This document shows positions 1-64,000 of a stretch of DNA of 64,000 nucleotides, piece by piece. Under the pieces are notes generated by a model, which saw only the letters and a list, made by a program, of their open reading frames with translations, was not told the DNA's origin and did no database searches. The position numbers were made by a program, and so were the translations under genes. Each line of letters begins with the position of its first letter. Positions within the stretch are counted from its first letter, which is position 1. Origin of the DNA: Rubrivirga sp. SAORIC476. Its GTDB lineage: Bacteria > Bacteroidota > Rhodothermia > Rhodothermales > Rubricoccaceae. Location: assembly GCF_002283555.1 (NCBI RefSeq), contig NZ_MVOI01000003.1:456536-520535 (forward strand), given 5' to 3'.

Positions 1-654
1 GAGCTGGTTGACGCCCGTCTCGATGCGCGAGACGGTGTGCGCCAGCGTCACGCCGTTGGTCTCCTGGAAGTCGCTGTAGATGGTGCGGCTGGTGATGGGC
101 CGCGCGAGCGAATCCGCCGTGACGACCTGCGAAATCTCGATCACGTCGAAGGCGTCGGCGTCGACGTAGACGCTGAACTCGATGGACGTCGTGGAGTCCT
201 GGTTGGTGGCGAGGCCGGGCTCGCCGAACAGGGAGCCAGGGTCGGAGGTCGTGAAGACGTAGGCGCGGCGTCCGTCGCGCGAGATCGGGCCGCGGAAGGC
301 TGCCGCGCGAAGGCCCCGCGCCAGGCGCGGCACGTTCGGGACCTGGTCGAACAGTAGCTGGGCGGCGGTGCGCGGCGTCACCCCGTCCTCGGCGGCAGCC
401 AGTTCGGGCGTGGCGAAGCGGTCGAGGCCAGTGGTGTCGCCGGAGGTCCGATACGTGGCCGTCGCGCCTGCGCCGGTGACCGTGAAGGTCTCCACCCCGC
501 CGAGGTTATTCTGGTAGCGGAGCAGCATCGCGTCGGCCACGTCGCTGCCGGAGGTGAGGTCGCCGGTGGGCAGGGCTGCCTCGCCGCCGCCGTCGCCACA
601 GGCGGCGACGAAGAGGAAGGCAGGGAGGAACGCGAGAAGAGCGAGGCGAGGCAT
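1..654 (-). CDS. Lipoprotein, LolA-like (C-terminus beyond left edge)
   Basis: Partial gene: the frame stays open to the left edge, giving 218 residues. The N-terminus is a lipoprotein signal with a hydrophobic stretch ending in V-A-A-C (Cys19), then a Gly-rich linker. The rest is beta-rich, with alternating hydrophobic residues and phrases such as YVDADAFDVIEIS, which recall periplasmic lipoprotein carrier/LolA-like folds. That family link is inference from pattern only. The ATG is the only start that places the lipobox correctly. The gene is divergent from the trmH-like gene, with a 70-base gap. Confidence 0.7.
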   Translation of the reverse strand, partial: MPRLALLAFLPAFLFVAACGDGGGEAALPTGDLTSGSDVADAMLLRYQNNLGGVETFTVTGAGATATYRTSGDTTGLDRFATPELAAAEDGVTPRTAAQLLFDQVPNVPRLARGLRAAAFRGPISRDGRRAYVFTTSDPGSLFGEPGLATNQDSTTSIEFSVYVDADAFDVIEISQVVTADSLARPITSRTIYSDFQETNGVTLAHTVSRIETGVNQL

Positions 655-724
655 AGCGGGGGGTGAAGCGCGGCCCGGAAGCTACGGCCGCCTCCGGGCT
701 AGCTTCCCTGGTCCCCCACCTGCC

Positions 725-1504
725 ATGCTGCCTGTTCCTCCGTTCTTCGACCTTCCCGACACCGTGCGTGTCGGCGACGCCGTCTACCCCCCCGAGACGG
801 TCCTCTCCCTCCTCGATCCCTACCTGACCGACGAGCGGCGCCAGCGGCTCTCGGCCGTCGTCGCGCGGCGTGCCTTCGGCGTGGTGCCCGTGCTGGAGGG
901 GCTGGTGGACCCCGGCAACGTGAACGCGGTCCTGCGGAGCGCCGAGGGGCTCGGCTTCGGCGCTGCCCACGTGGTCGGGCTGGAGGCCGAGGCGGCCGAG
1001 ATGGTGGCCCAGGTCCTCGACGGCGACGAGGAGCCGACCCTCTCGGATCGCCGCGCCACGCGCCGGGCCAGCCAGGGCGCCCACAAGTGGGTCGAGCTTC
1101 GCGCCTGGACCGACCCGGCCGACTACGTCCGCCACGTCCACGCGTGTGGGGGCAAGGTGGCCGTCACCGCCCTTCGCGACGACGCGCTGCCCATCGCCGA
1201 GTGGGACTTCTCGCAGCCGACCGCGCTGGTCGTCGGCAACGAGCACGCGGGCGCCAGCGACGCCATGCTGGAGGCCGCCGACGCGGCGCTGCTGCTCCCG
1301 CTCGACGGCTTCGTGCAGAGCTACAACGTGTCGGTCGCCGCCGCGCTGTCGCTCTACCACGCCCGCGAGGACCGCCTCCGCCGGACCGGCCAGCACGCCG
1401 ACCTCGACGCCGACCGCCAGCGCCTCCTGCTGGCGCACTACACCGCCCGCGCCGTTCCGCTGGCCGCGGCGCTCCTGGCCGAACATTCCCGCCGCGCCGG
1501 GTGA
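725..1504 (+). CDS. TrmH/SpoU-family tRNA (ribose-2'-O-)methyltransferase
   Basis: 259 residues. The three SPOUT/SpoU signature blocks are present: motif 1 with N66 and R71 (NVNAVLRSAEGLGFG, residues 65-79), motif 2 (ALVVGNEHAG, about 167-176) and motif 3 (the loop around NVSVAAALSLY, 201-211). These form the knotted AdoMet site; the family methylates ribose 2'-OH in tRNA or rRNA. A C-terminal helical tail after motif 3 fits TrmH (Gm18) better than the rRNA enzyme RlmB, but position specificity cannot be read from sequence. Upstream in-frame codons were rejected because they run into the divergent lipoprotein's promoter region. A TAGCTTCC box lies 17 bases before the ATG. Confidence 0.9.
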   Translation: MLPVPPFFDLPDTVRVGDAVYPPETVLSLLDPYLTDERRQRLSAVVARRAFGVVPVLEGLVDPGNVNAVLRSAEGLGFGAAHVVGLEAEAAEMVAQVLDGDEEPTLSDRRATRRASQGAHKWVELRAWTDPADYVRHVHACGGKVAVTALRDDALPIAEWDFSQPTALVVGNEHAGASDAMLEAADAALLLPLDGFVQSYNVSVAAALSLYHAREDRLRRTGQHADLDADRQRLLLAHYTARAVPLAAALLAEHSRRAG

Positions 1505-1571
1505 GACCCCGAGCCGGCATGCTGCGGCTTGACGGATGAACGGTCACCCGTCCCTCCTTCCCCCCGGACCG

Positions 1572-2852
1572 ATGCTCCTTCGCGCCTCCCTCCTCGCCCT
1601 GATCGCCGCCGTCGCCTGGGGCTGCGCGTCCGCACGCGACGCGTACGTCGATGGCATGGACCTCGAGACCGCCGGCGACTACGCCGGGGCCGCCAACGCC
1701 TACATCGTCGCCCTCGAACGCGACCGCTCACTGCCGAACGTCGCCGGACGGCTCCAGGTGGCCGGGCGGCAGGCCGTCCGGCAGTCCATCGAGAGGGCGA
1801 CCGCGCTCGGCCCCGAGGACGCCGCCCTCCAGTACCGCAGCGCCGACGCGCTTGTCCGACGCGCCGCCTCTGTGGGCGTCGATCTGGAGCGGCCGGCGTC
1901 GTTCGAGTCCACGCGCGACGCGCTCTACGCCCGTGCCGTGGAGGCCCTCTACGACCGCGCCGAGGCCGACTACCAGACGGGCCGCTTTTCCGACGCGCTC
2001 GGCCATCTCGCACGCGCCCGGACGTTCGGACCGTCGCCGCAGCAGGTCGCCGACTTCGACGGGCTGGCCATCGACATCGAGACGGCCTGGAGCGAGGACG
2101 ACCTCGCCGCGGGCCGCTACCGGTCCGCCCTGAGCCACGCCGAGGCCGCCGCCGGACTGGGCGCCTCCGGCGTCGCGCTCGCCAACCTGGACGCACTCCG
2201 CGCCGACATCTTCGCCGCCGGGCGAGTCGTGGTGGCCGTCTTCCCCACCGAGGGCGACGAGGACATCCCGTCGCTCTTCCTCCGCGACGTGACCGATGTG
2301 CTGGTGGACGAGCACCTCGACGGCGCCGACCCGTTCCTCGTGCTCGTGCCCCAGGCCAACGTCCGGTCATGGGACCGGCGGCGGCGGCGCGGGCCCGACC
2401 TCAGCGACAGCCCCCGCCGCCTCGGCGAGGCTACCGACGACCTCCGCGCCGACCTGGGCGTCGTGGTCGTCGTGACCGACCTGTCCGAGCGGGAGACCGC
2501 GCGCGACAGCGAGACGGAGACCGTCCGCGTGCGCGACTCGCAGGAGCGCGCCACCATCACCACCCGCGATCTCGACCTGGAGCTGACCGCCCGCGCCGAC
2601 GTGGTCACGGGCGACGACGCCGGACGGACCGTCTGCGACGTGTCGGTCGAGGCCCGCGGGACGGCGCGCTACACACGAGCCAGCACGGCGGGCGACTGGC
2701 GCCGACTGGACCTGTCCCGGTCGCAGCGCGCCGCCTTCGCCGACGACGCCGACGACCGCGCCCGTGACGAGGCCCTGGCGGAGCTCCGCGACCGCCTCGC
2801 GAGCGTCGTCGCGAGCCGCGTCCAGCGCTGCCTCAGCGACCGGATCCCGTAG
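1572..2852 (+). CDS. TPR-containing lipoprotein of unknown function
   Basis: 426 residues. The ATG at 1572 gives a clean signal ending W-G-C (Cys18); the upstream ATG at 1536 would bury it. Residues about 25-60 look like a TPR helix pair (YVDGMDLETAGDYAGAANAY), followed by more helical repeats to about 210. The second half is alpha/beta, with VVVAVFPTEGDEDIPSLF, which resembles the start of the NTPase-like/CsgG-type folds seen in outer-membrane accessory lipoproteins. That resemblance is weak. It converges on the DUF294 gene across a perfect palindrome. Confidence 0.75.
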   Translation: MLLRASLLALIAAVAWGCASARDAYVDGMDLETAGDYAGAANAYIVALERDRSLPNVAGRLQVAGRQAVRQSIERATALGPEDAALQYRSADALVRRAASVGVDLERPASFESTRDALYARAVEALYDRAEADYQTGRFSDALGHLARARTFGPSPQQVADFDGLAIDIETAWSEDDLAAGRYRSALSHAEAAAGLGASGVALANLDALRADIFAAGRVVVAVFPTEGDEDIPSLFLRDVTDVLVDEHLDGADPFLVLVPQANVRSWDRRRRRGPDLSDSPRRLGEATDDLRADLGVVVVVTDLSERETARDSETETVRVRDSQERATITTRDLDLELTARADVVTGDDAGRTVCDVSVEARGTARYTRASTAGDWRRLDLSRSQRAAFADDADDRARDEALAELRDRLASVVASRVQRCLSDRIP

Positions 2853-2872
2853 GCGGCTTGGCCATGCGTCCG

Positions 2873-2894
2873 CCCGCCTCGGCACCGAGGCGGG
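2873..2894. repeat. Intergenic palindrome, CCTCGG-CA-CCGAGG family
   Basis: Perfect 10-bp inverted repeat (CCCGCCTCGG, spacer CA, CCGAGGCGGG) between two convergent genes. The same core recurs elsewhere in the window. Position suggests a bidirectional terminator or a REP-type element; there is no T-run. Confidence 0.8.
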
Positions 2895-2905
2895 CGCCGC
2901 CGGGG

Positions 2906-4792
2906 CTACAGCTTGTAGTGCTTCGCGATAGCCGCCCGGGCCGACTGAACGTCCTTGAGCGTCTCCTTGAGGAGGTTCTGCTGGCTGCGGTGCATCGCGT
3001 CCGGGTCCACGAGGTCGGTCGGCTGCTCACCGCGCTCGGCGGCCTGCATCTGCTCCCGCAGGTGCACGTCCACGAGCGTGGTGAACGACGGCACGAGGCC
3101 CTTGGCCTGGGCCGCCAGCGGGTGGTCACTCGCGCCGACGGCGCGGAGCCGGTCGAACGTGTTGGACGAGTCCAGCGCGCCGATGTCGACCGCCAGCGCC
3201 CGCGCGAGGCGGACGACCGGCTGGATGGCGCGCGTGCGGAGGTTGACGCCCGTGACCCCGTCCACTTCCTCGACCTCGATCCGGCCGAACGTCGAGAGCG
3301 GGATGTCGATGCGGGTCCCCTCGCGGGCGAAGATGCGCGTCAGGCGGTCGTTCGGGAGGTGCGCCGCGATGGTCTGCCGGAGGGCCTCACCGAGTTCCAC
3401 GTCGCCCGCCAGGGCGCGGAGGTCGAAGCAGAGCGCCGCCCGCGCCGACGCCTCGGCGTCCGCCCCGGAGGCCCAGGTGTCGAAGGCGGCCTGCCATGCC
3501 GAGAGCGGCTGGCGGAACGCCTCGTGGCTCGCGTCGATGCCGTTCTCGGGATCGCTGTAGCCGCACTCCCGGAGCGCGTCCACGACGCGCGTGGCGAACT
3601 GCTCGTAGTACGCCGCCGCGCGCTCGGCGTCGGCCGGGTCGGGGTCGGCGTAGACGAGGCCGTTGTCTTGCCAGGCGCGCAGCACCGACTCGCGGCGGCC
3701 GGCGGCGCCGAACGTGAGCCAGGCCCACGGTCCGTCGTAGGCGTCGTCGCCCAGGTCCTCCCGGAGCGTCCGCTCGACGGTCGCCAGAACCCGCCGCTTG
3801 AGTTGGTCGTCGATCTCGGTCACGAGGTCGAGCAGGTCCTCCGAGTGGACGCCCTGGTGGTAGAGGCGGTAGAGACGGCGGTTGGAGTCGGCGCGGAGGC
3901 GGGCCAGTTCAGGGACCGAGCGGGCGCGCTCCAGGCGCTCGGTGGTGGCCACCGGGTCGAGGCCGCGGAAGTGGCTCATGTCCTCGGCCGTGAGCAGCCC
4001 GCGCAGCGCTCCGCCCTCGGCGTCCACGACGACGATGCGGCGGATCCGCTCCCGCATCATGGTCCGCATGGCGTCGTAGAGGCGCTCGTCGGTACGGAGC
4101 GCGACCGGGGGGCGCTCGACGAGGGCCATCACCGGCCCGTCGGGGCTGGCACCGGCGGCGAGGATGCGCTCGACCAGGTCCCCCTCGGTGACGAGGCCGA
4201 CCGGGACGCCGTCCTGCACGATGACCACCGCGTCGGCGTCCGAGGTAGACATCGTCTGGGCGGCCTCGCGGGCCGTCGCGTCCGCCGCCACGGTGGGCGC
4301 CTCGGCGCGGAGGACGCTGCCGAGGGTCGTGTCGAAGAGCAGGAAGGCCCCGCTCGCGTCGATGTCCTCGTTGAGCGTGCGGACGTAGCGCTTGGTCTCG
4401 GCCTCGAAGTACGCCCGGAACACCTCGTTCGAGTCGAGGAGGCGCTGGAAGCTCTCCGCGGCGATCAGCGCGCACGAGGACTCCTCGACGGCCTGGGCCT
4501 CGTACGGCAGCGCCCCGCCCTGCAGCAGCCCGTACGAGCCGAACTGCGAGCCCGCGCCCACCATGTCGACCGTCCGTCCCGAGCCCGCCTCCGAGAGGCG
4601 GACGAGCCCCTCGACCACCACGTACAACGCCCGGTGGATGTCGTCGCCCTGGTTGAGGATGACCTCCCCGGGCGCGTAGATCTCTAGCGTGATCTTCTGG
4701 CGGAGGACGAGGCGGTCCTCTTCAGAGAGGCTGTCGAAAGGCTCCGTCTGGGCGAGGAGCTCGGAGATCTGCGTTGCGAACGAGAGGGACAT
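2906..4792 (-). CDS. CNB-CBS-DUF294 nucleotidyltransferase-like signalling protein (probably catalytically impaired)
   Basis: 628 residues. Domains in order: cyclic-nucleotide-binding fold (about 20-135), a CBS pair (about 165-290, with VGLVTEGDLVERIL and LRGLLTAEDMSHF), then a DUF294 GlnD-like nucleotidyltransferase domain (from about 340) and a C-terminal helical domain. Two key sites look degraded. The phosphate-binding cassette reads PYEAQA where cNMP binders have the ligand Arg (as in PRxA). In the transferase motif, the segment after GAAGRRE reads AWQDNGLV, where the usual metal-binding D-x-D has Trp for the first Asp. It is probably a scaffold or sensor rather than a working transferase. 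Confidence 0.85.
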   Translation of the reverse strand: MSLSFATQISELLAQTEPFDSLSEEDRLVLRQKITLEIYAPGEVILNQGDDIHRALYVVVEGLVRLSEAGSGRTVDMVGAGSQFGSYGLLQGGALPYEAQAVEESSCALIAAESFQRLLDSNEVFRAYFEAETKRYVRTLNEDIDASGAFLLFDTTLGSVLRAEAPTVAADATAREAAQTMSTSDADAVVIVQDGVPVGLVTEGDLVERILAAGASPDGPVMALVERPPVALRTDERLYDAMRTMMRERIRRIVVVDAEGGALRGLLTAEDMSHFRGLDPVATTERLERARSVPELARLRADSNRRLYRLYHQGVHSEDLLDLVTEIDDQLKRRVLATVERTLREDLGDDAYDGPWAWLTFGAAGRRESVLRAWQDNGLVYADPDPADAERAAAYYEQFATRVVDALRECGYSDPENGIDASHEAFRQPLSAWQAAFDTWASGADAEASARAALCFDLRALAGDVELGEALRQTIAAHLPNDRLTRIFAREGTRIDIPLSTFGRIEVEEVDGVTGVNLRTRAIQPVVRLARALAVDIGALDSSNTFDRLRAVGASDHPLAAQAKGLVPSFTTLVDVHLREQMQAAERGEQPTDLVDPDAMHRSQQNLLKETLKDVQSARAAIAKHYKL

Positions 4793-4941
4793 GCGGGAAA
4801 CGCGGGAGAGGGGCGGCTAGGACGCGGGGCCTCCGGGCCGGATCCCCGCGCCATCCCGCGAGGCGCGGCACGCGCCTTCAGAGCGAACGCAGCGACGCAC
4901 GAGTTCAGACACCGTAGCCTTGGAGGTTCCCCCTCGAATCC

Positions 4942-6204
4942 GTGACTCGACTTCTGCTTCTCACACTCGCACTCCTCGGCACATCGGCCTTCGCCCAACC
5001 CGCCGACCACCTCGTCACGCACGTCGACTGCCAGGGCTACATCGCAGGTTGCGACGAAGATTTTTTCCAGACCGAGCTCGACTTCGCCCGCTTCGTCCGG
5101 GACCCCTCCGACGCCGCGGTCACCGTGCGTCTCGTGAGCGAGGACACGGGCGGGGGCGGCGAGCGCGTCACGCTCCTCTTCGAGGGCCGCCGGGGCTCGC
5201 TGCGAGGGCGGCGCGACACGCTCGTCACGTCCACCCCAGCCGGGGCCTCTCAGGATGCCCAACGGCGGGCGCTCCTGTCCCGCCTCGGCCTCGGCCTGGT
5301 CGGCTTCGCCGGGCGCACCGGCCTCGCCGACCGCCTCTCGGTAGCCTACGACGCACCGTCCGCCGAGACGGAAGAAGCCGCGCCGGCGTCGGATCCGTGG
5401 AACAGCTGGGTCTTCCAAACGAGCGCTCAGGGCTTCTTCGACGGCCAGTCGCAGATCGCGTCCAGCAGCATGTACGGGTCGTTCTCGGCGTCGCGCGTGA
5501 CGGAGGCGTTCAAGGTGTCCATCACGCCGTACGCCAACTACAACCGCACCTCCTTCGAGCTTCCCCGCGAGGACGGCACCGACAGCACCATCGTGAGTGA
5601 CAACGGGAGCTACGGGATCGGGTTCGACGCGGTCAAGAGCCTCGACGCCCACTGGTCAGCGGGCGCCCGGGCGAGCCTGTACCGGAACACCTTCTCCAAC
5701 ATCGACGCCAGCGCCTCAGTGGGGCCCGCGCTCGAGTACAACCTCTACTCGTTCGCGGAGTCCACGCAGCGTCAGCTCCGATTCAGCTACTCGCCCGGCG
5801 TGCGGGTGGTGGCGTACCAGGACACGACCCTCTTCCTGAAGACGCAGGAGGTGCTGGGCCAGCACCAGCTGGCCGTGGCCGCCGAGTTCGCCCAGCCCTG
5901 GGGCTCGGTGGACGTCAACGCGTCGGCGTTCCAGTACCTCGCGGCGGATCGCTTCGACAAGTACCGGCTCACGCTCGGCGGCGGGGTGGACCTGCGCGTG
6001 GTCCGCGGACTGAGCGTGCGCCTGGACGGCCGGTACAGCTTCGTGCGCGACCAGATCGGCCTGCGGGCGTCGGACGCGACCGACGGCGAGATCCTGACCC
6101 GCCAGTTCGAGCTGGCGACGGGCTACTCGTACTACGCCTCGGTCGGGCTGTCGTATTCGTTCGGGAGCATCTTCAACCAGGTCGTGAACCCGCGGCTGGA
6201 CTGA
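4942..6204 (+). CDS. Outer-membrane beta-barrel protein
   Basis: 420 residues from a GTG start that yields a textbook signal peptide (MTRLLLLTLALLGTSAFAQ). Residues about 20-130 form a mixed alpha/beta periplasmic part. From about 150 onward there are regularly spaced amphipathic beta strands rich in Tyr, Ser and Asn, ending on an aromatic/basic terminal strand. No plug, TonB box or OmpA motif is visible, so the transport or assembly role is unknown. A TAGCCTTG box lies 19 bases before the start. It is divergent from the DUF294 gene. Confidence 0.75.
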   Translation: MTRLLLLTLALLGTSAFAQPADHLVTHVDCQGYIAGCDEDFFQTELDFARFVRDPSDAAVTVRLVSEDTGGGGERVTLLFEGRRGSLRGRRDTLVTSTPAGASQDAQRRALLSRLGLGLVGFAGRTGLADRLSVAYDAPSAETEEAAPASDPWNSWVFQTSAQGFFDGQSQIASSSMYGSFSASRVTEAFKVSITPYANYNRTSFELPREDGTDSTIVSDNGSYGIGFDAVKSLDAHWSAGARASLYRNTFSNIDASASVGPALEYNLYSFAESTQRQLRFSYSPGVRVVAYQDTTLFLKTQEVLGQHQLAVAAEFAQPWGSVDVNASAFQYLAADRFDKYRLTLGGGVDLRVVRGLSVRLDGRYSFVRDQIGLRASDATDGEILTRQFELATGYSYYASVGLSYSFGSIFNQVVNPRLD

Positions 6205-6290
6205 GCCGCGGCGAGGGCGCCCGCCTCGGTGCGTCTGCGGGACCCCGGCCCGCCGCGTCCCGTTTGCCCGCTCCCCGAGCGACCCGACCC

Positions 6291-6950
6291 ATGCCCTGGC
6301 GCGACCGCCTCCTCGACCTGTACCGCCGCGACCTGTTCGATGCTGAGGCGGGCGACCGAATGTTCAACCCATACCGCGACACCGACGCGCACGACGGGCC
6401 GGACGCGCCCGCCCTCCGACAGGCCAACCTCGCGGCGGCCCTAGACGCCGTCGCCGAGGCGGGCACGCCGGATGTGCTGGTACTCGCCGAGGCGCCGGGC
6501 CCCTGGGGCTGTCACTTTTCGGGAATCCCGTTCACCAACGAGCGCCAACTCCTCGACCCGGAGTTCCCGGTCACCGGCACGCCGACCTCGCGGCAGTTCG
6601 CGGAGACGGGCACGCCGATGCGCGAGATGAGCGGCGGCATCTACTGGGACGCCATGCTGCCGCACTGGGGCCGCTTCTGGACGTGGAACGCGGTCCCGCT
6701 CCACCCCCACAAGGCCGACCAACCGCTGACGATCCGCACGCCGGGCGTCCGCGAGGTGCGGCGGTGGCACGGGCTGCTGCGGGAGACCGTCGACGTCCTC
6801 CAGCCCCGGGCGGTCGTCGCAGTCGGGCGCAAGGCTGAGGGCGCGCTCCAGGCCATCGGCGCCGAGCCCACCTACGTGCGCCACCCGTCGCAGGGCGGCG
6901 CGACGCTTTTTCGGACCGGCATCGCCGAGATCTGGGACCGCCTCGGGTAA
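6291..6950 (+). CDS. Uracil-DNA glycosylase superfamily protein
   Basis: 219 residues. The motif EAPGPWGCHFSGIPF (about residues 66-80) matches the UDG-superfamily first motif (G/EAPGxxxxxxGxPF), and VRHPSQGG near the C-terminus (about 197-204) matches the HPS/HPxx motif that enters the minor groove. These enzymes remove uracil from DNA in base-excision repair. An iron-sulphur cluster of the family 4/5 type is not evident. The ATG was preferred over an upstream in-frame TTG. The subfamily cannot be named from sequence alone. Confidence 0.8.
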   Translation: MPWRDRLLDLYRRDLFDAEAGDRMFNPYRDTDAHDGPDAPALRQANLAAALDAVAEAGTPDVLVLAEAPGPWGCHFSGIPFTNERQLLDPEFPVTGTPTSRQFAETGTPMREMSGGIYWDAMLPHWGRFWTWNAVPLHPHKADQPLTIRTPGVREVRRWHGLLRETVDVLQPRAVVAVGRKAEGALQAIGAEPTYVRHPSQGGATLFRTGIAEIWDRLG

Positions 6951-6963
6951 GCGGTCGGCCCAC

Positions 6964-7386
6964 TCATCCGGCCCCGAACCGCGGCACGGCGTCCACGAAG
7001 TCCCAGCCCGACGCCGTGCGGACGCAGCAGTAGCGCGCAGCCCCGTTGTCGACCACCAGGACGGGCGCGTCGAGGACGGCGTTGTAGCGTGCGAGTTGGT
7101 CGAACGTGGTCTGGTCGATGGGCACGCCGGGCGCCTTGCACTCGGCGAGGAGCAGCGGGCGCTGGTCTCGGCCGTAGGCCACCACATCGGCCCGCCACGT
7201 CCTGCCGCCGAACACGACACCGCGCTCGACGGCCAGCAGGCCCACCGGGTAGCCGAGGCGGAGCAGGTCGGCGAGGAGTCGCTGGCGGACGCCCTCCTCG
7301 GGCGTCAGTGCGACCCACTTGCGGCGAACGGGGTCGTGGACGAGCGTCCGCCCGCCGTCGGTACGCGTGCGGAAGGGCTCGCTCAC
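6964..7386 (-). CDS. HsdR N-terminal-like (restriction endonuclease fold) protein
   Basis: 140 residues from a GTG start. The core VGLLAVERGVVFGGRTWRADVVAYG...LLLAECKAP gives the E...D...ExK pattern of the PD-(D/E)xK nuclease fold seen in the N-terminal domain of type I HsdR and in the free-standing Bacteroidota HsdR_N family. No helicase, HsdM or HsdS partner is nearby, so a classical restriction role is unlikely. The start overlaps the stop of the upstream gene (GTGA), so the pair is probably translated together. Confidence 0.7.
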   Translation of the reverse strand: MSEPFRTRTDGGRTLVHDPVRRKWVALTPEEGVRQRLLADLLRLGYPVGLLAVERGVVFGGRTWRADVVAYGRDQRPLLLAECKAPGVPIDQTTFDQLARYNAVLDAPVLVVDNGAARYCCVRTASGWDFVDAVPRFGAG

Positions 7387-7832
7387 GCGGTGGCCTTCGC
7401 GGCTCGCCGGAGCAGCGCTCGGTGCGCGCCCACCCAGTGGTCCGCGTCGCGTGTCAGCTTGGCGATGGTCACGTCGGCGAAGCGCGGGATGAGCGACACG
7501 AGGACCGGCACGACGGCCGGCCAGTCGTCGGCGACGATGAGCTCCTCCAGCTGGTCGGCGGTCTGGGGCGCCCAGCGGTAGTCGGCGCGCAGCTTCTCGG
7601 ACTTCCGCCAGTAGTTGCGGTCGTCCCAGGCCTGCGCGGCAGACTCGATGGTGTCGCCGATGCCGCGAAGATGGAGCACGAGGTAGGCGACGAGGTCCTT
7701 CGCCTCGGCGTCGAAGGCGCCGCTCGCGAGGCTGGGGCGCTGCGCGAGCTGGCGGATGGCCTCGGCGGAGGCGCGGGTGTGCGCGCGGCGGCGCTTGGCG
7801 GGCGTGTCGCCGGCGTGGATGATTCGGGCCAC
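7383..7832 (-). CDS. Conserved hypothetical protein upstream of the HsdR_N gene
   Basis: 149 residues, GTG start. Mostly helical and soluble, with a basic N-terminus (TPAKRRRAHTRASAEAIRQL). It carries a helical segment VAYLVLHLRGIGDTIESAA and a tryptophan-rich middle. No catalytic motif was recognised. It shares a 4-base GTGA overlap with the HsdR_N protein, so the two are likely coupled. Function unknown. Confidence 0.65.
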   Translation of the reverse strand: MARIIHAGDTPAKRRRAHTRASAEAIRQLAQRPSLASGAFDAEAKDLVAYLVLHLRGIGDTIESAAQAWDDRNYWRKSEKLRADYRWAPQTADQLEELIVADDWPAVVPVLVSLIPRFADVTIAKLTRDADHWVGAHRALLRRAAKATA

Positions 7833-7902
7833 GGGAGTCGGGGGGAGACGCCGAAAGGTAGGGGTGAGCCGGCGCGGCAGGACCCGTCCCCGGCCTGCGC
7901 CC

Positions 7903-7916
7903 CCTCGGCACCGAGG
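7903..7916. repeat. Intergenic palindrome, CCTCGG-CA-CCGAGG family
   Basis: Core palindrome copy with the outer arms lost, lying between two divergent genes, so it cannot be a terminator here. Confidence 0.65.
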
Positions 7917-7983
7917 CGTAGGAAAGCGGTCAGACGACCCGACGGCCGTCCGTACGTTCCGGGTCCGCCTCGTCCCCCCTCCG

Positions 7984-9135
7984 ATGGCCTCTCCCCCGCC
8001 CTCCCGCCGCGACGTGCTGCGCGCGCTCGGCCTCGGCGCGCTCGCGTTGCCCGTGGCTGGGTGCGGCACGTCGCTCTGGCCCGGCGGCTCCCGCACGACG
8101 CCGCCCGTCCCGCCGTCTGCCCCGCCGCCGGTCGCCCCGCTGCCGGTCGAGGCGGCCGAGGTGATGGCCGTGCCCGAGCCGAGCCCCATCGAGCCGATCG
8201 TCGTCGAGCGGCCCGTCGTGCTGCCGCCGCGCCTCCGGGCGGGCGGAACCGTCGCCCTGATCGCCCCCGCGGGCGTCCTCCGCAACCGCGGCCAGGTCGA
8301 CGAGGCCACCGAGGCGCTCGAAGGCCTCGGCCTGCGGACCACCGTCGGTCGCCACGTGCTCGACCGGTTCGGCTTCCTCGCGGGCTCCGACGCCGCCCGC
8401 GCCCGCGACGTGATGGACGCCTTCCGCGACCCTGACGTGGACGCCATCGTGGCCATGCGGGGGGGCTGGGGCTGCGCTCGCATCCTGCCGTTCCTCGACT
8501 TCGACGAGATCGCCGCCCACCCCAAGCCGCTCGTCGGCTACTCCGACATTACGGCGCTCCTGCTGGCCATCTACGCCCGCACTGGCATGGTGACGTTCCA
8601 CGGCCCGGTCGGCGTGTCGACGTGGAGCTCTCAGACGGCGCAGAGCTTCGTACAGACCCTGATCCACGGCATCGCCCCCGTAATCGGCCCCGAGACGCGC
8701 TCCAACCGTGACCGCACGCGGACCGTCCGCCCCGGCGTCGCCGAAGGACCGGTCGTGGGCGGCAACCTGACGGTCATCTCGGCGCTTGCCGGGACCGGCT
8801 TCCTGCCCGACGCCGACGGCCACCTCGTCTTTTTCGAGGAGGTCGGCGAGGACGCCTACCGGGTCGACCGGATGCTGGCCCAGTTGCAGCTGGCGGGGTT
8901 CCTCCGCGACCCGGCGGGCATCGCGTTCGGGCAGTGTTCCAGTTGCACGTCCGGTGGTTCGTCCTGGACGGCCGAGGAGACGATCCGCCGTCACCTGGAA
9001 GGCTATGCCTGCCCGTCGGTGCTGGGCGCGCCGGTCGGCCACGTGTCGCCGGTCTACACGCTCCCGATCGGCCTCCGCGCCCGCCTCGACGCCGACGCGG
9101 GGACGCTGGAGTACCTCGGGCCCGCTGTCGCGTAG
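7984..9135 (+). CDS. LD-carboxypeptidase, peptidase family S66 (lipoprotein/Tat-type signal)
   Basis: 383 residues. The N-terminus has a twin-Arg signal (SRRDVLRALGLGALALP) ending in VAGC, so export by Tat with lipid anchoring is likely. A Pro-rich linker precedes the S66 domain (from about 80). Family landmarks: nucleophile Ser in VGYSDITALL (after AMRGGWG), Glu in FFEEVGEDAYRVDR, and His in GAPVGHVSPVYTLPIG. These enzymes trim the terminal D-Ala from murein tetrapeptides during recycling. A TACGTTCC box lies 23 bases before the ATG. Confidence 0.88.
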   Translation: MASPPPSRRDVLRALGLGALALPVAGCGTSLWPGGSRTTPPVPPSAPPPVAPLPVEAAEVMAVPEPSPIEPIVVERPVVLPPRLRAGGTVALIAPAGVLRNRGQVDEATEALEGLGLRTTVGRHVLDRFGFLAGSDAARARDVMDAFRDPDVDAIVAMRGGWGCARILPFLDFDEIAAHPKPLVGYSDITALLLAIYARTGMVTFHGPVGVSTWSSQTAQSFVQTLIHGIAPVIGPETRSNRDRTRTVRPGVAEGPVVGGNLTVISALAGTGFLPDADGHLVFFEEVGEDAYRVDRMLAQLQLAGFLRDPAGIAFGQCSSCTSGGSSWTAEETIRRHLEGYACPSVLGAPVGHVSPVYTLPIGLRARLDADAGTLEYLGPAVA

Positions 9136-9169
9136 GCGTCGGCCGGGGGTGCTCGTTAACAGCCGCTCC

Positions 9170-9183
9170 CCTCGGTGCCGAGG
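9170..9183. repeat. Intergenic palindrome, CCTCGG-TG-CCGAGG family
   Basis: Core palindrome between the convergent S66 and transglycosylase genes, with a CGGG extension on one side. Confidence 0.7.
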
Positions 9184-9192
9184 CGGGATAGA

Positions 9193-10182
9193 TCAGCCGT
9201 CGCGCGCGCCCATCGCCTCAGCGACCGCGATGAACCGGGGCACGTAATGCTGCGTCTCGCGCGGCAACCGGTCCTGGATGTCCCAGAACGTGGGCGTGCG
9301 GCCCAGCTCGGCGCGCGTCTCGCGGACGATCCGCTCCACCCGGCCGACCCCGCAGTTGTAGGCTGCCAGCGCGAGGTGCCAGTCGCCGTCGAAGCGGCGG
9401 CCGAGCCAGCGCAGGTAGCGCGCCGCGGCGTCGGTGGACGGGCCCGTCTCGAAGACCGTCAGCGAGTCGAGGCCGTACTCGGCGGCCGTCTCGGGCATGA
9501 ACTGCCACAAGCCCTGCGCGCCCGCCCAACTCTCGGCCCGCGCGTCGAGCGCGCTCTCGATCACGGCGACGTACTTGAGGTCGGTCGGAATGCCGCGGCG
9601 GCGAAAGGTGCGATCGATGGACCGCAGCAGCGTGCGGTGACGGCGGCCCGTACGCGAGAGCCCCCGCGCGGCGCCCCGCTGGCGGTCGACGGCGTCCACG
9701 GCGTCGGCCGGGTAGAACAACCACGCCGGGCCGTCCTTCCGCTCCGCCTCGGCGCGCTGAGCGGCGAGCACGGCCGGGTCCACGAGGTCGGGCGCGAAGG
9801 TGGCGCCGAGCGAGGCGAGCGCGTCGCCGCGGAGGTCGGCCCACTCGGTAGGAGACAGGGCCGACGGTGCGATGGGGCCGAGATGCGACTCGTACACGGC
9901 CTGCGCACGCAGCGCCAGCTCCCGCACCGATGGGGACTCCTCCGACCCGAGGGCACGGACGGCCTGGAGCGCGGCGACCGCCTGCGCCTCCTGGCGGTCG
10001 GGGTCCGGTTCGGTCTCGGCCGCCACGACGGCCTGCCGCGCGCGGATGACAGATCGGGCCCAGGCGAGCGGGTCGTCGGCGGTGTCGGTCGAGTCGGCGG
10101 GAGCCGCGTGGGCGGCGGGCGCGAGCGGCCCGACCAGGGCGACGGCGAACAGGACGGCGAGCGCGGCGCGGAGCGTCGGCAT
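9193..10182 (-). CDS. Lytic transglycosylase (SLT domain, GH23)
   Basis: 329 residues with a signal peptide (MPTLRAALAVLFAVALVGP...AHA). The C-terminal half is a soluble lytic transglycosylase fold: catalytic Glu in VAVIESALDARAESWAG, then AQGLWQFMPETAAEYGL, AALAYNCG-like LALAAYNCGVGRV and QHYVPRFIA. The enzyme cleaves the MurNAc-GlcNAc bond, leaving 1,6-anhydro ends. The N-terminal half is helical and not recognised. No LysM repeat is present. The frame continues upstream of the ATG only through the antisense of the cyclase gene, and that extension was rejected. Confidence 0.88.
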   Translation of the reverse strand: MPTLRAALAVLFAVALVGPLAPAAHAAPADSTDTADDPLAWARSVIRARQAVVAAETEPDPDRQEAQAVAALQAVRALGSEESPSVRELALRAQAVYESHLGPIAPSALSPTEWADLRGDALASLGATFAPDLVDPAVLAAQRAEAERKDGPAWLFYPADAVDAVDRQRGAARGLSRTGRRHRTLLRSIDRTFRRRGIPTDLKYVAVIESALDARAESWAGAQGLWQFMPETAAEYGLDSLTVFETGPSTDAAARYLRWLGRRFDGDWHLALAAYNCGVGRVERIVRETRAELGRTPTFWDIQDRLPRETQHYVPRFIAVAEAMGARDG

Positions 10183-10368
10183 GGGGGGACGTGTGGTGGG
10201 ATCCGAAGAAGAGAACCCCGCTGAGGGGTCACTCCGTGCCCGGGGCACGCTGCAAGGCACGTGCCGAGCGTTGTTCAAACTACCGGACACCCGACGGGAC
10301 GTGGGGCGTAGACGCCGGTGTCCCCTAGTTTCGGCCCTTCCCCCGCCGCCCCGCTCCCCGCCCCTCAC

Positions 10369-11778
10369 ATGCCCGAGGCGTCCCCCCCAGAGGCCATCAA
10401 GATCCTGTTCGTCGACGACGAGCCGGATCTCGTGCCGCTCATCCGGCAGAAGTTCAGGTCGCAGGTGCGCGCCGGGACCGTCGCGCTGGTGTTCGCCGCC
10501 GACGGCGTCGAGGCCCTCGAACACCTTCGCGAGGACCACGACATCGAGGTGATCGTGACCGACATCAACATGCCGCGGATGGATGGCCTGACGCTGCTCG
10601 GCGAGTTGGGCGACCTCGGCCGCCGCACGCGCGCCGTCGTGGTGACGGCCTACGGCGACATGGAGAACATCCGGACGGCCATGAATAAGGGCGCGTTCGA
10701 CTTCCTCACGAAGCCGATCGACATGGACGACCTCCAGATCACGCTCGCCCAGGCTCGCGAGGCCGTCGAGCGTGACCGCGAGGCCGACCGCGTCCGCCGC
10801 ACCATCACGCGCTACCTGTCCGACAAAATCGCCCACGCGGTTCTCTCGGACCCCGCCGCGACCGGCTCCAGCGAGCGCCGCGAGGTGTCGGTGCTGATGA
10901 GCGACATCTCGGGCTTCAGCCAGCTCTCCGAGCGCCTCGAACCGGAGCGCGTCGTGGAGCTGCTCAACGTCTACCTCGGCGCCATGACCGAGGTGGTCGA
11001 CGCGCACGAGGGGGCCATCGACGAGTTCATCGGCGACGCCGTGCTGGTCATCTTCGGCGCGCCGCTGGAGATGGCGGACCACGCCCTCCAGGCGACCGCC
11101 TGCGCGGTGGCCATGCAGAACCGGATGGCGAGCGTCAACGAGGAACTCGAGTCCCGCGGGCTGCCGCCGCTGAAGATGACGGCCGCCGTCAACTCCGGCG
11201 AGGTGGTGGTGGGCACCATCGGCTCCGAGTCGCGCGCCAAGTACGGCGTCGTGGGCACGGCGGTGAACCTGACCGCGCGGATCCAGACGATGGCCGTCCC
11301 GGACGAGGTCCTGATCTCGGAGACGACGTACCGCGCGGCGGGCGGCGAGGACGGGCCGGTCCGCCTGGAGGGCACGCGGCGCGTCTCGCTGAAAGGCTTC
11401 GCCGAGCCCATCGCCATCCACAGCGTCGCCGAGGTGGCCGGGGTGGAGGGCGGCGCGGTGCCGCACGACGAGTCGGCCCTGGTCCCGCTCGACGCTCCCA
11501 TCCCGTTCGGGCTGGCGGTGCTCGACGGCAAGGAGATCACCAACGACGCCCACGCCGGGGAGATCGTGGCCCTCTCCGCGACGGGCGCGCAGATCCGGGT
11601 GGGCACGCCCCTCGACACCCGCGCCGACGTCCGCGTGACGGTGGACCTGGACGACGGCCCGGCATCGATCTATGCAAAGGTCCACCACGTGACGCCCTCC
11701 GACGACGGAGCCGAGGCCCGCCTGCGCTTCTCGTCCGTGCCGCCGGCTGCTGCGGCGGCCTTCGCCCGCCTCCTCTGA
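10369..11778 (+). CDS. Response regulator fused to class III nucleotide cyclase and PilZ-like C-terminus
   Basis: 469 residues. Receiver domain 8-125: acidic DDE at 16-18, phosphoacceptor D65 in [11 protein letters not shown], Lys in FLTKP. A helical linker is followed by a class III cyclase catalytic domain (about 172-350) with metal ligands D179 (SDISGFS) and D223 (IGDAV), and N300/R304 (AVNLTAR). The residue before FIGD is Glu219, where adenylate cyclases have Lys; Glu is the guanylate-cyclase signature. The second selectivity position (G293) is neither the Asp/Thr of adenylate nor the Cys of guanylate cyclases. The C-terminus (from about 375) resembles PilZ. The gene starts 5 bases before a propeller kinase gene, its likely partner. 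Confidence 0.88.
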
Positions 11779-11782
11779 CCCG

Positions 11783-14700
11783 ATGACGACCTCTCCTCTG
11801 GAGGGCCCCGGCGCGTCTCGCCGCGCTCGCCCGTCCCGCATCGGGCTCGTGGCCCTGCTGGCGACAGCCCTCGGCGCGCTCGTCGTGCTCGGCCCCTCGC
11901 TCGTGGCTGGCGCGCAGCAGGGCGAGCCCGCACTCGCCGACGACGACGCGATCACGTTCCGCCACGTCGGGGTCGAGCAGGGCCTCCCGAGCAGCGTCGT
12001 GCTGGACGTGACCCAGGACGCGCTCGGCTTCGTCTGGATCGCCACCGACGAGGGCCTCGTCCGCTACGATGGCATGGACCGGGTGACGTACCAGCGCACG
12101 GCCGACTCGACCTCGCTGGCGGGCAACGTGGTGCAGGTGCTCGCCCCGGCGCCCGGCGGCGCCCTCTGGGTGGGCACCGACACCGGGCTGACGCGCTTCG
12201 ACCCGCGTGCGGACGTCTTCCGCCGCATCACGGGGCTCCCCTCGGACGACATTCTGGCGCTCACGACCGATGTCGCGGGCAACGCCTGGGTGGGCACCAC
12301 GGCCGGTCTCGCCTTCGTCACGGCCGAGGGCGCCGTCCAGTCGGTCGACCGGCACGACCCGGCCGACCGCTCCAGCCTCCCCGACGATACCGTCGAGGCG
12401 CTCTACCTCGCCTCGGAGGGCGTCCTCTGGGTGGGCACCGGCGACGGGCTCGCCCGCCGCGCCGACGGCCGCTTCCAGACCGTCCGCCCGGACTCGCTGG
12501 GCGTCCTGGGAGCCTTCGCTGTGACGGCCATCGCGCCGAGCGAGAGTGCGGGGCTGCTCCTCGGCACCCTCGGCGACGGCCTGGTCGCGTTCGACCCGCG
12601 TACGGCCGCCTTCGCCCGCCTCGACATCGGCACCGACATCATCGCGCAGAACGTGACCTCGGTCCACGAGGACGCGACGGGGACCGTGTGGGTGGGCACC
12701 CTCGGCGGCGGCCTCCGGCGCCTGACGCCGGGCGAGGACGGCGTGCGCATCTACGAGGCCGTGCCAGAGGACCCCGGCTCGCTCTCCGACGACGAGGTCT
12801 CGGCGATCCTCGAGGACCGCCAGGGCATCCTCTGGGTGGCCACGTATGGCGGCCTCGACCGGTTCGACCGCGCCCGGGGCACCGCCGTCCGCCTCCGCCA
12901 CACCGACGACCCCGTGTCGCTCGCCAGCAACGACGTGCGCTCGGTGCTCGTCACGCGCGACGGCACGCTCCTGGTCGGAACCGACCGGACGCTCGACCGC
13001 AGCCCCGACGGCCGCACGTTCTCTCACACTCGCATCGGCGGCGATCTGGACCAGCACCCGGTCCGCGCCCTCACCGAGGACCGCGACGGCGTCGTGTGGG
13101 TCGGCACGGAGGGCGCCGGGCTCTACCGCATCGGCGCCGACGGCGAGCTCCGGCAGGCGACGAGCAGTCCCGGCGACGGCGACTACGCGATCACCTCCTT
13201 GCTGGAGACTGGCGACGGCCAGTTCTGGGTGGGCACCCTCGCCGACGGGCTCCTGCGCCTCGACCGCGCCTCCGGCGACCTGCTCGCGATCGACCGGGCG
13301 GACGGCCTGCCCAGCAATCAGGTCCGGGCCCTCGCTGAGGACGCCGACGGACGCCTCTGGGTGGCCGCGGAGAGCGGCGTCTGCCGCGTCGACGACGCAG
13401 CCGAGCGAGGCCTCGTCACCTGCCTTCCGGTGGACCCCTCCGACCCGGACGCGCTCGCGACCCGCGACGTGCTCTCGCTCCACGCGCAGGCCAACGGCAC
13501 CCTCTGGATCGGCACGGCCGACGGGCTCTACGCGCTCGACACGCGGGAGGCCTCCGGGAGACTCACCCGCTACACGGTCGACACCTCCGACCTGCCGGAC
13601 AACGCCGTCCACGCCATCGTCGAGGACGCCGACGGCTTCCTCTGGCTCAGCACGGGCGACGGCCTGACGCGCTTCGAGCCGCTCACGGAGACGTTCTTCC
13701 GGCGCCTCAGTGGCCAGGACGCCGAGCGTTCGCTCAACAGTGCCGCCACCCGCGCGCCCGACGGCCAGCTCCTCTTCGGCAGCACGCGCGGCCTGCTCGC
13801 GTTCTACCCGCAAACCCTCGAAGCGCGCAACGCCAACCCGCCCCAGGTGGTGCTGACGGGCGTCGAGGTGGACGGCCAGCCGGTGGCCCCCTCCCCGGAG
13901 GGCGTGCTGACGATCGCCGCGCCGCTGGCGGAGGAGGTCTCGCTGGGACCGGACCAGGGCTACCTCACGCTCCAGTACGCGGGCCTCCACTTCTCCGCCC
14001 CGTCCCAGAACACCTACCGCTACCGGCTGATCGGGCTTTCGGACGAGTGGCGCGAGGTGGGCACGACGCGCGAAGCCACGTTCAGCGCACTGCCACCGGG
14101 GAACTACACCTTCGAGGTGGAGGCGGCCAACGCCGATGGGGTCGGCTTCGGGGAGGGCATGGCGACCGTGAAGGTCGTCGTCCACCCGCCGTGGTGGCGG
14201 ACGTGGTGGGCCCTGCTCGGGTTCGCCGCGCTGGCCGTGTTCGGGCTCGTCCGCGCCGACCGCTGGCAACGGGCGCGGCTGGTCCGCCAGGAGCGTGAGC
14301 GGGCCGACCGCCGCGAGGCAGAGCTCCGTGCCGAGACTGCCGAGGCGGAGCAGCGCAAAGCCACCGCCGAGGCGCTGGCTCTCAAGGCGGAGAACGACCG
14401 CAAGGCGGCCGAGCTCGAACAGGCCCGCGAGGTGGAAGCCGCTAACACCAAGCTGGCCGCGGCCAACACGCGCCTCGAAACGTCGCTCCGCGACCTGAAG
14501 GCGACCCAGGCCCAGCTCGTCCAGTCCGAGAAGCTGGCCTCGCTCGGGCAGCTCACCGCGGGCATCGCCCACGAGATCAAGAACCCGCTCAACTTCGTCA
14601 ACAACTTCGCCGACCTCTCGGTGGAGCTGGCGCAGGAGCTCCGCGACGAGATGGCCGAGACGCCCGAGCGGCCCGTCGGCGAGGTGCTGGGCGAGGTGGG

Positions 14701-15310
14701 CGACCTGCTCGACGACCTCCAGGACAACTGCCGCCGGATCCGCGAGCACGGCCAGCGGGCCGACCGGATCGTCCGCTCGATGCTGCTCCACAGCCGCGGC
14801 GGCGCCTCCGAACGCGGACGCGTGGACCTGCCGCGGTTCATCGACGAGTACGCGAACCTCGCTTTCCACGGCGCCCGCGCCAACGACTCGGACTTCCAGG
14901 TCGAGATCGTCCGCGACTTCGCCGAGGACACCGGCGAGGTCGAGGTGGTGCCGCAGGAGTTCGGCCGCGTCCTGATCAACCTGCTCACGAACGCCTTCCA
15001 CGCCGTCCAGGAGCGGTCCCACGCGGGCGCCGACGGCTATGCGCCCACCGTCACCGTCCGCACGCGGCGTACGGGCGATGAGGTGACGATCGAGGTGCAG
15101 GACAACGGGACGGGCATCCCCGAGGCGGTCAAGGCGCAGATCTTCGAGCCGTTCTTCACCACCAAGCCCACCGGCGAGGGGACCGGCCTCGGCCTGTCGC
15201 TGGCCCACGACATCGTCACGGGCGTCCACGGCGGCCACATGGCGGTCGAGAGCACCGAGGGCGAGGGCACCACCTTCCGGATCGGGCTCCCGACGAAGGC
15301 CGACGCGTAA
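11783..15310 (+). CDS. Two-component propeller histidine kinase
   Basis: 1175 residues. Signal/TM segment (about 20-43), then fourteen or so propeller repeats with the typical DxxGxxWVGT phrasing (such as GALWVGTDTGLTRFD, GTVWVGTLGGGLRRL), forming the sensory blades. A Y_Y_Y domain follows (about 690-800, NTYRYRLIGLSDEW), then a TM helix (about 808-828), a coiled coil, HisKA with H930 in AGIAHEIKNPLNF, and HATPase_c with N box (LINLLTNAFHA), G1 DNGTGIP and G2 GEGTGLGLSL. It is a periplasmic ligand sensor whose receiver is probably the cyclase regulator encoded immediately upstream. It is not a hybrid kinase: no receiver follows. Confidence 0.93.
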   Translation: MTTSPLEGPGASRRARPSRIGLVALLATALGALVVLGPSLVAGAQQGEPALADDDAITFRHVGVEQGLPSSVVLDVTQDALGFVWIATDEGLVRYDGMDRVTYQRTADSTSLAGNVVQVLAPAPGGALWVGTDTGLTRFDPRADVFRRITGLPSDDILALTTDVAGNAWVGTTAGLAFVTAEGAVQSVDRHDPADRSSLPDDTVEALYLASEGVLWVGTGDGLARRADGRFQTVRPDSLGVLGAFAVTAIAPSESAGLLLGTLGDGLVAFDPRTAAFARLDIGTDIIAQNVTSVHEDATGTVWVGTLGGGLRRLTPGEDGVRIYEAVPEDPGSLSDDEVSAILEDRQGILWVATYGGLDRFDRARGTAVRLRHTDDPVSLASNDVRSVLVTRDGTLLVGTDRTLDRSPDGRTFSHTRIGGDLDQHPVRALTEDRDGVVWVGTEGAGLYRIGADGELRQATSSPGDGDYAITSLLETGDGQFWVGTLADGLLRLDRASGDLLAIDRADGLPSNQVRALAEDADGRLWVAAESGVCRVDDAAERGLVTCLPVDPSDPDALATRDVLSLHAQANGTLWIGTADGLYALDTREASGRLTRYTVDTSDLPDNAVHAIVEDADGFLWLSTGDGLTRFEPLTETFFRRLSGQDAERSLNSAATRAPDGQLLFGSTRGLLAFYPQTLEARNANPPQVVLTGVEVDGQPVAPSPEGVLTIAAPLAEEVSLGPDQGYLTLQYAGLHFSAPSQNTYRYRLIGLSDEWREVGTTREATFSALPPGNYTFEVEAANADGVGFGEGMATVKVVVHPPWWRTWWALLGFAALAVFGLVRADRWQRARLVRQERERADRREAELRAETAEAEQRKATAEALALKAENDRKAAELEQAREVEAANTKLAAANTRLETSLRDLKATQAQLVQSEKLASLGQLTAGIAHEIKNPLNFVNNFADLSVELAQELRDEMAETPERPVGEVLGEVGDLLDDLQDNCRRIREHGQRADRIVRSMLLHSRGGASERGRVDLPRFIDEYANLAFHGARANDSDFQVEIVRDFAEDTGEVEVVPQEFGRVLINLLTNAFHAVQERSHAGADGYAPTVTVRTRRTGDEVTIEVQDNGTGIPEAVKAQIFEPFFTTKPTGEGTGLGLSLAHDIVTGVHGGHMAVESTEGEGTTFRIGLPTKADA

Positions 15311-15348
15311 GGGCGCGGCGCGGGACGCCCGCCTCCCGGCGACACCCT

Positions 15349-15368
15349 CCGCCTCGGCACCGAGGCGG
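15349..15368. repeat. Intergenic palindrome, CCTCGG-CA-CCGAGG family
   Basis: Perfect 9-bp arms around CA, between the convergent kinase and lipoprotein genes. Confidence 0.75.
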
Positions 15369-15373
15369 GGGTG

Positions 15374-16120
15374 CTACCGGGTCTCCAGCGAGCGGACGGT
15401 GAACGACCCGACGCCACGCGCCAGCACCGACACCGTCCCCTGACGCACCGTCGTCGTCAGAACGGGTTCGATCTCGATCCAGTCGGCGCAGATAGCGGCC
15501 TGCCCGGTCTCGGCGAACGGCGGCGGGGGCGTCATCAGGAAACCGGCGCAGCCGCCCGCCCGTCGCGGCGCGTCCTCGCCCGAGTCCGACACGACGACGT
15601 AGCGGCCGCGCTCGCGGATCACGTGCGTCGAGCCCGTGTCGCCCTCGCCGGAGCCTCCGCTGGTGGGCTGCCGCTGTCCGCTGGTGCGCCCCGGGATGAG
15701 ATCCACCTGTCCCTCGAAGCGGACCTCCCCGTTGAGCCGGTACCGGACGATGGCGGCCGTCGCGCCGATCGCGTCCGGGAAATCGAACCGCACGTCGAAG
15801 CGGCCCGCGGCGGTGGCCTCATTGTAGAGCGACGCCAGCACCGCATCGCCGTCACGGACCTCGACGCCGAAGCGCCCCCCGACGGGGATCGAGAGCGGGT
15901 CGATCTCTACATCCACGCGGTCCGGCTGGCCGTCGATCTGGAATCCGCCCGCGCGGCTGCCGTCGAGACCGGACACGACCAGGGCGCCCCCCTGGAGGGC
16001 GAGGGTGGCCTCCCCCTCGGCGGCGATATCGACCCCCTGGAAGGCGACGGGGTCAGGAGTGTCGGTGTCGCAGGCGGCGAGGACCAGCGCGGCGAGGAGC
16101 AAACCGGAGAGACGAGACAT
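15374..16120 (-). CDS. Lipoprotein of unknown function
   Basis: 248 residues with signal MSRLSGLLLAALVLAAC (lipobox LAAC, Cys17) and an Asp/Thr-rich linker. The body is beta-rich and looks like two Ig-like or jelly-roll modules (GGFQIDGQPDRVDVEID; RFDVRFDFPDAIG). A Gly/Ser/Thr-rich loop around 150-165 and two Cys in the last third suggest one disulphide. No family was recognised. Confidence 0.7.
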   Translation of the reverse strand: MSRLSGLLLAALVLAACDTDTPDPVAFQGVDIAAEGEATLALQGGALVVSGLDGSRAGGFQIDGQPDRVDVEIDPLSIPVGGRFGVEVRDGDAVLASLYNEATAAGRFDVRFDFPDAIGATAAIVRYRLNGEVRFEGQVDLIPGRTSGQRQPTSGGSGEGDTGSTHVIRERGRYVVVSDSGEDAPRRAGGCAGFLMTPPPPFAETGQAAICADWIEIEPVLTTTVRQGTVSVLARGVGSFTVRSLETR

Positions 16121-16230
16121 GACGGTGGTGGTGGACGCCCGTAGGCTACCACCGGTCTTCCACGAGAGGGCAAGGATCAGGGCGGCTCCCGGCGACGTAC
16201 GGAGACACGCCCCTCTCGACCACCTCTCTC

Positions 16231-16761
16231 ATGCAAAGCCTCTGGAAGAGCCTCCTCGGTGGCTCCACCGGCGCCTCCGAGGACGACCTGCTCGGCGCTG
16301 TCCCGCTCTTCGAGGACCTGAGCCCTCGGGAGTTGGATGCCGTCCAGCGGCTCCTCCACCGCCGCGACTACGTCGCAGGCGAGTCCATCTTCGTGCAGGG
16401 CGAGCCCGGCCTGGGGATGTACATCATCGTTCGCGGCGTGGTCTCGATCCAGAGCGAGCCGAGCGGCCGAGAGTTGGTGGAGCTGACCGACGGGGACTTC
16501 TTCGGAGAGATCGCGCTCCTGAACGAGGTCATCCGGACGGCCACCGCACGGGCCAAGACCGACTGCACGCTGCTGAGCCTGTTCCAGCCCGACCTGCTGA
16601 GCCTCCTCGATCGCAACCCCCGCCTGGGGGTCAAGGTGCTGCTGTCGCTGGCGCGGCTCGTCGGGCTTCGGCTGGTCGAGGTCTCCGACGAGGTCGAGGC
16701 GCTGATGCGCGAGTGCGAGGATCTCCGGGAGCAGATGGGTGTGGCCGACCGGGATGGCTGA
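16231..16761 (+). CDS. Small cyclic-nucleotide-binding protein
   Basis: 176 residues, essentially one CNB domain (about 20-140) with helical ends. The phosphate-binding cassette is intact: FFGEIALL (about 90-97) and the ligand Arg in IRTATARA. The residue after that Arg is Thr, a feature that favours cGMP in eukaryotic kinases; its meaning in bacteria is uncertain. No helix-turn-helix or kinase domain is attached, so it would act by binding a partner. It overlaps the AI-2E transporter gene by 8 bases, suggesting that it gates or reports to that protein. Confidence 0.85.
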   Translation: MQSLWKSLLGGSTGASEDDLLGAVPLFEDLSPRELDAVQRLLHRRDYVAGESIFVQGEPGLGMYIIVRGVVSIQSEPSGRELVELTDGDFFGEIALLNEVIRTATARAKTDCTLLSLFQPDLLSLLDRNPRLGVKVLLSLARLVGLRLVEVSDEVEALMRECEDLREQMGVADRDG

Positions 16762-17875
16762 GCTCCTCGCCGAGGCCGCCCCCTCCGAGGCCGCCCGCAC
16801 ACCGCGTCGGCACCCGCCCGAGGTGTCGGACGAGCCCGCCGCCCCCCCGATCCCCGCGAGTTGGCTCAGCCGCTGGGTGTGGCTGCTCACCCTGGCCGCG
16901 CTCGTCGGCGTGGTGATGGTCGCGAGCGACATCGCGGGACTCGTGGTGCTCGGGAGCGTCGCCGCGTACCTCCTCGCCCCGATCGTGAACGCGCTCGAGC
17001 GCCGGGGCGTCGGGCGGACGCAGGGGGCGGCGCTGGTGCTGCTCGTCCTGCTGGCACTGGTGGGCCTCCTGATGGCGCTGGCCCTTCCGGCCGCGCTCGA
17101 CCAGATCGCGTCGCTCCAGTCCCGGTGGCAGAGCGGTGAACTGCTCGACCTCGTCCGCGACATGGAGGCGTCCCTCGCCGCCCGCTTCGGGCTCGCCGAC
17201 CCGTCCATGCTGGGGCTCGTCGACTCGCTGCGCGCTACCGTCGGAACCGAGCCCGGCAGTCTCATCGGCTACGTCCCGGACGCCCTGGAGACGATGGGCA
17301 ACGCCTTCATCGTGCCGTTCGTCCTGTTCGCGCTGCTCAAGGACGGCCCCATGATCCGCCGTCGCCTGCTGACCGCCGTTCCGAACCGCTACTTCGAGTT
17401 CGCCATGACGGTCCTGTTCAAGGCGGACGCCCACCTGGGCGGCTACCTCCGCGGGCAGGCCTTAATCGCGCTGCTGGTCGGCTCCTCGACGGCGCTCGGG
17501 CTCGGCCTCCTGGGCGTCGAGTACTATCTCGTGTTGGGGCTGCTCACCGGGCTCGCCAACTTCGTCCCGTACGTCGGCTTCGTCGTGTCGGCCTCCCTGT
17601 CGGTGGGCGTCACCATCGTGACGACCGGCGGGATGGACCTTGTAGGACCGGTTCTGATTCTGTTCGTCGTGCTCCAGACCATCGAGAACGTGGTGTTCCA
17701 GCCCTGGATCACCGGAAAGAACGTGTCGATGCACCCCGTGATGGTCCTGCTGGCCATTCTGATCGGCGGGCGCGTGGGGGGGGTGATGGGGATGGCGCTG
17801 GGCGTGCCGGCGGCAGCGGTCCTGAAGGTGGTGTTCCTTGAGACCGTGGTCGGGCTTCGCCGATACCATCTCTAG
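16754..17875 (+). CDS. AI-2E family (PerM-type) membrane transporter
   Basis: 373 residues with about seven to eight predicted TM helices. Family marks: the long extracytoplasmic loop between TM3 and TM4 (about 105-180), LKDGPMIRRR, the ANFVPYVGFVVS turn and IENVVFQPWITGKN near the C-terminus. Members include the autoinducer-2 exporter TqsA and Na+/H+-type transporters; substrate cannot be assigned. The ATG lies inside the end of the upstream CNB gene (8-base overlap). A GTG 15 bases earlier is an alternative start. Confidence 0.87.
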   Translation: MAELLAEAAPSEAARTPRRHPPEVSDEPAAPPIPASWLSRWVWLLTLAALVGVVMVASDIAGLVVLGSVAAYLLAPIVNALERRGVGRTQGAALVLLVLLALVGLLMALALPAALDQIASLQSRWQSGELLDLVRDMEASLAARFGLADPSMLGLVDSLRATVGTEPGSLIGYVPDALETMGNAFIVPFVLFALLKDGPMIRRRLLTAVPNRYFEFAMTVLFKADAHLGGYLRGQALIALLVGSSTALGLGLLGVEYYLVLGLLTGLANFVPYVGFVVSASLSVGVTIVTTGGMDLVGPVLILFVVLQTIENVVFQPWITGKNVSMHPVMVLLAILIGGRVGGVMGMALGVPAAAVLKVVFLETVVGLRRYHL

Positions 17876-17911
17876 CCCGGTTTGCCCCCTGGTGCGACCT
17901 TCTCCTCATTG

Positions 17912-18760
17912 ATGCCCACGCCGTCCCCCTCCACTGCCCGCCTGACCGTCCGCTTCTGGGGCGTCCGGGGTTCGATTCCGACGCCGGAGGATGGCTTCCT
18001 GGGCGTCGGCGGCAACACGGCCTGCGTGGAGGTGCGCGCAGCGGACGGAACGACGCTGGTGCTGGACGCGGGGACGGGCATTCGGGCACTCGGGTACGCA
18101 CTCGCGGCGGAGGCCGCCGGGCAGCCGGGCGAGGTGCACCTCGCGTTGTCTCACTTCCACTGGGACCACCTGCAGGGCCTCCCGTTCTTCGCGCCGCTCT
18201 ACACGCCGGGCCAGACCGTCCGCTTCTACGCGGCGACCGATGACGACCGGATCCACGCCCTGTTGCGGGGCCAGATGACCTCGCCCTACTTCCCGGTCCC
18301 CTTCGGCGATCTCGCGGCGTCCACCGAGACCGTCCGCGTTCGCGACGGCGAGCCGTTCCAGGTCGGGCCGATGACGGTCCAGCCCTTCCCGGTGAACCAC
18401 CCGCAGGGCGCGCACGGCTTCCGCATCGAGGTCGACGGCGCCGTGCTGGTCTACGCGACCGACTATGAGCACGGCTCGGCGGCGCACGACGAGGGCCTCC
18501 GGGAGGTCAGCCGGGGGGCGGACCTCCTCATCTCCGACGCTCAGTACACGCCCGACGAGTACGCTCTTCGGCAGGGCTGGGGGCACACGACCTGGGAGCA
18601 CGCGACGGGACTCGCGACCTCGGCAGGCGTCGGCCGCCTGCTGCTCTTCCACCACGACCCGTCCCACGGCGACGACACGCTCGGGCGGATCTGCACGCTC
18701 GCCCGCGAGCGATTCGAGGCGACGGACCTGGCGACCGAGGGGCTCGTCGTCGAGTTGTAG
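17912..18760 (+). CDS. MBL-fold metallo-hydrolase
   Basis: 282 residues. It begins RFWGVRGSIPTPEDG and GVGGNTACVEV, typical of a free-standing metallo-beta-lactamase family, and has the metal motif SHFHWDHLQG (HxHxDH), a further His in FPVNHPQGAHGF, Asp in VYATDYEH and His in LLFHHDPSH. Relatives are often annotated as class II cAMP phosphodiesterase-like or PhnP-like. Because the same region encodes a cyclase and a cNMP-binding protein, cyclic-nucleotide hydrolysis is a reasonable but unproven guess. Start ATG at 17912 chosen over 17882 because the conserved strand begins soon after it. Confidence 0.85.
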   Translation: MPTPSPSTARLTVRFWGVRGSIPTPEDGFLGVGGNTACVEVRAADGTTLVLDAGTGIRALGYALAAEAAGQPGEVHLALSHFHWDHLQGLPFFAPLYTPGQTVRFYAATDDDRIHALLRGQMTSPYFPVPFGDLAASTETVRVRDGEPFQVGPMTVQPFPVNHPQGAHGFRIEVDGAVLVYATDYEHGSAAHDEGLREVSRGADLLISDAQYTPDEYALRQGWGHTTWEHATGLATSAGVGRLLLFHHDPSHGDDTLGRICTLARERFEATDLATEGLVVEL

Positions 18761-18785
18761 GGCGGCACGCGAGCAGGTCTGCCGA

Positions 18786-18799
18786 CCTCGGCACTGAGG
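18786..18799. repeat. Intergenic palindrome, degenerate CCTCGG-CA-CTGAGG copy
   Basis: One mismatch in the arms, followed by CGG. It lies between two genes transcribed in the same direction. Confidence 0.55.
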
Positions 18800-18867
18800 C
18801 GGAGCGCCCTGAACGTTGCGAGTGAGATACGGCTCGGTCCGCGATACCAGTCTCGGCGCAGCCTTCG

Positions 18868-18900
18868 TTTGTAGCGGTGCGCCTGCCTCTCGTATCTTGG
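18868..18900 (+). promoter_or_regulatory. Candidate Bacteroidota-type promoter for the CsbD-like gene
   Basis: TTTG at 18868-18871 and TATCTTGG at 18893-18900 with a 21-base spacer. This fits the Bacteroidota sigma consensus TTTG-N19/21-TAnnTTTG well, and better than any other site noticed in this GC-rich window. It lies 48 bases upstream of the ATG. Confidence 0.45.
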
Positions 18901-18948
18901 GGCACGTGTAGAACTCAACCGTCCGGGCCGGACACAGCCAACAGACCG

Positions 18949-19137
18949 ATGGGCAAGCAGCGCATGAACGACAACTGGGAGCGCATGAAGGCGCAGATCC
19001 TCTCCACCTGGGCCGACATCGACGAGGCCGAGATGAAGAAGGCCCGCGGCAACCTCGGCCAGATGGTCAACCTGATCCACTCCCAGACGGGCGAGGATCG
19101 GCAGAACATCATGCGCAAGATGTCGGCCTTCCTCTAG
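18949..19137 (+). CDS. CsbD-like small stress protein
   Basis: 62 residues, highly charged, all helical: NDNWERMKAQILSTWADID then EMKKARGNLGQMVNLI. The spacing of NW, the central D/E run and the G-N-L-G-Q-M turn resemble the CsbD family, abundant general-stress proteins of unknown mechanism. It has its own promoter-like sequence and an intrinsic terminator, consistent with a monocistronic, strongly expressed gene. Confidence 0.7.
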   Translation: MGKQRMNDNWERMKAQILSTWADIDEAEMKKARGNLGQMVNLIHSQTGEDRQNIMRKMSAFL

Positions 19138-19157
19138 GCCCCGACCGACCGACTCCG

Positions 19158-19196
19158 AGCGGCGCGCTCCCAGATGGGGGTGCGCCGCTTTTCGTT
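19158..19196 (+). terminator. Intrinsic terminator after the CsbD-like gene
   Basis: Arms AGCGGCGC and GCGCCGCT enclose a 16-base loop, followed by TTTTCGTTT. Confidence 0.75.
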
Positions 19197-19204
19197 TATC
19201 CAAT

Positions 19205-19218
19205 CCTCGGCGCCGAGG
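19205..19218. repeat. Intergenic palindrome, CCTCGG-CG-CCGAGG family
   Basis: Perfect core with a CGG extension, just before the stop codon of a convergent gene. Confidence 0.7.
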
Positions 19219-19227
19219 CGGACGGGG

Positions 19228-19803
19228 TCAGAAGCGGACGCCCGCGCTGGCGGCGGGCCACGGGAACGCAAACCAACCGTTGTCCTCTCGCGAGACCCAC
19301 CGGCGACCGAACACGAGACCGGCGCCGAGCCGGAGATGCAGCCGCTCGCGTTCGTAGCGCACCCCCGTCGATGCGGTTGGGATGGCTCGAGTCCAGGACT
19401 GAGACTCGATGTCCGCGTCTCCGGGGTCGCGGTTGTACGAGAGCACGACCGACGCGCCGACATCAGCCCGCCAGCGCCCGCCGAGCGGCTGGACCACCAT
19501 CGCACCGACCGGCAGGATTCGGTACGTCACTCCGTCCAGACGTGCCTGCGCGTACCCGACCGTGCCGACGAGAGGGCCGAGCACCCTGCGCTCGTAGCGG
19601 ACCGAGCCTGCGACGCTCAGCCCTCCTCCTTCGACCAGTACAGTGTTTCGGGGCTCCGCCTCGGTGGAAGCCTCGGCGTTCGGATACGAGACCACCGCAG
19701 GGTGCGACCTGAGACCGTGTACGGTCTCATGCGACGAGACGACGGGCTGGGCGGCGAGCGCGGGTGTGAGCATGGCGAAAAGGACTGCGAGGAAACGTCT
19801 CAT
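19228..19803 (-). CDS. Small outer-membrane beta-barrel protein
   Basis: 191 residues. Signal peptide MRRFLAVLFAMLTPALAAQ. The remainder alternates short Gly/Val/Arg-rich amphipathic strands (GGGLSVAGSVRYERRV, GRWRADVGASVVLSYN) and ends AASAGVRF with a terminal Phe, the usual BAM signal. It is consistent with an 8-stranded barrel. It follows the DUF4249-like lipoprotein gene by one base, so the two form an operon. Confidence 0.65.
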   Translation of the reverse strand: MRRFLAVLFAMLTPALAAQPVVSSHETVHGLRSHPAVVSYPNAEASTEAEPRNTVLVEGGGLSVAGSVRYERRVLGPLVGTVGYAQARLDGVTYRILPVGAMVVQPLGGRWRADVGASVVLSYNRDPGDADIESQSWTRAIPTASTGVRYERERLHLRLGAGLVFGRRWVSREDNGWFAFPWPAASAGVRF

Positions 19804-19804
19804 G

Positions 19805-20980
19805 TCAGCGGAGGTCGGGGTGGTAGTTCCAGTCGAGCGTGTCGGGGTCGAAGGAGCGGACGGGCACGAGCGTGCGCGTCAGGTAGCGGGAGGTCATCCC
19901 GCCGAACACGCCGACCGCGTCGGCAGGCCCGCCATCGGCCGGGCGGATGTTGCTGATACGGGGCAGGTAGGTCTGGTCGCGGGAGTTGTCCGCTTTCGCG
20001 CGCGCGTCGATGACGGCGGTGTACCACGGGTCGTCGAAGAGGATGTCGTCTGGCTTGCTCGACGTCGTGAACTCGAAAAATGGAGGCTGGTACCAGATCG
20101 CAAGGTCATCTGAGAGTTGTGCGAGGCGGTGGTACGCCGGAGTCACGTCCCACCTCGACGTGCGGCTGGCAGCCGTCCACCGGTCATAGCAGTCCATGCC
20201 GTCCTCGTACGCCGACGGCGTTTTAATGTGGAAGATGCTCCCTCGGAGGTGATCTCCCCGATCAGAGAACGGCAGTTGTTGCCATGACTCCAACACGAAC
20301 GTCTCGGCATCGAGGCGCCGGTCTCTGTTCCCACTCCAGATCGAGACCGGCGAGGCAGGGTCGGGATCGGGATCGCATTCGAACTCCTGGACCTCCCCGA
20401 TCTCCGTCCAGTCTCCCGGTCCGTGATACGTGTAGGTAGTCGGCGAGCGGATCGTATCTGGCACCGTGATCGAGGCGGGAGTTGGCGTGTGCGTCTCGGC
20501 GGTGTAGCGTCGCCCATTCGGCCACGTCACGTCGAGCCGGTACCGCGCGGCAGGCACGAGCGGAAGTGCGTGCTCGAGGTCGCCGTAGGCGCCGTGTGTC
20601 TCGTGCGCGAGCGCTACCGTCGTCTCGGTCGGTTCACCGAGCGGTCCCGTGATCGTGACCTCCGCATCTGGCTCACCGAGCGGGCGAAGGTGCAGGAATG
20701 CCGACTTGACCATCACCTGCGCCCAGAAGTCGGGCAAAAACAGTTCACGGCCGAGATTCGCCTCGGCGTCGGCGAACAGGTCGTAGTGGTCGTCCTGGGG
20801 GTCGTTGAGCGTCCCCACGAATACCTGCGGGTGGTGGATCGCGGTGTCCGGGGAGACTTCGAGGACGCCCACGATGAACGGGGTGTCCGGCGAGACCATG
20901 GCAGGTTCTCCACCGCCGAGGTCGCATCCGGCGAGCCCGACCAGGACGGCCGTGGTAAAGATGAGGAGTAGCTTGTCCAT
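19805..20980 (-). CDS. DUF4249-like lipoprotein
   Basis: 391 residues with lipobox LAGC (Cys19). The layout recalls DUF4249 proteins of Bacteroidota, which often accompany TonB receptors: an N-terminal Ig-like module with VTITGPLGEPTETTVAL, a strand YRLDVTWPNGRRYTAETHTP (substrate-presenting in the family), then a domain containing an F...DPWY motif and a C-terminal GVFGGMTSRYL (compare VFGGxxSR). No TonB receptor is adjacent here. Base composition is visibly lower in GC than the neighbours. Confidence 0.65.
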   Translation of the reverse strand: MDKLLLIFTTAVLVGLAGCDLGGGEPAMVSPDTPFIVGVLEVSPDTAIHHPQVFVGTLNDPQDDHYDLFADAEANLGRELFLPDFWAQVMVKSAFLHLRPLGEPDAEVTITGPLGEPTETTVALAHETHGAYGDLEHALPLVPAARYRLDVTWPNGRRYTAETHTPTPASITVPDTIRSPTTYTYHGPGDWTEIGEVQEFECDPDPDPASPVSIWSGNRDRRLDAETFVLESWQQLPFSDRGDHLRGSIFHIKTPSAYEDGMDCYDRWTAASRTSRWDVTPAYHRLAQLSDDLAIWYQPPFFEFTTSSKPDDILFDDPWYTAVIDARAKADNSRDQTYLPRISNIRPADGGPADAVGVFGGMTSRYLTRTLVPVRSFDPDTLDWNYHPDLR

Positions 20981-21068
20981 GGCTAAAGAAGGATGCGGCG
21001 GACGGGCGCAACCGGCCAGGGTGAATCGTCCGCCCGCCGCAGGCCCCGCGTAGGCGGGGGGCTCGTGG

Positions 21069-22604
21069 CTAGTACGGACCGACCTGCATTCGCTTGATCA
21101 TGAAGGTGTATCGGAAGCCGTTGGCATCGGTCTGCACTTGCCCTTGTGGGCTCAGTCGCCTCTGTACGTTGTCGAGTGTCGCCCGGCGGTAGCCCGATTT
21201 CGTGAACACGTCGTCGTTGTGAGTCGAGAACGGGTCCGCGTCGATCTCGGTGTAGAGGTTGGCGTACGCTCCAGAGGCGAAATCGTAGGTCTGGACCGTC
21301 CCCTCCCAGTCGCCGTCGGCGCGCTTGGTGAAGTGGCGGACATCGGTGTCATCCTCGACCACGATGCCACGCCATGGTGAGGCGGTCAGCGGGTGGAGCG
21401 GAAACCCATCTTGCCCACCCTGTACAGCGAGGTACCCGAGCGGCTCAATCGAGGGGTACGGTGAGTTCTCCCACTGCCAGTCCCATGCCTGCATCCCGGT
21501 GAAGTGGTAGTCCGTCTCTTGGTGGTTCACGTCGGGCGTCTTGAACCACCGCGTGAACGCGAGGCTCGCGACCGGGACGGCGTTGTGCGTGTTTGCCGTT
21601 CCCGCTGCTGGACCGCCCGGAGGTCCATAGACCACGTACGAGTCTGCTGTGTGCGTCCCGAAGATGGTGGTCATCACGTGCGAGAAGTACGCCGTGTCGA
21701 ACCGGTAGTTGTTTTTCTTCGCGAACTGCGCCGCTCCGTAGTTGTCAGTCGGCTGGACGTGCATCTGTACCTCCAGCTTGGGACCATGGTCGCTATGCTC
21801 GTCTGTGCGAAGCGTCCGAATGGCGAGGTAGTCGCTCGACAGCACATGAGACGGGAAGGTGGGCGGCCCGGTCGGTCCAGGCTCATCCGGGAGGTCTCCT
21901 CCACCGCCCCCGCCAGGGCCACAGTTGAAGGCGTCCTCGCAGGTTTCGAGCCCCGCGACCGGCGTCCGGCCATCGACGACCGGGATCGTCGAAACCACCG
22001 CGAGGATGGCGTCGGGACTGCCTTCGACGGAGAAGGTGCCCTCGGAGAACGTGACCGTGCGTTCGTCCGTCGGGTCGGCGAGTGAGACGGCTATCTTGGT
22101 GTAGGCGTCGCCGGCCACCTCGGACGCCTCGTCGAGGTCGGGGTCGCCGACGACGAACACCTCGGCGCTGCCGCCTCGTGCGTGTGCGACCGGCTCGCCG
22201 GTCGGGCTGGCGAGGTCGAGTGCCAGCAGACGATGCTCGACCTCACCGCTCGCGTGCTGGACTGCGATGTGGGTCGATGGATGCTCGGCCTCCTCGGTCG
22301 CAGTCCCCGTCACTCGCGCAGACGGCGGGGCGTTGGCGAAGAGATCCTTGAGAAGGACCGGGGCATCGTCACCCCTACGGGAAGCGGAGGTGGCCGCGAT
22401 GAGGGCGGGGCCACGCACGGCGAGGTCGTCGCGGACGAGGTCCATGTAGGACCCGTCGGCGAACTCCGCTGCCGGCAGGGTCACGATGGCCTGCCCGTCA
22501 ATGGGGCTGACCGTTTCCTCCGGGAGGCCTGAGGAGATCACCTGTCCACTGTCACAGGCGAAAAGCGTCATGGATGAAACGACGCAGAGAAGTAGAGAAC
22601 GCAT
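21069..22604 (-). CDS. Large lipoprotein of unknown function
   Basis: 511 residues from the ATG at 22604, which gives signal MRSLLLCVVSSMTLFAC (lipobox LFAC). The N-terminal 220 residues are Ser/Thr/Val-rich beta. A C-E-D-A-F-N-C-G-P loop and a poly-Gly linker (about 225-240) separate it from a C-terminal domain rich in Trp, Tyr and His (about 260-511). No enzyme motif recognised. Two ATGs upstream (22643, 22637 region) would displace the signal. GC is lower than average, with a strongly AT-rich upstream stretch. Confidence 0.7.
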   Translation of the reverse strand: MRSLLLCVVSSMTLFACDSGQVISSGLPEETVSPIDGQAIVTLPAAEFADGSYMDLVRDDLAVRGPALIAATSASRRGDDAPVLLKDLFANAPPSARVTGTATEEAEHPSTHIAVQHASGEVEHRLLALDLASPTGEPVAHARGGSAEVFVVGDPDLDEASEVAGDAYTKIAVSLADPTDERTVTFSEGTFSVEGSPDAILAVVSTIPVVDGRTPVAGLETCEDAFNCGPGGGGGGDLPDEPGPTGPPTFPSHVLSSDYLAIRTLRTDEHSDHGPKLEVQMHVQPTDNYGAAQFAKKNNYRFDTAYFSHVMTTIFGTHTADSYVVYGPPGGPAAGTANTHNAVPVASLAFTRWFKTPDVNHQETDYHFTGMQAWDWQWENSPYPSIEPLGYLAVQGGQDGFPLHPLTASPWRGIVVEDDTDVRHFTKRADGDWEGTVQTYDFASGAYANLYTEIDADPFSTHNDDVFTKSGYRRATLDNVQRRLSPQGQVQTDANGFRYTFMIKRMQVGPY

Positions 22605-22658
22605 GGCGTTGTGCGAAGAGACTGCATGGCAGTCCATGAACAAAGCCTGGCCGGATCT

Positions 22659-22689
22659 TCACGATACAGAATTAAGAAATTAAAGTCAA
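22659..22689 (-). promoter_or_regulatory. Candidate promoter of the large lipoprotein gene
   Basis: On the minus strand TTGAC (22689-22685) and TATCGTGA (22666-22659) are separated by about 20 bases of AT-rich sequence, the most AT-rich stretch seen in the window. This resembles TTG-N20-TAnnTTTG. Confidence 0.4.
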
Positions 22690-22800
22690 CACACGCTCAA
22701 GATGCGACACGTACAGCGTGACGGCCATCTACCTGTTACGACAACGACGAACGGGAAACGAGCGGCATGTCGCGGTCAGACTCGCCCCACCTCGACACCG

Positions 22801-22822
22801 CCCGCCTCGGCGCCGAGGCGGG
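22801..22822. repeat. Intergenic palindrome, CCTCGG-CG-CCGAGG family
   Basis: Perfect 10-bp arms around CG, in a divergent promoter region upstream of the carboxylase gene. Confidence 0.75.
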
Positions 22823-22894
22823 GCTACTCGTCGCAGTCTCTTCGACCGAAGCGCTTCCGAACGCCCGTAGCTTCCGCCACGCCCTTCGACTCCG

Positions 22895-24613
22895 ATGCCC
22901 GAGCCTGCCGACGCCCCCGAGACCGCCCGTCCCTTTCCGCTCGGCACCGCCGTTCCCGACGATGGTCCGCTCCGGGAGGCCTACGAGGCCCGCGTCGCCT
23001 TCCATCAGCGGACCCTGGACGCGCTGGAGCAGCAGGCCGCCGAGGTGCGCCGCGGCGGCGGCGACAAGGCCATCGCCCGGATGCACAAAAGGGGCAAGCT
23101 GACGGCGCGCGAGCGCATCGACGCGCTGGTGGACGACGGCTCCGACTTCCACGAGGTCGGTCTGTTCGTCGGCCGCGGGATGTACGAGGACGTGGGCGGC
23201 TGCCCCTCCGGCGGCACCGTGATGGGCCTCGGGCGCATCCAGGGGCGTCTGTGCATGATCGTCGCCAACGACGCCACCGTGAAAGCGGGCGCGTGGTTTC
23301 CAATCACGGCCAAGAAGAACCTCCGCGCGCAGGAGATCGCCCTGGAGAACCGGATCCCGATCGTCTACCTCGTCGACTCGGCGGGTGTCTTCTTGCCCAT
23401 GCAGGACGAGATCTTCCCAGATCGTGACCACTTTGGGCGCATCTTCCGCAACAACGCGAAGCTCTCCGCGCTGGGCGTGCCGCAGATCGCGGCCATCATG
23501 GGGAGTTGCGTCGCGGGCGGGGCGTATCTGCCCATCATGTCCGACGAGAGCCTGATCGTTGACGGCACGGGCTCGGTCTTCCTGGCAGGCCCGTTCCTCG
23601 TGCAGGCCGCCATCGGCGAGGAGGTGGACGTGGAGACGCTGGGCGGGGCGACCACCCAGACCGACATCTCGGGCGTCTGCGAATACAAGATGCCCGACGA
23701 CGCGACGTGCCTCGCGACCATCCGCGACCTCGTCGGCGGGCTGGGGCCCCTGCCTCGCTTCGGGTTCACCCGCGCGACACCCGAGGCGCCCGCCTTCGAG
23801 GCCGACGGCATCCTGGGCGTCTTCCCTGAGAGCCGCCAGCAGCCGTACGACACGCGCGAGCTCCTCGCCCGCATCGTGGACGCCGACAGTTGGACCGAGG
23901 TCAAGGCCGGCTACGGGCAGACGCTCGTGTGCGGCTACGCCCGCCTCGACGGGTGGTCGGTGGGCATCGTGGCGAGCCAGCGGCAGGTCGTCCGCGCGAA
24001 GGCGCCGAAGGGCAAAGCGAGCGAGATGCAGATCGGCGGGGTGATCTACGGCGACGCGGCCGACAAGGCGGCGCGCTTCGTGATGCAGTGCAATCAGAAG
24101 CGCATCCCGCTGATCTTTTTCCAGGACGCGACCGGCTTCATGGTCGGCACCCGGGCCGAGCAGGGCGGCATCATCAAGGACGGCGCCAAGCTGGTCAACG
24201 CCGTCGCCAACTCGGTCGTCCCGACGTTCACGGTCGTGGTCGGCAACTCGTTCGGCGCCGCCAACTACGCGCTCAACGGCCGCGCCTACGATCCGCGGCT
24301 GATGCTCGCCTGGCCGTCCGCGCAGATCGCGGTCATGGGCGGCAGCCAGGCTGCCAAGACGCTGCTCTCCATCGAAGAACGGACGCTCAAGAAGCAGGGC
24401 ATCGAGCTCTCCGAGGAGGACCGCCAGGCGCGCCTCGACCAGATCGAGGCTCGCTACACGGAGCAGACATCGCCCGTCTATGCCGCCGCTCGCCTGTGGG
24501 TGGATGCGCTCATCGACCCGCGTCAGACCCGGCAGTGGCTGGCGACGGGCCTGGAGATGGCAGACCACAACCCCGACATGGCCGACTTCAAGGTGGGCGT
24601 GCTCCAGACGTAG
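22895..24613 (+). CDS. Acyl-CoA carboxylase, carboxyltransferase (beta) subunit
   Basis: 572 residues. Crotonase-fold carboxyltransferase of the MccB/PccB type: KLTARERIDALVDDGSDFHE, GGTVMGLGRI, oxyanion GG in CVAGGAYLP, and in the C-terminal half IPLIFFQDATGFMVGT, then AVANSVVPTFTVVVGNSFGAANY and PSAQIAVMGGSQAA. It moves carboxybiotin CO2 to an acyl-CoA. Length and the FQDATGFMVG phrasing favour methylcrotonyl-CoA carboxylase (leucine breakdown) over propionyl-CoA carboxylase, but the biotin carboxylase subunit is not nearby to confirm. A TAGCTTCC box lies 19 bases before the ATG. Confidence 0.9.
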   Translation: MPEPADAPETARPFPLGTAVPDDGPLREAYEARVAFHQRTLDALEQQAAEVRRGGGDKAIARMHKRGKLTARERIDALVDDGSDFHEVGLFVGRGMYEDVGGCPSGGTVMGLGRIQGRLCMIVANDATVKAGAWFPITAKKNLRAQEIALENRIPIVYLVDSAGVFLPMQDEIFPDRDHFGRIFRNNAKLSALGVPQIAAIMGSCVAGGAYLPIMSDESLIVDGTGSVFLAGPFLVQAAIGEEVDVETLGGATTQTDISGVCEYKMPDDATCLATIRDLVGGLGPLPRFGFTRATPEAPAFEADGILGVFPESRQQPYDTRELLARIVDADSWTEVKAGYGQTLVCGYARLDGWSVGIVASQRQVVRAKAPKGKASEMQIGGVIYGDAADKAARFVMQCNQKRIPLIFFQDATGFMVGTRAEQGGIIKDGAKLVNAVANSVVPTFTVVVGNSFGAANYALNGRAYDPRLMLAWPSAQIAVMGGSQAAKTLLSIEERTLKKQGIELSEEDRQARLDQIEARYTEQTSPVYAAARLWVDALIDPRQTRQWLATGLEMADHNPDMADFKVGVLQT

Positions 24614-24662
24614 GCCGAGTCAGGCCAGGAGAGCACGGGAGCGTGCCCCGCCCCCGCAAGCC

Positions 24663-25034
24663 TCATCCCTCACGCGCCATGCGGAGGACGAGGTACATGA
24701 TGCCCACCATCCCGAGCGCAGCCCCTACGATCACGCCCCACGGCGACGAGTCCAGCCAGCGATCGGCGAGGAGGCCGAGGCCGACGAAGAAGACCATCGA
24801 GACGCCGATCTGGAGCCCCATGCCGAGGTGCGTCCCGGCCTGGCGCATGCCGTCGGTGTACGCGTCGTGGACGCCGCCCACGGTCACTTTTTTGTTCTGA
24901 TAGCCTACCGGCGGCGGCGCGACCGGCTCCGCGTCGTCGTCTGGGGCACGGTCAGACCACTTGGACGCCCACTCCCGGTCTGCCCTGTCGAATCGGTCGG
25001 GGGCGTCCGCCCAGGGGTCGTCTCGCTTGGCCAT
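24663..25034 (-). CDS. AtpZ/AtpI-family membrane protein
   Basis: 123 residues: a charged N-terminal half and two C-terminal TM helices (LGMGLQIGVSMVFFVGLGLL; PWGVIVGAALGMVGIMYLVL) linked by ADRWLDSS. This is the F-type ATPase accessory AtpZ/AtpI pattern. No atp genes follow inside the window. It starts 2 bases after the bactofilin stop, so it is the third gene of a M23-bactofilin-AtpZ operon. Confidence 0.75.
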   Translation of the reverse strand: MAKRDDPWADAPDRFDRADREWASKWSDRAPDDDAEPVAPPPVGYQNKKVTVGGVHDAYTDGMRQAGTHLGMGLQIGVSMVFFVGLGLLADRWLDSSPWGVIVGAALGMVGIMYLVLRMAREG

Positions 25035-25036
25035 GG

Positions 25037-25513
25037 TCAGGCCGCGTCCACGCGCGCGTTCGGCCCGACGGACCCAACGACGGTGCTGGCGCCGCCCTTT
25101 CCGCTCTTGCCTGATGCCCGCTCGGCGGCCGGTCCCATCTGGCACTGGCCGTTGAAGGTGGCCCCGTCTTCGACGACCAGCTTCCCCGTTCGGATGTCGC
25201 CGTCGATCACCGCAGACGCCTTGAGCACCAGCCGCTCCGTGACGACCACCTTGCCGCGCACGGTGCCCGCGATCTCCGCGCTGGTCGAGACCACCTCGCC
25301 CTCGACGACCCCACCCGGCATCACCATCGTCCGGCCCTCCACCTCGACGTTGCCGTCGACGGTGCCCGAGATGTTGACGTTGCCGCTGGAGCGGAGCGTC
25401 CCCTCGACCGTCGTGGACGCACCGATGATGTTGTGTTGTTCGGCGGGGTTGCCCGAAAAGGCGGCGGCAGGCTTGGCCATGGCGGTGGAAGAGTCGGAAC
25501 GAAAGAGGGCCAT
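25037..25513 (-). CDS. Bactofilin family cytoskeletal protein
   Basis: 158 residues from 25513 (an in-frame ATG at 25480 is an alternative). Core of short beta-helix rungs: NIIGASTTVEGTLRSSGNV, ISGTVDGNVEVEGRTMVMP, GVVEGEVVSTSAEIAGTVRG, KASAVIDGDIRTGKLVVEDG. Bactofilins polymerise without nucleotide and act as scaffolds for cell-wall enzymes. The upstream M23 endopeptidase gene fits that known pairing. The C-terminal tail is disordered and Gly/Ala/Lys-rich. Confidence 0.9.
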   Translation of the reverse strand: MALFRSDSSTAMAKPAAAFSGNPAEQHNIIGASTTVEGTLRSSGNVNISGTVDGNVEVEGRTMVMPGGVVEGEVVSTSAEIAGTVRGKVVVTERLVLKASAVIDGDIRTGKLVVEDGATFNGQCQMGPAAERASGKSGKGGASTVVGSVGPNARVDAA

Positions 25514-25518
25514 TGCGA

Positions 25519-26463
25519 TCAGGGCGCGACGAGGAAAGCGGCGGGATCCTGCGCGAGTCCGTCGCGCCACAACTCGAAGTGAAGGTGCGGCCCGGAGGTG
25601 ATTTCCCCCGTGTTGCCACTCAGAGCGAGCGTCTCCCGCACGCGGACCCGCTCCCCGACCCGCATCTGGAGCCGACTGTTGTGCTTGTAGACCGAAAGGT
25701 AGCCGCCAGGGTGCTGGACGGCAATCGTGTGCCCGCCGCCCTGGGTCCAGTCGGCGAAGACCACGTACCCGTCCGCGAACGCGCGAACGGGCGTGCCCTC
25801 CGTCGCGGCCAGGTCAATGCCGAAGTGCCCGCGGCCCGCGTCGAACCCGCGCGACGGGACGCCGTCGACCGGCGGGAGCGAGGGCAGGCGGAGCCCATCG
25901 AGGTAGCCCCGGGCGGCACGGGCGTCCCGGCCTTCGCCCTCCCCGGCAGGCCCGAGCGTCGAGAGCGGAAGCGCGGGCTGCGCGTGGTCTCCCCCCTCGG
26001 CCGGAGCGGCAGGTGCGGCCTGTGGCTCCGCCTCGGCATCGAGGTCGGGCAAGGCGAAGGCGGCCGGGTCGAGCACGTCCTCTCCGAGATCGTCCATCTC
26101 GCCGGTGATGATGGCCCGGAGCTGGGCGATCTGCTGGTACTGAAGCGCCAGCGAGTCCTCGAGGGCCGCGGCGCGCTGCGCGTTGGTCTCGGCGACCCCA
26201 CGCAACTCCCCCGTCCCCGGCCCCATGATGAGCCCGCGGAGGGGTGTCAGCACCACCACCGCGACCAGCACCGCGCCCAGCACCACGACTCCGATGATGG
26301 CCGCGTACAGGGCGTAGCCCGGCCGCACGTCGTACTGGCGGGGGGTGCTCATCGTATCCGGTTCGAGCACGATCACCGTGCGTGACGAGCCGGGATGGGA
26401 GAAGAGGTCGCGGAGGAAGTCGGTCACGTGCGGAGGCGCGGTCGGCAGGCCGAAACAGGCCAT
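25519..26463 (-). CDS. M23 family metallopeptidase, membrane-anchored
   Basis: 314 residues from ATG 26463 (a GTG at 26490 is also in frame). One TM helix (about 48-72, ALYAAIIGVVVLGAVLVAVV), a short coiled coil, an Ala/Pro/Glu-rich linker, then a C-terminal LytM/M23 domain. Zinc ligands are intact: GHFGIDLAA (HxxxD) and SGPHLHFELW (HxH). It should cut peptidoglycan cross-bridges in the periplasm. It sits 5 bases upstream of the bactofilin gene, an arrangement known for cell-shape modules. Confidence 0.9.
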   Translation of the reverse strand: MACFGLPTAPPHVTDFLRDLFSHPGSSRTVIVLEPDTMSTPRQYDVRPGYALYAAIIGVVVLGAVLVAVVVLTPLRGLIMGPGTGELRGVAETNAQRAAALEDSLALQYQQIAQLRAIITGEMDDLGEDVLDPAAFALPDLDAEAEPQAAPAAPAEGGDHAQPALPLSTLGPAGEGEGRDARAARGYLDGLRLPSLPPVDGVPSRGFDAGRGHFGIDLAATEGTPVRAFADGYVVFADWTQGGGHTIAVQHPGGYLSVYKHNSRLQMRVGERVRVRETLALSGNTGEITSGPHLHFELWRDGLAQDPAAFLVAP

Positions 26464-26578
26464 GGTGTTCGTGTCATCTGCATACGTCACAGCGTGCAGC
26501 CTCCTAACTTACCCGGCTCCGAACCCCTCTGACGCCGTCCTGTGACGGCTGACCGCCAGCACAGCTGGCCACTGTTTC

Positions 26579-26833
26579 ATGCCGCAGCATAAGTCCGCCG
26601 CCAAGCGTGTCCGCCAGGACGCCAAGCGCCGCCTCCGCAACCGGTACCACAAGGTCCGCGTGCGCACGATGATCAAGGATCTCCAGGCCGAGACCGACCC
26701 GACCCTGGCCCAGGAGAAGCTCAACGCCATCAAGGCGAAGCTCGACCGCCTCGCCGGGAGCCGCGTGCTTCATCCGAACAAGGCCGCCCACACGAAGAGC
26801 CAGCTCGAGCGCCACGTCAGTTCGCTGGTCTAG
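26579..26833 (+). CDS. rpsT: 30S ribosomal protein S20
   Basis: 84 residues, very basic, entirely helical: MPQHKSAAKRVRQDAKRRLRN followed by LDRLAGSRVLHPNKAAHTKSQLERHV. These are the signature halves of S20, which binds the 5' domain of 16S rRNA. Length is normal for the family. It is divergent from the M23-bactofilin operon. Confidence 0.96.
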   Translation: MPQHKSAAKRVRQDAKRRLRNRYHKVRVRTMIKDLQAETDPTLAQEKLNAIKAKLDRLAGSRVLHPNKAAHTKSQLERHVSSLV

Positions 26834-26925
26834 GAAAGAATGCGCCCGCTCCGCACGTGCGGCCGGGCCGGCCAGTCGGCACTCTTCAGGTAGGCGGGAG
26901 TGTCCGGTGCGCCACGAGGCGAGGC

Positions 26926-26951
26926 CGTGGCTGCCACCGCACGCAGCCACG
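26926..26951. other. Strong hairpin of unknown role
   Basis: Perfect 9-bp stem (CGTGGCTGC / GCAGCCACG) with an 8-base loop and no T-run, in the rpsT to OmpA gap. It could be part of a small RNA or a 3' stabiliser; nothing more can be said. Confidence 0.4.
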
Positions 26952-27229
26952 CCGACGCGTAGGACGGCGCCGCATTTCGTCGTGACAGACCAGACCGACA
27001 TCGAAAGGCCTGGCCCCGGGCTCCGGCTTTCGTGCCCAGCGGGCTGCGGATTCGCCCCAGCCTGATACAGGACCGGTCCTGTTTTGGAACAACAGCGGGT
27101 CGCCGACGGTTTATCCGCCGATTCTCCGCCGTCCGCCATTCCCACAGTCCGGTTCAAATCGGTACTTGTGGTCCAGGGCATTCTCCTCTTTGGCGAGTCC
27201 CTGGCGACCGAATGCCCTCTTCACGCAGC

Positions 27230-27259
27230 TTGTCCTTCGGGGCAGCGTGCGTACTGTTC
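27230..27259 (+). promoter_or_regulatory. Weak promoter candidate for the first OmpA-PKD gene
   Basis: TTG (27230-27232), 19-base spacer, TACTGTTC (27252-27259). The spacing fits the Bacteroidota pattern but the second box matches only partly. Confidence 0.25.
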
Positions 27260-27361
27260 TTTCTGGGATGAGCGGCGGAGTTCCGACGGAGCTCTTGGCG
27301 CGTTCCCGCTTCGCTCACTCCCTGTTCCGTTCCCCGCGGACTTCACCCACCCCCTGTCTCC

Positions 27362-29017
27362 ATGACCCAGTCTACTACGGAGAAAACGATGACATCACGT
27401 CTCTCAACTCTCCTCCTGTTGGGCGCGGCCTTCCTGATCGCTTCGGCGTCCCAGGCTCAGGTCATTCGCCCCAGCGAGTCCATTTACATCCTCCTCCGCG
27501 GCGGCGTCACCGGCTACTACGGTGACCTCGACGGCAACTCGGACGGCGACCCCGGCAGCGCCAACGCCAAGCTCAGCGACGGCTTCGACAACCCCGGCTA
27601 CAACGTCGGCGGCGAGATCGGCTACCTGTTCAACCCGAACCTCTCGTTCGGTGTCGGCTTCACGTACATGGACATCCCGAACCTCGACACGCGAGGCCAG
27701 GGTCCCACGGGTCGCGGACCGGGCGCGAATGACATCCTGTTCATTCCGGGTCCCAACGGGCCGATCCCCGTCACGAAGAACAACGGCAGCGCCGTGAACA
27801 TGGTCACGGGCCTGTTCCGCTACCTCCCGTTCGATGCGTCGCGCATCTCGCCGTTCGTCGAACTCGGCGGTGCCCTCGTCTTCGGCGTCGGCACGGACAA
27901 CGAGCGCAACGGCTCCGGCACGGATGCCGTGATCGGGTACGGTCCGGTCGCAGGCCTCGGCCTCGATGTGGCTCTGACGCCGCAGCTCGGCCTCTTCCTC
28001 GCCGCGCAGTCGACGGTCGTCTTCCCGGACGTCGCGCTTGACGGTGCGGATGCCGGCGCGTTCAACAGCCCCCGGTTCAACGGTGACGACGCGGACTTCG
28101 ACATCCTCGCCAACCTGGGCGGCGGCCTCCGTTTTGCCCTGCGCCCGCCGGTCAAGGCGGTTCGCGTGCTCGGCCTGGAGTGCCCGGCTGAGCTGCAGGT
28201 CGGCCAGAACGGTTCGTTCATGGCGATCACCAACCAGGACGCGACCCCGCCGGTCACCTCCAGCTGGCAGTTCGGTGACGGCGCCAGCGGCTCCGGCAGC
28301 TCCGCCTCGCACGCCTTCACCGCGCCGGGCACCTACACGGTGACCGCGATGGTGATGAACGACGGGGGCACGGACTCCGAGTCCTGCATCGTGACCGTCG
28401 TTCCGCGCCCGACGCCGCCGTCGCTCGCTGGCTGCCGCGCCACCCCGTCGCGCGTTGACGCTGGCCAGCAGGTCACGATCGACGCCACGGCAACCGAGGC
28501 AGACGAGATCACGGTCGACTTCGGTGATGGCACGACGGCGTCCTCGCTGCCGGCCCGCCACGCGTACGCCAACACGGGCTCGTACACGGTCACCATCACG
28601 GCGACCAACGAGTACGGCTCGGACACCTGCACGATCCCCGTCACGGTGGGCGACTCGTACTGCGCCGACATCACGGAGCTGAACCCGGTCTTCTTCGGGT
28701 ACGGCGCCACGACGCTCACGGCCGACGCGACCAGCCGTCTCGAGGAGAACATCGAGATCCTGCGCCGCTGCCCGGACATCTGCGTGACCATCAACGCCTA
28801 CTCGGACGGCTCCGAGCCGGGTGACGCGATGCGCATCTCGCAGGCCCGCGCCGACGCGGTGATGCAGTACTACGTCGGTCAGGGCATCGACGCCGAACGC
28901 CTCCGCGCCGTCGGCCGCGGTGTCGATCCGGACGCCAACTCGAAGGAGGATCCGGGCCCGGGCGACAGCCGCGCCCGCCGCGCCGACTCGATCCCGTCGT
29001 CCTGCGCCGGGTTCTAG
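27362..29017 (+). CDS. OmpA-family protein with beta-barrel and PKD domains (copy 1)
   Basis: 551 residues; ATG at 27389 is an equally good start and gives the signal MTSRLSTLLLLGAAFLIASA. N-terminal barrel (about 40-265), then two PKD-type Ig modules (SSWQFGDGASGSGSSASHAF; ITVDFGDGTTASSLPARHAY), then an OmpA_C peptidoglycan-binding domain (ELNPVFFGYGATTL, ISQARADAVMQYYVGQGI, RRADSIP). It would anchor the outer membrane to murein. Cys pairs in the PKD/OmpA region suggest disulphides. The downstream gene is a close duplicate. Confidence 0.88.
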   Translation: MTQSTTEKTMTSRLSTLLLLGAAFLIASASQAQVIRPSESIYILLRGGVTGYYGDLDGNSDGDPGSANAKLSDGFDNPGYNVGGEIGYLFNPNLSFGVGFTYMDIPNLDTRGQGPTGRGPGANDILFIPGPNGPIPVTKNNGSAVNMVTGLFRYLPFDASRISPFVELGGALVFGVGTDNERNGSGTDAVIGYGPVAGLGLDVALTPQLGLFLAAQSTVVFPDVALDGADAGAFNSPRFNGDDADFDILANLGGGLRFALRPPVKAVRVLGLECPAELQVGQNGSFMAITNQDATPPVTSSWQFGDGASGSGSSASHAFTAPGTYTVTAMVMNDGGTDSESCIVTVVPRPTPPSLAGCRATPSRVDAGQQVTIDATATEADEITVDFGDGTTASSLPARHAYANTGSYTVTITATNEYGSDTCTIPVTVGDSYCADITELNPVFFGYGATTLTADATSRLEENIEILRRCPDICVTINAYSDGSEPGDAMRISQARADAVMQYYVGQGIDAERLRAVGRGVDPDANSKEDPGPGDSRARRADSIPSSCAGF

Positions 29018-29056
29018 GTCGCGCGTGAGGGGCCCCGGCCCCACCTCGCCACCTCA

Positions 29057-29091
29057 GGGGCGGTCCGCAACGATGCGGGCCGCCCCTTTTT
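29057..29091 (+). terminator. Intrinsic terminator after OmpA-PKD copy 1
   Basis: GGGGCGG-T-CCGCA pairs with TGCGG-G-CCGCCCC around a 4-base loop, followed by TTTTT. An almost identical element follows copy 2. Confidence 0.9.
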
Positions 29092-29305
29092 CGTGCAGAG
29101 AGCGTGACGCTGACGAACAGATCGAACCCGACGGGATGACGAGCGTAGGCGCCTCTACATGCCGACCTCCCCCGGCGTGCTCCCGGGCTCTGCCCGCTCC
29201 TCCCTGACCTGCACTGCGTTTCCCGCACCCCTCCTGCGGGTCAGTTTCCTTCCCTCCCCACTGCTGCCGCCCCGGCCTCGTGTGGGTCCCCCCACCACCC
29301 CTCTT

Positions 29306-30868
29306 ATGTCCCGACTCTCCTCACTCCGCCTTCCTCACCTCCAAACGCTCCTGATCTGGGCCGTTGCGATGCTCATTGGCACCGCGGCACAGGCACAGAT
29401 CATCCGCCCGAGCGAGTCCATCTATGTGCTCCTGCGTGGGAGCGTCGCCGGGTACTACGGCGACCTGGATGGGGACCCCAACACGACGAGCATCAGCGAA
29501 GGGTTCGACGACCCCGGCTTCGGTGTCGGTGGTGAGGTCGGCTACCTCTTCAACGACAACCTCTCGCTTGGTGTGGGCCTGGTCTACCAGGACCTCCCGG
29601 CGCTCAACAACCGATCCACCAACATTCAGGGTGGTGAGGCCTATCAGTTCCAGGCGCTTCTCCGCTACCTGCCGTTCCCGGCGCTGAAGGTGTCTCCGTT
29701 CGTCGAGCTCGGCGGCGCTCTCGTCTCCGGACAGGGCACGGAGAACGAGCGCAACCTGCCCGGCACGGATGATGTCCTCGGCTTCGGCCCGGTCGTCGGC
29801 GCCGGTGTGGACGTGGCGCTGACCCCGCGCTTCGGTCTCTTCCTCGGCGCGCAGTCCACGTTCGTCTTCCCGGACGTCGCGCTCGACGGCACCGACCCCG
29901 GCGCATTCCCGGGCCAGCCCGGCGCGCAGGGTGACGACCATGACTTTGACATCCTCGCCAACGTCGGCGGTGGCTTCCGCTTCGCGTTCCGCGCGCCGGT
30001 GACGGCTGTGGAGATCCAGGGCCTGGAGTGCCCGGCCGAGCTCGAGACGGGTGAGACCGGCTCGTTCATGGTGATGACCAACGACGACGCCACGATGCCC
30101 GTCACCTCGACGTGGCAGTGGGGCGACGGTGCCGCTGGCTCCGGCATGACCACCTCGCACTCGTTCTCGGCCCCGGGCACCTACACGGTGACCTCGATGG
30201 TGATGAACGACGGGGGCACGGACTCCGAGTCCTGCCTCGTGACCGTCGTCGCGCCGCCGGTCCCGCCGCCGTCGCTCGCCGGTTGCCGCGCCACCCCGTC
30301 GTCGATCAACGCCGGCGACCAGGTGACGATCAACGCGACCGCCACCGGCGCCACGTCGCTCACGATCGACTTCGGTGACGGCACGACGGCGTCCTCGCTG
30401 CCGGCCCGCCACGCGTACGCCAACACGGGCTCGTACACGGTCACCATCACGGCGACCAACGAGTCGGGCACGGACACGTGCACGATCCCCGTCACGGTGG
30501 GCGACTCGTACTGCGCCAGCATCACGGAGCTCAACCCGGTCTTCTTCGGGTACGGTGCCACGACGCTCGCCGCCGAGGCCACGAGCCGTCTCGAGGAGAA
30601 CATCGAGATCCTGCGCCGCTGCCCGGACATCTGCGTGACCATCAACGCCTACTCGGACGGTGCCGAGCCGGGTGACGCGCTGCGCATCTCGCAGGCTCGC
30701 GCCGACGCGGTGCTGCAGTACTACGTCTCGCAGGGCATCAGCCGGGACCGTCTCCGCGCCATCGGCCGCGGCGTCGATCCGGCGGCGAACTCGAAGGAGG
30801 ATCCGGGCCCGGGCGACAGCCGCGCCCGCCGCGCCGACTCGATCCCGTCGTCCTGCGCCGGGTTCTAG
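29306..30868 (+). CDS. OmpA-family protein with beta-barrel and PKD domains (copy 2)
   Basis: 520 residues with signal around LIWAVAMLIGTAAQAQ. Same layout as the upstream copy: barrel (about 35-235), two PKD modules (STWQWGDGAAGSG; LTIDFGDGTTASSLPARHAY) and OmpA_C (ELNPVFFGYGATTLAAEATS). The start of the mature protein (RPSESIY, GYYGDLDG) and the whole C-terminal half are nearly identical to copy 1, including long DNA stretches, while barrel loops differ. ATG 29306 was chosen because the longer upstream frame has no signal at its start. Confidence 0.88.
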   Translation: MSRLSSLRLPHLQTLLIWAVAMLIGTAAQAQIIRPSESIYVLLRGSVAGYYGDLDGDPNTTSISEGFDDPGFGVGGEVGYLFNDNLSLGVGLVYQDLPALNNRSTNIQGGEAYQFQALLRYLPFPALKVSPFVELGGALVSGQGTENERNLPGTDDVLGFGPVVGAGVDVALTPRFGLFLGAQSTFVFPDVALDGTDPGAFPGQPGAQGDDHDFDILANVGGGFRFAFRAPVTAVEIQGLECPAELETGETGSFMVMTNDDATMPVTSTWQWGDGAAGSGMTTSHSFSAPGTYTVTSMVMNDGGTDSESCLVTVVAPPVPPPSLAGCRATPSSINAGDQVTINATATGATSLTIDFGDGTTASSLPARHAYANTGSYTVTITATNESGTDTCTIPVTVGDSYCASITELNPVFFGYGATTLAAEATSRLEENIEILRRCPDICVTINAYSDGAEPGDALRISQARADAVLQYYVSQGISRDRLRAIGRGVDPAANSKEDPGPGDSRARRADSIPSSCAGF

Positions 30869-30911
30869 GGTCTGCGTGAGCGACCGGGATTCGTCCCGGT
30901 CCTAACGCCCC

Positions 30912-30949
30912 GGGGGGCGGTCCGCAATGGTGCGGGCCGCCCCCTTTTT
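30912..30949 (+). terminator. Intrinsic terminator after OmpA-PKD copy 2
   Basis: GGGGGGCGG-T-CCGCA pairs with TGCGG-G-CCGCCCCC, then TTTTT. It is duplicated together with the gene. Confidence 0.9.
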
Positions 30950-31125
30950 CGTGGCACAGATTCCGGTTTCCGAGTTGTTTACCGGATCGAGATGGAATCC
31001 CCTCCTGCCCGTCTTTTCGCCTGAAGCTGGCGCACCCCAACGGTGCCAGGTTTTTGGTGTCGCCCGACGACGAACGCCTGCCTCGGGCACCGCCGGCAAC
31101 GGCTACCCCTTCTTCCTCCGGACCA

Positions 31126-32463
31126 ATGACTCGTTACCTCTCCCTTCTGGCGCTGGCCATCCTGACCGCGACTGCGGCCCTGGCCCAGCCCGTCTACAAC
31201 GGCCTCGACGACCCGTACTACAACGACGACGCCTACGACGAATCGCCGGGCGTCCGCATCGGCCTCGGCCTGGGCGCCTACGTCTATGACGGCCCCGACC
31301 TGCTGGTCGGCTCGTCCGCGTTCCAGAGCGACGTGATCTCGACCAACCTGGGCGTTACGGCCGAAGTGACGTTCCCGCTTGCGGGTCAGCTCTACGGCCG
31401 CCTCCAGGGCGGGTTGCTCAACATCGGCGCGGAAGACTCTCGCGCGGATGTGACCAACCCCGCGGGAACGCCCGACGCGCGCTACAACCCGTTCCTGACG
31501 AGCCAGACTTTCCTCGCGGAGGCAGACCTCCTCTACTACCTGACGCGCCCGCACACGGGGGCCCTCTCTCCCTACGTGTTCTCTGGCCTGAGCGGTCTCT
31601 TCGCCACGGGCGACGCCGCACCGGGCGTCGAGACGACGTCGCTGGCCATCCCGGTCGGCCTGGGCGTCGAGTACGGTGTGTCGCGCAACCTGTCGCTCTT
31701 CGCCGAGGGCAGCTACCGCTTCGGCATCACCGAGGTGGGCGGGCCGCTGGCGCAGGCCTTCGCCAGCGCGTCGATGTCGGACGACGTCTGCGACAAGAAG
31801 AGCTCCGCGTATGACGAGGAGGCCTGCCGCAACAAGGGTGGCACGCCCATCCCGACCTGCGACGAGGACCCCACCCAGGATCGCTGCCCCGTCACCCGGC
31901 CCGACGGCGACTCGAACTTCGACACGCGATTCAACTCGGGCCTGATCCTGGGCGGCCTTCGCCTCGGCTTCGGCGGCGGCCCCGCCCCGGTGGCTTACAT
32001 CCCGCCACCGGTCGTCCCGGAGACGCCGTACACGCCGCCGCCGCCGCCGGTCGTCGAGACGCCGATGGTGTGTGACCTCGTCGAGCTCAACTCGATCTAC
32101 TTCGATTACGGCACCGGCACGCTGGACCGCCGCGCGCGGACGCTGCTCGACGAGAACGTGGAGCTGCTGCTCTCGAACTCGGCCTGCTGCGTCTTCATCG
32201 ACGGCTACACCGACACGCCGGAAGGCAACAGCTTCGGCATGGGCCTCGCAGGCCGCCGGGCACAGGCCGTCTACGACTACTACCTGAGCCAGGGTGTCGG
32301 CGCGAGCCGCCTCCAGATCCGCAACCGCGGCGTCGCCGCGCCGGACTGCGACAAGGAGGATCCGGGGCCGGGCTGCGAGCGCAACCGGCGCGTCGAGTCG
32401 CTCCCGGTCGACTGCGAGCGGTTCCGCTTCCTGCTGGAGAACCCCTCCTACGACCCCTACTAG
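31126..32463 (+). CDS. OmpA-family outer-membrane protein (third, divergent)
   Basis: 445 residues. Signal MTRYLSLLALAILTATAALAQ, then a barrel (about 35-300) with a Cys-rich extracellular-type loop around 220-265 (DDVCDKKSSAYDEEACRNKG), a Pro-rich hinge (PPPVVPETPYTPPPPPVVE) in place of PKD domains, and an OmpA_C domain (ELNSIYFDYGTGTLDRRA; LAGRRAQAVYDYYLSQGV; RNRRVESLP). It binds peptidoglycan by family rule. The C-terminal SKEDPGPG-like motif (DKEDPGPGCERNRR) is shared with the two upstream copies, so all three belong to one lineage. Confidence 0.9.
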   Translation: MTRYLSLLALAILTATAALAQPVYNGLDDPYYNDDAYDESPGVRIGLGLGAYVYDGPDLLVGSSAFQSDVISTNLGVTAEVTFPLAGQLYGRLQGGLLNIGAEDSRADVTNPAGTPDARYNPFLTSQTFLAEADLLYYLTRPHTGALSPYVFSGLSGLFATGDAAPGVETTSLAIPVGLGVEYGVSRNLSLFAEGSYRFGITEVGGPLAQAFASASMSDDVCDKKSSAYDEEACRNKGGTPIPTCDEDPTQDRCPVTRPDGDSNFDTRFNSGLILGGLRLGFGGGPAPVAYIPPPVVPETPYTPPPPPVVETPMVCDLVELNSIYFDYGTGTLDRRARTLLDENVELLLSNSACCVFIDGYTDTPEGNSFGMGLAGRRAQAVYDYYLSQGVGASRLQIRNRGVAAPDCDKEDPGPGCERNRRVESLPVDCERFRFLLENPSYDPY

Positions 32464-32516
32464 GCTGGCGGGCGTTCGGGGCCGACCGGTCCCCGCGACC
32501 GATCGGTCTTCCGCCA

Positions 32517-32555
32517 GCGGCCCTGCTCCCTTCGGGGGGCAGGGCCGCCTTCGTT
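32517..32555 (+). terminator. Terminator-like hairpin after the third OmpA gene
   Basis: Perfect 10-bp stem GCGGCCCTGC / GCAGGGCCGC with a 12-base loop; the following sequence (CTTCGTTCG) is only weakly T-rich. Confidence 0.6.
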
Positions 32556-32591
32556 CGTGGCGGTATCCTCCCTCTCCCCCCGACACCATCC

Positions 32592-33323
32592 ATGCGCCCT
32601 GTTCTCGCCGCGTGCCTGCTGCTCGTTCTCAGCGGCTGCTTCCAGTCCTCCTCCGTCCTGACGGTCCGCTCGGACGGGACCGCCACGTTGCGCGACGAGG
32701 TCACCCTCTCAGGGATGGCGCTGATGGCGATCGGCCAGTCCGACGATCCTGCGTTCAACGCCTCTGAGAGTGAAGCCCGCGCGGCTGCCATGGGGGGCGG
32801 CGCACGCCTCCGGTCCTTCGAAGCACGAGAGGACGGGTACACCGCGATCTACGACATCGACGACGTCGGGGGCCTCACGCTCGGACCGCCCGCCGGGTCC
32901 CCGGGCGAAGCCGAGGAGCTCTCTGTCTCGTTCGACTTCGATGCCGGCGACCCGGCAGTGCTGCGGATTCTGGTCCCCAAGCCCGCTCCATCGAAGTCCA
33001 CCTCGTCTGCCGAGTCCGAGGAGAACGGCGAAGACGAGATGGGCGCCCAGATGCTCGGGATGATGCGAAGCATGATCGGTGACGCCCGCCTCACGATGGC
33101 CGTCGAGGTGGAGGGCGAGGTCATCGACTCGAATGCGGCCGCGCGCGATGGAGGCCACGTCACGATCCTGGATCTCCCGTTCATGGCCATCCTCGACGCG
33201 ATGGAGGAGAACCCCGCGCTCGCCGAGAGTGCATCCAGCCCGGCGTCTCGGATGGCCGAGATGAATGCCATCGAGGGCGTCGTCATCTCCACGCCGGGCA
33301 CGACCCGCATCCGCTTCCGCTAG
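32592..33323 (+). CDS. Lipoprotein, first of a tandem pair
   Basis: 243 residues. Lipobox LSGC (Cys16) in MRPVLAACLLLVLSGCFQ. The body carries TVRSDGTATLRDEVTLSG near the N-terminus, a YTAIYDIDDV strand, an acidic Ser/Glu-rich loop (about 137-150) and a C-terminal GTTRIRFR. The next gene matches it along its whole length. The pattern of a mature N-terminus starting a 'V(R/H)xDGSATL' strand is common in Bacteroidota lipoproteins of unknown role. Confidence 0.72.
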   Translation: MRPVLAACLLLVLSGCFQSSSVLTVRSDGTATLRDEVTLSGMALMAIGQSDDPAFNASESEARAAAMGGGARLRSFEAREDGYTAIYDIDDVGGLTLGPPAGSPGEAEELSVSFDFDAGDPAVLRILVPKPAPSKSTSSAESEENGEDEMGAQMLGMMRSMIGDARLTMAVEVEGEVIDSNAAARDGGHVTILDLPFMAILDAMEENPALAESASSPASRMAEMNAIEGVVISTPGTTRIRFR

Positions 33324-33341
33324 CCCCTGGCCTTTCCCACC

Positions 33342-34091
33342 ATGCGTCTCGCCCTCCTCTTCGTCACCACGCTCGTCCTGAGCGGCTGCTTCCAGGTGAC
33401 CTCGCTGATCACCGTCCACGCCGACGGCTCGGCGACGCTCCGCGACCAGATCACGCTGTCCGGGTTCGGGCTGATGGCGCTCGCCGAGGCCGCCGAGGGT
33501 GGCGAGCCTCTTTTCGACGAGGCCACCATGGCCGCCCGGGCCGACAGCCTGGGCGAAGGCGTTCGCCTGCTGGCATTCGAGGAGCGCGAGGACGGCTACA
33601 CGGCGGTCTATGCCATCGACGACATCCGAACGTTCCGCTATGGATCGCCGGGCGCCGGCGACTCCGACTCGCCATCCGGCAACGCCAACGGCATCCCACT
33701 GGCGTTCGACTTCGAAGCGGGCGACCCAGCGGTCCTACGCGTGCTCGTGCCCAAGCCGCCTCCCGCAAAGTCAGAGGGTGAGGCCGAGGAGACCGACGCC
33801 GAGGCGGAAGCGATGGCGCTCGGCATGATGCGGAGCTTCGTCGGCGACGCGCGCGTCACGGTGTCGGTCGAGGTCGAGGGTGACATCGTCGACACGAACG
33901 CCACCGTGGTGGACGGCGCCCGCGTGACGCTCTACGATGTCCCCTTTCTCGCGGTGATCGACGCGATGGCCGGGAGCGAGTCCGGCATGCCCAGCGACCC
34001 GTCCAACTTCCCGGCCCTGTTGGAGCAGATCGGCGAGGTCGACGGCGTCCAGGTGCCGGCGCCGGGAACGATCCGAGTCCGCTTCCGCTAG
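33342..34091 (+). CDS. Lipoprotein, second of a tandem pair
   Basis: 249 residues, paralogous to the preceding gene: lipobox LSGC followed by FQ, VHADGSATLRDQITLSGFGL, REDGYTAVYAIDDI, FDFEAGDPAVLRVLVPKP, VEVEGDIVDTNA and the same ending, TIRVRFR. The separation of 18 bases implies one transcript. Divergence is greatest in the acidic loop. No function is known. Confidence 0.72.
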   Translation: MRLALLFVTTLVLSGCFQVTSLITVHADGSATLRDQITLSGFGLMALAEAAEGGEPLFDEATMAARADSLGEGVRLLAFEEREDGYTAVYAIDDIRTFRYGSPGAGDSDSPSGNANGIPLAFDFEAGDPAVLRVLVPKPPPAKSEGEAEETDAEAEAMALGMMRSFVGDARVTVSVEVEGDIVDTNATVVDGARVTLYDVPFLAVIDAMAGSESGMPSDPSNFPALLEQIGEVDGVQVPAPGTIRVRFR

Positions 34092-34094
34092 CGC

Positions 34095-34280
34095 CTAGTA
34101 CTCGGTCGGCGAGGCGTCGCGGCGGCGCGTCTTGGTGACGGCCAGCAGGATGCCGAGGCCGAGCATGACGATGCCCCCGGCGCCGATCCAGGCCGCCGGG
34201 ATGCCCGCCAGGTGGGCGACCATTGCGAGGCCCGCGGTGAGGACGAGGAAGCCGAGGAGGTAGACAGAGAGGGAAGACAT
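34095..34280 (-). CDS. Small two-helix membrane protein
   Basis: 61 residues: two TM helices (YLLGFLVLTAGLAMVAHLAG; WIGAGGIVMLGLGILLAV) and a basic cytoplasmic tail (TKTRRRDASPTEY), a positive-inside arrangement. No family recognised. It converges on the lipoprotein pair with a gap of 3 bases. Confidence 0.6.
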   Translation of the reverse strand: MSSLSVYLLGFLVLTAGLAMVAHLAGIPAAWIGAGGIVMLGLGILLAVTKTRRRDASPTEY

Positions 34281-34473
34281 GATGGTAGGGAGAGGGGCCG
34301 CCTCACACGGCGCGGACGCCGGGTGGCTCCCAGCCCCCTTTCAGCCGTCGCCGCTGTCACGGGATCGCGACCGATCCCGCCTCGGGACCTGCGTGGGGAG
34401 ATCCCGGAGTCGGCGCGCGGAGCGACCTCCGTGCGGCCCAGGCCGTACACCCGAGACCGATTCCCACGCTTCG

Positions 34474-34743
34474 ATGCTGTCTCAGAAAACCCGCTGGATC
34501 CTCCTCTCCGGCCTCGCCGCCACCGGCACGGCCTTCGTCACCCGCTCCCTGCTGCGTCGTGGCTGGCACGCCGCTGCGGGCGAGGACCCGCCGCTCAACC
34601 CGGCCTCCTCCGAGACGGCCTGGACCGAGGCCCTCGTGTGGACGGTCTCTGCGAGCGTCGTCGCGGGCCTGTCGCGACTGACGGCACGGCGCGCGGCGGC
34701 GTCTCTGATGGATGGCCCGGTGCCCGAGGACCGCTACGCGTGA
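34474..34743 (+). CDS. DUF4235-like small membrane protein
   Basis: 89 residues. Two hydrophobic helices flank the conserved-looking stretch RRGWHAAAGEDPPLNPASSE, followed by WTEALVWTVSASVVAGLSRL. The DPPLNPA turn between helices is the DUF4235 hallmark. Function unknown. It converges on kamA with a gap of 2 bases. Confidence 0.65.
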   Translation: MLSQKTRWILLSGLAATGTAFVTRSLLRRGWHAAAGEDPPLNPASSETAWTEALVWTVSASVVAGLSRLTARRAAASLMDGPVPEDRYA

Positions 34744-34745
34744 CC

Positions 34746-35945
34746 CTAGGCGGGCTCGCCGTAGACGAACCGTGGCGCCCCGGTCGGCACCGTCCGCACG
34801 CCCTCCGGCATCCCGACCTCGGGCAGCGGGTGGGCCGACTCGAAGCCCGGAGGCAGCGGGTTCGGCTCGGCCCAGAGCGTGCCGCGCGTCGTCTCCATCA
34901 GCACATGGTCGCCTGCGCGTCCGAGCACGTAGTCGCGCGTGAGGGGCACCTTGCCGTCGGGCGTGTCGAGGACGTAGGTCGGAACGGCGAACCCGGACGT
35001 GTGGCCGCGCAACCGGCGCATGATGTCCATGCCCGTCTCGATGGGCGTCCGCAGGTGGGCCGTCCCGCCGATGAGCTGCGCCTGGTAGATGTAGTAGGGC
35101 CGGACGCGGGCGGCGACGAGGCGCTCGCAGAGCGCCCGCATCGTGTCGGCGTCGTCGTTGATGCCCGCCAGCAGGACGGTCTGGTTGCCCACCGGCACGC
35201 CTGCGTCCGCCAGCCGCTCGCAGGCCGCGACGGCCTCGGGCGTCAGCTCGCGCGGGTGGTTGAAGTGGGTGTTGAGCCAGACCGGGTGGTGCCGCGCCAG
35301 CACCGCGCACAGGTCGTCGGTGATGCGCATCGGGTTGACGACCGGCAGCCGGCTCCCGAGGCGGACCACCTCGATGTGGGGGATGCTCCGAAGCTCGGAC
35401 AGCAGCCAGTCCAGGTTGGCATCCGAGAACACCAGCGGGTCGCCGCCAGTCAGCAGGACGTCGCGGATGGCGGGCGTGGCGCGGAGGTAGGCCAGCCCCT
35501 CGCGCAGTTCGTCCTTCCGCATCATGAAGTCGGCGTCGCCGACCATGCGCTTGCGGAGGCAGTAGCGGCAGTACACCGCGCACTCGGACGTGACGCAGAA
35601 GGCCACCTTGTCCGGGTAGTTGTGGACGAGGTTCTTGACGGGGCTGTGCCCCACCTCGTCGAGCGGGTCCACGACGCCCACGATGTCCGGCGCGACCTCG
35701 CCCGCCTGCGGAACGACGTGCTGGCGGATCGGGCAGGCCGGGTCGACAGGGTCCATCAGGCTCGCGTAGTACGGCGTGATGGTCCAGCGGAACACGTCGG
35801 CCGTGGCCTCAATGGCGTGGCGCTCGTCGGCAGTCGGGCGGATGTAACGCTCCAGCGCCTCGGCGGTCGAGACGCGGTGACGCATCTGCCAGCGCCAGTC
35901 GTTCCACTCGGCGTCGGACGCGTTGTGCTGCGGAAGGGCGGTCAT
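34746..35945 (-). CDS. KamA-family radical SAM aminomutase (lysine 2,3-aminomutase-like)
   Basis: 399 residues. Radical SAM cluster motif CAVYCRYC (CxxxCxxC, about 121-128) followed by LRKR. GGDPLVFSD, NTHFNHPRELTPEA and GNQTVLLAGIND are LAM-family blocks, and the PLP lysine is kept in the C-terminal DGKVPLTRDYVL. The family interconverts alpha- and beta-amino acids (lysine, glutamate) or, in EpmB, prepares beta-lysine for EF-P. Length is close to stand-alone aminomutases. The start overlaps the stop of the TlpA-like gene (ATGA). Confidence 0.88.
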   Translation of the reverse strand: MTALPQHNASDAEWNDWRWQMRHRVSTAEALERYIRPTADERHAIEATADVFRWTITPYYASLMDPVDPACPIRQHVVPQAGEVAPDIVGVVDPLDEVGHSPVKNLVHNYPDKVAFCVTSECAVYCRYCLRKRMVGDADFMMRKDELREGLAYLRATPAIRDVLLTGGDPLVFSDANLDWLLSELRSIPHIEVVRLGSRLPVVNPMRITDDLCAVLARHHPVWLNTHFNHPRELTPEAVAACERLADAGVPVGNQTVLLAGINDDADTMRALCERLVAARVRPYYIYQAQLIGGTAHLRTPIETGMDIMRRLRGHTSGFAVPTYVLDTPDGKVPLTRDYVLGRAGDHVLMETTRGTLWAEPNPLPPGFESAHPLPEVGMPEGVRTVPTGAPRFVYGEPA

Positions 35946-36418
35946 TCGAGAATCTCAGAGAGCACAGTGACGACATCCGCTCCGGCCCCGTCGCCCCGGT
36001 GCACGATCACCCCGTCCGGGTCGATCACGAACGAGGTCGGGTACCCCGTCACTCCGAACGCCTCCGTCACCGGTCGCCCGTCGCGGGTCGGCTCCACGAT
36101 CTGCGGCCACGTCAGTCCGTGCGCCTCGGTGAACGCGCGGACATCGTCGGCTGCGTCGAGCGCCACGCCGACGATCTCGAACCGGTCGCGCGGGTGGCGG
36201 GCGTAGAGCGCGGCGAGCCGAGGCGCGTCGGCGACGCACGGGCTGCACCACGTCCCCCAGAACTCGACCAGCACGTGCCGGTCGCGGAGGTCGCCGAGGC
36301 GGAGGGTGTCGCGGACGAGCGTCACCGCCTCAATGTCCGGCGCGAGGTCGCCCACGGCGGGCGCGTCCTGAGCGTGGGCCGCAGAGGCGAACAGAAGCAG
36401 GAGCAGCCAGCGCGTCAT
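35942..36418 (-). CDS. TlpA/ResA-type thioredoxin, periplasmic
   Basis: 158 residues. Signal MTRWLLLLLFASAAHAQ, then a thioredoxin fold with active site EFWGTWCSPC (WCxPC) and the cis-Pro loop VTGYPTSFVIDPDG. Such proteins reduce periplasmic disulphides, often for cytochrome c maturation. It overlaps both neighbours by 4 bases, so it is part of a three-gene operon with a small zinc-ribbon-like protein and KamA. Confidence 0.88.
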   Translation of the reverse strand: MTRWLLLLLFASAAHAQDAPAVGDLAPDIEAVTLVRDTLRLGDLRDRHVLVEFWGTWCSPCVADAPRLAALYARHPRDRFEIVGVALDAADDVRAFTEAHGLTWPQIVEPTRDGRPVTEAFGVTGYPTSFVIDPDGVIVHRGDGAGADVVTVLSEILE

Positions 36419-36651
36419 TCGTCGTCGGGCTTGCGGACGTACGGATAGCGACGGTACTGCTCCAGCACCTGCGAGTCGGTGGTGTCCTCGAAGGTCTCTC
36501 CGCAGACGGCGCACGAGAACACGATCCGCTTGGGCGTGCTCGACATGCCATTGAAGAGGGCGAACCAGCCACCGCCGCCGTGCGTCAGGTCGGCACGCGT
36601 GGCGTGGTGGTAGCGGTCGTGTCCGCAGGAGCAGGTCGGGCGGGGGTCCAT
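36415..36651 (-). CDS. Small metal-binding-like protein
   Basis: 78 residues with two candidate metal knuckles: TCSCGHDRYHHA (Cys/His-rich, residues 6-17) and FSCAVCGETF (CxxC, about 45-54), as in a zinc ribbon. It ends with a charged tail YRRYPYVRKPDDE. No family recognised. It is the first gene of the operon with TlpA and KamA, coupled by an ATGA overlap. Confidence 0.6.
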   Translation of the reverse strand: MDPRPTCSCGHDRYHHATRADLTHGGGGWFALFNGMSSTPKRIVFSCAVCGETFEDTTDSQVLEQYRRYPYVRKPDDE

Positions 36652-36708
36652 GCCGCAGCGTACCCCTCACCTCGCCCCGCGTTCGCGGACGGTGCGTGGA
36701 TTCCGGGC

Positions 36709-37698
36709 TCACCCCAGCGCCCGCCTCAGCGCCGCGCCCAACACGTCCGCGAGGAAGGCGTCGTAGGGCTGGCCGTCCAGTTCGGCGAGGATGGCGAACG
36801 TGCCGTCGGGCGCGAACGTCGGGAGCGGGTTGATCTCGATGAACACCGGCACCCCGTCGGCGCCGACGCGGAAGTCGGAGCGCGAGAAGTCTCGGCACTC
36901 CAGCGCGCGGTGCGCGAGAAGGGCCGCCTCGGCGAGCGCGCGGTCGAGGTCGGTCGAGAGGTCCCCCTCCACGACGAAGTCCGGGTCGCCTGGCAGCGCG
37001 TGGACGCCGATCCCGGACACCGGCTCGATGGCGCGTTGCAGCGGCGGCAGCGCCCGCGCCCCGGCGCCCGTCCCCACCACCCCGACCGTGAACTCAGAGC
37101 CGTCCACGAACGCCTCTACGACCACGTCCTGCCTGTACAGCGCGTGCTGACGGGCGGCCTCCGCCCGGAGCGCCTTCGTCGTCTCGCAGCGACTGGACCG
37201 AGTGATCCCCTTGGCGGTCCCCTCGTAGCGCGGCTTCACCATCAGCGGGAACGGAAGCCCGGCGGCCACCTCGGCCGCGTCCTGCCCGAGGCCGACCACC
37301 ACGCCCGTGGGCACGGCCCCGCCCGCTGCCGCGACGACGGTCTTGGTGAGGTGCTTGTCGAGCGAGACCGACAGCGCCAGCGCGTCGCTCCCGATGCACG
37401 GCACGCCCGCCAGCTCCAGAAGAACCGGCACGTGCGCCTCCCGGTTGCGGCTGCCGTAGCTCTCCGCGATCGTGAGGGCCGCGTCGAGGAGCAGCGCCCC
37501 CCCCCCTATCGCCGCGAGCAGCGCCTGCGCGTTGCCGATGCGAACGGGCATGTGGCCGAGCCGCTGGAGCGCCGCCTCCAGCGCGGCGACGGTCTCTTCG
37601 GGCTCATACTCGGCGTCCCAGTCGGGGGGCGCGCCGGGCGGGGCAGGCGCGTCGCCGAAGCGGTCGTAGCAGAGGCCCACCCGCAGCGAACGGCTCAT
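36709..37698 (-). CDS. D-alanine--D-alanine ligase-like ATP-grasp enzyme
   Basis: 329 residues. ATP-grasp order: N-terminal Rossmann (LRVGLCYDRFGD), GVPCIGSDALALSVSLDKHLTK, PLMVKPRYEGTAKGITRSS (ATP lid region), VEAFVDGSEFTVGVVG and the Mg-site EINPLPTF. The usual Ddl GRExxxxxL and Y/F-S catalytic triad context is only partly visible, and the central domain is short, so it may act on another dipeptide. It overlaps the upstream membrane-protein gene by 4 bases (ATGA). Confidence 0.78.
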   Translation of the reverse strand: MSRSLRVGLCYDRFGDAPAPPGAPPDWDAEYEPEETVAALEAALQRLGHMPVRIGNAQALLAAIGGGALLLDAALTIAESYGSRNREAHVPVLLELAGVPCIGSDALALSVSLDKHLTKTVVAAAGGAVPTGVVVGLGQDAAEVAAGLPFPLMVKPRYEGTAKGITRSSRCETTKALRAEAARQHALYRQDVVVEAFVDGSEFTVGVVGTGAGARALPPLQRAIEPVSGIGVHALPGDPDFVVEGDLSTDLDRALAEAALLAHRALECRDFSRSDFRVGADGVPVFIEINPLPTFAPDGTFAILAELDGQPYDAFLADVLGAALRRALG

Positions 37699-38525
37699 GG
37701 GGTCCGCCGCGGTCGCCACTCCGAGAAGCCGTCGGGCAGGAGAACGCCTCCGCGCCGCTCGGCCGTCGCTCGCGCGACCACCCGGTGCGCCCGCCGCAGA
37801 TTCTCCGGGGCGATACGGGCCGGGCGCGCGTCGACCAGTCCTTCGACCTCCTCGGCTGTGAGCCACTCCGCCAGCCCGATGTTCTGGGGCAGGATTGCCC
37901 GGGTCGGCTCTGGCTCATCGTCGACCTCCAGCGTCTCCGCCCAGAGTGCTTCCGTCGGAGCGGCAGCGGGCTCCTCCGAGGCATCGACCCGGAGCACGCG
38001 TCGGATCCGCCAGCGCGTCGCCCCCAGTCGGATCCACTCGGCGGCGCGGACGAGCACGGCTACCCCCACGGGCAGGCCCACGAGTGCCAGCGGGGCCAGC
38101 CACTCGGCGGCCGCCGAGGGCCTCGACAACAGGACGACCGCCGTCACCACCGCCGTCGGCAGGCAGAGCCAGGCCAGCGCGACGACCCAGGGGCGCGGCG
38201 GCGACCACGCGACCGTGACGGTGAGGATGGCCTCGTCGGGGCGCTCCTCGGCGTGCAGCAGCACGCGCCGCCGGGCAGTGAGGAGACTCCAGAGACGGCC
38301 CGACGCCGTGTCCTCGTGGAGACCGCGGGACCCGAAGACGCGCTCCGCCTCCGCCACCGCCGCCGTCCACCGGGCCGTGTCGACCCCGGACAGGCGGGCC
38401 GCCCACTGACCCACGCGCGGAGCCCGCCGCCCCCCGGGACGTACCGTCGGAATGGGAGGCTCGGGGACCTCACGCCAGCCAGCGCCTTCGGCGAGAGAGT
38501 CGGGAGTCGGGAACGGCACCGGCAC
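37695..38525 (-). CDS. Hypothetical membrane protein
   Basis: 276 residues. Two adjacent TM helices (WVVALAWLCLPTAVVTAVVL; WLAPLALVGLPVGVAVLVRA) in the middle, a helical N-terminal cytoplasmic domain ending ARRRVLLHAEE, and an acidic C-terminal region (LRVDASEEPAAAPTEALWAE, ILPQNIGLAEWLTAEEVEGL). No motif recognised. It lies between the five-gene paralogue array and the Ddl-like gene on the same strand. Confidence 0.6.
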   Translation of the reverse strand: MPVPFPTPDSLAEGAGWREVPEPPIPTVRPGGRRAPRVGQWAARLSGVDTARWTAAVAEAERVFGSRGLHEDTASGRLWSLLTARRRVLLHAEERPDEAILTVTVAWSPPRPWVVALAWLCLPTAVVTAVVLLSRPSAAAEWLAPLALVGLPVGVAVLVRAAEWIRLGATRWRIRRVLRVDASEEPAAAPTEALWAETLEVDDEPEPTRAILPQNIGLAEWLTAEEVEGLVDARPARIAPENLRRAHRVVARATAERRGGVLLPDGFSEWRPRRTP

Positions 38526-38567
38526 GGGCGAGAACGGACGGAAAGGTAGTCCTGCTGTCGGTCCCGG

Positions 38568-39422
38568 TCATCCCCGGATGCGTTGGCGCGCAACGCCCGT
38601 CTCTTCTGTCGCGGGGAGGTCATCGTCTAGAGCGTCGAGGTCGAGGCGACCGCGCGGCGCGGCGGCCTCCCCGACCGGCTCCACGTCTCGGGCCTGGGAT
38701 CCGTGGAGGAGCGGCGTGAGGTCGTCGGCCAGCGTGCCGAGGTCGGCGTGCTTGCGGGCGCGCCAGCGACGGTCTGCAGCGGCGACGAGCGGAGCCGCGA
38801 CGGCCCAGGCGACCAGAAACGTCACCACCCCGATCACGGCGCCCATCGACCCGGCGCCCGACGCCTCCCCCCCGATGCCCCCGGCCACCATGGCTAGAAG
38901 CAGCGCGATCGCAGCCCCGTAGAACAGGCCCTCGACGGTCGGGCTGGAGAGGCCCACGAGTTGGGTGATGCGGAGCCGCGTCCGGTCGCCCCGCGGGCTC
39001 ACCACGACGCGCGTTCGCACGCCCAGCGAGTTGGTGTGCGACCACTCGAACGACCGGCCGACCTGCTGGACCGACTCGCCGGCGGTTTCCCCGAAGGGGG
39101 CGCCCATCGGGGCGCCGAAGGTCATGCGGAGATGCGAGACGGCATCTTCCCAGCCGTCGAGCGCGAAGGGTGTGTCGAGCCATCGCTCGACGTAGACCTC
39201 GGTGCGCGTCTGGCCGGACTGCCGAGCGAGCGTCCGCCCGAGGTCGTCCACCTCGGCGGCGGCGGCGCGGAGGTGGGCCGGGTCGATGCCCGCCTCGCGC
39301 CCGATGCGCTCGATCTCGTCGAGCGTCAGCCCCGCCTCGCCGACCCCCGCCTCGACGGCGCGCTGCCGCTCGACGGCGCGCTCGATGATGGAGGCGACTT
39401 CTGCTTCGGAGTACGTGCGCAT
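38568..39422 (-). CDS. Tandem paralogue array, member 5 (unknown membrane family)
   Basis: 284 residues. N-terminal helical module SEAEVASIIERAVERQRAV then LTLDEIERIGREAGIDPAHL (about 1-52), a beta-rich middle (EVYVERWLDTPFALDGWEDA, RVVVSPRGDRTRLRI), two TM helices (about 165-215) and a C-terminal cytoplasmic tail with RLDLDALDDDL. The same plan is found in the four genes upstream. It is last in transcription order and the most diverged in its tail. Confidence 0.7.
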   Translation of the reverse strand: MRTYSEAEVASIIERAVERQRAVEAGVGEAGLTLDEIERIGREAGIDPAHLRAAAAEVDDLGRTLARQSGQTRTEVYVERWLDTPFALDGWEDAVSHLRMTFGAPMGAPFGETAGESVQQVGRSFEWSHTNSLGVRTRVVVSPRGDRTRLRITQLVGLSSPTVEGLFYGAAIALLLAMVAGGIGGEASGAGSMGAVIGVVTFLVAWAVAAPLVAAADRRWRARKHADLGTLADDLTPLLHGSQARDVEPVGEAAAPRGRLDLDALDDDLPATEETGVARQRIRG

Positions 39423-39425
39423 CGG

Positions 39426-40205
39426 CTAGGAGCGGGTGCGAGAGCGGGAGGAGACCGGATCGGACGACTCGTCCAGGTCGGGGAGCGCGTCGAGATCCAG
39501 GCGTGGCGAGGCCTCCCGCTGGTGCGCGTCCGGAAGGGGCGTCTCTACCGCCTCGGCGGCGCGACGGGCGACATCGGCGAACTGCTCCTCCCGGAGGGTC
39601 GCCCACCGCCGCTGCTCGGCGCCCAGGCCGAGGGCCCCCAGCAGCATCCCCAGGCCCAGCAGCAGCACGCTCCACATGTCGCCGCCGTCTGCCAGCAGGT
39701 CGATGGAACCGACGATCGCGGAGAGGAGCGCAAACACGCCGACGACGCCCGCGCCGATCGACATCTGGGCGCGCTCCTGACGCCGCGTTTGGAGGGACAG
39801 ACGGCTCGCATCGGCTCCCTCGGCCTCGAGCGTCACGCGGAGGTTGCCGTTGCGCCATTCTCGGGCGCGCCCGGTGTCGGAGACCTTGCCGCGGGCGGAG
39901 AACGTCCGGCGCGCGTCCGCGACGACGTGGTCCCAAAGCACCTCCGCGGGAGGGCCGGGCAGGACCTCCGTCCGAAACACACCACTCGGCAACGGCCCGA
40001 GTCCCGTCCGCCCCGTCTCGGGCTCGCCCGTGGCGACGGCGCGGGCGGCGGCCTCGACGTGCTCGGGGTCCAGCCCCGCCTCGCGGCCGATGGCGCGGAG
40101 TTCGTCGAGCGAGAGCCCCTCGCCCTTGGACCGGACCGCGTGCTGCCGCTCGGCGGCGCGCGCGAACACCTCACGGGCTTCGTCTTCGGTGAACTGGTGG
40201 TCCAT
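39426..40205 (-). CDS. Tandem paralogue array, member 4 (unknown membrane family)
   Basis: 259 residues. FTEDEAREVFARAAERQHAV, LSLDELRAIGREAGLDPEHV, a middle domain with FRTEVLPGPPAEVLWDHVV and GRAREWRNGNLRVTLE, two TM helices (MSIGAGVVGVFALLSAIVGS; MWSVLLLGLGMLLGALGLGA), and a tail ending RLDLDALPDLDE. It is separated by 3 bases from member 5 and abuts member 3. Confidence 0.7.
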   Translation of the reverse strand: MDHQFTEDEAREVFARAAERQHAVRSKGEGLSLDELRAIGREAGLDPEHVEAAARAVATGEPETGRTGLGPLPSGVFRTEVLPGPPAEVLWDHVVADARRTFSARGKVSDTGRAREWRNGNLRVTLEAEGADASRLSLQTRRQERAQMSIGAGVVGVFALLSAIVGSIDLLADGGDMWSVLLLGLGMLLGALGLGAEQRRWATLREEQFADVARRAAEAVETPLPDAHQREASPRLDLDALPDLDESSDPVSSRSRTRS

Positions 40206-40988
40206 CTAGGTGCGGGTCCGGGAACGAGGCTGCGGGGCCACCTCCCCCAGCTCAGGCGCGACGTCGAGGTGGAGGGGATCGAGGCGCGCTCCGGGCGCCT
40301 CGTCAGGGAGGGACGGTGCTGCAGACGCGGCGATCCGTTCGATCCGATCAGCGAGAGCGTCCATCTCCAGGGGACGGGTCATGGCGCGGCGGCGCGCGCT
40401 GACGCGCGTGACGAGGAGGACCGCGACCGTCATCACGGCCATTGCCAGCGCGAACCAGAGCAGTCCCGTCTTGCCCGTCGCAGCTCCCCCCACACCCATC
40501 AGCGCCCCGAGCGAGACCATCATGCCGGACAACCCATAGGCGGCGCCCTTCTCTGAGGCCACCCCGGACTCGACGGTTAGCTCCGTCCCTTCAGGCGTCG
40601 TCTCGATGCGGACGCGCTCGCCCTGGAGGCTGCCCTCGTAGGCCGTCCACGAGCGGCGGTCGCCGATGTGCTCCACGGCACCCGGCGTCTGGTGGCGCTC
40701 CCGGAGGACATCCAGGACACGTCCCCACGCCGCATCGTCCACCGGACCGACCAGACGGCGGACGCGCTGCGTGCGCAGCGGCACGCCTGCCCACATCGGC
40801 GGCTGATAGGGAGTCGCATCCTCGGCCGCCGCCGCCGCCACGTGCGCCGGGTCGATGCCCGCCTCCCGCCCGATGGCCTGCAGGTCCTCCAGCGTGAGCC
40901 CCTCGCCCAGCGCCGGCCTGCGGTGCTGACGCTCGGCGGCGCGGGCGAAGATGCGCTTGGCCTCCTCCTCGGAGAAGTGGCGCGCCAT
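40206..40988 (-). CDS. Tandem paralogue array, member 3 (unknown membrane family)
   Basis: 260 residues. FSEEEAKRIFARAAERQHRR, LTLEDLQAIGREAGIDPAHV, then VPLRTQRVRRLVGPVDDAAW, a beta segment (ERVRIETTPEGTELTVE), two TM helices (about 160-205) and the tail RLDPLHLDVAPELGE. It shares one base with the stop of member 2 (TGATG), so translation is coupled. Confidence 0.7.
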   Translation of the reverse strand: MARHFSEEEAKRIFARAAERQHRRPALGEGLTLEDLQAIGREAGIDPAHVAAAAAEDATPYQPPMWAGVPLRTQRVRRLVGPVDDAAWGRVLDVLRERHQTPGAVEHIGDRRSWTAYEGSLQGERVRIETTPEGTELTVESGVASEKGAAYGLSGMMVSLGALMGVGGAATGKTGLLWFALAMAVMTVAVLLVTRVSARRRAMTRPLEMDALADRIERIAASAAPSLPDEAPGARLDPLHLDVAPELGEVAPQPRSRTRT

Positions 40989-41791
40989 CAGGACCGGGTG
41001 CGGGGCCGGTGTGCCGATGCCCTCTCCGCCTCGTCCTCCTCGATGTCGAGGTGGACCGGGTCGATGCGCGGGGCGGTAGTCTCGCGCGTCGCGCGCACGA
41101 ACGGGCCCGGCGTTGCGTCGCGCGCGATCAGGTCCAGACGGTCCAGCAGCGACTCGAACCGTCGCGCCTCGCGCCGCCGCCACACGCGCGTCCCGATCTG
41201 AGCGCCAGCCCCGAACATCACCCCCATTCCCGCCATGATGACGGCCGGGACCCACAGCTCGGGGTCGGCGCCCGCCAGCCAGAGGGTGAGGAAGAGAAGC
41301 GCCATGGCGCCCTGGACCGCAGCGGCGATGGTGAACCCGAAGACCGTGTCACGGATCGAGCGCGAGAGCGTGACGCGCGACCCGTCGCCCGCGGGCTCCA
41401 GCGTCAGGCGCGTCGTGATGCCGTTCTTGGTGCCGCCGCTGATGACGGTCCACTCGCGGAGGCGCCCGATCTGGCCCGCCATGCCCGGCTGGCCGAACTC
41501 GCGGCGCGCGGCCGTGACCATCGACGCCCACGCGTCGTCGTCGACGGGGCCGTCGAACACGCGCGAGCGGACCACCTCGATGGGCGTGCCGAGGAGCGTC
41601 TTCTCGGCCTGCGGCGCCGAGTCCAGTTCCGCTGCGGCGATGGCGACGAGGCCGGGGTCCAGGCCTGCCGCCTGCGCGGCCTCCTCCAGTTCGGAGAGCG
41701 AGAGCCCATCGGCTCCGGAGGTCATCCGCTGGCGGTCGGCGACGAGGGCGAAGATGCGCTGGGCCTCCTCTTCGGAATAGCGACGGGGCAT
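40988..41791 (-). CDS. Tandem paralogue array, member 2 (unknown membrane family)
   Basis: 267 residues. YSEEEAQRIFALVADRQRMT, LSLSELEEAAQAAGLDPGLV, TPIEVVRSRVFDGPVDDDAW, GRLREWTVISGGTKNGITTR, two TM helices (TIAAAVQGAMALLFLTLWLA; LWVPAVIMAGMGVMFGAGAQ), tail RIDPVHLDIEEDE. The DDDAW segment aligns with the DDAAW of member 3 and the SDAEW of member 1, which shows that the middle domain is homologous too. Confidence 0.7.
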   Translation of the reverse strand: MPRRYSEEEAQRIFALVADRQRMTSGADGLSLSELEEAAQAAGLDPGLVAIAAAELDSAPQAEKTLLGTPIEVVRSRVFDGPVDDDAWASMVTAARREFGQPGMAGQIGRLREWTVISGGTKNGITTRLTLEPAGDGSRVTLSRSIRDTVFGFTIAAAVQGAMALLFLTLWLAGADPELWVPAVIMAGMGVMFGAGAQIGTRVWRRREARRFESLLDRLDLIARDATPGPFVRATRETTAPRIDPVHLDIEEDEAERASAHRPRTRS

Positions 41792-41793
41792 GG

Positions 41794-42585
41794 TCAGGCG
41801 CGGATGCGCGAGCGAGAGGGGACGGTGCCCCGGTCCTCGACCTCGGCGTCGAGGTGGGCGGGGTCGATGCGGCCCTCTGTGGCGGTCGGAAGCGAGACGT
41901 CGTCCAGGCGAGAGATCAGGTCGATGCGGTCGAGGAGGCCTTCCAGTCGGTCGGGGGTCCGCGCAGCGGCGAGCTTCGCGGACAGGAACGCGCCCGCGTA
42001 GCAGACGATGCCGACCAGCATCATGAGAACCGCCACCATCAGCGAGGTCGTTTTCTCAGGTACCACCGCTGCCAGCCCTGCACCTGTCAGCGCGCCCATG
42101 CCCGCAAACGTCCCGCCCAGCGCTAGGCCGAGGAGGCGGTTCACGTCGGGCGCCTCGATGGTCACGAGGTCGCCTTCGGGACGATCCTCGACCCGCACGC
42201 GGAGGGACGACGACGAACTGGACGAGGAGCCGGAGTGCCCGGTCCACTCGCGGCGTCTCCCGATCTGCTCCGCCGTCCCCGGCGTCTTGCACTCGGCCCG
42301 GAGCAGGTCCACGACGCGCTCCCACTCGGCGTCCGAGAGGCGAGCCGGGAGCAGACGGGAGCGGCGGATCCCGACGGGGACGCCGTGCCACGTCGCCTGA
42401 GCCTGCTGCGCCGCCCGCTCCGACGCGGCCTCGGCGGCGACGAGCGCAGGGTCGAGCCCGGCCTCCTTCCCGATGGCAGTCAGCTCGGCGACCGTCAGGC
42501 CGTCGGTGGCGGACGCGGCGTGCTGGCGGCGCGCGGCGCGGGCGAAGATGCGGCGGGCCTCGTCGGCGGAAAAGCGGTCGGACAT
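41794..42585 (-). CDS. Tandem paralogue array, member 1 (unknown membrane family)
   Basis: 263 residues, first gene of the array. FSADEARRIFARAARRQHAA, LTVAELTAIGKEAGLDPALV, VPVGIRRSRLLPARLSDAEW, GRRREWTGHSG followed by a poly-Ser run, two TM helices (GLALGGTFAGMGALTGAGLA; LMVAVLMMLVGIVCYAGAFL), tail RIDPAHLDAEVED. No enzyme motif. The N-terminal module could be a small helical interaction domain. Function of the family unknown. Confidence 0.7.
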   Translation of the reverse strand: MSDRFSADEARRIFARAARRQHAASATDGLTVAELTAIGKEAGLDPALVAAEAASERAAQQAQATWHGVPVGIRRSRLLPARLSDAEWERVVDLLRAECKTPGTAEQIGRRREWTGHSGSSSSSSSSLRVRVEDRPEGDLVTIEAPDVNRLLGLALGGTFAGMGALTGAGLAAVVPEKTTSLMVAVLMMLVGIVCYAGAFLSAKLAAARTPDRLEGLLDRIDLISRLDDVSLPTATEGRIDPAHLDAEVEDRGTVPSRSRIRA

Positions 42586-42892
42586 GGGCGGAGGGGACGC
42601 CCTGAACCTACGGACCCGGCACGGCCGGAGGTGCATCCGAGGTGGTGCGGGAGGGCGGTTTCGCCGCCCGCCCGATCCGGATCGCATGCCCCAGAGTCGG
42701 TACCTCGTGGCGGACCTCCGACAGCCCCCATGACGCCATCCGTCCCTTCAGATGTCGCTACGCCGAGCCAGATCACGAGGCCCACGGGTCACCCCCCGGC
42801 TCCAGCCGACCAGCGCCGCCAGCCCGACGATGAGCGAAACGACCGCCCCCGAGATCCACCGCAGGTGGTCCCCAGAGCGACGAGCGACTGCC
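42586..42892. other. 307-base gap without a supported gene
   Basis: Separates the paralogue array from the SDR operon. The minus strand has an open stretch encoding a hydrophobic helix (ISGAVVSLIVGLAALVGW) but no usable start codon before it. No promoter or terminator is obvious. Confidence 0.5.
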
Positions 42893-43666
42893 TCACCGCA
42901 CGTACGACGCCGCGTTCACGTCCACCGTCGTGCCCGTCGCGTGGTCGGCGAGGCCGGAGGCCAGGAAGACGACCGTCGGGGCGACGTCGTCTGGCTCGGT
43001 GAGGCGGTCGAGGGCCGCGCCTCGCAGCGCCGCTGCCTCGCCGTGCTGGGCGATGTAGGGCGTCGCCATGTCCGTGCGCGTGAAGCCCGGTGCGACTCCG
43101 AACGCTACCAGCCCTCCCCCCGCCCGCGCCAACGTCTTCGTCAGCGCCACGACCCCGCCCTTGGAGGCTGCGTAGGCGAGGTACTCGGGGTCGTCGCCAC
43201 GGAAGGCAGCCCGGCTGGAGACGGTCACGAGGCGGACCGAGACGCCGCTCTCCCCCGCCGCTCTCCGCTCGGTCGCGTGCCGAGACGCCGCGCGCCCGAG
43301 TTCGGCTACCGAGCGCAGGTTGACGGCCATTGTCCGATCCCAGGCGGCGAGCCAGTCGTCGAGGGGCGCGTCCAGCGGGGCCTCCTCGAACGTCCCGGCG
43401 TTGGCGATCACCACGTCCACGCGCCCGTAGACCGCCTTTACCGCCTCGAACAGTGCGTCGGCAGCGCCGGGCGCGGCGAGGTCGGCGCCGAAGGCACGGC
43501 TGCCGTTCCGTAGGTCCGCGGCCAGCGTCCCCGCAGCCTCCGCGTTGCGTCCGTAGTGGACGCCGACGGTCGCCCCGGCGGTGCCGAGCCGAACAGCGAT
43601 GGCCCGCCCGATCCCCCGGCTCGCTCCCGTCACGAGCGCGACCCGGCCTTCCAGATCGAGGGTCAC
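42893..43666 (-). CDS. Short-chain dehydrogenase/reductase (SDR)
   Basis: 257 residues, GTG start. Classical SDR: TGASRGIG cofactor motif (14-21), VIANAG (NAG), catalytic Ser in VTVSSRAAF and Y-x-x-x-K in YLAYAASKGG. The C-terminal DVNAASYV ending resembles FabG-like reductases. The Arg in the TGxxRGIG loop hints at NADPH. The natural substrate cannot be told. GTGA overlap with the upstream lipocalin-like gene. Confidence 0.9.
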   Translation of the reverse strand: MTLDLEGRVALVTGASRGIGRAIAVRLGTAGATVGVHYGRNAEAAGTLAADLRNGSRAFGADLAAPGAADALFEAVKAVYGRVDVVIANAGTFEEAPLDAPLDDWLAAWDRTMAVNLRSVAELGRAASRHATERRAAGESGVSVRLVTVSSRAAFRGDDPEYLAYAASKGGVVALTKTLARAGGGLVAFGVAPGFTRTDMATPYIAQHGEAAALRGAALDRLTEPDDVAPTVVFLASGLADHATGTTVDVNAASYVR

Positions 43667-44103
43667 GACCGCGTCCGCACGAGACGCACCACGAGACCGT
43701 CGACGGTGGCCATCTCCAGACGGCCGTCCTCCAGAATCTGGTAGCGGACCGGCTCGTCGCCTTCGACCATGATGCGCCCATCCTCCGTGTCATACGGGAA
43801 CGTGCGCTCCATGCTCATCGGGTCGAGGTCCTGCACCATTTCCATCTCGACGGTCGCCGTCCCTTCCGCGCTGAAGGCACACGTCATGGCCTCGACCGCG
43901 ACGCCCAGATCCCCGAGGCGGCCGGCCTCGGCGACCTCCTCCAGCGTCCACTCGCCGACGAGGTCGGCATCGAGCGTGTCGGGCACGGTCACGTCTGTCA
44001 CCGGCGGCGCGACGGGCTCCGGGAGCGGCGCGGGCTCGGCGTCGGACTGGGCGAAGACCGGACCGGCCAGCACGGCGACGGCGGTGAGGGCGAAGAGGCG
44101 CAT
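43663..44103 (-). CDS. Secreted lipocalin-like protein (short)
   Basis: 146 residues. Signal MRLFALTAVAVLAGPVFAQ. After a Pro-rich linker comes LVGEWTLEEV, the first strand pattern of lipocalin-like/DUF4488-type barrels (G-x-W), and a single-sheet remainder ending VDGLVVRLVRTR. A paralogue-like protein with the same G-x-W start is encoded immediately upstream. Ligand unknown. Confidence 0.65.
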   Translation of the reverse strand: MRLFALTAVAVLAGPVFAQSDAEPAPLPEPVAPPVTDVTVPDTLDADLVGEWTLEEVAEAGRLGDLGVAVEAMTCAFSAEGTATVEMEMVQDLDPMSMERTFPYDTEDGRIMVEGDEPVRYQILEDGRLEMATVDGLVVRLVRTRS

Positions 44104-44159
44104 GGGGAGAGAGGGAGTGTGGAGATCGAACGGACAGCGTCGTGGGCTTCGTACCGGAC

Positions 44160-44792
44160 TCACGGGATCCGCGAGAGGACGCTCTCCTCGCCATCGGCCT
44201 CGACCACCAGCTGGCGCTGGCCGGAGGCATCCCGGCGGAAGGTGTAGCGCGCCGGGTCGTCCCCGAGAAGCACGTAGGGCCCGGCGACGACGTAGGTGCC
44301 CTCGTCCCGGTCGTCACCCTCGCGGACCTCGGCGCGACCGTCGGCGCCGAACCGAACACCGAACGGACGTCCGAAACGGGTCCCGCTCCACCCGCCGACC
44401 AGGTCGGGGTCGAGCGCGCCCTCGGGGTCGGCGGCCCGGAGATTCAGAACGATGCCGGTCTCGAGGTCGAGGACGCGCAGCAACGTCGCATCGCGCGTCA
44501 CGTCGAGCACCGTCACCTCGGCGCCGTCGCGGACCACCAGTTGGCCCGCGGACGCCTGGACCCGCGCGTCCTCGAACCGGCCCGACAGTTCGCCGTCGTC
44601 GGGGTCGAGGAAGACGTACACCGCGTCGAGGCGGTCGGGCGTGAAGGTGAGGCGAGCGAAGACGAGCAGGTCGTCGTACGGCACGTTCTCGGCATCGACC
44701 AACTCCCACGTGCCGACCACGTCGGGCGCATCCTGCGCCGCGGCAGCGGGCGCGAGGAGAAAAACGCCGAACAGGATGAGCCGAGAGACCAC
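44160..44792 (-). CDS. Secreted lipocalin-like protein (long)
   Basis: 210 residues from GTG 44792 (GTG 44819 possible), giving signal SRLILFGVFLLAPAAAAQ. Two G-x-W modules: VVGTWELVDAENVPYDDLLV and DLVGGWSGTRFGRPFGVRF, each followed by beta strands, so it may be a double lipocalin-like barrel. The last strand reads RQLVVEADGEESVLSRI. It lies upstream of the shorter relative in the same operon. Confidence 0.65.
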   Translation of the reverse strand: MVSRLILFGVFLLAPAAAAQDAPDVVGTWELVDAENVPYDDLLVFARLTFTPDRLDAVYVFLDPDDGELSGRFEDARVQASAGQLVVRDGAEVTVLDVTRDATLLRVLDLETGIVLNLRAADPEGALDPDLVGGWSGTRFGRPFGVRFGADGRAEVREGDDRDEGTYVVAGPYVLLGDDPARYTFRRDASGQRQLVVEADGEESVLSRIP

Positions 44793-44859
44793 AGGCGAAC
44801 CAGAGGGGAGGACTTTCACGCCCTGTAGGTCCGCCGGGTTCGCCTGATTCGGGACCGTC

Positions 44860-45453
44860 CTACGTGGCCCGAGGCGGTCCGGCAGGCTTCGCTCCCAGAG
44901 GCTTCGCCGCATTCGCCGCGGGCGCGGCCTGGGGGCGCCGCCAGACGGGCACCGACGAACATGGCTCGCCATACATGATCTTGCCCGCCACCCGCTGGAG
45001 TCGGCGCGTCGCCTGCACGAACGCGTCCAGCGGGACGAGGTCGTTGCCACATCCCTTCAGCACGACCGGCGCGTCGCGGTACCGCTCCCAGTCCACCTCG
45101 GCGAGCGCGGCCACGAGGCGGGCCTGGCGGATCTCCGCGGGCGTCCCCGCCGTCACCGACGCCGCGATGCCGTCCAGGCGGGCGGCGACCAGCATGTACG
45201 CCCACGTCGGGACCAGCGCGTCGGCCGAGCAGAAGACGGCCACGTCGGCGCCGTCGTACGCGGACCAGTCGGTCGCCTTGAGGCCCTGCCGAAACTCCCG
45301 CTCCCGGAGCACGAGCCCGCGGTACAGGTGCGGCGCGAGGTCGAAGGCGACCGGCTCCGGCGGGGCCAGCGCGGCGAGGTCGAGCGTCTCGATGGCGCTC
45401 TCGGCGACGCGATTCACGATCAGGCCGTCGTCGCTGAGGGGTGCGATCTCCAT
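44860..45453 (-). CDS. DUF2480 family protein
   Basis: 197 residues. Conserved DUF2480 blocks are recognisable: IVNRVAESAIETLDL, HLYRGLVLREREFRQGLKA, DWSAYDGADVAVFCSADALV, PTWAYMLVAARL, VVLKGCGNDLVP and IMYGEPCSSVPVWRRP. The family is widespread in Bacteroidota beside iron-sulphur/SUF genes. Here the next gene upstream is a cysteine desulfurase, which supports a link to Fe-S assembly. A Cys in the KGCG and another in the GEPCS motif are candidate functional residues. The C-terminal tail is Ala/Pro-rich. Confidence 0.9.
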   Translation of the reverse strand: MEIAPLSDDGLIVNRVAESAIETLDLAALAPPEPVAFDLAPHLYRGLVLREREFRQGLKATDWSAYDGADVAVFCSADALVPTWAYMLVAARLDGIAASVTAGTPAEIRQARLVAALAEVDWERYRDAPVVLKGCGNDLVPLDAFVQATRRLQRVAGKIMYGEPCSSVPVWRRPQAAPAANAAKPLGAKPAGPPRAT

Positions 45454-45509
45454 GGGGGGTTCAGGGCTGGACGTCGGGAGCGAGGTGGACTCTGCACAGG
45501 CCCTCGACC

Positions 45510-46667
45510 TTACGCCGCGGCCCGGCGTCGGACGAGGTGGACCGCCTCGACGACGTTTTCGACCGCGGCGTCGACCTCCGCCTCGGTGGTGGGGCGGCCG
45601 AGGCTGAAGCGGACCGTCGCGCGGGCCTGCTCCGGTGTCAGGCCCATGGCCGTCAGGACGTGGCTCGGCGCGTCCCGGCGCGAGTGGCAGGCAGAGCCAG
45701 CCGACGCGGCGACGTCGTACAGGACGGGCAGCAGTTGCGCCGCCTGCGCCCCCTCGAACCGGAGGCTGGACGTGTTGGGCAGGCGCGGTGCACCGGCGCC
45801 GTTGACCGAGGTGCCCGGCACGGCCTCGCAGACGGCTGCTTCGAACCGATCTCGAAGCGCCTCCATTCGCTCGGCGTCGTCCGCCTGACGGCGGCGCGCG
45901 ATGTACGAAGCCATCCCGAGGCCGACGATGCCCGGCACGTTGAGCGTCCCTCCCCGAAGACCCTGCTCCTGCCCGCCGCCGGTGACCTGAGGCGCCAGCT
46001 TCACGCGCGGCCCCCGCTGACGGACGTACAGCGCGCCCACACCCTTCGGCCCGTACAGCTTGTGTCCCGAGAATGCCAGCAGGTCCACACCGTCGTGGTT
46101 GACCGAGATGGGCACCTTGCCGACGGCCTGTGTGGCGTCGGTCATCATGAGCGCGCCCGCACGGTGGGCCAGCTCGGCGATCTCCGGGATCGGCTGGAGC
46201 ACGCCCGTCTCGTTGTTGGCCCACATCACGCTCACCAGGAACGTCTCCTCGTTCAGAGCCGCCTCCAGTTCATCGAGGTCGACCAGGCCGTTCGGGCCGA
46301 CGGACAGGTAGGTCGTCTCGTATCCCTCCCGCTCCATCGCCTCGCACGTCGCGAGCACGGCGCGGTGCTCCGTGCAGACGGTCACGATCCGGTGCCGACG
46401 TCCACCGTAGACCTCGCCCGCCCCCCGGATGGCCAGCGACACCGACTCGGTGGCGCCGCTCGTGAACACCATCGTCCGCGGCGTCGCCCCGATCAGGCGG
46501 GCGGTTCGCTCGCGGGCCTGCTTGACGGCCTCGTCGGCGGTCCACCCGAAACTGTGCTCGCTGGAAGCGTTTCCGAAGTGATCCCTGAAGAAGGGCAGCA
46601 TCGCGTCCAGCGCCTGGGGGTCCACGGGCGTCGTCGCGTTGTAGTCGAGGTAGATCGGCGTCGGCAT
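45510..46667 (-). CDS. Cysteine desulfurase (IscS/NifS type)
   Basis: 385 residues, a fold-type I PLP enzyme. YLDYNATTPVDP at the N-terminus, FTSGATESVSLAI, EHRAVLATCEAM, the PLP lysine in FSGHKLYGPKG, and the mobile active-site Cys in SAGSACHSRRDAPSHVL, where His replaces the Thr/Ser usual after Cys. It supplies sulfane sulphur from cysteine for Fe-S clusters or thiolation. Transcribed with the DUF2480 gene downstream, 56 bases apart. Confidence 0.93.
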   Translation of the reverse strand: MPTPIYLDYNATTPVDPQALDAMLPFFRDHFGNASSEHSFGWTADEAVKQARERTARLIGATPRTMVFTSGATESVSLAIRGAGEVYGGRRHRIVTVCTEHRAVLATCEAMEREGYETTYLSVGPNGLVDLDELEAALNEETFLVSVMWANNETGVLQPIPEIAELAHRAGALMMTDATQAVGKVPISVNHDGVDLLAFSGHKLYGPKGVGALYVRQRGPRVKLAPQVTGGGQEQGLRGGTLNVPGIVGLGMASYIARRRQADDAERMEALRDRFEAAVCEAVPGTSVNGAGAPRLPNTSSLRFEGAQAAQLLPVLYDVAASAGSACHSRRDAPSHVLTAMGLTPEQARATVRFSLGRPTTEAEVDAAVENVVEAVHLVRRRAAA

Positions 46668-46861
46668 GCGGTCGGGTTCGAAAGCGGGCGCGGCCCCAGA
46701 AACACGGGGTCGTCGGCCAGCGGTTTGTCGGTCTACCGATGTATACGGCTCCCGCCACGGGCTTGTTGTGGATCTTCGCCGGAGAGGGGGCGGAGGGTCA
46801 TGTGGGCTCGGGCACCAGGCTCCATCTCGTGCCGTTGAAAAGGCCCGTTCTCCTGGCTTCC

Positions 46862-47974
46862 ATGCGTCGCGTCGTTCTGTCCCTCCCATCGATCGCCGCC
46901 GTCTTGGCGCTGGCTGCCGCGACGGGATGCGACGATGCCCCCCTCGTGTCCGAGTGCGTCCCCGGCGTCGACCCGACCTGTGAGACGCCGACGCCGGGGG
47001 ACCAGATCGTGGCGGGCGTCAACCTGACGGCGCTGTTCGCCTCCCCCACCACCGAAGAGGTGGCCGCCGCACGGCAGGCCCCAGCCCCCACCACCGCGAC
47101 CGCGACGCTCACGCAGCTCGTCGCCTTCGACACCTACCGGCGCTTCACCCTGGCGTTCGACCAGGGGGGCGAGCGCCTCTTCACCGCCTTCGTGCGCGTG
47201 CCGGGCGGCGCCGACCAGACGACCCGCCTCCGCACCCTCGTCATCCTGACCGACGGCACCGACGGCGCGGCCGAGGCGGACCTCCTCACGGATGCGTCGT
47301 TCGGTTCTCTGGTCACGGATGCGGTTCAGATCGTGGTCGCCTACCGCGGCGAGGCCCTCGGCCTCTTCGGCCCGCCCCCCATCGACTCGGACGTAGCGCC
47401 GGCCCCGTACCGCGCCGACGTGGCCGACCTGGGGGCGCTGCTCGCCGCCCTCCCGACGGTCCCCCGGGCGGACGCCGGGCGGGTCGGTGTCGTGGGGATC
47501 GGTCGGGGGGGAACGGTCGCCCTGCTGGCGGCGCTCTATGGGGCGCCCGTCGAGTCCGTCGTCACGCTCGGTGCACCGACCGACCTCTTCGCGGCGTCGT
47601 TCCGCGCGGATGTCCGGACCGAGCTTCTGGGACAAACGCCGACGGACCCGTTTCCTGCATTCCAGTCCCTCGTGGCGCCCGTCCTCCAGCTACGCGACGG
47701 GGTCACCCCACGCGACGTGACTCGCCAGTCCCTTCTGGAGGTCTCCCCTGCACGCCTTGCCGCCGGGCGGCCTCTCCCAGCCATCTTCGCGCTCCACGCC
47801 GTCGGCGATCGTGTCGTCGGCGACGACCAGCTCGCGAGCCTGGGCGCCGTGCTCACCTCGTCCTCAGATACGCCTCGCGGTACGCTCCTCGTGGAGGACA
47901 CGTCGCACGACGGCCTACTCGACGTGCCCACCGTCCAGAGCCAGATCGCGGCGTTCTTCGGCCAGACGCTGTGA
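46862..47974 (+). CDS. Alpha/beta-hydrolase-like lipoprotein lacking the serine nucleophile
   Basis: 370 residues. Signal ends AAATGC (lipobox). The fold order of dienelactone/PhoPQ-type hydrolases is visible: LRTLVILTDGTDGAAEA, then an elbow VVGIGRGGTVALL, VESVVTLGAP and a late LLVEDTSHDG with the His. The nucleophile elbow, normally G-x-S-x-G, reads G-I-G-R-G, so Ser is replaced by Gly. It is probably a non-catalytic binding protein. ATG 46862 is the only start giving the lipobox near the N-terminus. Its stop overlaps the start of the GNAT gene. Confidence 0.75.
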   Translation: MRRVVLSLPSIAAVLALAAATGCDDAPLVSECVPGVDPTCETPTPGDQIVAGVNLTALFASPTTEEVAAARQAPAPTTATATLTQLVAFDTYRRFTLAFDQGGERLFTAFVRVPGGADQTTRLRTLVILTDGTDGAAEADLLTDASFGSLVTDAVQIVVAYRGEALGLFGPPPIDSDVAPAPYRADVADLGALLAALPTVPRADAGRVGVVGIGRGGTVALLAALYGAPVESVVTLGAPTDLFAASFRADVRTELLGQTPTDPFPAFQSLVAPVLQLRDGVTPRDVTRQSLLEVSPARLAAGRPLPAIFALHAVGDRVVGDDQLASLGAVLTSSSDTPRGTLLVEDTSHDGLLDVPTVQSQIAAFFGQTL

Positions 47975-48426
47975 CCCCGTCGATCCACCTCCGCGAAGCG
48001 ATCACCGAGGCCGACTGGGCGGCGGTGCAGGCGGTCCGCACGCGGGTCTTCATCGAGGAGCAGGGTTGCGCCCCGGAGGAAGAGTGGGACGCCGCCGACG
48101 CCGCAGAGGCACGCGGGCGGACGGTCCACCACCTGCTCGCCACCGAGGCCGGCGTGCCGGTCGGAGTTGCCCGCTGGCGGCTCGTCGGCGACACGGTGAA
48201 GCTGGAGCGGTTCGCGGTCGTCCCGGAGGCCCGTGGACGGGGGCTCGCGCGCGCCCTCGTGACTCATGCCCTGGACGCCGCACGCGCCGCCGGGCACCGT
48301 CGGTTTGTGCTCCACGCGCAGACCTACGTGACCGGCCTCTACGCGTCGTTCGGATTCCAGCCCGTCGGCGGCGTCTTCGACGAGGCGGGCATCGAGCACG
48401 TGAAGATGGCGTTGGAGACTGGCTAG
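47971..48426 (+). CDS. GNAT-family N-acetyltransferase
   Basis: 151 residues, GTG start overlapping the previous stop (GTGA). ElaA/YjdJ-like layout: VRTRVFIEEQGCAPEEEWDA near the N-terminus and the acetyl-CoA loop VVPEARGRGLARALV (Q/RxxGxA), then YVTGLYASFGFQPVGGVFDE. Substrate unknown. Active-site details match small free-standing GNATs. Confidence 0.88.
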   Translation: MTPSIHLREAITEADWAAVQAVRTRVFIEEQGCAPEEEWDAADAAEARGRTVHHLLATEAGVPVGVARWRLVGDTVKLERFAVVPEARGRGLARALVTHALDAARAAGHRRFVLHAQTYVTGLYASFGFQPVGGVFDEAGIEHVKMALETG

Positions 48427-48486
48427 GGGCGGATTCGCTGGCTACCTTTTTCGTCCTGCCCGGCCGGACGCCGGGCGCCTCACGAT

Positions 48487-48559
48487 GCCGCGTTCGTCTA
48501 GAGGCCTAGGACGCTGCCCTCTCACGGCGGTAACACGGGTTCGAATCCCGTACGCGGTA
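48487..48559 (+). tRNA. tRNA-Glu (anticodon CTC)
   Basis: 73 bases. Acceptor GCCGCGT pairs with ACGCGGT (first pair G-T), T8 and A14 present, anticodon stem CTGCC/GGCGG around the loop CTCTCAC (anticodon CTC), T-arm ACGGG-TTCGAAT-CCCGT. CCA is not encoded. A TACCTTTT box lies at 48443-48450, which may be its promoter. Confidence 0.93.
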
Positions 48560-48562
48560 CTG

Positions 48563-48604
48563 AAGCCGCCGGCTCTCGCACGAGGGTCGGCGGCTTTCGT
48601 GTTT
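48563..48604 (+). terminator. Intrinsic terminator after tRNA-Glu
   Basis: Perfect 9-bp arms AAGCCGCCG / CGGCGGCTT, followed by TCGTGTTTG. Confidence 0.75.
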
Positions 48605-48612
48605 GTGGAGGC

Positions 48613-51078
48613 TCAGTCGCCTGTGAACATGGGCTGGGCCGACAGGTCGATGCCTTCGGTGAAGGTCTCCGCCGACCGTCGGAGGTAGTAGAGCGTCCCG
48701 GTACGACGCTCCCCGAGACGCGCCATCCGCTCGATAATCAGCCGCGGCAGGTGGGCCCGGTCGTAGAGCCGTTCCTCATCAGACAGTCGCTCCCACACGC
48801 GGAACGTGTCGCGACGCCGCCCCATATACGACCGCGTGCCGGCGCGCCACCCGAACACGAGCCGCTCGGCCATCCAGCGATTGTGCTCCATCTCCGCGAG
48901 CCGGTCCGCCAGTCCGCAGCACACCTCGTCGAGTTCGCCCTTGAACGCTCGGAGCACCTTCCGCGTCTGGGTCGCCTCCACGAACGGGGCGTAGCGTTTT
49001 TGCTCGCCGACCATCGCCCGATAGCGGAGGTCTCGCTCGACGCAGCGCTGTGCCCAGCAGGCGACCTCCTGAATCCGCTGCTGGCGACACACCGCGTTTG
49101 CCGTCGTTTCGGTCGGATGGGCGCGCAAGTAAGGATGCAGTCGATGCGCCCACTTGCCCTCCAGGGCCCGGAGCACCTCCAGATCTGCGGTCTCGGACGC
49201 GCGGGCGACGACGCCCAGCCACTCGTACGGGCGCATCGCAGGTTCCAGCACCGGGAACGACCGCCTCTGCCCACTGGGTAGTTGCGACGGACTGTTCGCC
49301 TCCCCACCGACGGCCTCGTCCGGGTCGAACATGACCGGGTCCTCCAAGCCCAGCGTCGGCTGCCAGATCACGTCGAGTTTCGTGGCTTCCTGCAGCGACA
49401 GTCGCCGAGGCACTGCCAGGAAGTAGCGCTCCAGGGTCAGGTAGGCCAGGGCCACCGCGTCCAGGTTCGAGGTTTCGAAAGCAGACGGGATCGGCGCCTC
49501 GGGTGTATCGGAGAGCAGGCGATACATCTCGTGCAGTCTCCGCGCGTCCTCCTGTTCCTGACGGCCCGTGACGACCGCGTAGCTGGCGGACTCCCCACGG
49601 TATCCGAAGGGCCGAACCGGGTACGTGATACCGATGTGATACGCGAACCAGTCGGCACGGGAGGTCGGCAGTTCGTCCTCCGTGGGCTCTGGCTTGACGA
49701 GTGCAGCGAGGCCGGACTCATCGAACAGGAACGGGTAGATCGCGACCTCGGCGGGCAGGCCATCTGTGGGAGGAGCCGACACGGCCAGATCAAGCGTCCC
49801 GTCCCCCCTCCTGGTCGGGTCCGCAGGCCATCCCCGTTCGGTTGCCAGGGCATCCTGAAGGCCGACGGCGTACCGCGCGTTGAGCCCCTCGTCGTCCGTG
49901 GCGACCACCACCACAGGCTGAACGGACACGCCGTTTCGGGTGCGGAAGCGCTCCAGCAACAGCGCCGTCACGTCGGGCGACACGGGCGTCGCGGTCTCCA
50001 CGAACTCGGCCAGTACAGCCACCTCGACGGCGTGGGGGTCATGGTCGCGTGTCCGCCAGGCCGTCGCCTGGGGCCGCGCCGCGCGAGCGTGCCAGAAGTC
50101 TTGGAGCGGGTCCCACGCGTCCAGCGAAAACCCAGGCGCGGGGGCGAATCCGGGGTGGAGGGCCCGGAAGCGGGCGACGGCGTCTCGCTCGGCAGGCGAG
50201 TGGAGCACCGTCATCCGGAGACGCCGGCGGTTCGTACCGTGGAGCCCTCGCGCACAGCGGAGCGCGAGCGTCCGCCCCAGATTGCCGAAGCCCACCAGCA
50301 CCACGTGGACCGCCTCATCATCGGCCCAGGACGCCGACCTGTGGATGCGGGCGACGACGCTCCCGGCGGCGTTCTCGTGGACGCTGAACACCCGGTACCA
50401 CGTGTCGCCCACTCGCTCGGACGGCAGCACCTCGCGCTGAGCCACCGTCACCCCCACGCTGGGGTCGCCGACATGGACGTAGACGCGCCGCTCGGTCTCC
50501 ACGGCGTCCTGGCGCTTCTTGATGGCGCCCGCGATCTCCAGATTGCGCACGTCGTCGCCGGTGGCGATGAAGACCTCGGCCGCCCGAGCCAGCGGAAGCC
50601 GGTCCAGGCCCTCTTCGGTGGTGGCGTCGCCTTCCTCGACGAGCACTCCGAGGCGGCTGGCAGCCTGCGCCCGCGGGCCGCTCGGGTCCAGGGCGAGCGC
50701 GTACACGGCGCGGTGTTCACGCCGCACTTCCGCAGCCAACGCCCCGCCGACCCACCCCAGACCGATCACCACGACCGGCTCCATTCGCCCACGAAGCGCC
50801 ACACGACGAAACCATACGCGCACGCCTGGCGAGATCTCGTAGGCGACCCCGAGCACCGTCGCGAGCCCCCCCAGGAGCGCGAACAGCCGGGCCCCATCGA
50901 GCCATCCACTTGCGGCCGGGGCCGCGTCGTGCATACCGAACGTGAGCACGTCGGCGGCCGTGAACGCACGCTCGACCCACCCCATTCCTTCCACCTCGCC
51001 GAAGCCGACCCAGGCGAGGACGAACGCGGTCAGACCTGCCAGAAATGCGATGGCGAGCAGGCGAGGGGGACGAGACAT
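48613..51078 (-). CDS. Membrane NAD-binding (double TrkA-N) protein with C-terminal RyR domain
   Basis: 821 residues. Two TM helices (about 7-27 and 62-82), then Rossmann domain 1 (VVVIGLGWVGGALAAEV, 102-118, with GDATTEEGL at 150-158) and Rossmann domain 2 (VHVVLVGFGNLGRTLALR, 257-274). A long unrecognised region follows, then a C-terminal RyR-type domain (about 720-790) with AEMEHNRWMAERLVFGWRAG and LSDEERLYDRAHLP, the core of RyR repeats. RyR domains in bacteria are linked to nucleotide-centred conflict systems. The TM plus RCK-like plan suggests a nucleotide-gated membrane sensor. It is divergent from the CARF operon. Confidence 0.75.
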   Translation of the reverse strand: MSRPPRLLAIAFLAGLTAFVLAWVGFGEVEGMGWVERAFTAADVLTFGMHDAAPAASGWLDGARLFALLGGLATVLGVAYEISPGVRVWFRRVALRGRMEPVVVIGLGWVGGALAAEVRREHRAVYALALDPSGPRAQAASRLGVLVEEGDATTEEGLDRLPLARAAEVFIATGDDVRNLEIAGAIKKRQDAVETERRVYVHVGDPSVGVTVAQREVLPSERVGDTWYRVFSVHENAAGSVVARIHRSASWADDEAVHVVLVGFGNLGRTLALRCARGLHGTNRRRLRMTVLHSPAERDAVARFRALHPGFAPAPGFSLDAWDPLQDFWHARAARPQATAWRTRDHDPHAVEVAVLAEFVETATPVSPDVTALLLERFRTRNGVSVQPVVVVATDDEGLNARYAVGLQDALATERGWPADPTRRGDGTLDLAVSAPPTDGLPAEVAIYPFLFDESGLAALVKPEPTEDELPTSRADWFAYHIGITYPVRPFGYRGESASYAVVTGRQEQEDARRLHEMYRLLSDTPEAPIPSAFETSNLDAVALAYLTLERYFLAVPRRLSLQEATKLDVIWQPTLGLEDPVMFDPDEAVGGEANSPSQLPSGQRRSFPVLEPAMRPYEWLGVVARASETADLEVLRALEGKWAHRLHPYLRAHPTETTANAVCRQQRIQEVACWAQRCVERDLRYRAMVGEQKRYAPFVEATQTRKVLRAFKGELDEVCCGLADRLAEMEHNRWMAERLVFGWRAGTRSYMGRRRDTFRVWERLSDEERLYDRAHLPRLIIERMARLGERRTGTLYYLRRSAETFTEGIDLSAQPMFTGD

Positions 51079-51387
51079 CACGGCGAAGGATGTGGAAGAC
51101 GGCGACTGCCAGGGCGGGTCACGATGCGAGCCCCCAGCGCAGCGTGCGAGCCGATAGCCCGCAGGCCTGGACAGCACGCACGAAATCGCGTGCCGCGAAG
51201 CTAGGGATAAGCCCCTCTCCCACACGACATACGGACGCGCCAATGCTTCGAGTAAGCCCGAGTGAGCCCCTGCCACATTCCCCCACGGCCACGGTCACCG
51301 CCGGTCCGTCGCCGATGTCGGGGAATCCCGACCCTGTGCACCGGCCACTGTTCGCGCGTGTACGTTGCGCCACCTTCTTCTGCCCAG
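51079..51387. other. Divergent regulatory gap between the RyR membrane gene and the CARF operon
   Basis: 309 bases without a gene. Facing -7-like boxes are visible: TACGTTGC (51361-51368) toward the CARF gene and TAGCTTCG (51203-51196) toward the RyR membrane gene. No good TTG element is present for either. No CRISPR-like repeat is seen. Confidence 0.45.
51361..51368 (+). promoter_or_regulatory. Candidate -7 box of the CARF-RyR-TIR operon
   Basis: TACGTTGC, 19 bases before the ATG, the same placement as TAGCTTCC/TACGTTCC boxes before other genes here. No convincing upstream TTG. Confidence 0.3.
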
Positions 51388-52656
51388 ATGTCCTCACCCT
51401 ACCACCTCGTCGCCACCGTCGGGTTGGACCCCACGTCGCTCACACGGGTCGCCTGGGCGCTGGCGCGGGCCGGGCACACGCCCGCCGCCGTCCACGTGCT
51501 CACCACCGGCCGGGGCGCCGAGCGGATCCGCGAGACGCTCCAGCGGGGCGGGGTCTCGTCGCGCTGGAGCCGCCTCTCCCGCGAGGTCCTCGGCCTCGAC
51601 GACGACCTGGACCTCCACCTCCACGTCGCCCAGCGCGACGGTCTCACCCTCGCCGACGTCCGCACCCGCGACGACGACCTCGACTTCGGACAGATGGCCT
51701 ACCAGCAGGTGCGCCACCTCACCGACGAGCCCGCCGACCTGCCCGTGGTCGGTTCCATCGCAGGCGGGCGGCGGACCATGGGCGCCCAGCTCACCTCGGC
51801 CTTCGCCCTCTGCGGACGCCCCGTCGACCGCCTCGTCCACATCCACGAACAGGCCGACCCTGCCGGGCTCGCGCCCGCGTTCTGGCCCGGCGACGGCGGC
51901 GAGCGGCTCACCGTAGACCTCACCTGGGTACCGTATCCGCGCCTCCGGCCGGTGATCACGGACCCGTTCTTCAAGCGCATCGGCGAGAAGTACGGGCTGC
52001 GGAACGTCATCGAGGTGCTCTCCAACTACAATGTGGTCGGCTCCCCGGCGGCGATCCGCGTCTGGCTCACGCGCGGTCACCAGGCGCGGTGCCGGGTCGA
52101 GATCCTCGGGGAGGACGGCGCCGTGCTCGCCGACTCCGACTTCACGGCGCGCATGGTGAGCATCCTCCTCCTGCTCGCCGACCAGCTCGAAATCGAGCGC
52201 CGCCGGTCGGGCGCCTCGTTCGGCGTGCTGCCCAACAGTCAGCATGTGGAGGCCACCCTCGTGAACCATCCCATCTCGGCAGACCGCGTCGACGCCGTCT
52301 ATGAGTGGTGCGCGCAGCCCCGAGAGACCACGCGGGTGCTGTGGCGGACGCCCAGCCAGGTCAGCCAGGCCATCAGCCGGTACCGCGACTCCGACGGGCT
52401 CGGCGCCCTCGAGATCCACCCCTTCCTCCAGGAGCACCTGGACTTCACGCCGACGCTGGGCCGTGACCTGCCCGACGAGGCGGGCGAGGTGCACCCGGCC
52501 GCGAAGTACTGGCACTGGGAGACCTTCAACGCGCTTCCCGTCACCGTCGTCGCGCCCGAGGGCGTGGCCCCCAAGCGGATGCGCTGGCCGTTCCGTACGA
52601 TCCCGGAGCCCGTCCCCTCCCACCGCCTCGACCGGCCGGGCACCTCTCGCCGCTGA
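51388..52656 (+). CDS. CARF-domain protein of the NE0113/Csm6 type
   Basis: 422 residues. The first 160 form a CARF-like Rossmann fold: YHLVATVGLDPTSLTRVAWA, AAVHVLTTGRGAERI and the signature VGSIAGGRRTMGAQL (121-135), the loop that in Cas_NE0113/Csm6 proteins contacts cyclic oligoadenylate. Residues 165-422 are not recognised. They contain VPYPRLRPVI, PNSQHVEATLVNHP and a helical stretch RTPSQVSQAISRYR. No HEPN RxxxxH was found, so RNase activity is not supported. No cas gene or array is in the window. The stop is 3 bases before the RyR gene. Confidence 0.72.
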   Translation: MSSPYHLVATVGLDPTSLTRVAWALARAGHTPAAVHVLTTGRGAERIRETLQRGGVSSRWSRLSREVLGLDDDLDLHLHVAQRDGLTLADVRTRDDDLDFGQMAYQQVRHLTDEPADLPVVGSIAGGRRTMGAQLTSAFALCGRPVDRLVHIHEQADPAGLAPAFWPGDGGERLTVDLTWVPYPRLRPVITDPFFKRIGEKYGLRNVIEVLSNYNVVGSPAAIRVWLTRGHQARCRVEILGEDGAVLADSDFTARMVSILLLLADQLEIERRRSGASFGVLPNSQHVEATLVNHPISADRVDAVYEWCAQPRETTRVLWRTPSQVSQAISRYRDSDGLGALEIHPFLQEHLDFTPTLGRDLPDEAGEVHPAAKYWHWETFNALPVTVVAPEGVAPKRMRWPFRTIPEPVPSHRLDRPGTSRR

Positions 52657-52658
52657 CC

Positions 52659-52952
52659 ATGCCCTACACACCCCGCCCGATCCCCACCGACCACGTCGCC
52701 CTCCCTTCCCGCCTCGTCGGCCTCGCCGAGCAGCTCGCCAAGCACGTCCACGACGTCTGGGCCGAGGGCCGACTGGCCGAGGGCTGGACGTACGGCGAGC
52801 GCCGCGACGACGAGGCGAAGACGCACCCCGGCCTCGTCCCCTACGCCGACCTCAGCGAGGCCGAGAAGGACTACGACCGCCGCACCGCCGAGGGCACCCT
52901 GAAGGCCGTCCTCGCCCTCGGCTACACCATCCTCCCGCCCGACGCGCCATGA
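52659..52952 (+). CDS. Free-standing RyR domain protein
   Basis: 97 residues, a single RyR repeat: YTPRPIPTDHVALPSRL, then HVHDVWAEGRLAEGWTYGERRDDEAKTHPGLVPY split by the helix, and LSEAEKDYDRRTAEGTLKAVL. The W..R...GW.YG..RDD..K..P.LVPY..L...EK.YDR pattern is diagnostic for the family (Pfam RyR). In ryanodine receptors these repeats bind ligands near nucleotide sites; bacterial copies are predicted nucleotide-derivative sensors. Its start follows the CARF stop by 2 bases and it overlaps the TIR gene by 4 (ATGA). Confidence 0.88.
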   Translation: MPYTPRPIPTDHVALPSRLVGLAEQLAKHVHDVWAEGRLAEGWTYGERRDDEAKTHPGLVPYADLSEAEKDYDRRTAEGTLKAVLALGYTILPPDAP

Positions 52953-55390
52953 CCTCCCAGGACGCCCGCGCCGCTGCCCTCCGCCACCTCCGCACCGACG
53001 GCACGCTCTCCGCCGACGCCCTCCGCGCCCTCTGCGACGGCAACGAGGCGCTGGCCGCCCACGTCCGCAGCGGGCTGGTCCTCGACGGGGTCGCCACCGA
53101 GGACGGCCCCGACCTCCGCGCCGTCGCCACGCCCCCGCCGCCCGGCGAGCCCGAGGCGGACCTCTTCGTCTCCTACGCCCACACCGACGACGACGAGTTC
53201 GGCGCCGTCCGCGACCTCGTCCAGCGCTTCCAGACGCTCCAGCTCGACTTCGAGCCCCGCGCGCCCGTCGTGTTCTACGACCGCCGCGACATCCACGCGC
53301 GCCACGACTGGCGGCACCGGATCTACCAGAAGATCGGCGAGGCCAAGGCCATGCTCATCGTCCTCTCGCCCGCCTACTTCGCGAGCGACTTCTGCCGCGC
53401 CGAGTGGGAGCTGTTCACCGAACGCGAGCGCGAACTGGCCCACAGCGACGGCGCCATCCTCAACCTGTACGCCGTCGAGATCCCCGGCTTCACCTTCGAC
53501 CCGGCGCAGGTGGACGGCACCTGGATGAAGGACCTCGCCCGCCGCCAGTGGATCACCGACGTGAGCGGCCTGTGGCGCCTCGGCCCGGCCATGTGGGACC
53601 GCGACGAGGCCCCCGGCTTCATCGAGAAGATCCGCCAGGAGCTGACGGTGCTCGTCGAGCACGGCGAGCGGGTGCTGGGCTCGCGCTCCACCGTCCCCCG
53701 CCCGAGCAAGTACTTCGTCGGCCGCTCGGTGGACCTCAAGGAACTGCGCGACCGCCTCCTCGACACGCGCGTCGGGTCGCTCGTGGCCGCGCAGGGCCTC
53801 GGCGGGATGGGCAAGAGCGCCCTCGCCTTCGAGTACGCCCGGTCCTACGCCGCCGACTACCCCGGCGGGCGCTACCTCGTCTCGGTCGAAGGCCAGACCG
53901 ACCTCCAGGCCGCCGTCCTCTCGCTGGCGCCCAGCCTCGGCGTCGAGTTCTCCCCCGAGGAGAGCCGCCAGACCGACGTGGCGCTCCGCAAGGTCCACGC
54001 CGCCCTCACGGCCGAGGGGCAGGCGCTCGTCGTGCTCGACAACGTCTCGGACCCGGCCCTGCTGGCGCCGCACCAGGTCGCCCGCGCGCTCCCCCCCACC
54101 GGCGTCCATGTGCTTGCCACGTCCCGGCGCACCGCAGCGGAGCTGCACCTCGACGACGCGGCCTGCCAGGAGGTGGGGCCGCTGCCCGACGAGGACGCGC
54201 TCGCGCTCCTCGACCGGTACCGCCCGTTCCACGACGAGCCGGACCCGGACGCCGCCCGCGAGGCCGCCCGCGACATCGTGGCCCGACTCGGCGGCTACAC
54301 GCTGGCCCTCGAAGTGGTGGCGGTTTACCTGTGGCAGCACCGGCATCGGGGCGTGAGCTACCCCGGCTACAGCGACCGCCTCCGCGAGGAAGGCTTTCCC
54401 CGCCTCGACCGCACCGGCGCCACGCCCGGACTGGAACTCGCCCTGCACGCCGAAACGCGCCTGCCCGCGCTCCTCGCCCCCACCCTCGACCTCCTCACCG
54501 AGGCCGAGGCGGCCGTGCTCGGGCTCGCCGCCGTCCTCCCGCCCGACGCCGTGGTCTGGCCGTGGCTGCGGACGCTCGTGGCGCAGACCCACCCCGGCCT
54601 GATCCCCGAGCACGTCGAGGGCGACCCCGACCCGTGGCTCACCCTCAAGGACCGCCTCCACGGCCTCCGCCTGCTCACCCCCATCGACGAGGCCCGCATC
54701 TCCCGGATGCACCGCCTCGTCCGCGAGGTCGTCCGCGCCCGCCTCGGCGCCGAGGCGGAAGGGGCCGACGCGGCGGCGTACGGCGTGATGCTCGACCGAG
54801 CGAAGCATCTGTACAACGACGGCTGGCGGGAACGCGAAGCACGGTGGGAACTTGCCCCGCTGGCGGAGGCCGTGACGTGGCTCGCGCTTGATGAGGATGT
54901 GCGCGCGGGGCCCCTCGCCAACTGGATTGTTGAGCCGTTGATTACGCTGGGGCAGTTGATCGAAGCCCGCCGCCTGCTGGAGCGCGCCATCGAGATCGAG
55001 GAGAAGGCCTTCGATGCCGACCACCCCACCCTCGCGACGAGCTACTCCAACCTCGCCACCGTGGTGAAGGACCAGGGCGACCTCGCCACCGCCCGTCGGC
55101 TGCTCGGGCGCGCCATCGAGATCGACGAGAGGGCCTTCGACCCCGACCATCCAAACCTGGCTCTCAAGTATGGAAATCTGGGCCAAGTGCTTTGGCACTT
55201 GGGTGATCGGGGAGAGGCGCGTCGGCTTGTAAAGACGGCTTTCGCCATCTTCCTTCACCGGCTTGGTCCAGAGCACCCCTATGTCAACATCGCGTGGGGA
55301 GACCTCCACACCTACGACCCCGTCTGGGTCGAGGGCGTCAAGGCAGGCCGCATCGACCCGCTGGAGCACCTCCCCCGCCCACCTCGGTGA
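52949..55390 (+). CDS. TIR - NB-ARC - TPR STAND NTPase
   Basis: 813 residues. Residues 1-65 form a small helical domain (possible effector-associated module). The TIR domain is about 70-215: ADLFVSYAHTD, FYDRRDI, LIVLSPAYFASDFCRAEWEL with catalytic-type Glu152. NB-ARC/STAND ATPase from 255: P-loop GLGGMGKSALAFEYA (283-297), Walker B ALVVLDNV (359-366), sensor-like LATSRR. Winged-helix/arm region about 500-630, then C-terminal TPRs (AIEIEEKAFDADHPTLATSY, RRLLGRAIEIDERAF). The plan is that of STAND immune receptors that degrade NAD+ when triggered. Third gene of the CARF-RyR-TIR operon. Confidence 0.9.
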   Translation: MTSQDARAAALRHLRTDGTLSADALRALCDGNEALAAHVRSGLVLDGVATEDGPDLRAVATPPPPGEPEADLFVSYAHTDDDEFGAVRDLVQRFQTLQLDFEPRAPVVFYDRRDIHARHDWRHRIYQKIGEAKAMLIVLSPAYFASDFCRAEWELFTERERELAHSDGAILNLYAVEIPGFTFDPAQVDGTWMKDLARRQWITDVSGLWRLGPAMWDRDEAPGFIEKIRQELTVLVEHGERVLGSRSTVPRPSKYFVGRSVDLKELRDRLLDTRVGSLVAAQGLGGMGKSALAFEYARSYAADYPGGRYLVSVEGQTDLQAAVLSLAPSLGVEFSPEESRQTDVALRKVHAALTAEGQALVVLDNVSDPALLAPHQVARALPPTGVHVLATSRRTAAELHLDDAACQEVGPLPDEDALALLDRYRPFHDEPDPDAAREAARDIVARLGGYTLALEVVAVYLWQHRHRGVSYPGYSDRLREEGFPRLDRTGATPGLELALHAETRLPALLAPTLDLLTEAEAAVLGLAAVLPPDAVVWPWLRTLVAQTHPGLIPEHVEGDPDPWLTLKDRLHGLRLLTPIDEARISRMHRLVREVVRARLGAEAEGADAAAYGVMLDRAKHLYNDGWREREARWELAPLAEAVTWLALDEDVRAGPLANWIVEPLITLGQLIEARRLLERAIEIEEKAFDADHPTLATSYSNLATVVKDQGDLATARRLLGRAIEIDERAFDPDHPNLALKYGNLGQVLWHLGDRGEARRLVKTAFAIFLHRLGPEHPYVNIAWGDLHTYDPVWVEGVKAGRIDPLEHLPRPPR
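54739..54758. repeat. CCTCGG-CG-CCGAGG palindrome inside the TIR-NB-ARC gene
   Basis: Perfect 9-bp arms around CG. Here the palindrome is translated (ARLGAEAEG) between the NTPase arm and TPR regions, the only clearly coding copy seen. Confidence 0.6.
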
Positions 55391-55715
55391 CCCCGCCGGC
55401 ACGCCCACCGAGGCCGTCCGCCCCCGATTGTGAAGGGCTTGCGACATGGCGTGGGACGCCTGCGAGGAGGCATCGGACGAGTGCGAGATCGCCTGGGACG
55501 CCTGCGAGACGGCATGGCACGGCCGCGACAGAGCGTCGGACGCTCGCCACCTCGCCTGGGACGCCTGCGCGACGCCCTGGGACGCCTGCGCGCCCGCCTC
55601 GGACAACCGTCAGCGACCCTGGGACGCCCGCCACCCGGCCCGGGACCGCCGCGCCCACGCCTGGGACGCCCGCGCCCCACCCTGGGACGGCCCCCACCGA
55701 GCCCTCGAGGCGGGC
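55391..55715. repeat. Degenerate 21-bp tandem repeat tract between convergent genes
   Basis: From about 55446 to 55708 the sequence cycles every 21 bases around the core TGGGACGCC(T/C)GCG, about 12-13 units. In one plus-strand frame, opening with an ATG at 55446, this gives heptads of the type A-[W/S]-D-A-[C/R]-x-x. Other frames give AGVPG-like or LGRLRD-like heptads. That frame has no stop until deep inside the antisense of the VirD4-like gene, so no complete gene is claimed. Confidence 0.7.
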
Positions 55716-56993
55716 TCAGCGGGCGCGGAACATCGGGTTGTCATCCCGGCGCTCCTCGAACAGCGCGTCGCGCAAGACATCCGCCTTGCGGGCCAGCGTC
55801 CGCGTGCCGTCGGCCATGACCAGCAGCTGGCGGCCCGGCGGGACCGAGAGCGCCCCCGGCACCACGTCCAGCAACTTCGCCAGCGCCGCGCGCCCCAGCC
55901 AGTGGCTCCCGAAGACCTGCAGCACGCCCGCGTTCGCCACCATCGTCTGCCAGTCGCTCGGGTAGAGGCGCTGCATCTGCTGGAGGTCCTGCCAGAAGCT
56001 CCACACCCGCACGCCGTAGCCGCGCAGCAGCGTCATCGCCGTCACCAGATCCTCCAGCGTGTCCAGTTGGGCGGCCTCGTCCAGCAGGAACAGCGTCGGG
56101 AGCGCCGGGCGCTCGGTGCGCGCCATCAACACGCGCAGCAGCGTCGCCACCCAGAGCCGCAGCAGGCGCGCGTGCGAGCGCAGCTTCGACGGCGGCAGGA
56201 CGAGGTAGATCGTCAGCGGGTCGCCCCGGCGCACCGCCTCCAGGTCGAACGAGGTCGTCCGCAGCGCCTCGGCCACCGCCGGGTCGCCCAGCAGCACCGT
56301 GTGCTGCGTCGCCGTCGCCTGCACGCTCGGCCGCGTCTCGCGGTCGGGAAGCTGGAGGAACTGCCCGATCTCCTCGTACGCGTACGTCCCCTTGAGCCCC
56401 TTCTGCGTGTCCAGCAGCACCGCCAGGCTGTACGTCAGGTCGTCCGACATCATCATCTCGCGGAGCCGCGCCGGGTGCTTCTGCTCCTCCTCGCCCGTGA
56501 GCAGGATCACCTCGATCAAGGCCGACAGCAGCGAGGTCGCGCGGTTGTCCCAGAACGGGTCCTTCGCGAATGTCCGCGGCGCGAGGATGTCGGCCAGCAG
56601 CAACGCCGCCTCCGTCGTCCCCATGTCGGTCTGGCGCACGAGGTCGAACGGGTTGAGCGAGCCGGACGCCTCGGAGGCCACGTGGTACGGGTCCAGCCGG
56701 ACCACCGGCCCCAGCGTCTCGCGGTAGCGCGCCGTCACCGCGCACGCCTCGCCCTTCGGGTCGATCACGAGCACCGGGCCGGGGTACGTCAGCAGCGCCG
56801 GCAGGATGGCCGAGCGCCCCTTCCCCGAGCCCGTCGGCCCGATGGAGACGAGGTGGCCCTCGTCGTCGGCCCAGAGCGGCCGGGGCTCCGCCTCGGTCGG
56901 CGCGTCGGGCGTGTCGGAGGCGAAGCCGAGCGGCGCCGTGGAGGGCGCGGCGTCGGCCCATCCCAGGAGGAGGCCAGCGGGGAGATCGGGCAT
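55716..56993 (-). CDS. VirD4/TraG-like ATPase without membrane domain
   Basis: 425 residues. Type IV coupling-protein/TraG-like ATPase: Walker A GPTGSGKGRSAI (52-63), VLVIDPKGEACAVTARYRE, then GSLNPFDLV, LLADILAPRTF, Walker B PTLFLLDEAAQLD and a late QDLQQMQRLYPSDWQTMVANAG, all typical of VirD4/TraG. The N-terminal TM helices of true coupling proteins are absent, and no relaxase or T4SS gene is nearby. It lies downstream of the STING-like gene on the same strand, separated by 87 bases that include a short hairpin. Confidence 0.85.
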   Translation of the reverse strand: MPDLPAGLLLGWADAAPSTAPLGFASDTPDAPTEAEPRPLWADDEGHLVSIGPTGSGKGRSAILPALLTYPGPVLVIDPKGEACAVTARYRETLGPVVRLDPYHVASEASGSLNPFDLVRQTDMGTTEAALLLADILAPRTFAKDPFWDNRATSLLSALIEVILLTGEEEQKHPARLREMMMSDDLTYSLAVLLDTQKGLKGTYAYEEIGQFLQLPDRETRPSVQATATQHTVLLGDPAVAEALRTTSFDLEAVRRGDPLTIYLVLPPSKLRSHARLLRLWVATLLRVLMARTERPALPTLFLLDEAAQLDTLEDLVTAMTLLRGYGVRVWSFWQDLQQMQRLYPSDWQTMVANAGVLQVFGSHWLGRAALAKLLDVVPGALSVPPGRQLLVMADGTRTLARKADVLRDALFEERRDDNPMFRAR

Positions 56994-57080
56994 GGCAGCA
57001 AGCGCGAAAGCCCGTCCGACGGGCCTCTCCCCCCCAGGATTCGCGCCGGGGATCCCCGCCCGCGAACGCCCCGAGGCGGG

Positions 57081-58157
57081 CTACCCGGCCAGAAGCTCCT
57101 GCACGAGCGCAGGCGCCTCCGCGATGGTGGTGTAGTGCAGGATCTCACTGCGCACGCGGGGGCCGTCCTCCCGCACCTGATACCGGAGCGCGTTCTCCAC
57201 GTCCGAGAGCAGGCTCTCGCCGATCTGCTGGAGCCGCTGCTCGTACGCCTCCGTCTGAGCGGCGCTGCTCGGCCGTCGCGCCAGAAACGACAGCAGCCGG
57301 GGCGACCGCCGGAGCGGGTAGATGGCGCGCGGGATGTCCACCACGATGTCCCCCACGTGGTCGTACCAGAGCGGTCCCTTGTTGTCGCTCGGAACGGCGT
57401 CGAGACTCCCCTTTTCCAGCGTCAGCCCCTCCTCCCCGAGCGCTCGGCGCAGCCGCTCCTGATCGGCCTGGTAGGTTGTCTCCAGTGACGACGGGCGGAC
57501 GTACACGACGTGGCGGTACGCATTCGGGTAGTGCCCAAGAAAGCCGCCCTCGGTGATGAGCCGCGCGAGGAAGTTGAAGTAGTAGCCCGCCGCCAGCCCC
57601 ACCGCCGCCGAGATGTTGACGATGGGCACGTTGCGGTAGAACTGCGACACCCGGTCGTTGACGAACGAGACCTCGCGCCGGAGAAAGTCCCGGAGCGGAG
57701 CCCGGAGGGCGTCGGCCAGCGTCGCGACATCGAAGTCGGGCACGCGGCTCTGGCTCATCGTCCAGGCGTAGAACGGCACCGCCGCGCCGTCCAGCACGAC
57801 CGCCATCGACGGGATCCCCAGCGCGTGGACCAGCCCCAGCTCGTAGAAGACGTTGGCGCGGTCCGGGTTGCTCTCCTTCGGCGTCAGGTTGAACACCACC
57901 AGATCGGCCGTGTCGAGCAGGCTGAGCACGTTCTCGACGATCTCGGCCTGGCTCTGGCCCTCGGGCACCCTGACGTTCGTGCTGACGATGGCGCGCTCGT
58001 CGAGCAGGGCTCGGGCCTCGTCCTCGGCCAGCAGCGCGACCAGCGCGTCGCGGATCGGGAGCGTGGAGGTCGGCCCGCGCTCGTCCTCCCCCATAGGGCC
58101 GAGGACGAGAATGTCGAGGCGGCGGTCGGCGGACCAGTCGGCAGCCATGGCGTGCAT
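57081..58157 (-). CDS. Nucleoside-deoxyribosyltransferase-like domain fused to a probable STING domain
   Basis: 358 residues, no TM helix. Residues 12-125 look like the DRHyd/nucleoside 2-deoxyribosyltransferase Rossmann-like fold: LDILVLGPMG, TADLVVFNLTP and NPDRANVFYELGLVHALG with a catalytic-type Glu106. Residues about 178-358 resemble the STING ligand-binding fold: GLAAGYYFNFLARLI (187-201; compare the GLAxxYYxxxL helix of STING), RHVVYVRPSSL, VGDIVVDIPRAIYPL (268-282) and a long C-terminal helix pair (AYEQRLQQIGESLLSDVENA). Bacterial STINGs sense cyclic dinucleotides and switch on an N-terminal effector, most often TIR. No CD-NTase gene is visible. Confidence 0.65.
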   Translation of the reverse strand: MHAMAADWSADRRLDILVLGPMGEDERGPTSTLPIRDALVALLAEDEARALLDERAIVSTNVRVPEGQSQAEIVENVLSLLDTADLVVFNLTPKESNPDRANVFYELGLVHALGIPSMAVVLDGAAVPFYAWTMSQSRVPDFDVATLADALRAPLRDFLRREVSFVNDRVSQFYRNVPIVNISAAVGLAAGYYFNFLARLITEGGFLGHYPNAYRHVVYVRPSSLETTYQADQERLRRALGEEGLTLEKGSLDAVPSDNKGPLWYDHVGDIVVDIPRAIYPLRRSPRLLSFLARRPSSAAQTEAYEQRLQQIGESLLSDVENALRYQVREDGPRVRSEILHYTTIAEAPALVQELLAG

Positions 58158-58293
58158 CGCGTGTGCGTCGATTCCAAGCTAGACCGAAGGGTCTACACAT
58201 CGGCACACCGAGACGCAAAAGGTCCACATACAAGACCGAGCGCCGATCCTCCGAAGAAGACCGGCGCCCGGCGAGACCGTCTGCATCGACCGG

Positions 58294-59619
58294 TCAGGCC
58301 GCCGACACTCCCTCGGCGTTCACATTGGCCGACTTCGCCACGCCGATCAGCACGACGGCGCCCAGCACGCCCGATACCACCGACGCGGCCAGGATGCCCA
58401 CCTTCGCGCTGTCCAGCAGCGGCCCGGCGCCGAACGCTAGGTTGGCGATGAAGATGGACATCGTGAACCCGATGCCGGTCAGGAAGCTGACGCCCATCAC
58501 GTGCCGCCACGTCACGCCCGACGGCAGCGCCGCCAGCCCGGTCTTGACGGCCAGGTACGCCAGCGCCATCACGCCCAGCGGCTTGCCGACGACCAGGCCC
58601 AGCATCACGCCGAGGGCGACGGTGTCGGTGACGAGCGCCGCCGCGCCCGCGCCGAGCGCGACCCCCGCGTTGGCGAGCGCGAACACGGGCATGATGAAAA
58701 AGGCCACCAGTCCGTGGAGCCCGTGCTCCAGCCGCTGCAGTGGCGTCTCGATCTGCTCGCACGCCTTCTCCAGGCTGTGGACGGCGTGCATCTGGTCCGG
58801 CGTCGGCGTGGAGCCCCCGACGGTGAGCCCGGCCGCGAACTGCGCCAGCAGGCCGTCCGCCCGCTCGGCGAACTCGACCTCGTCGATCTTGCGCGTCGCC
58901 GGGATCGTGAGCGCCACCAGCACGCCCGCGATGGTCGCGTGGACGCCCGACTTCAGCATCAGCACCCAGACCGCGAGGCCGATCAGCCCGTACACCGCCG
59001 GGCGCTGGATGCCCAGCCGGTTGACGACCACCAGCACGCCCACCAGCACCAGCGAGCCCACCAGCGCCGCCAGGTTCAGCTCGGCGGTGTAGAACAGCGC
59101 GATCACGACGACCGCGCCGAGGTCGTCCACGATGGCGACGGCCGTCAGGAACACCTTCAGCGCCAGCGGCGCGCGGCTGCCCAGCAGCGCCAGCACGCCC
59201 AGCGCGAACGCGATGTCGGTCGCCATCGGGATGCCCCAGCCCGTGACCTTGTCAGAGCCCAGGTTGACCACCGTGTAGAGCAGCGCCGGCACCACCATGC
59301 CGCCGAGTGCCGCCGCGATGGCGAGCGCCGCCTTGCGCGGCTCGGCCAGTTCCCCGGCCAGCACCTCGCGCTTGATCTCCAGGCCGACGACGAAGAAGAA
59401 GATGGCCATCAGCCCGTCGTTGACCCACAGAAGGAGGGGCTTCGAGATTTCGAAGCTCCCCGCGCCCACGGTCACGTACGTGCCCCACAGGTCGTTGTAG
59501 GCGCCCACCAGCGGGCTGTTGGCCCAGACGAGGGCGACGGCGGCAGCGGCGAGCAAGAGGATGCCGCCTGCGGCCTCGGTCTTGAAGAAGGACTGGAACG
59601 GTCGAAGAAGGGTCTGCAT
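58294..59619 (-). CDS. nhaA: Na+/H+ antiporter NhaA
   Basis: 441 residues, about 12 TM helices. Family blocks: FFKTEAAGGILLL, VNDGLMAIFFFVVGLEIKRE, PMATDIAFALGVLALLGSR, the Asp pair in VAIVDDLGAVVVIALFYT that binds Na+/H+, and TGIGFTMSIFIANLAF. Exchanges cytoplasmic Na+ for H+ for pH and salt homeostasis, expected in a marine organism. The ATG at 59619 starts the usual 'QTLLRPFQSFF' end; the longer frame upstream is unlike the family. Confidence 0.95.
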   Translation of the reverse strand: MQTLLRPFQSFFKTEAAGGILLLAAAAVALVWANSPLVGAYNDLWGTYVTVGAGSFEISKPLLLWVNDGLMAIFFFVVGLEIKREVLAGELAEPRKAALAIAAALGGMVVPALLYTVVNLGSDKVTGWGIPMATDIAFALGVLALLGSRAPLALKVFLTAVAIVDDLGAVVVIALFYTAELNLAALVGSLVLVGVLVVVNRLGIQRPAVYGLIGLAVWVLMLKSGVHATIAGVLVALTIPATRKIDEVEFAERADGLLAQFAAGLTVGGSTPTPDQMHAVHSLEKACEQIETPLQRLEHGLHGLVAFFIMPVFALANAGVALGAGAAALVTDTVALGVMLGLVVGKPLGVMALAYLAVKTGLAALPSGVTWRHVMGVSFLTGIGFTMSIFIANLAFGAGPLLDSAKVGILAASVVSGVLGAVVLIGVAKSANVNAEGVSAA

Positions 59620-59754
59620 GAGAGAGTCGGAAGGACGCGCCCGCGCGTCGGAGACACGGGGCGGAGGGGGCGCCGGCAAGGTCGGCGAAAGAGGGTAGCC
59701 GCCCCACCTCGGGGCGACCCAGGAATCAGGCACCCCGCGCCACGCGCGGGGCCA

Positions 59755-60027
59755 CTACGCACGCGGCGGTGGCGTCCCGACCGTCCGCTCCGCCGACACG
59801 GCGGTCGTGCGCTCCCCCTGCATCTCGATGCGGTCGTCCCGGCCAGTGGCCACGCAGGGCCAGACGATGGCCTCCTCTCCCCCGGTCTCCGGCTCGGCGT
59901 CGGCCGGGGCCTCGGGAGCGACCGGGCACTCCGTCGCCACCTCTGCCGGCATCGCCGCCCACACCAGCTCGACTCCGCCGCAAAGGACGAGGAGCACCAG
60001 GGCGAGCAGGGACCAGCGGAGCGTCAT
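59755..60027 (-). CDS. Small secreted or membrane-anchored hypothetical protein
   Basis: 90 residues. One N-terminal hydrophobic helix (MTLRWSLLALVLLVLCGGVE) then an acidic, Pro-rich region with two Cys (ECPVAPE, WPCVATG) and a polar tail. No family recognised. It is downstream of the di-haem gene's operon on the same strand, with an 75-base gap to that gene's end. Confidence 0.5.
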   Translation of the reverse strand: MTLRWSLLALVLLVLCGGVELVWAAMPAEVATECPVAPEAPADAEPETGGEEAIVWPCVATGRDDRIEMQGERTTAVSAERTVGTPPPRA

Positions 60028-60102
60028 CGGCAGGGTGCAACGGTCGCTCCCGTGCCGGGTTGCGCCCACGGCCCGACCTTCGCCGACACTCCCCGACCGA
60101 GG

Positions 60103-61407
60103 TCAGAGCGAACGCAGGAAGGCGACCAGCGCCTCGCGCTCGGCTCGGTTCAACTGGCGGAACCGCTCGCGCGCGACCTCCGCCTCACCGCCATGCCACA
60201 GGATGGCCTCCACGACACCCCGCGCCCGGCCGTCGTGCAGCAACTCCTCCCGCCCGTTGACGACGCTCGTCAGGCCCAGCCCCCACAACGGCGGCGTACG
60301 CCACTCCGAGCCACTCGCCCGGAAGTCCGGTCGGCCATCGGCCAGTCCCGGGCCCATGTCGTGCAGCAGCAGGTCGGTGTACGGACGGATCGTCTGCCCG
60401 CCCACCGCGGGGACGCCCGGCAGCGTGCCGGTCGTCAGGCGCGGGACGTGGCACGAGGCGCACCCGACAGAGGCGAACAAACGCTCGCCCTCGCGCACCT
60501 GGGGGTCGCCGAGGCCGCGCCGCGCCGGGACGCCCAGCGTCTGCGTGTAGAACGTGACCGCCTCGACGGTCGCCTCGTCCACCTCGACCGAGCCGTCGGC
60601 GTTGGGAAAGACCGACGACGCGACGCCCATGTCCTCGGCGTACGCGGTCACCGTCTGCGCCCGCAGGCTCGGCTGGTTGGCCTTCCACCCGAAGCGCCCG
60701 AGGCGGACCGACTCGGTGACGGGGTCCCAGACGTAGTTGGCCCGGCCGGACACCTCGCCCGCCGCCGCCTGCGCCTGGACCAGCGCCAGCACGTCGGCCT
60801 CAGGAACGGCTTCGAGCAGGCCGAGGCCGAAGACCGGACGCGAGAAGCGAGGCGAGATCTCGGCGACGCCCGCCAGCACGCCTGCGTCGCCCTCGATTCG
60901 GTACGTCGGCGCGCGGAGCAAGACGACCTCGCCGTCGGCCAGCGTCTCAGCGCGCTCGTCCCAGGTGACCACGATGCGCCCCTCGGGCGTCGCCCCGACG
61001 ACGGCGCGGTCCTGGAGTTGGAGGCCCAGGCCGGGGACCGGGGCGGGTCCGCCGTGCGGCCCCCGTCCTCCTGCGCTCAGGCGAAGCAGCAGCGACTCGC
61101 GGCTCCGCCCGTCGCGCGCGTGGCAGGCGATGCAAGACGTCTGGTTGAAGACCGGCCCCAGCCCGGCGTTGACCGGGGCGGGCGCCGTCACGAACGTCGC
61201 CTCGAACTCGACGTCTCCCTCCAGGTGGAGCGCGAGCGCATCGGCTGTCAGGTTCGGGGCGGGTGTCGAGAAGGCATTGCCCGACGCGTCGAAGACCGTC
61301 GTCGCCCCGCCCGCACGGGCCGCATCGGCGTCCGCGTCCTCCGGGTCGGAGGCGTCGCACGCGGAGAGCGCGACGACGACAGCGAGCAGGAGGACGGGAC
61401 GCAGCAT
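60103..61407 (-). CDS. Di-haem oxidoreductase-like lipoprotein (DUF1111)
   Basis: 434 residues. Lipobox LSAC. Two c-type haem sites: TSCIACHARDG (CxxCH) and VGCASCHVPRL (CxxCH). DUF1111 features include FNQTSCIACHARDGRS, GPVFNQ, LRAPTYRI and the C-terminal TPPLWGLG, LLHDGRARGVVEAILWHGGEA and LNRAEREALVAFLRSL. Related to MauG/cytochrome c peroxidases. Together with the imelysin gene one base upstream it matches known imelysin/di-haem iron-uptake pairs, where it may oxidise or reduce iron. Confidence 0.9.
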   Translation of the reverse strand: MLRPVLLLAVVVALSACDASDPEDADADAARAGGATTVFDASGNAFSTPAPNLTADALALHLEGDVEFEATFVTAPAPVNAGLGPVFNQTSCIACHARDGRSRESLLLRLSAGGRGPHGGPAPVPGLGLQLQDRAVVGATPEGRIVVTWDERAETLADGEVVLLRAPTYRIEGDAGVLAGVAEISPRFSRPVFGLGLLEAVPEADVLALVQAQAAAGEVSGRANYVWDPVTESVRLGRFGWKANQPSLRAQTVTAYAEDMGVASSVFPNADGSVEVDEATVEAVTFYTQTLGVPARRGLGDPQVREGERLFASVGCASCHVPRLTTGTLPGVPAVGGQTIRPYTDLLLHDMGPGLADGRPDFRASGSEWRTPPLWGLGLTSVVNGREELLHDGRARGVVEAILWHGGEAEVARERFRQLNRAEREALVAFLRSL

Positions 61408-61408
61408 G

Positions 61409-62455
61409 CTAGCGGAGCGCGGCCGTGACGGGCCCCTCCAGCGTCGCACGCAGGTCGAGGACGGCGTCGATGGCCGCCTGGACCGTCGGCCGCGCGTTGA
61501 AGATGGCGTCCGAGAACGGGCCCGGGATCGCCTCGATGGCCGCGATGGCGGCGTCGATCTCGGCGAGCACGCGCGCATCCAGGTCGGCGTCCACCTCCGC
61601 GACCAGATCCGTCAGGCCCGGGCCCGTCGCCCCGGCGTAATCGCCGAGGTACACGTTGCGGACGCTCCGGATGTTGTCGGCGAAGTCGGCCAGCGAGTTG
61701 CCGCTGAAGCGGGACTCCTCCTCGGCCGTCGAGCGGTCGCCGAACGGACCGCCCAGCTTGCCCGCGCCCACCTCGTCGGTGATGGTCACCAGGCCACCGA
61801 CCAACTCCTGCACCGCCGCGTTCTGGCTGACGTAGATGCTGCCCGACGTGCCCGCGTTCGCGATCTGGAGCGCGTAGCCGCCGCCGGTCGGGTTCCACAG
61901 GGTCGCCAGCGTCCCGGCATCGTCCCGCAGCACGGCCGTTGCCGAGACGAGGTACTGGACCTCACGGTCGGTGAAGTCGGCCGCCTGCTTGGTCCCGTCC
62001 TCTCCGTAGAGCAGGTACTCGATGGTGTGGAAGCCGCGGAGCGTCGCCTCCAGCCCGGCGACCGTCGCGGGGGTCAGGTCCGACGACGAGGCCAGCACGG
62101 CGTCGAGGTCGGTCCGGTTGACGGGCCAGCTGTCGAGCGACGGGTCCAGGCCCTCCGTGTCGACGGGTCCGAAGAGGAAGCCCTCCGAGAGCTCCCACGG
62201 GGCCCGCGTGTCGCGCCACTGCTGGCGGGCCGCCTCGAGCCGCCCCGCGCTGCGATCGTCCGCGAACGCACCGACGGCCGTCACGAGGTCGGCCGCCTCG
62301 GCGGCCAGGTCGGCGTAGGTGGCCGTGATCACGTCGGTGGCGACGTTGGAGAGAACCGGCGCGGCGTCGGACTCGCTCTCGGGACCGGTCGACGAGTCGC
62401 AGGCGGCGAGGGAGAGGCCGAGGGCGGCGACGAGGAGGGTGCGGGACAGGGTCAT
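61409..62455 (-). CDS. Imelysin family (peptidase M75-like) lipoprotein
   Basis: 348 residues. Signal MTLSRTLLVAALGLSLAAC (lipobox). Helical imelysin fold with the conserved GFHTIEYLLYG (GxHxxE), WPVNRTDLDA and repeated long helices. Imelysin proteins of this type (ICMP/IrpA) bind or help import iron rather than act as peptidases. It ends one base before the di-haem gene and starts 15 bases after the porin-like gene. Confidence 0.9.
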   Translation of the reverse strand: MTLSRTLLVAALGLSLAACDSSTGPESESDAAPVLSNVATDVITATYADLAAEAADLVTAVGAFADDRSAGRLEAARQQWRDTRAPWELSEGFLFGPVDTEGLDPSLDSWPVNRTDLDAVLASSSDLTPATVAGLEATLRGFHTIEYLLYGEDGTKQAADFTDREVQYLVSATAVLRDDAGTLATLWNPTGGGYALQIANAGTSGSIYVSQNAAVQELVGGLVTITDEVGAGKLGGPFGDRSTAEEESRFSGNSLADFADNIRSVRNVYLGDYAGATGPGLTDLVAEVDADLDARVLAEIDAAIAAIEAIPGPFSDAIFNARPTVQAAIDAVLDLRATLEGPVTAALR

Positions 62456-62469
62456 GGGGGTGGGATGGG

Positions 62470-63702
62470 TTAAAACTCGAAGCCGAGGCCGAGCGAGGCC
62501 GTGTTCTCGACACGGTCCTCCGTCGTCCCCAGCAGCCGGTGGCTCCAGTGCGCCTTCAAGACGACGGGGCCGACCGGGCGCCAGTTGAGGCCGGCGGTGT
62601 ACGTGGTGCGCTGCCAGCGCGGGTTGTCGAACACGTCGCCCGTGACGGACGCCATCGTGTCGTAGGTGTCGATCCGCCCGAACACGTCGAGGCGGTCGCC
62701 CACGCCGCCGAGCGACGGCACCAGCCGGACCAGGTCGACGCCAGCCTCGATGCCGGCCCCGTAGGCCTGGCTGCCGACGGGCGTCCGGCGCACGCCGAGG
62801 GCGTTGGGCAGATTGCGGTTGGCGCGCGACACGGCGTCGGCGTTGCCGAGCCAGCCGACGAGGGCCGCCCCGCGGACCGTCAGCGGACCGCGCTCGACCT
62901 GCCCGTGTACGTCCACGATGCCGACCACCGCCGAGCCCTCCAGGTCGGGCCGCGGCCGGTTGTCGGCGCTGTCGCCGACGTAGCCGCTCACGCCGACGCT
63001 CGTCTCGTCGGCCAGCGCCACGTCGAGGCGGGCGTGGACGGCGAGGTTCTCGGCGGTCACGGTCTCGAACCGGCTCTGCCCGCCCCGCTGGACCCAGTTG
63101 GCCGAGCTGAAGCCGCTCGAATCGAGCCCGTTGACGACGGACAGCACGTAGGCGAACGCGCCGGCCCGGCCGTACGCCTGGACGCCCACCTCGTACCAGT
63201 TGCTCGGGATCATCGTGGCCTCGGCCTCGGCCCGCGTCGTGGTGTAGTACTCGTTCGGCTCGTCGTTGACGGCCGCCAGGCCCATCGGCACCTTCACCTT
63301 GCCGACGCGGACGCCGAACGACGGGCGGACCGCGAAGTCGACGTTCAACTGCTCCAGCACGACCTCGCCGCCCGCTTCGATCTCCTGCTCGAACTCGCCG
63401 AACTCCTCCTGCACGTCGAACTCCAGCGTCGAGCCGGTGCCCGCGTGCTCGATCTCGAACTCGGCCCGCAGCGTCACGCGGTCGGCCAGGCGGACCGACG
63501 GGTAGAGCACCAGTCGCTCCACGTCCATCGCCGTCCGCCGCGCCGGGTCGGTGTCCCAGTCGTACGCCGCGTAGTTGACGACGCCGTAGCCGCGCACCTC
63601 GAAGCGTGCGGAGGACTCGGAAGCGACCGACGCGGTGTCGGCCGGGAGGCCCTGGGCGTGGGCGGCACTCGCCAGAAGGGCGAGCAGGAAGGCGGATCGC
63701 AT
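62470..63702 (-). CDS. Phosphate-selective porin-like outer-membrane protein (OprP/OprO type)
   Basis: 410 residues. Signal MRSAFLLALLASAAHAQ. Barrel pattern: long amphipathic strands (RFEVRGYGVVNYAAYDWD, RVTLRAEFEIEHAG, GVRVGKVKVPMGLAAVNDEP) and a terminal LGLGFEF ending in Phe. The phrase FRVGKVKVPMGL with NEYYTTTRAE resembles the OprO/P porin family. Encoded between a TonB receptor and the imelysin gene, so likely part of an iron or anion uptake set. Confidence 0.8.
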   Translation of the reverse strand: MRSAFLLALLASAAHAQGLPADTASVASESSARFEVRGYGVVNYAAYDWDTDPARRTAMDVERLVLYPSVRLADRVTLRAEFEIEHAGTGSTLEFDVQEEFGEFEQEIEAGGEVVLEQLNVDFAVRPSFGVRVGKVKVPMGLAAVNDEPNEYYTTTRAEAEATMIPSNWYEVGVQAYGRAGAFAYVLSVVNGLDSSGFSSANWVQRGGQSRFETVTAENLAVHARLDVALADETSVGVSGYVGDSADNRPRPDLEGSAVVGIVDVHGQVERGPLTVRGAALVGWLGNADAVSRANRNLPNALGVRRTPVGSQAYGAGIEAGVDLVRLVPSLGGVGDRLDVFGRIDTYDTMASVTGDVFDNPRWQRTTYTAGLNWRPVGPVVLKAHWSHRLLGTTEDRVENTASLGLGFEF

Positions 63703-63727
63703 GGTCGGGGTCGAGGAGAGAGGCAGG

Positions 63728-64000
63728 CTACCGGCCCAGGCGAGCGCGGAGACCGACCGTGACCGTCCGCGGGAGGCCCGGACGAAGGCCCGCCGGCCGA
63801 CGCGCCACCAGGTAGGCCTCGTCGGTCAGGTTGACGACGCGGCCCGTCAGCGACAGCCCGCCGGGGAGTGGGGCCTCGGCGACGAGGTCCAGGATGGCGT
63901 GCGCTCCGATCCGCTCGGTGTCCGGGATGGTCCCCTGCCCGGCGACGGCCCGCATGTCCGAGACGGCGTTGGCCAGCAATGCCAGCGCCCACCCGTCGCG
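63728..64000 (-). CDS. TonB-dependent receptor, C-terminal fragment
   Basis: Only the last 90 codons are in the window; the frame continues past the right edge. The end has the classic receptor C-terminus: LSLTGRVVNLTDEAYLVARR then PAGLRPGLPRTVTVGLRARL, with the N-L-x-D-x-x-Y turn and a final basic strand. Likely a siderophore or iron-chelate receptor, given the porin, imelysin and di-haem genes that follow downstream, but the substrate is unknown. Confidence 0.85.
   Translation of the reverse strand, partial: RDGWALALLANAVSDMRAVAGQGTIPDTERIGAHAILDLVAEAPLPGGLSLTGRVVNLTDEAYLVARRPAGLRPGLPRTVTVGLRARLGR

Follow-up and report, generated by a model that had tools for sequence, protein, structure and literature searches.

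A tandem array of five membrane proteins from an unnamed, multi-phylum family with a predicted helix-grip fold

Here, we describe a family of bacterial membrane proteins represented by five consecutive genes in Rubrivirga sp. SAORIC476, which lie in a 64,000-nucleotide stretch of its genome, hereafter called the window. The family is real, unnamed and found in several phyla. Each array protein consists of a small helical N-terminal module (N-module), a beta-rich middle domain, a hairpin of two transmembrane (TM) helices and a tail; the middle domain, together with the helix that follows the second TM segment (TM2), probably adopts a helix-grip (SRPBCC/START-like) fold, judging by predicted structures. 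The family, its paralogy, spread and conservation and the predicted fold were all obtained by computation.

The array, its paralogues and its neighbours

A first-pass annotation of the window had described five consecutive minus-strand genes separated by gaps or overlaps of 0–3 bases. The open reading frames are indeed present on that strand, from 42585 down to 38568 (Table 1). Read from the sequence, the junctions comprise a 2-nt gap between E and D, a 1-nt overlap in which the start of C overlaps the stop of D (TGATG), a 0-nt gap between C and B and a 3-nt gap between B and A (+2, -1, 0 and +3 nt). This tight packing suggests that the array genes are co-expressed. A promoter scan gave no promoter-like site and a terminator scan gave a single site, no more than in shuffled sequences; both scans are uninformative at this GC content.

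Table 1. Array genes and adjacent genes in the window
Feature	Position	Strand	Remarks
Short-chain dehydrogenase (SDR)	42893..43666	-	Upstream neighbour; beside the array in related genera
Copy E	41794..42585	-	263 aa; family member; orthologues in genomes G003 and G001
Copy D	40988..41791	-	267 aa; family member; modelled, pLDDT 88
Copy C	40206..40988	-	260 aa; nearest the E clade; without clear genus orthologue
Copy B	39426..40205	-	259 aa; family member
Copy A	38568..39422	-	284 aa; A-type subfamily
Probable sixth, degenerate paralogue	37695..38525	-	Middle domain with Trp motifs and hydrophobic pair; without N-module
D-Ala-D-Ala-ligase-like ATP-grasp	36709..37698	-	Downstream neighbour; beside family members in two families of the order

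The proteins were proposed to be clearly diverged paralogues, which agrees with the pairwise identity of 29–34% between copies B–E and copy A when the five are aligned. The strongest similarity lies in the proposed common N-module, which we confirmed in all five copies: leave-one-out profiles score 60–94 bits, whereas about 500 shuffled versions reach 11 at most. The five copies share the middle domain as well (28–73 bits, with top scores of 8–13 among some 500 shuffles of that segment), so the similarity extends well beyond the N-module. For the TM hairpin the scores are 11–38 against at most 14 in shuffles, with copy B not above its own shuffles, and for the tail 14–26 against at most 17, with copy A not above its own. 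By this measure, the TM part and the tail are common to most copies rather than all, and the assignment of two TM helices to each copy stands.

Two proposed motifs needed revision. In the D-[DA]-x-W motif of the middle domain only the Trp is invariant, the other positions varying among the copies (LDGW in A, EVLW in B, DAAW in C, DDAW in D and DAEW in E). The tail, described as acidic, does carry R-[IL]-D-x-x-[HA]-L-[DP] in all five copies, but beyond it the C-terminus is basic, with R-x-R-x-R; R-x-R is found at the C-terminus of 53 of 65 relatives.

The open reading frame directly downstream of the array is probably a sixth, degenerate copy. With the whole-family profile it scores 21.9 bits (E 4e-6). 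Of about 500 genes, it is the highest-ranking one outside the family when searched with the middle-domain profile; the score is only 12.5 bits, however, and a second gene reaches 12.0. Its alignment with the middle domain follows the pattern V-D-x-x-x-W ... G ... W ... R-V, and no orthologue was detectable in the 11 related genomes searched. A 923-aa membrane protein of the same genome (G000:C3:625917) was rejected as a member; its similarity is confined to the TM segments. Elsewhere in the window, two more adjacent-gene pairs cluster by similarity, at 27362-30868 (551 and 520 aa) and 32592-34091 (243 and 249 aa), on the plus strand.

Synteny is kept, as had been claimed: the array sits between the SDR gene and the D-Ala-D-Ala-ligase-like gene here and in related genera, and in another bacterial family of the order the members adjoin the ligase-like gene there too. 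In the loci of another family, the neighbours include IMP dehydrogenase, glycosyltransferase, M23 and bactofilin genes, among others. We looked for conserved partner genes and discarded the candidates: neighbours are kept within lineages only and differ between them, and we therefore name no partner. Two small conserved neighbours without a Pfam match, at window positions 36415-36651 (78 aa) and 43663-44103 (146 aa), both on the minus strand, recur in related loci.

Distribution and history of the family

Within the same order, 39 of the 60 genomes encode the family, with up to seven members each and a single copy in some. A sample of 198 genomes from the phylum gave matches at E <= 1e-4 in 41, almost all of which belong to the same class. 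Gemmatimonadota and Myxococcota yielded further loci, and the family thus spans at least three phyla.

In the tree, copies A, B, D and E each cluster with their genus orthologues; the A, B and E groups are starred for support, and the D group (83) falls inside a starred group of four. The A-type and the B/D/E-types are separated by the drawn (midpoint) root, and since other families of the order are found on both sides of it, at least the duplications that separated them are old. Copy C, placed with the E clade, lacks an orthologue in the genus; genomes G003 and G001 carry a different copy instead (L044 8997, L045 83). Between close orthologues of these two genomes dN/dS is 0.11–0.31, and between the window copies and their relatives it is 0.27–0.60. 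Such ratios indicate that the genus orthologues of A, B, D and E are under purifying selection. That each copy may have its own role, as suggested, would fit this selection and the old duplications.

In another family of the class, three full-length relatives (L094:3014-3853, L095:3060-3917 and L096:2742-3557) have a nearly unrecognisable N-module, which shows that the module can decay while the rest of the protein stays. A distant relative of 323 aa (L093:1169-2137, plus strand) is extended by a long stretch at its N-terminus, and its middle-domain loops are longer.

Predicted fold and searches against known families

The first-pass annotation knew of no named family with this plan. Our searches bear this out: no characterised family is matched with confidence, and Pfam and NCBIfam have no model for the present one. 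None of the window proteins reaches the cut-off of a Pfam or NCBIfam model, and no family in either resource is widely matched by the 65 relatives. The sole meaningful family lead is PF10604 (Polyketide_cyc2), which matches copy D below threshold (E 2.6e-4); such matches occur in only 3 of the 65 members, the best at 21.7 bits against a curated cut-off of 27.4. PF13239 (2TM) is matched neither by the window proteins nor among the families listed for the 65 members. N-module-only relatives in other bacteria do match PF13239, with the module standing in front of the 2TM domain.

A PDB sequence search with the family profile was set aside; it returned nothing but noise from TM segments and helices (best E 0.028). 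The viral structure library gave no match at E under 0.001, and literature searches turned up no paper on the tandem membrane-protein family. An N-module resemblance in DsbA-like thioredoxins (L088:938-1708, L091:704-1924) was also rejected, as it lies within a helical insertion and is probably a convergent helical hairpin.

Copy D was modelled with AlphaFold2 from 65 sequences (mean pLDDT 88), and copy A from a separate, shallower alignment (pLDDT 68). The copy D model begins with the helical N-module (helices 7-24, 32-41 and 46-57), continues with a beta-alpha-beta4 domain (strand 72-79, helix 85-99, strands 104-108, 111-118, 125-134 and 137-145) and ends with the TM hairpin, whose second helix runs on into the cytoplasm (TM1 as helix 147-172, TM2 and its extension as helix 177-226). 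Foldseek matches to this model are mostly SRPBCC/START-like proteins (CalU16, TTHA0849, COXG, polyketide cyclases), and BamC is also among them. With VIA-align, copy D matched 105 chains at Z >= 8, including PYL10 (Z 9.9, 111 aligned residues, rmsd 3.9), ZhuI (Z 9.4) and Rv2186c (Z 9.3, 108/116 residues, rmsd 3.1). For copy A the matches, over a range of about 70..245, include TTHA0849 (Z 8.6, 116/145, rmsd 3.0) and At1g24000 (Z 8.6, 106/120, rmsd 2.9). The best scores, 9.9 for copy D and 9.0 for copy A, should be read with care, as a Z of 9-10 is only moderately above the 7-8 that is this tool's typical best for models without a clear match. For these predicted models, agreement on the fold class is the stronger argument. 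The helix-grip layout (an N-terminal strand and helix, an antiparallel sheet and a C-terminal helix) is found in both AlphaFold2 predictions.

The structural alignments of copy D fall within residues 69..231 and cover 91-133 residues, whereas only 78 residues precede the hairpin. Part of each alignment must therefore come from beyond the last strand, and the end points shown lie in the TM2 extension. In the model this extension takes the place of the C-terminal grip helix, and the TM hairpin therefore appears to be inserted within the fold. If right, this split topology would be an unusual way to seat a lipid-binding type of fold directly on the membrane, and it would also explain the weak polyketide-cyclase matches of some members.

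We do not claim membership of the SRPBCC superfamily, because profile comparison (hhalign) with genuine SRPBCC proteins of related genomes did not confirm it, aligning only a beta hairpin (18-22 columns, probability 12-36%). BamC, Flpp3 and spermine-synthase domains match the models about equally well. The domain before the hairpin has five strands and one helix, against the usual larger SRPBCC layout, and this reduction makes a real pocket uncertain.

A possible inner-leaflet role and its relation to known systems

The 25 residues after TM2 contain 5.2 K+R on average, against 0.3 in the short hairpin loop, a charge bias that favours an N-in/C-in topology. We infer from these features a working model of topology, ligand binding, signalling and division of labour. 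The array products would be inner-membrane proteins whose N- and C-termini are both cytoplasmic, each with its small helical N-module, a cytoplasmic helix-grip domain (beta1-alpha1-beta2 to beta5) into which the TM hairpin is inserted, the cytoplasmic continuation of TM2 as the C-terminal helix of the grip, and a flexible acidic tail with R-x-R-x-R at its end. The grip pocket would sit directly against the inner leaflet and might there bind a membrane-derived hydrophobic ligand, such as a lipid, an isoprenoid or a pigment precursor. Its occupancy could alter the recruitment of partners by the N-module and tail, and the paralogues may differ in ligand or partner. We put this forward tentatively; taken as a whole, a ligand-binding grip domain with N-module and tail as output and specialised paralogues falls somewhat short of an even chance.

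The main rival is a scaffold that binds no ligand, in which the grip domain would be a protein-interaction surface, the N-module SHOCT-like and the paralogues the parts of hetero-oligomeric inner-membrane platforms. The match of the reduced five-strand domain to BamC and Flpp3, which are lipoprotein grip domains, speaks for it, as do the suggested co-expression and the recurrence of the N-module pattern (helix, G-L-T-x-x-E-L, helix) on PF13239 2TM proteins. Bi-helical SHOCT-like domains have, moreover, been proposed to anchor intracellular globular domains at the inner leaflet (PMC11237479). However, a Pfam search at E up to 10 finds neither DUF1707 nor SHOCT in the N-module, no single partner gene accompanies the family in all lineages, and some genomes have only one copy. 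We regard the scaffold as a credible possibility on which we would not stake much.

It is improbable that the array encodes membrane-state sensors of an envelope-stress module like the phage-shock or Lia systems: the layout, with a cytoplasmic domain, a TM hairpin and a helical module, is broadly similar, paralogue arrays and a resemblance to ideas in PMC11237479 add to this, but no PspA, PspC, Toastrack or LiaF gene and no regulatory partner was recognised beside the array or among annotated neighbours. Holin-like or pore-forming small membrane proteins are very improbable: weak Phage_holin_3_6 matches do recur in 6 of the 65 members (best E 0.0021), but those of the window copies (16.4 and 11.7 bits against a curated cut-off of 28.4) cover the hydrophobic hairpin only, the cytoplasmic domains are better conserved than the hairpin, and no phage context was seen.

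Extending the ligand-binding reading to a widespread membrane-integral START-like family, with the hairpin inside the grip fold, the pocket on the inner leaflet and arrays specialised for different membrane-derived ligands, seems to us rather unlikely in full. If right, the split topology would offer a concrete, testable starting point, in topology and bound lipids, for genes that are common in Rhodothermota-related bacteria and yet are named by no current family model in Pfam or NCBIfam.

Among known systems, the closest in fold is the SRPBCC/START/Bet v 1-like superfamily (PF10604, Rv2186c, TTHA0849, the PYL receptors), with which the array proteins share the predicted beta-alpha-beta4-alpha topology, VIA Z scores of 8-10 over about 90-130 residues in two paralogues and a Trp on the first helix. 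They differ from it in the TM hairpin before the C-terminal helix, in having fewer strands and an added N-module, and in their lack of a significant profile-profile match or a Pfam score above cut-off. By analogy only, the eukaryotic Lam/Ysp2/GRAMD1 proteins likewise hold a StART-like domain at the membrane by TM segments (PMC4463742), but in these proteins, which act at membrane contact sites, the TM anchor is a distinct element next to GRAM domains. SHOCT-like and DUF1707 modules (PMC11237479) are, again by analogy only, small helical modules fused to membrane-associated cytoplasmic domains, whereas the array N-module has three predicted helices and no Pfam match. Some 2TM domain proteins (L043, L089, L090) carry a similar N-module, but their membrane domain, PF13239, does not match the array family, and they showed no grip domain. 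The N-terminal domain of BamC and Flpp3 are helix-grip domains of similarly small size, without a TM hairpin in their fold; both are lipoproteins located outside the cytoplasm. As predicted, the unnamed family combines an already known fold with an unusual insertion topology.
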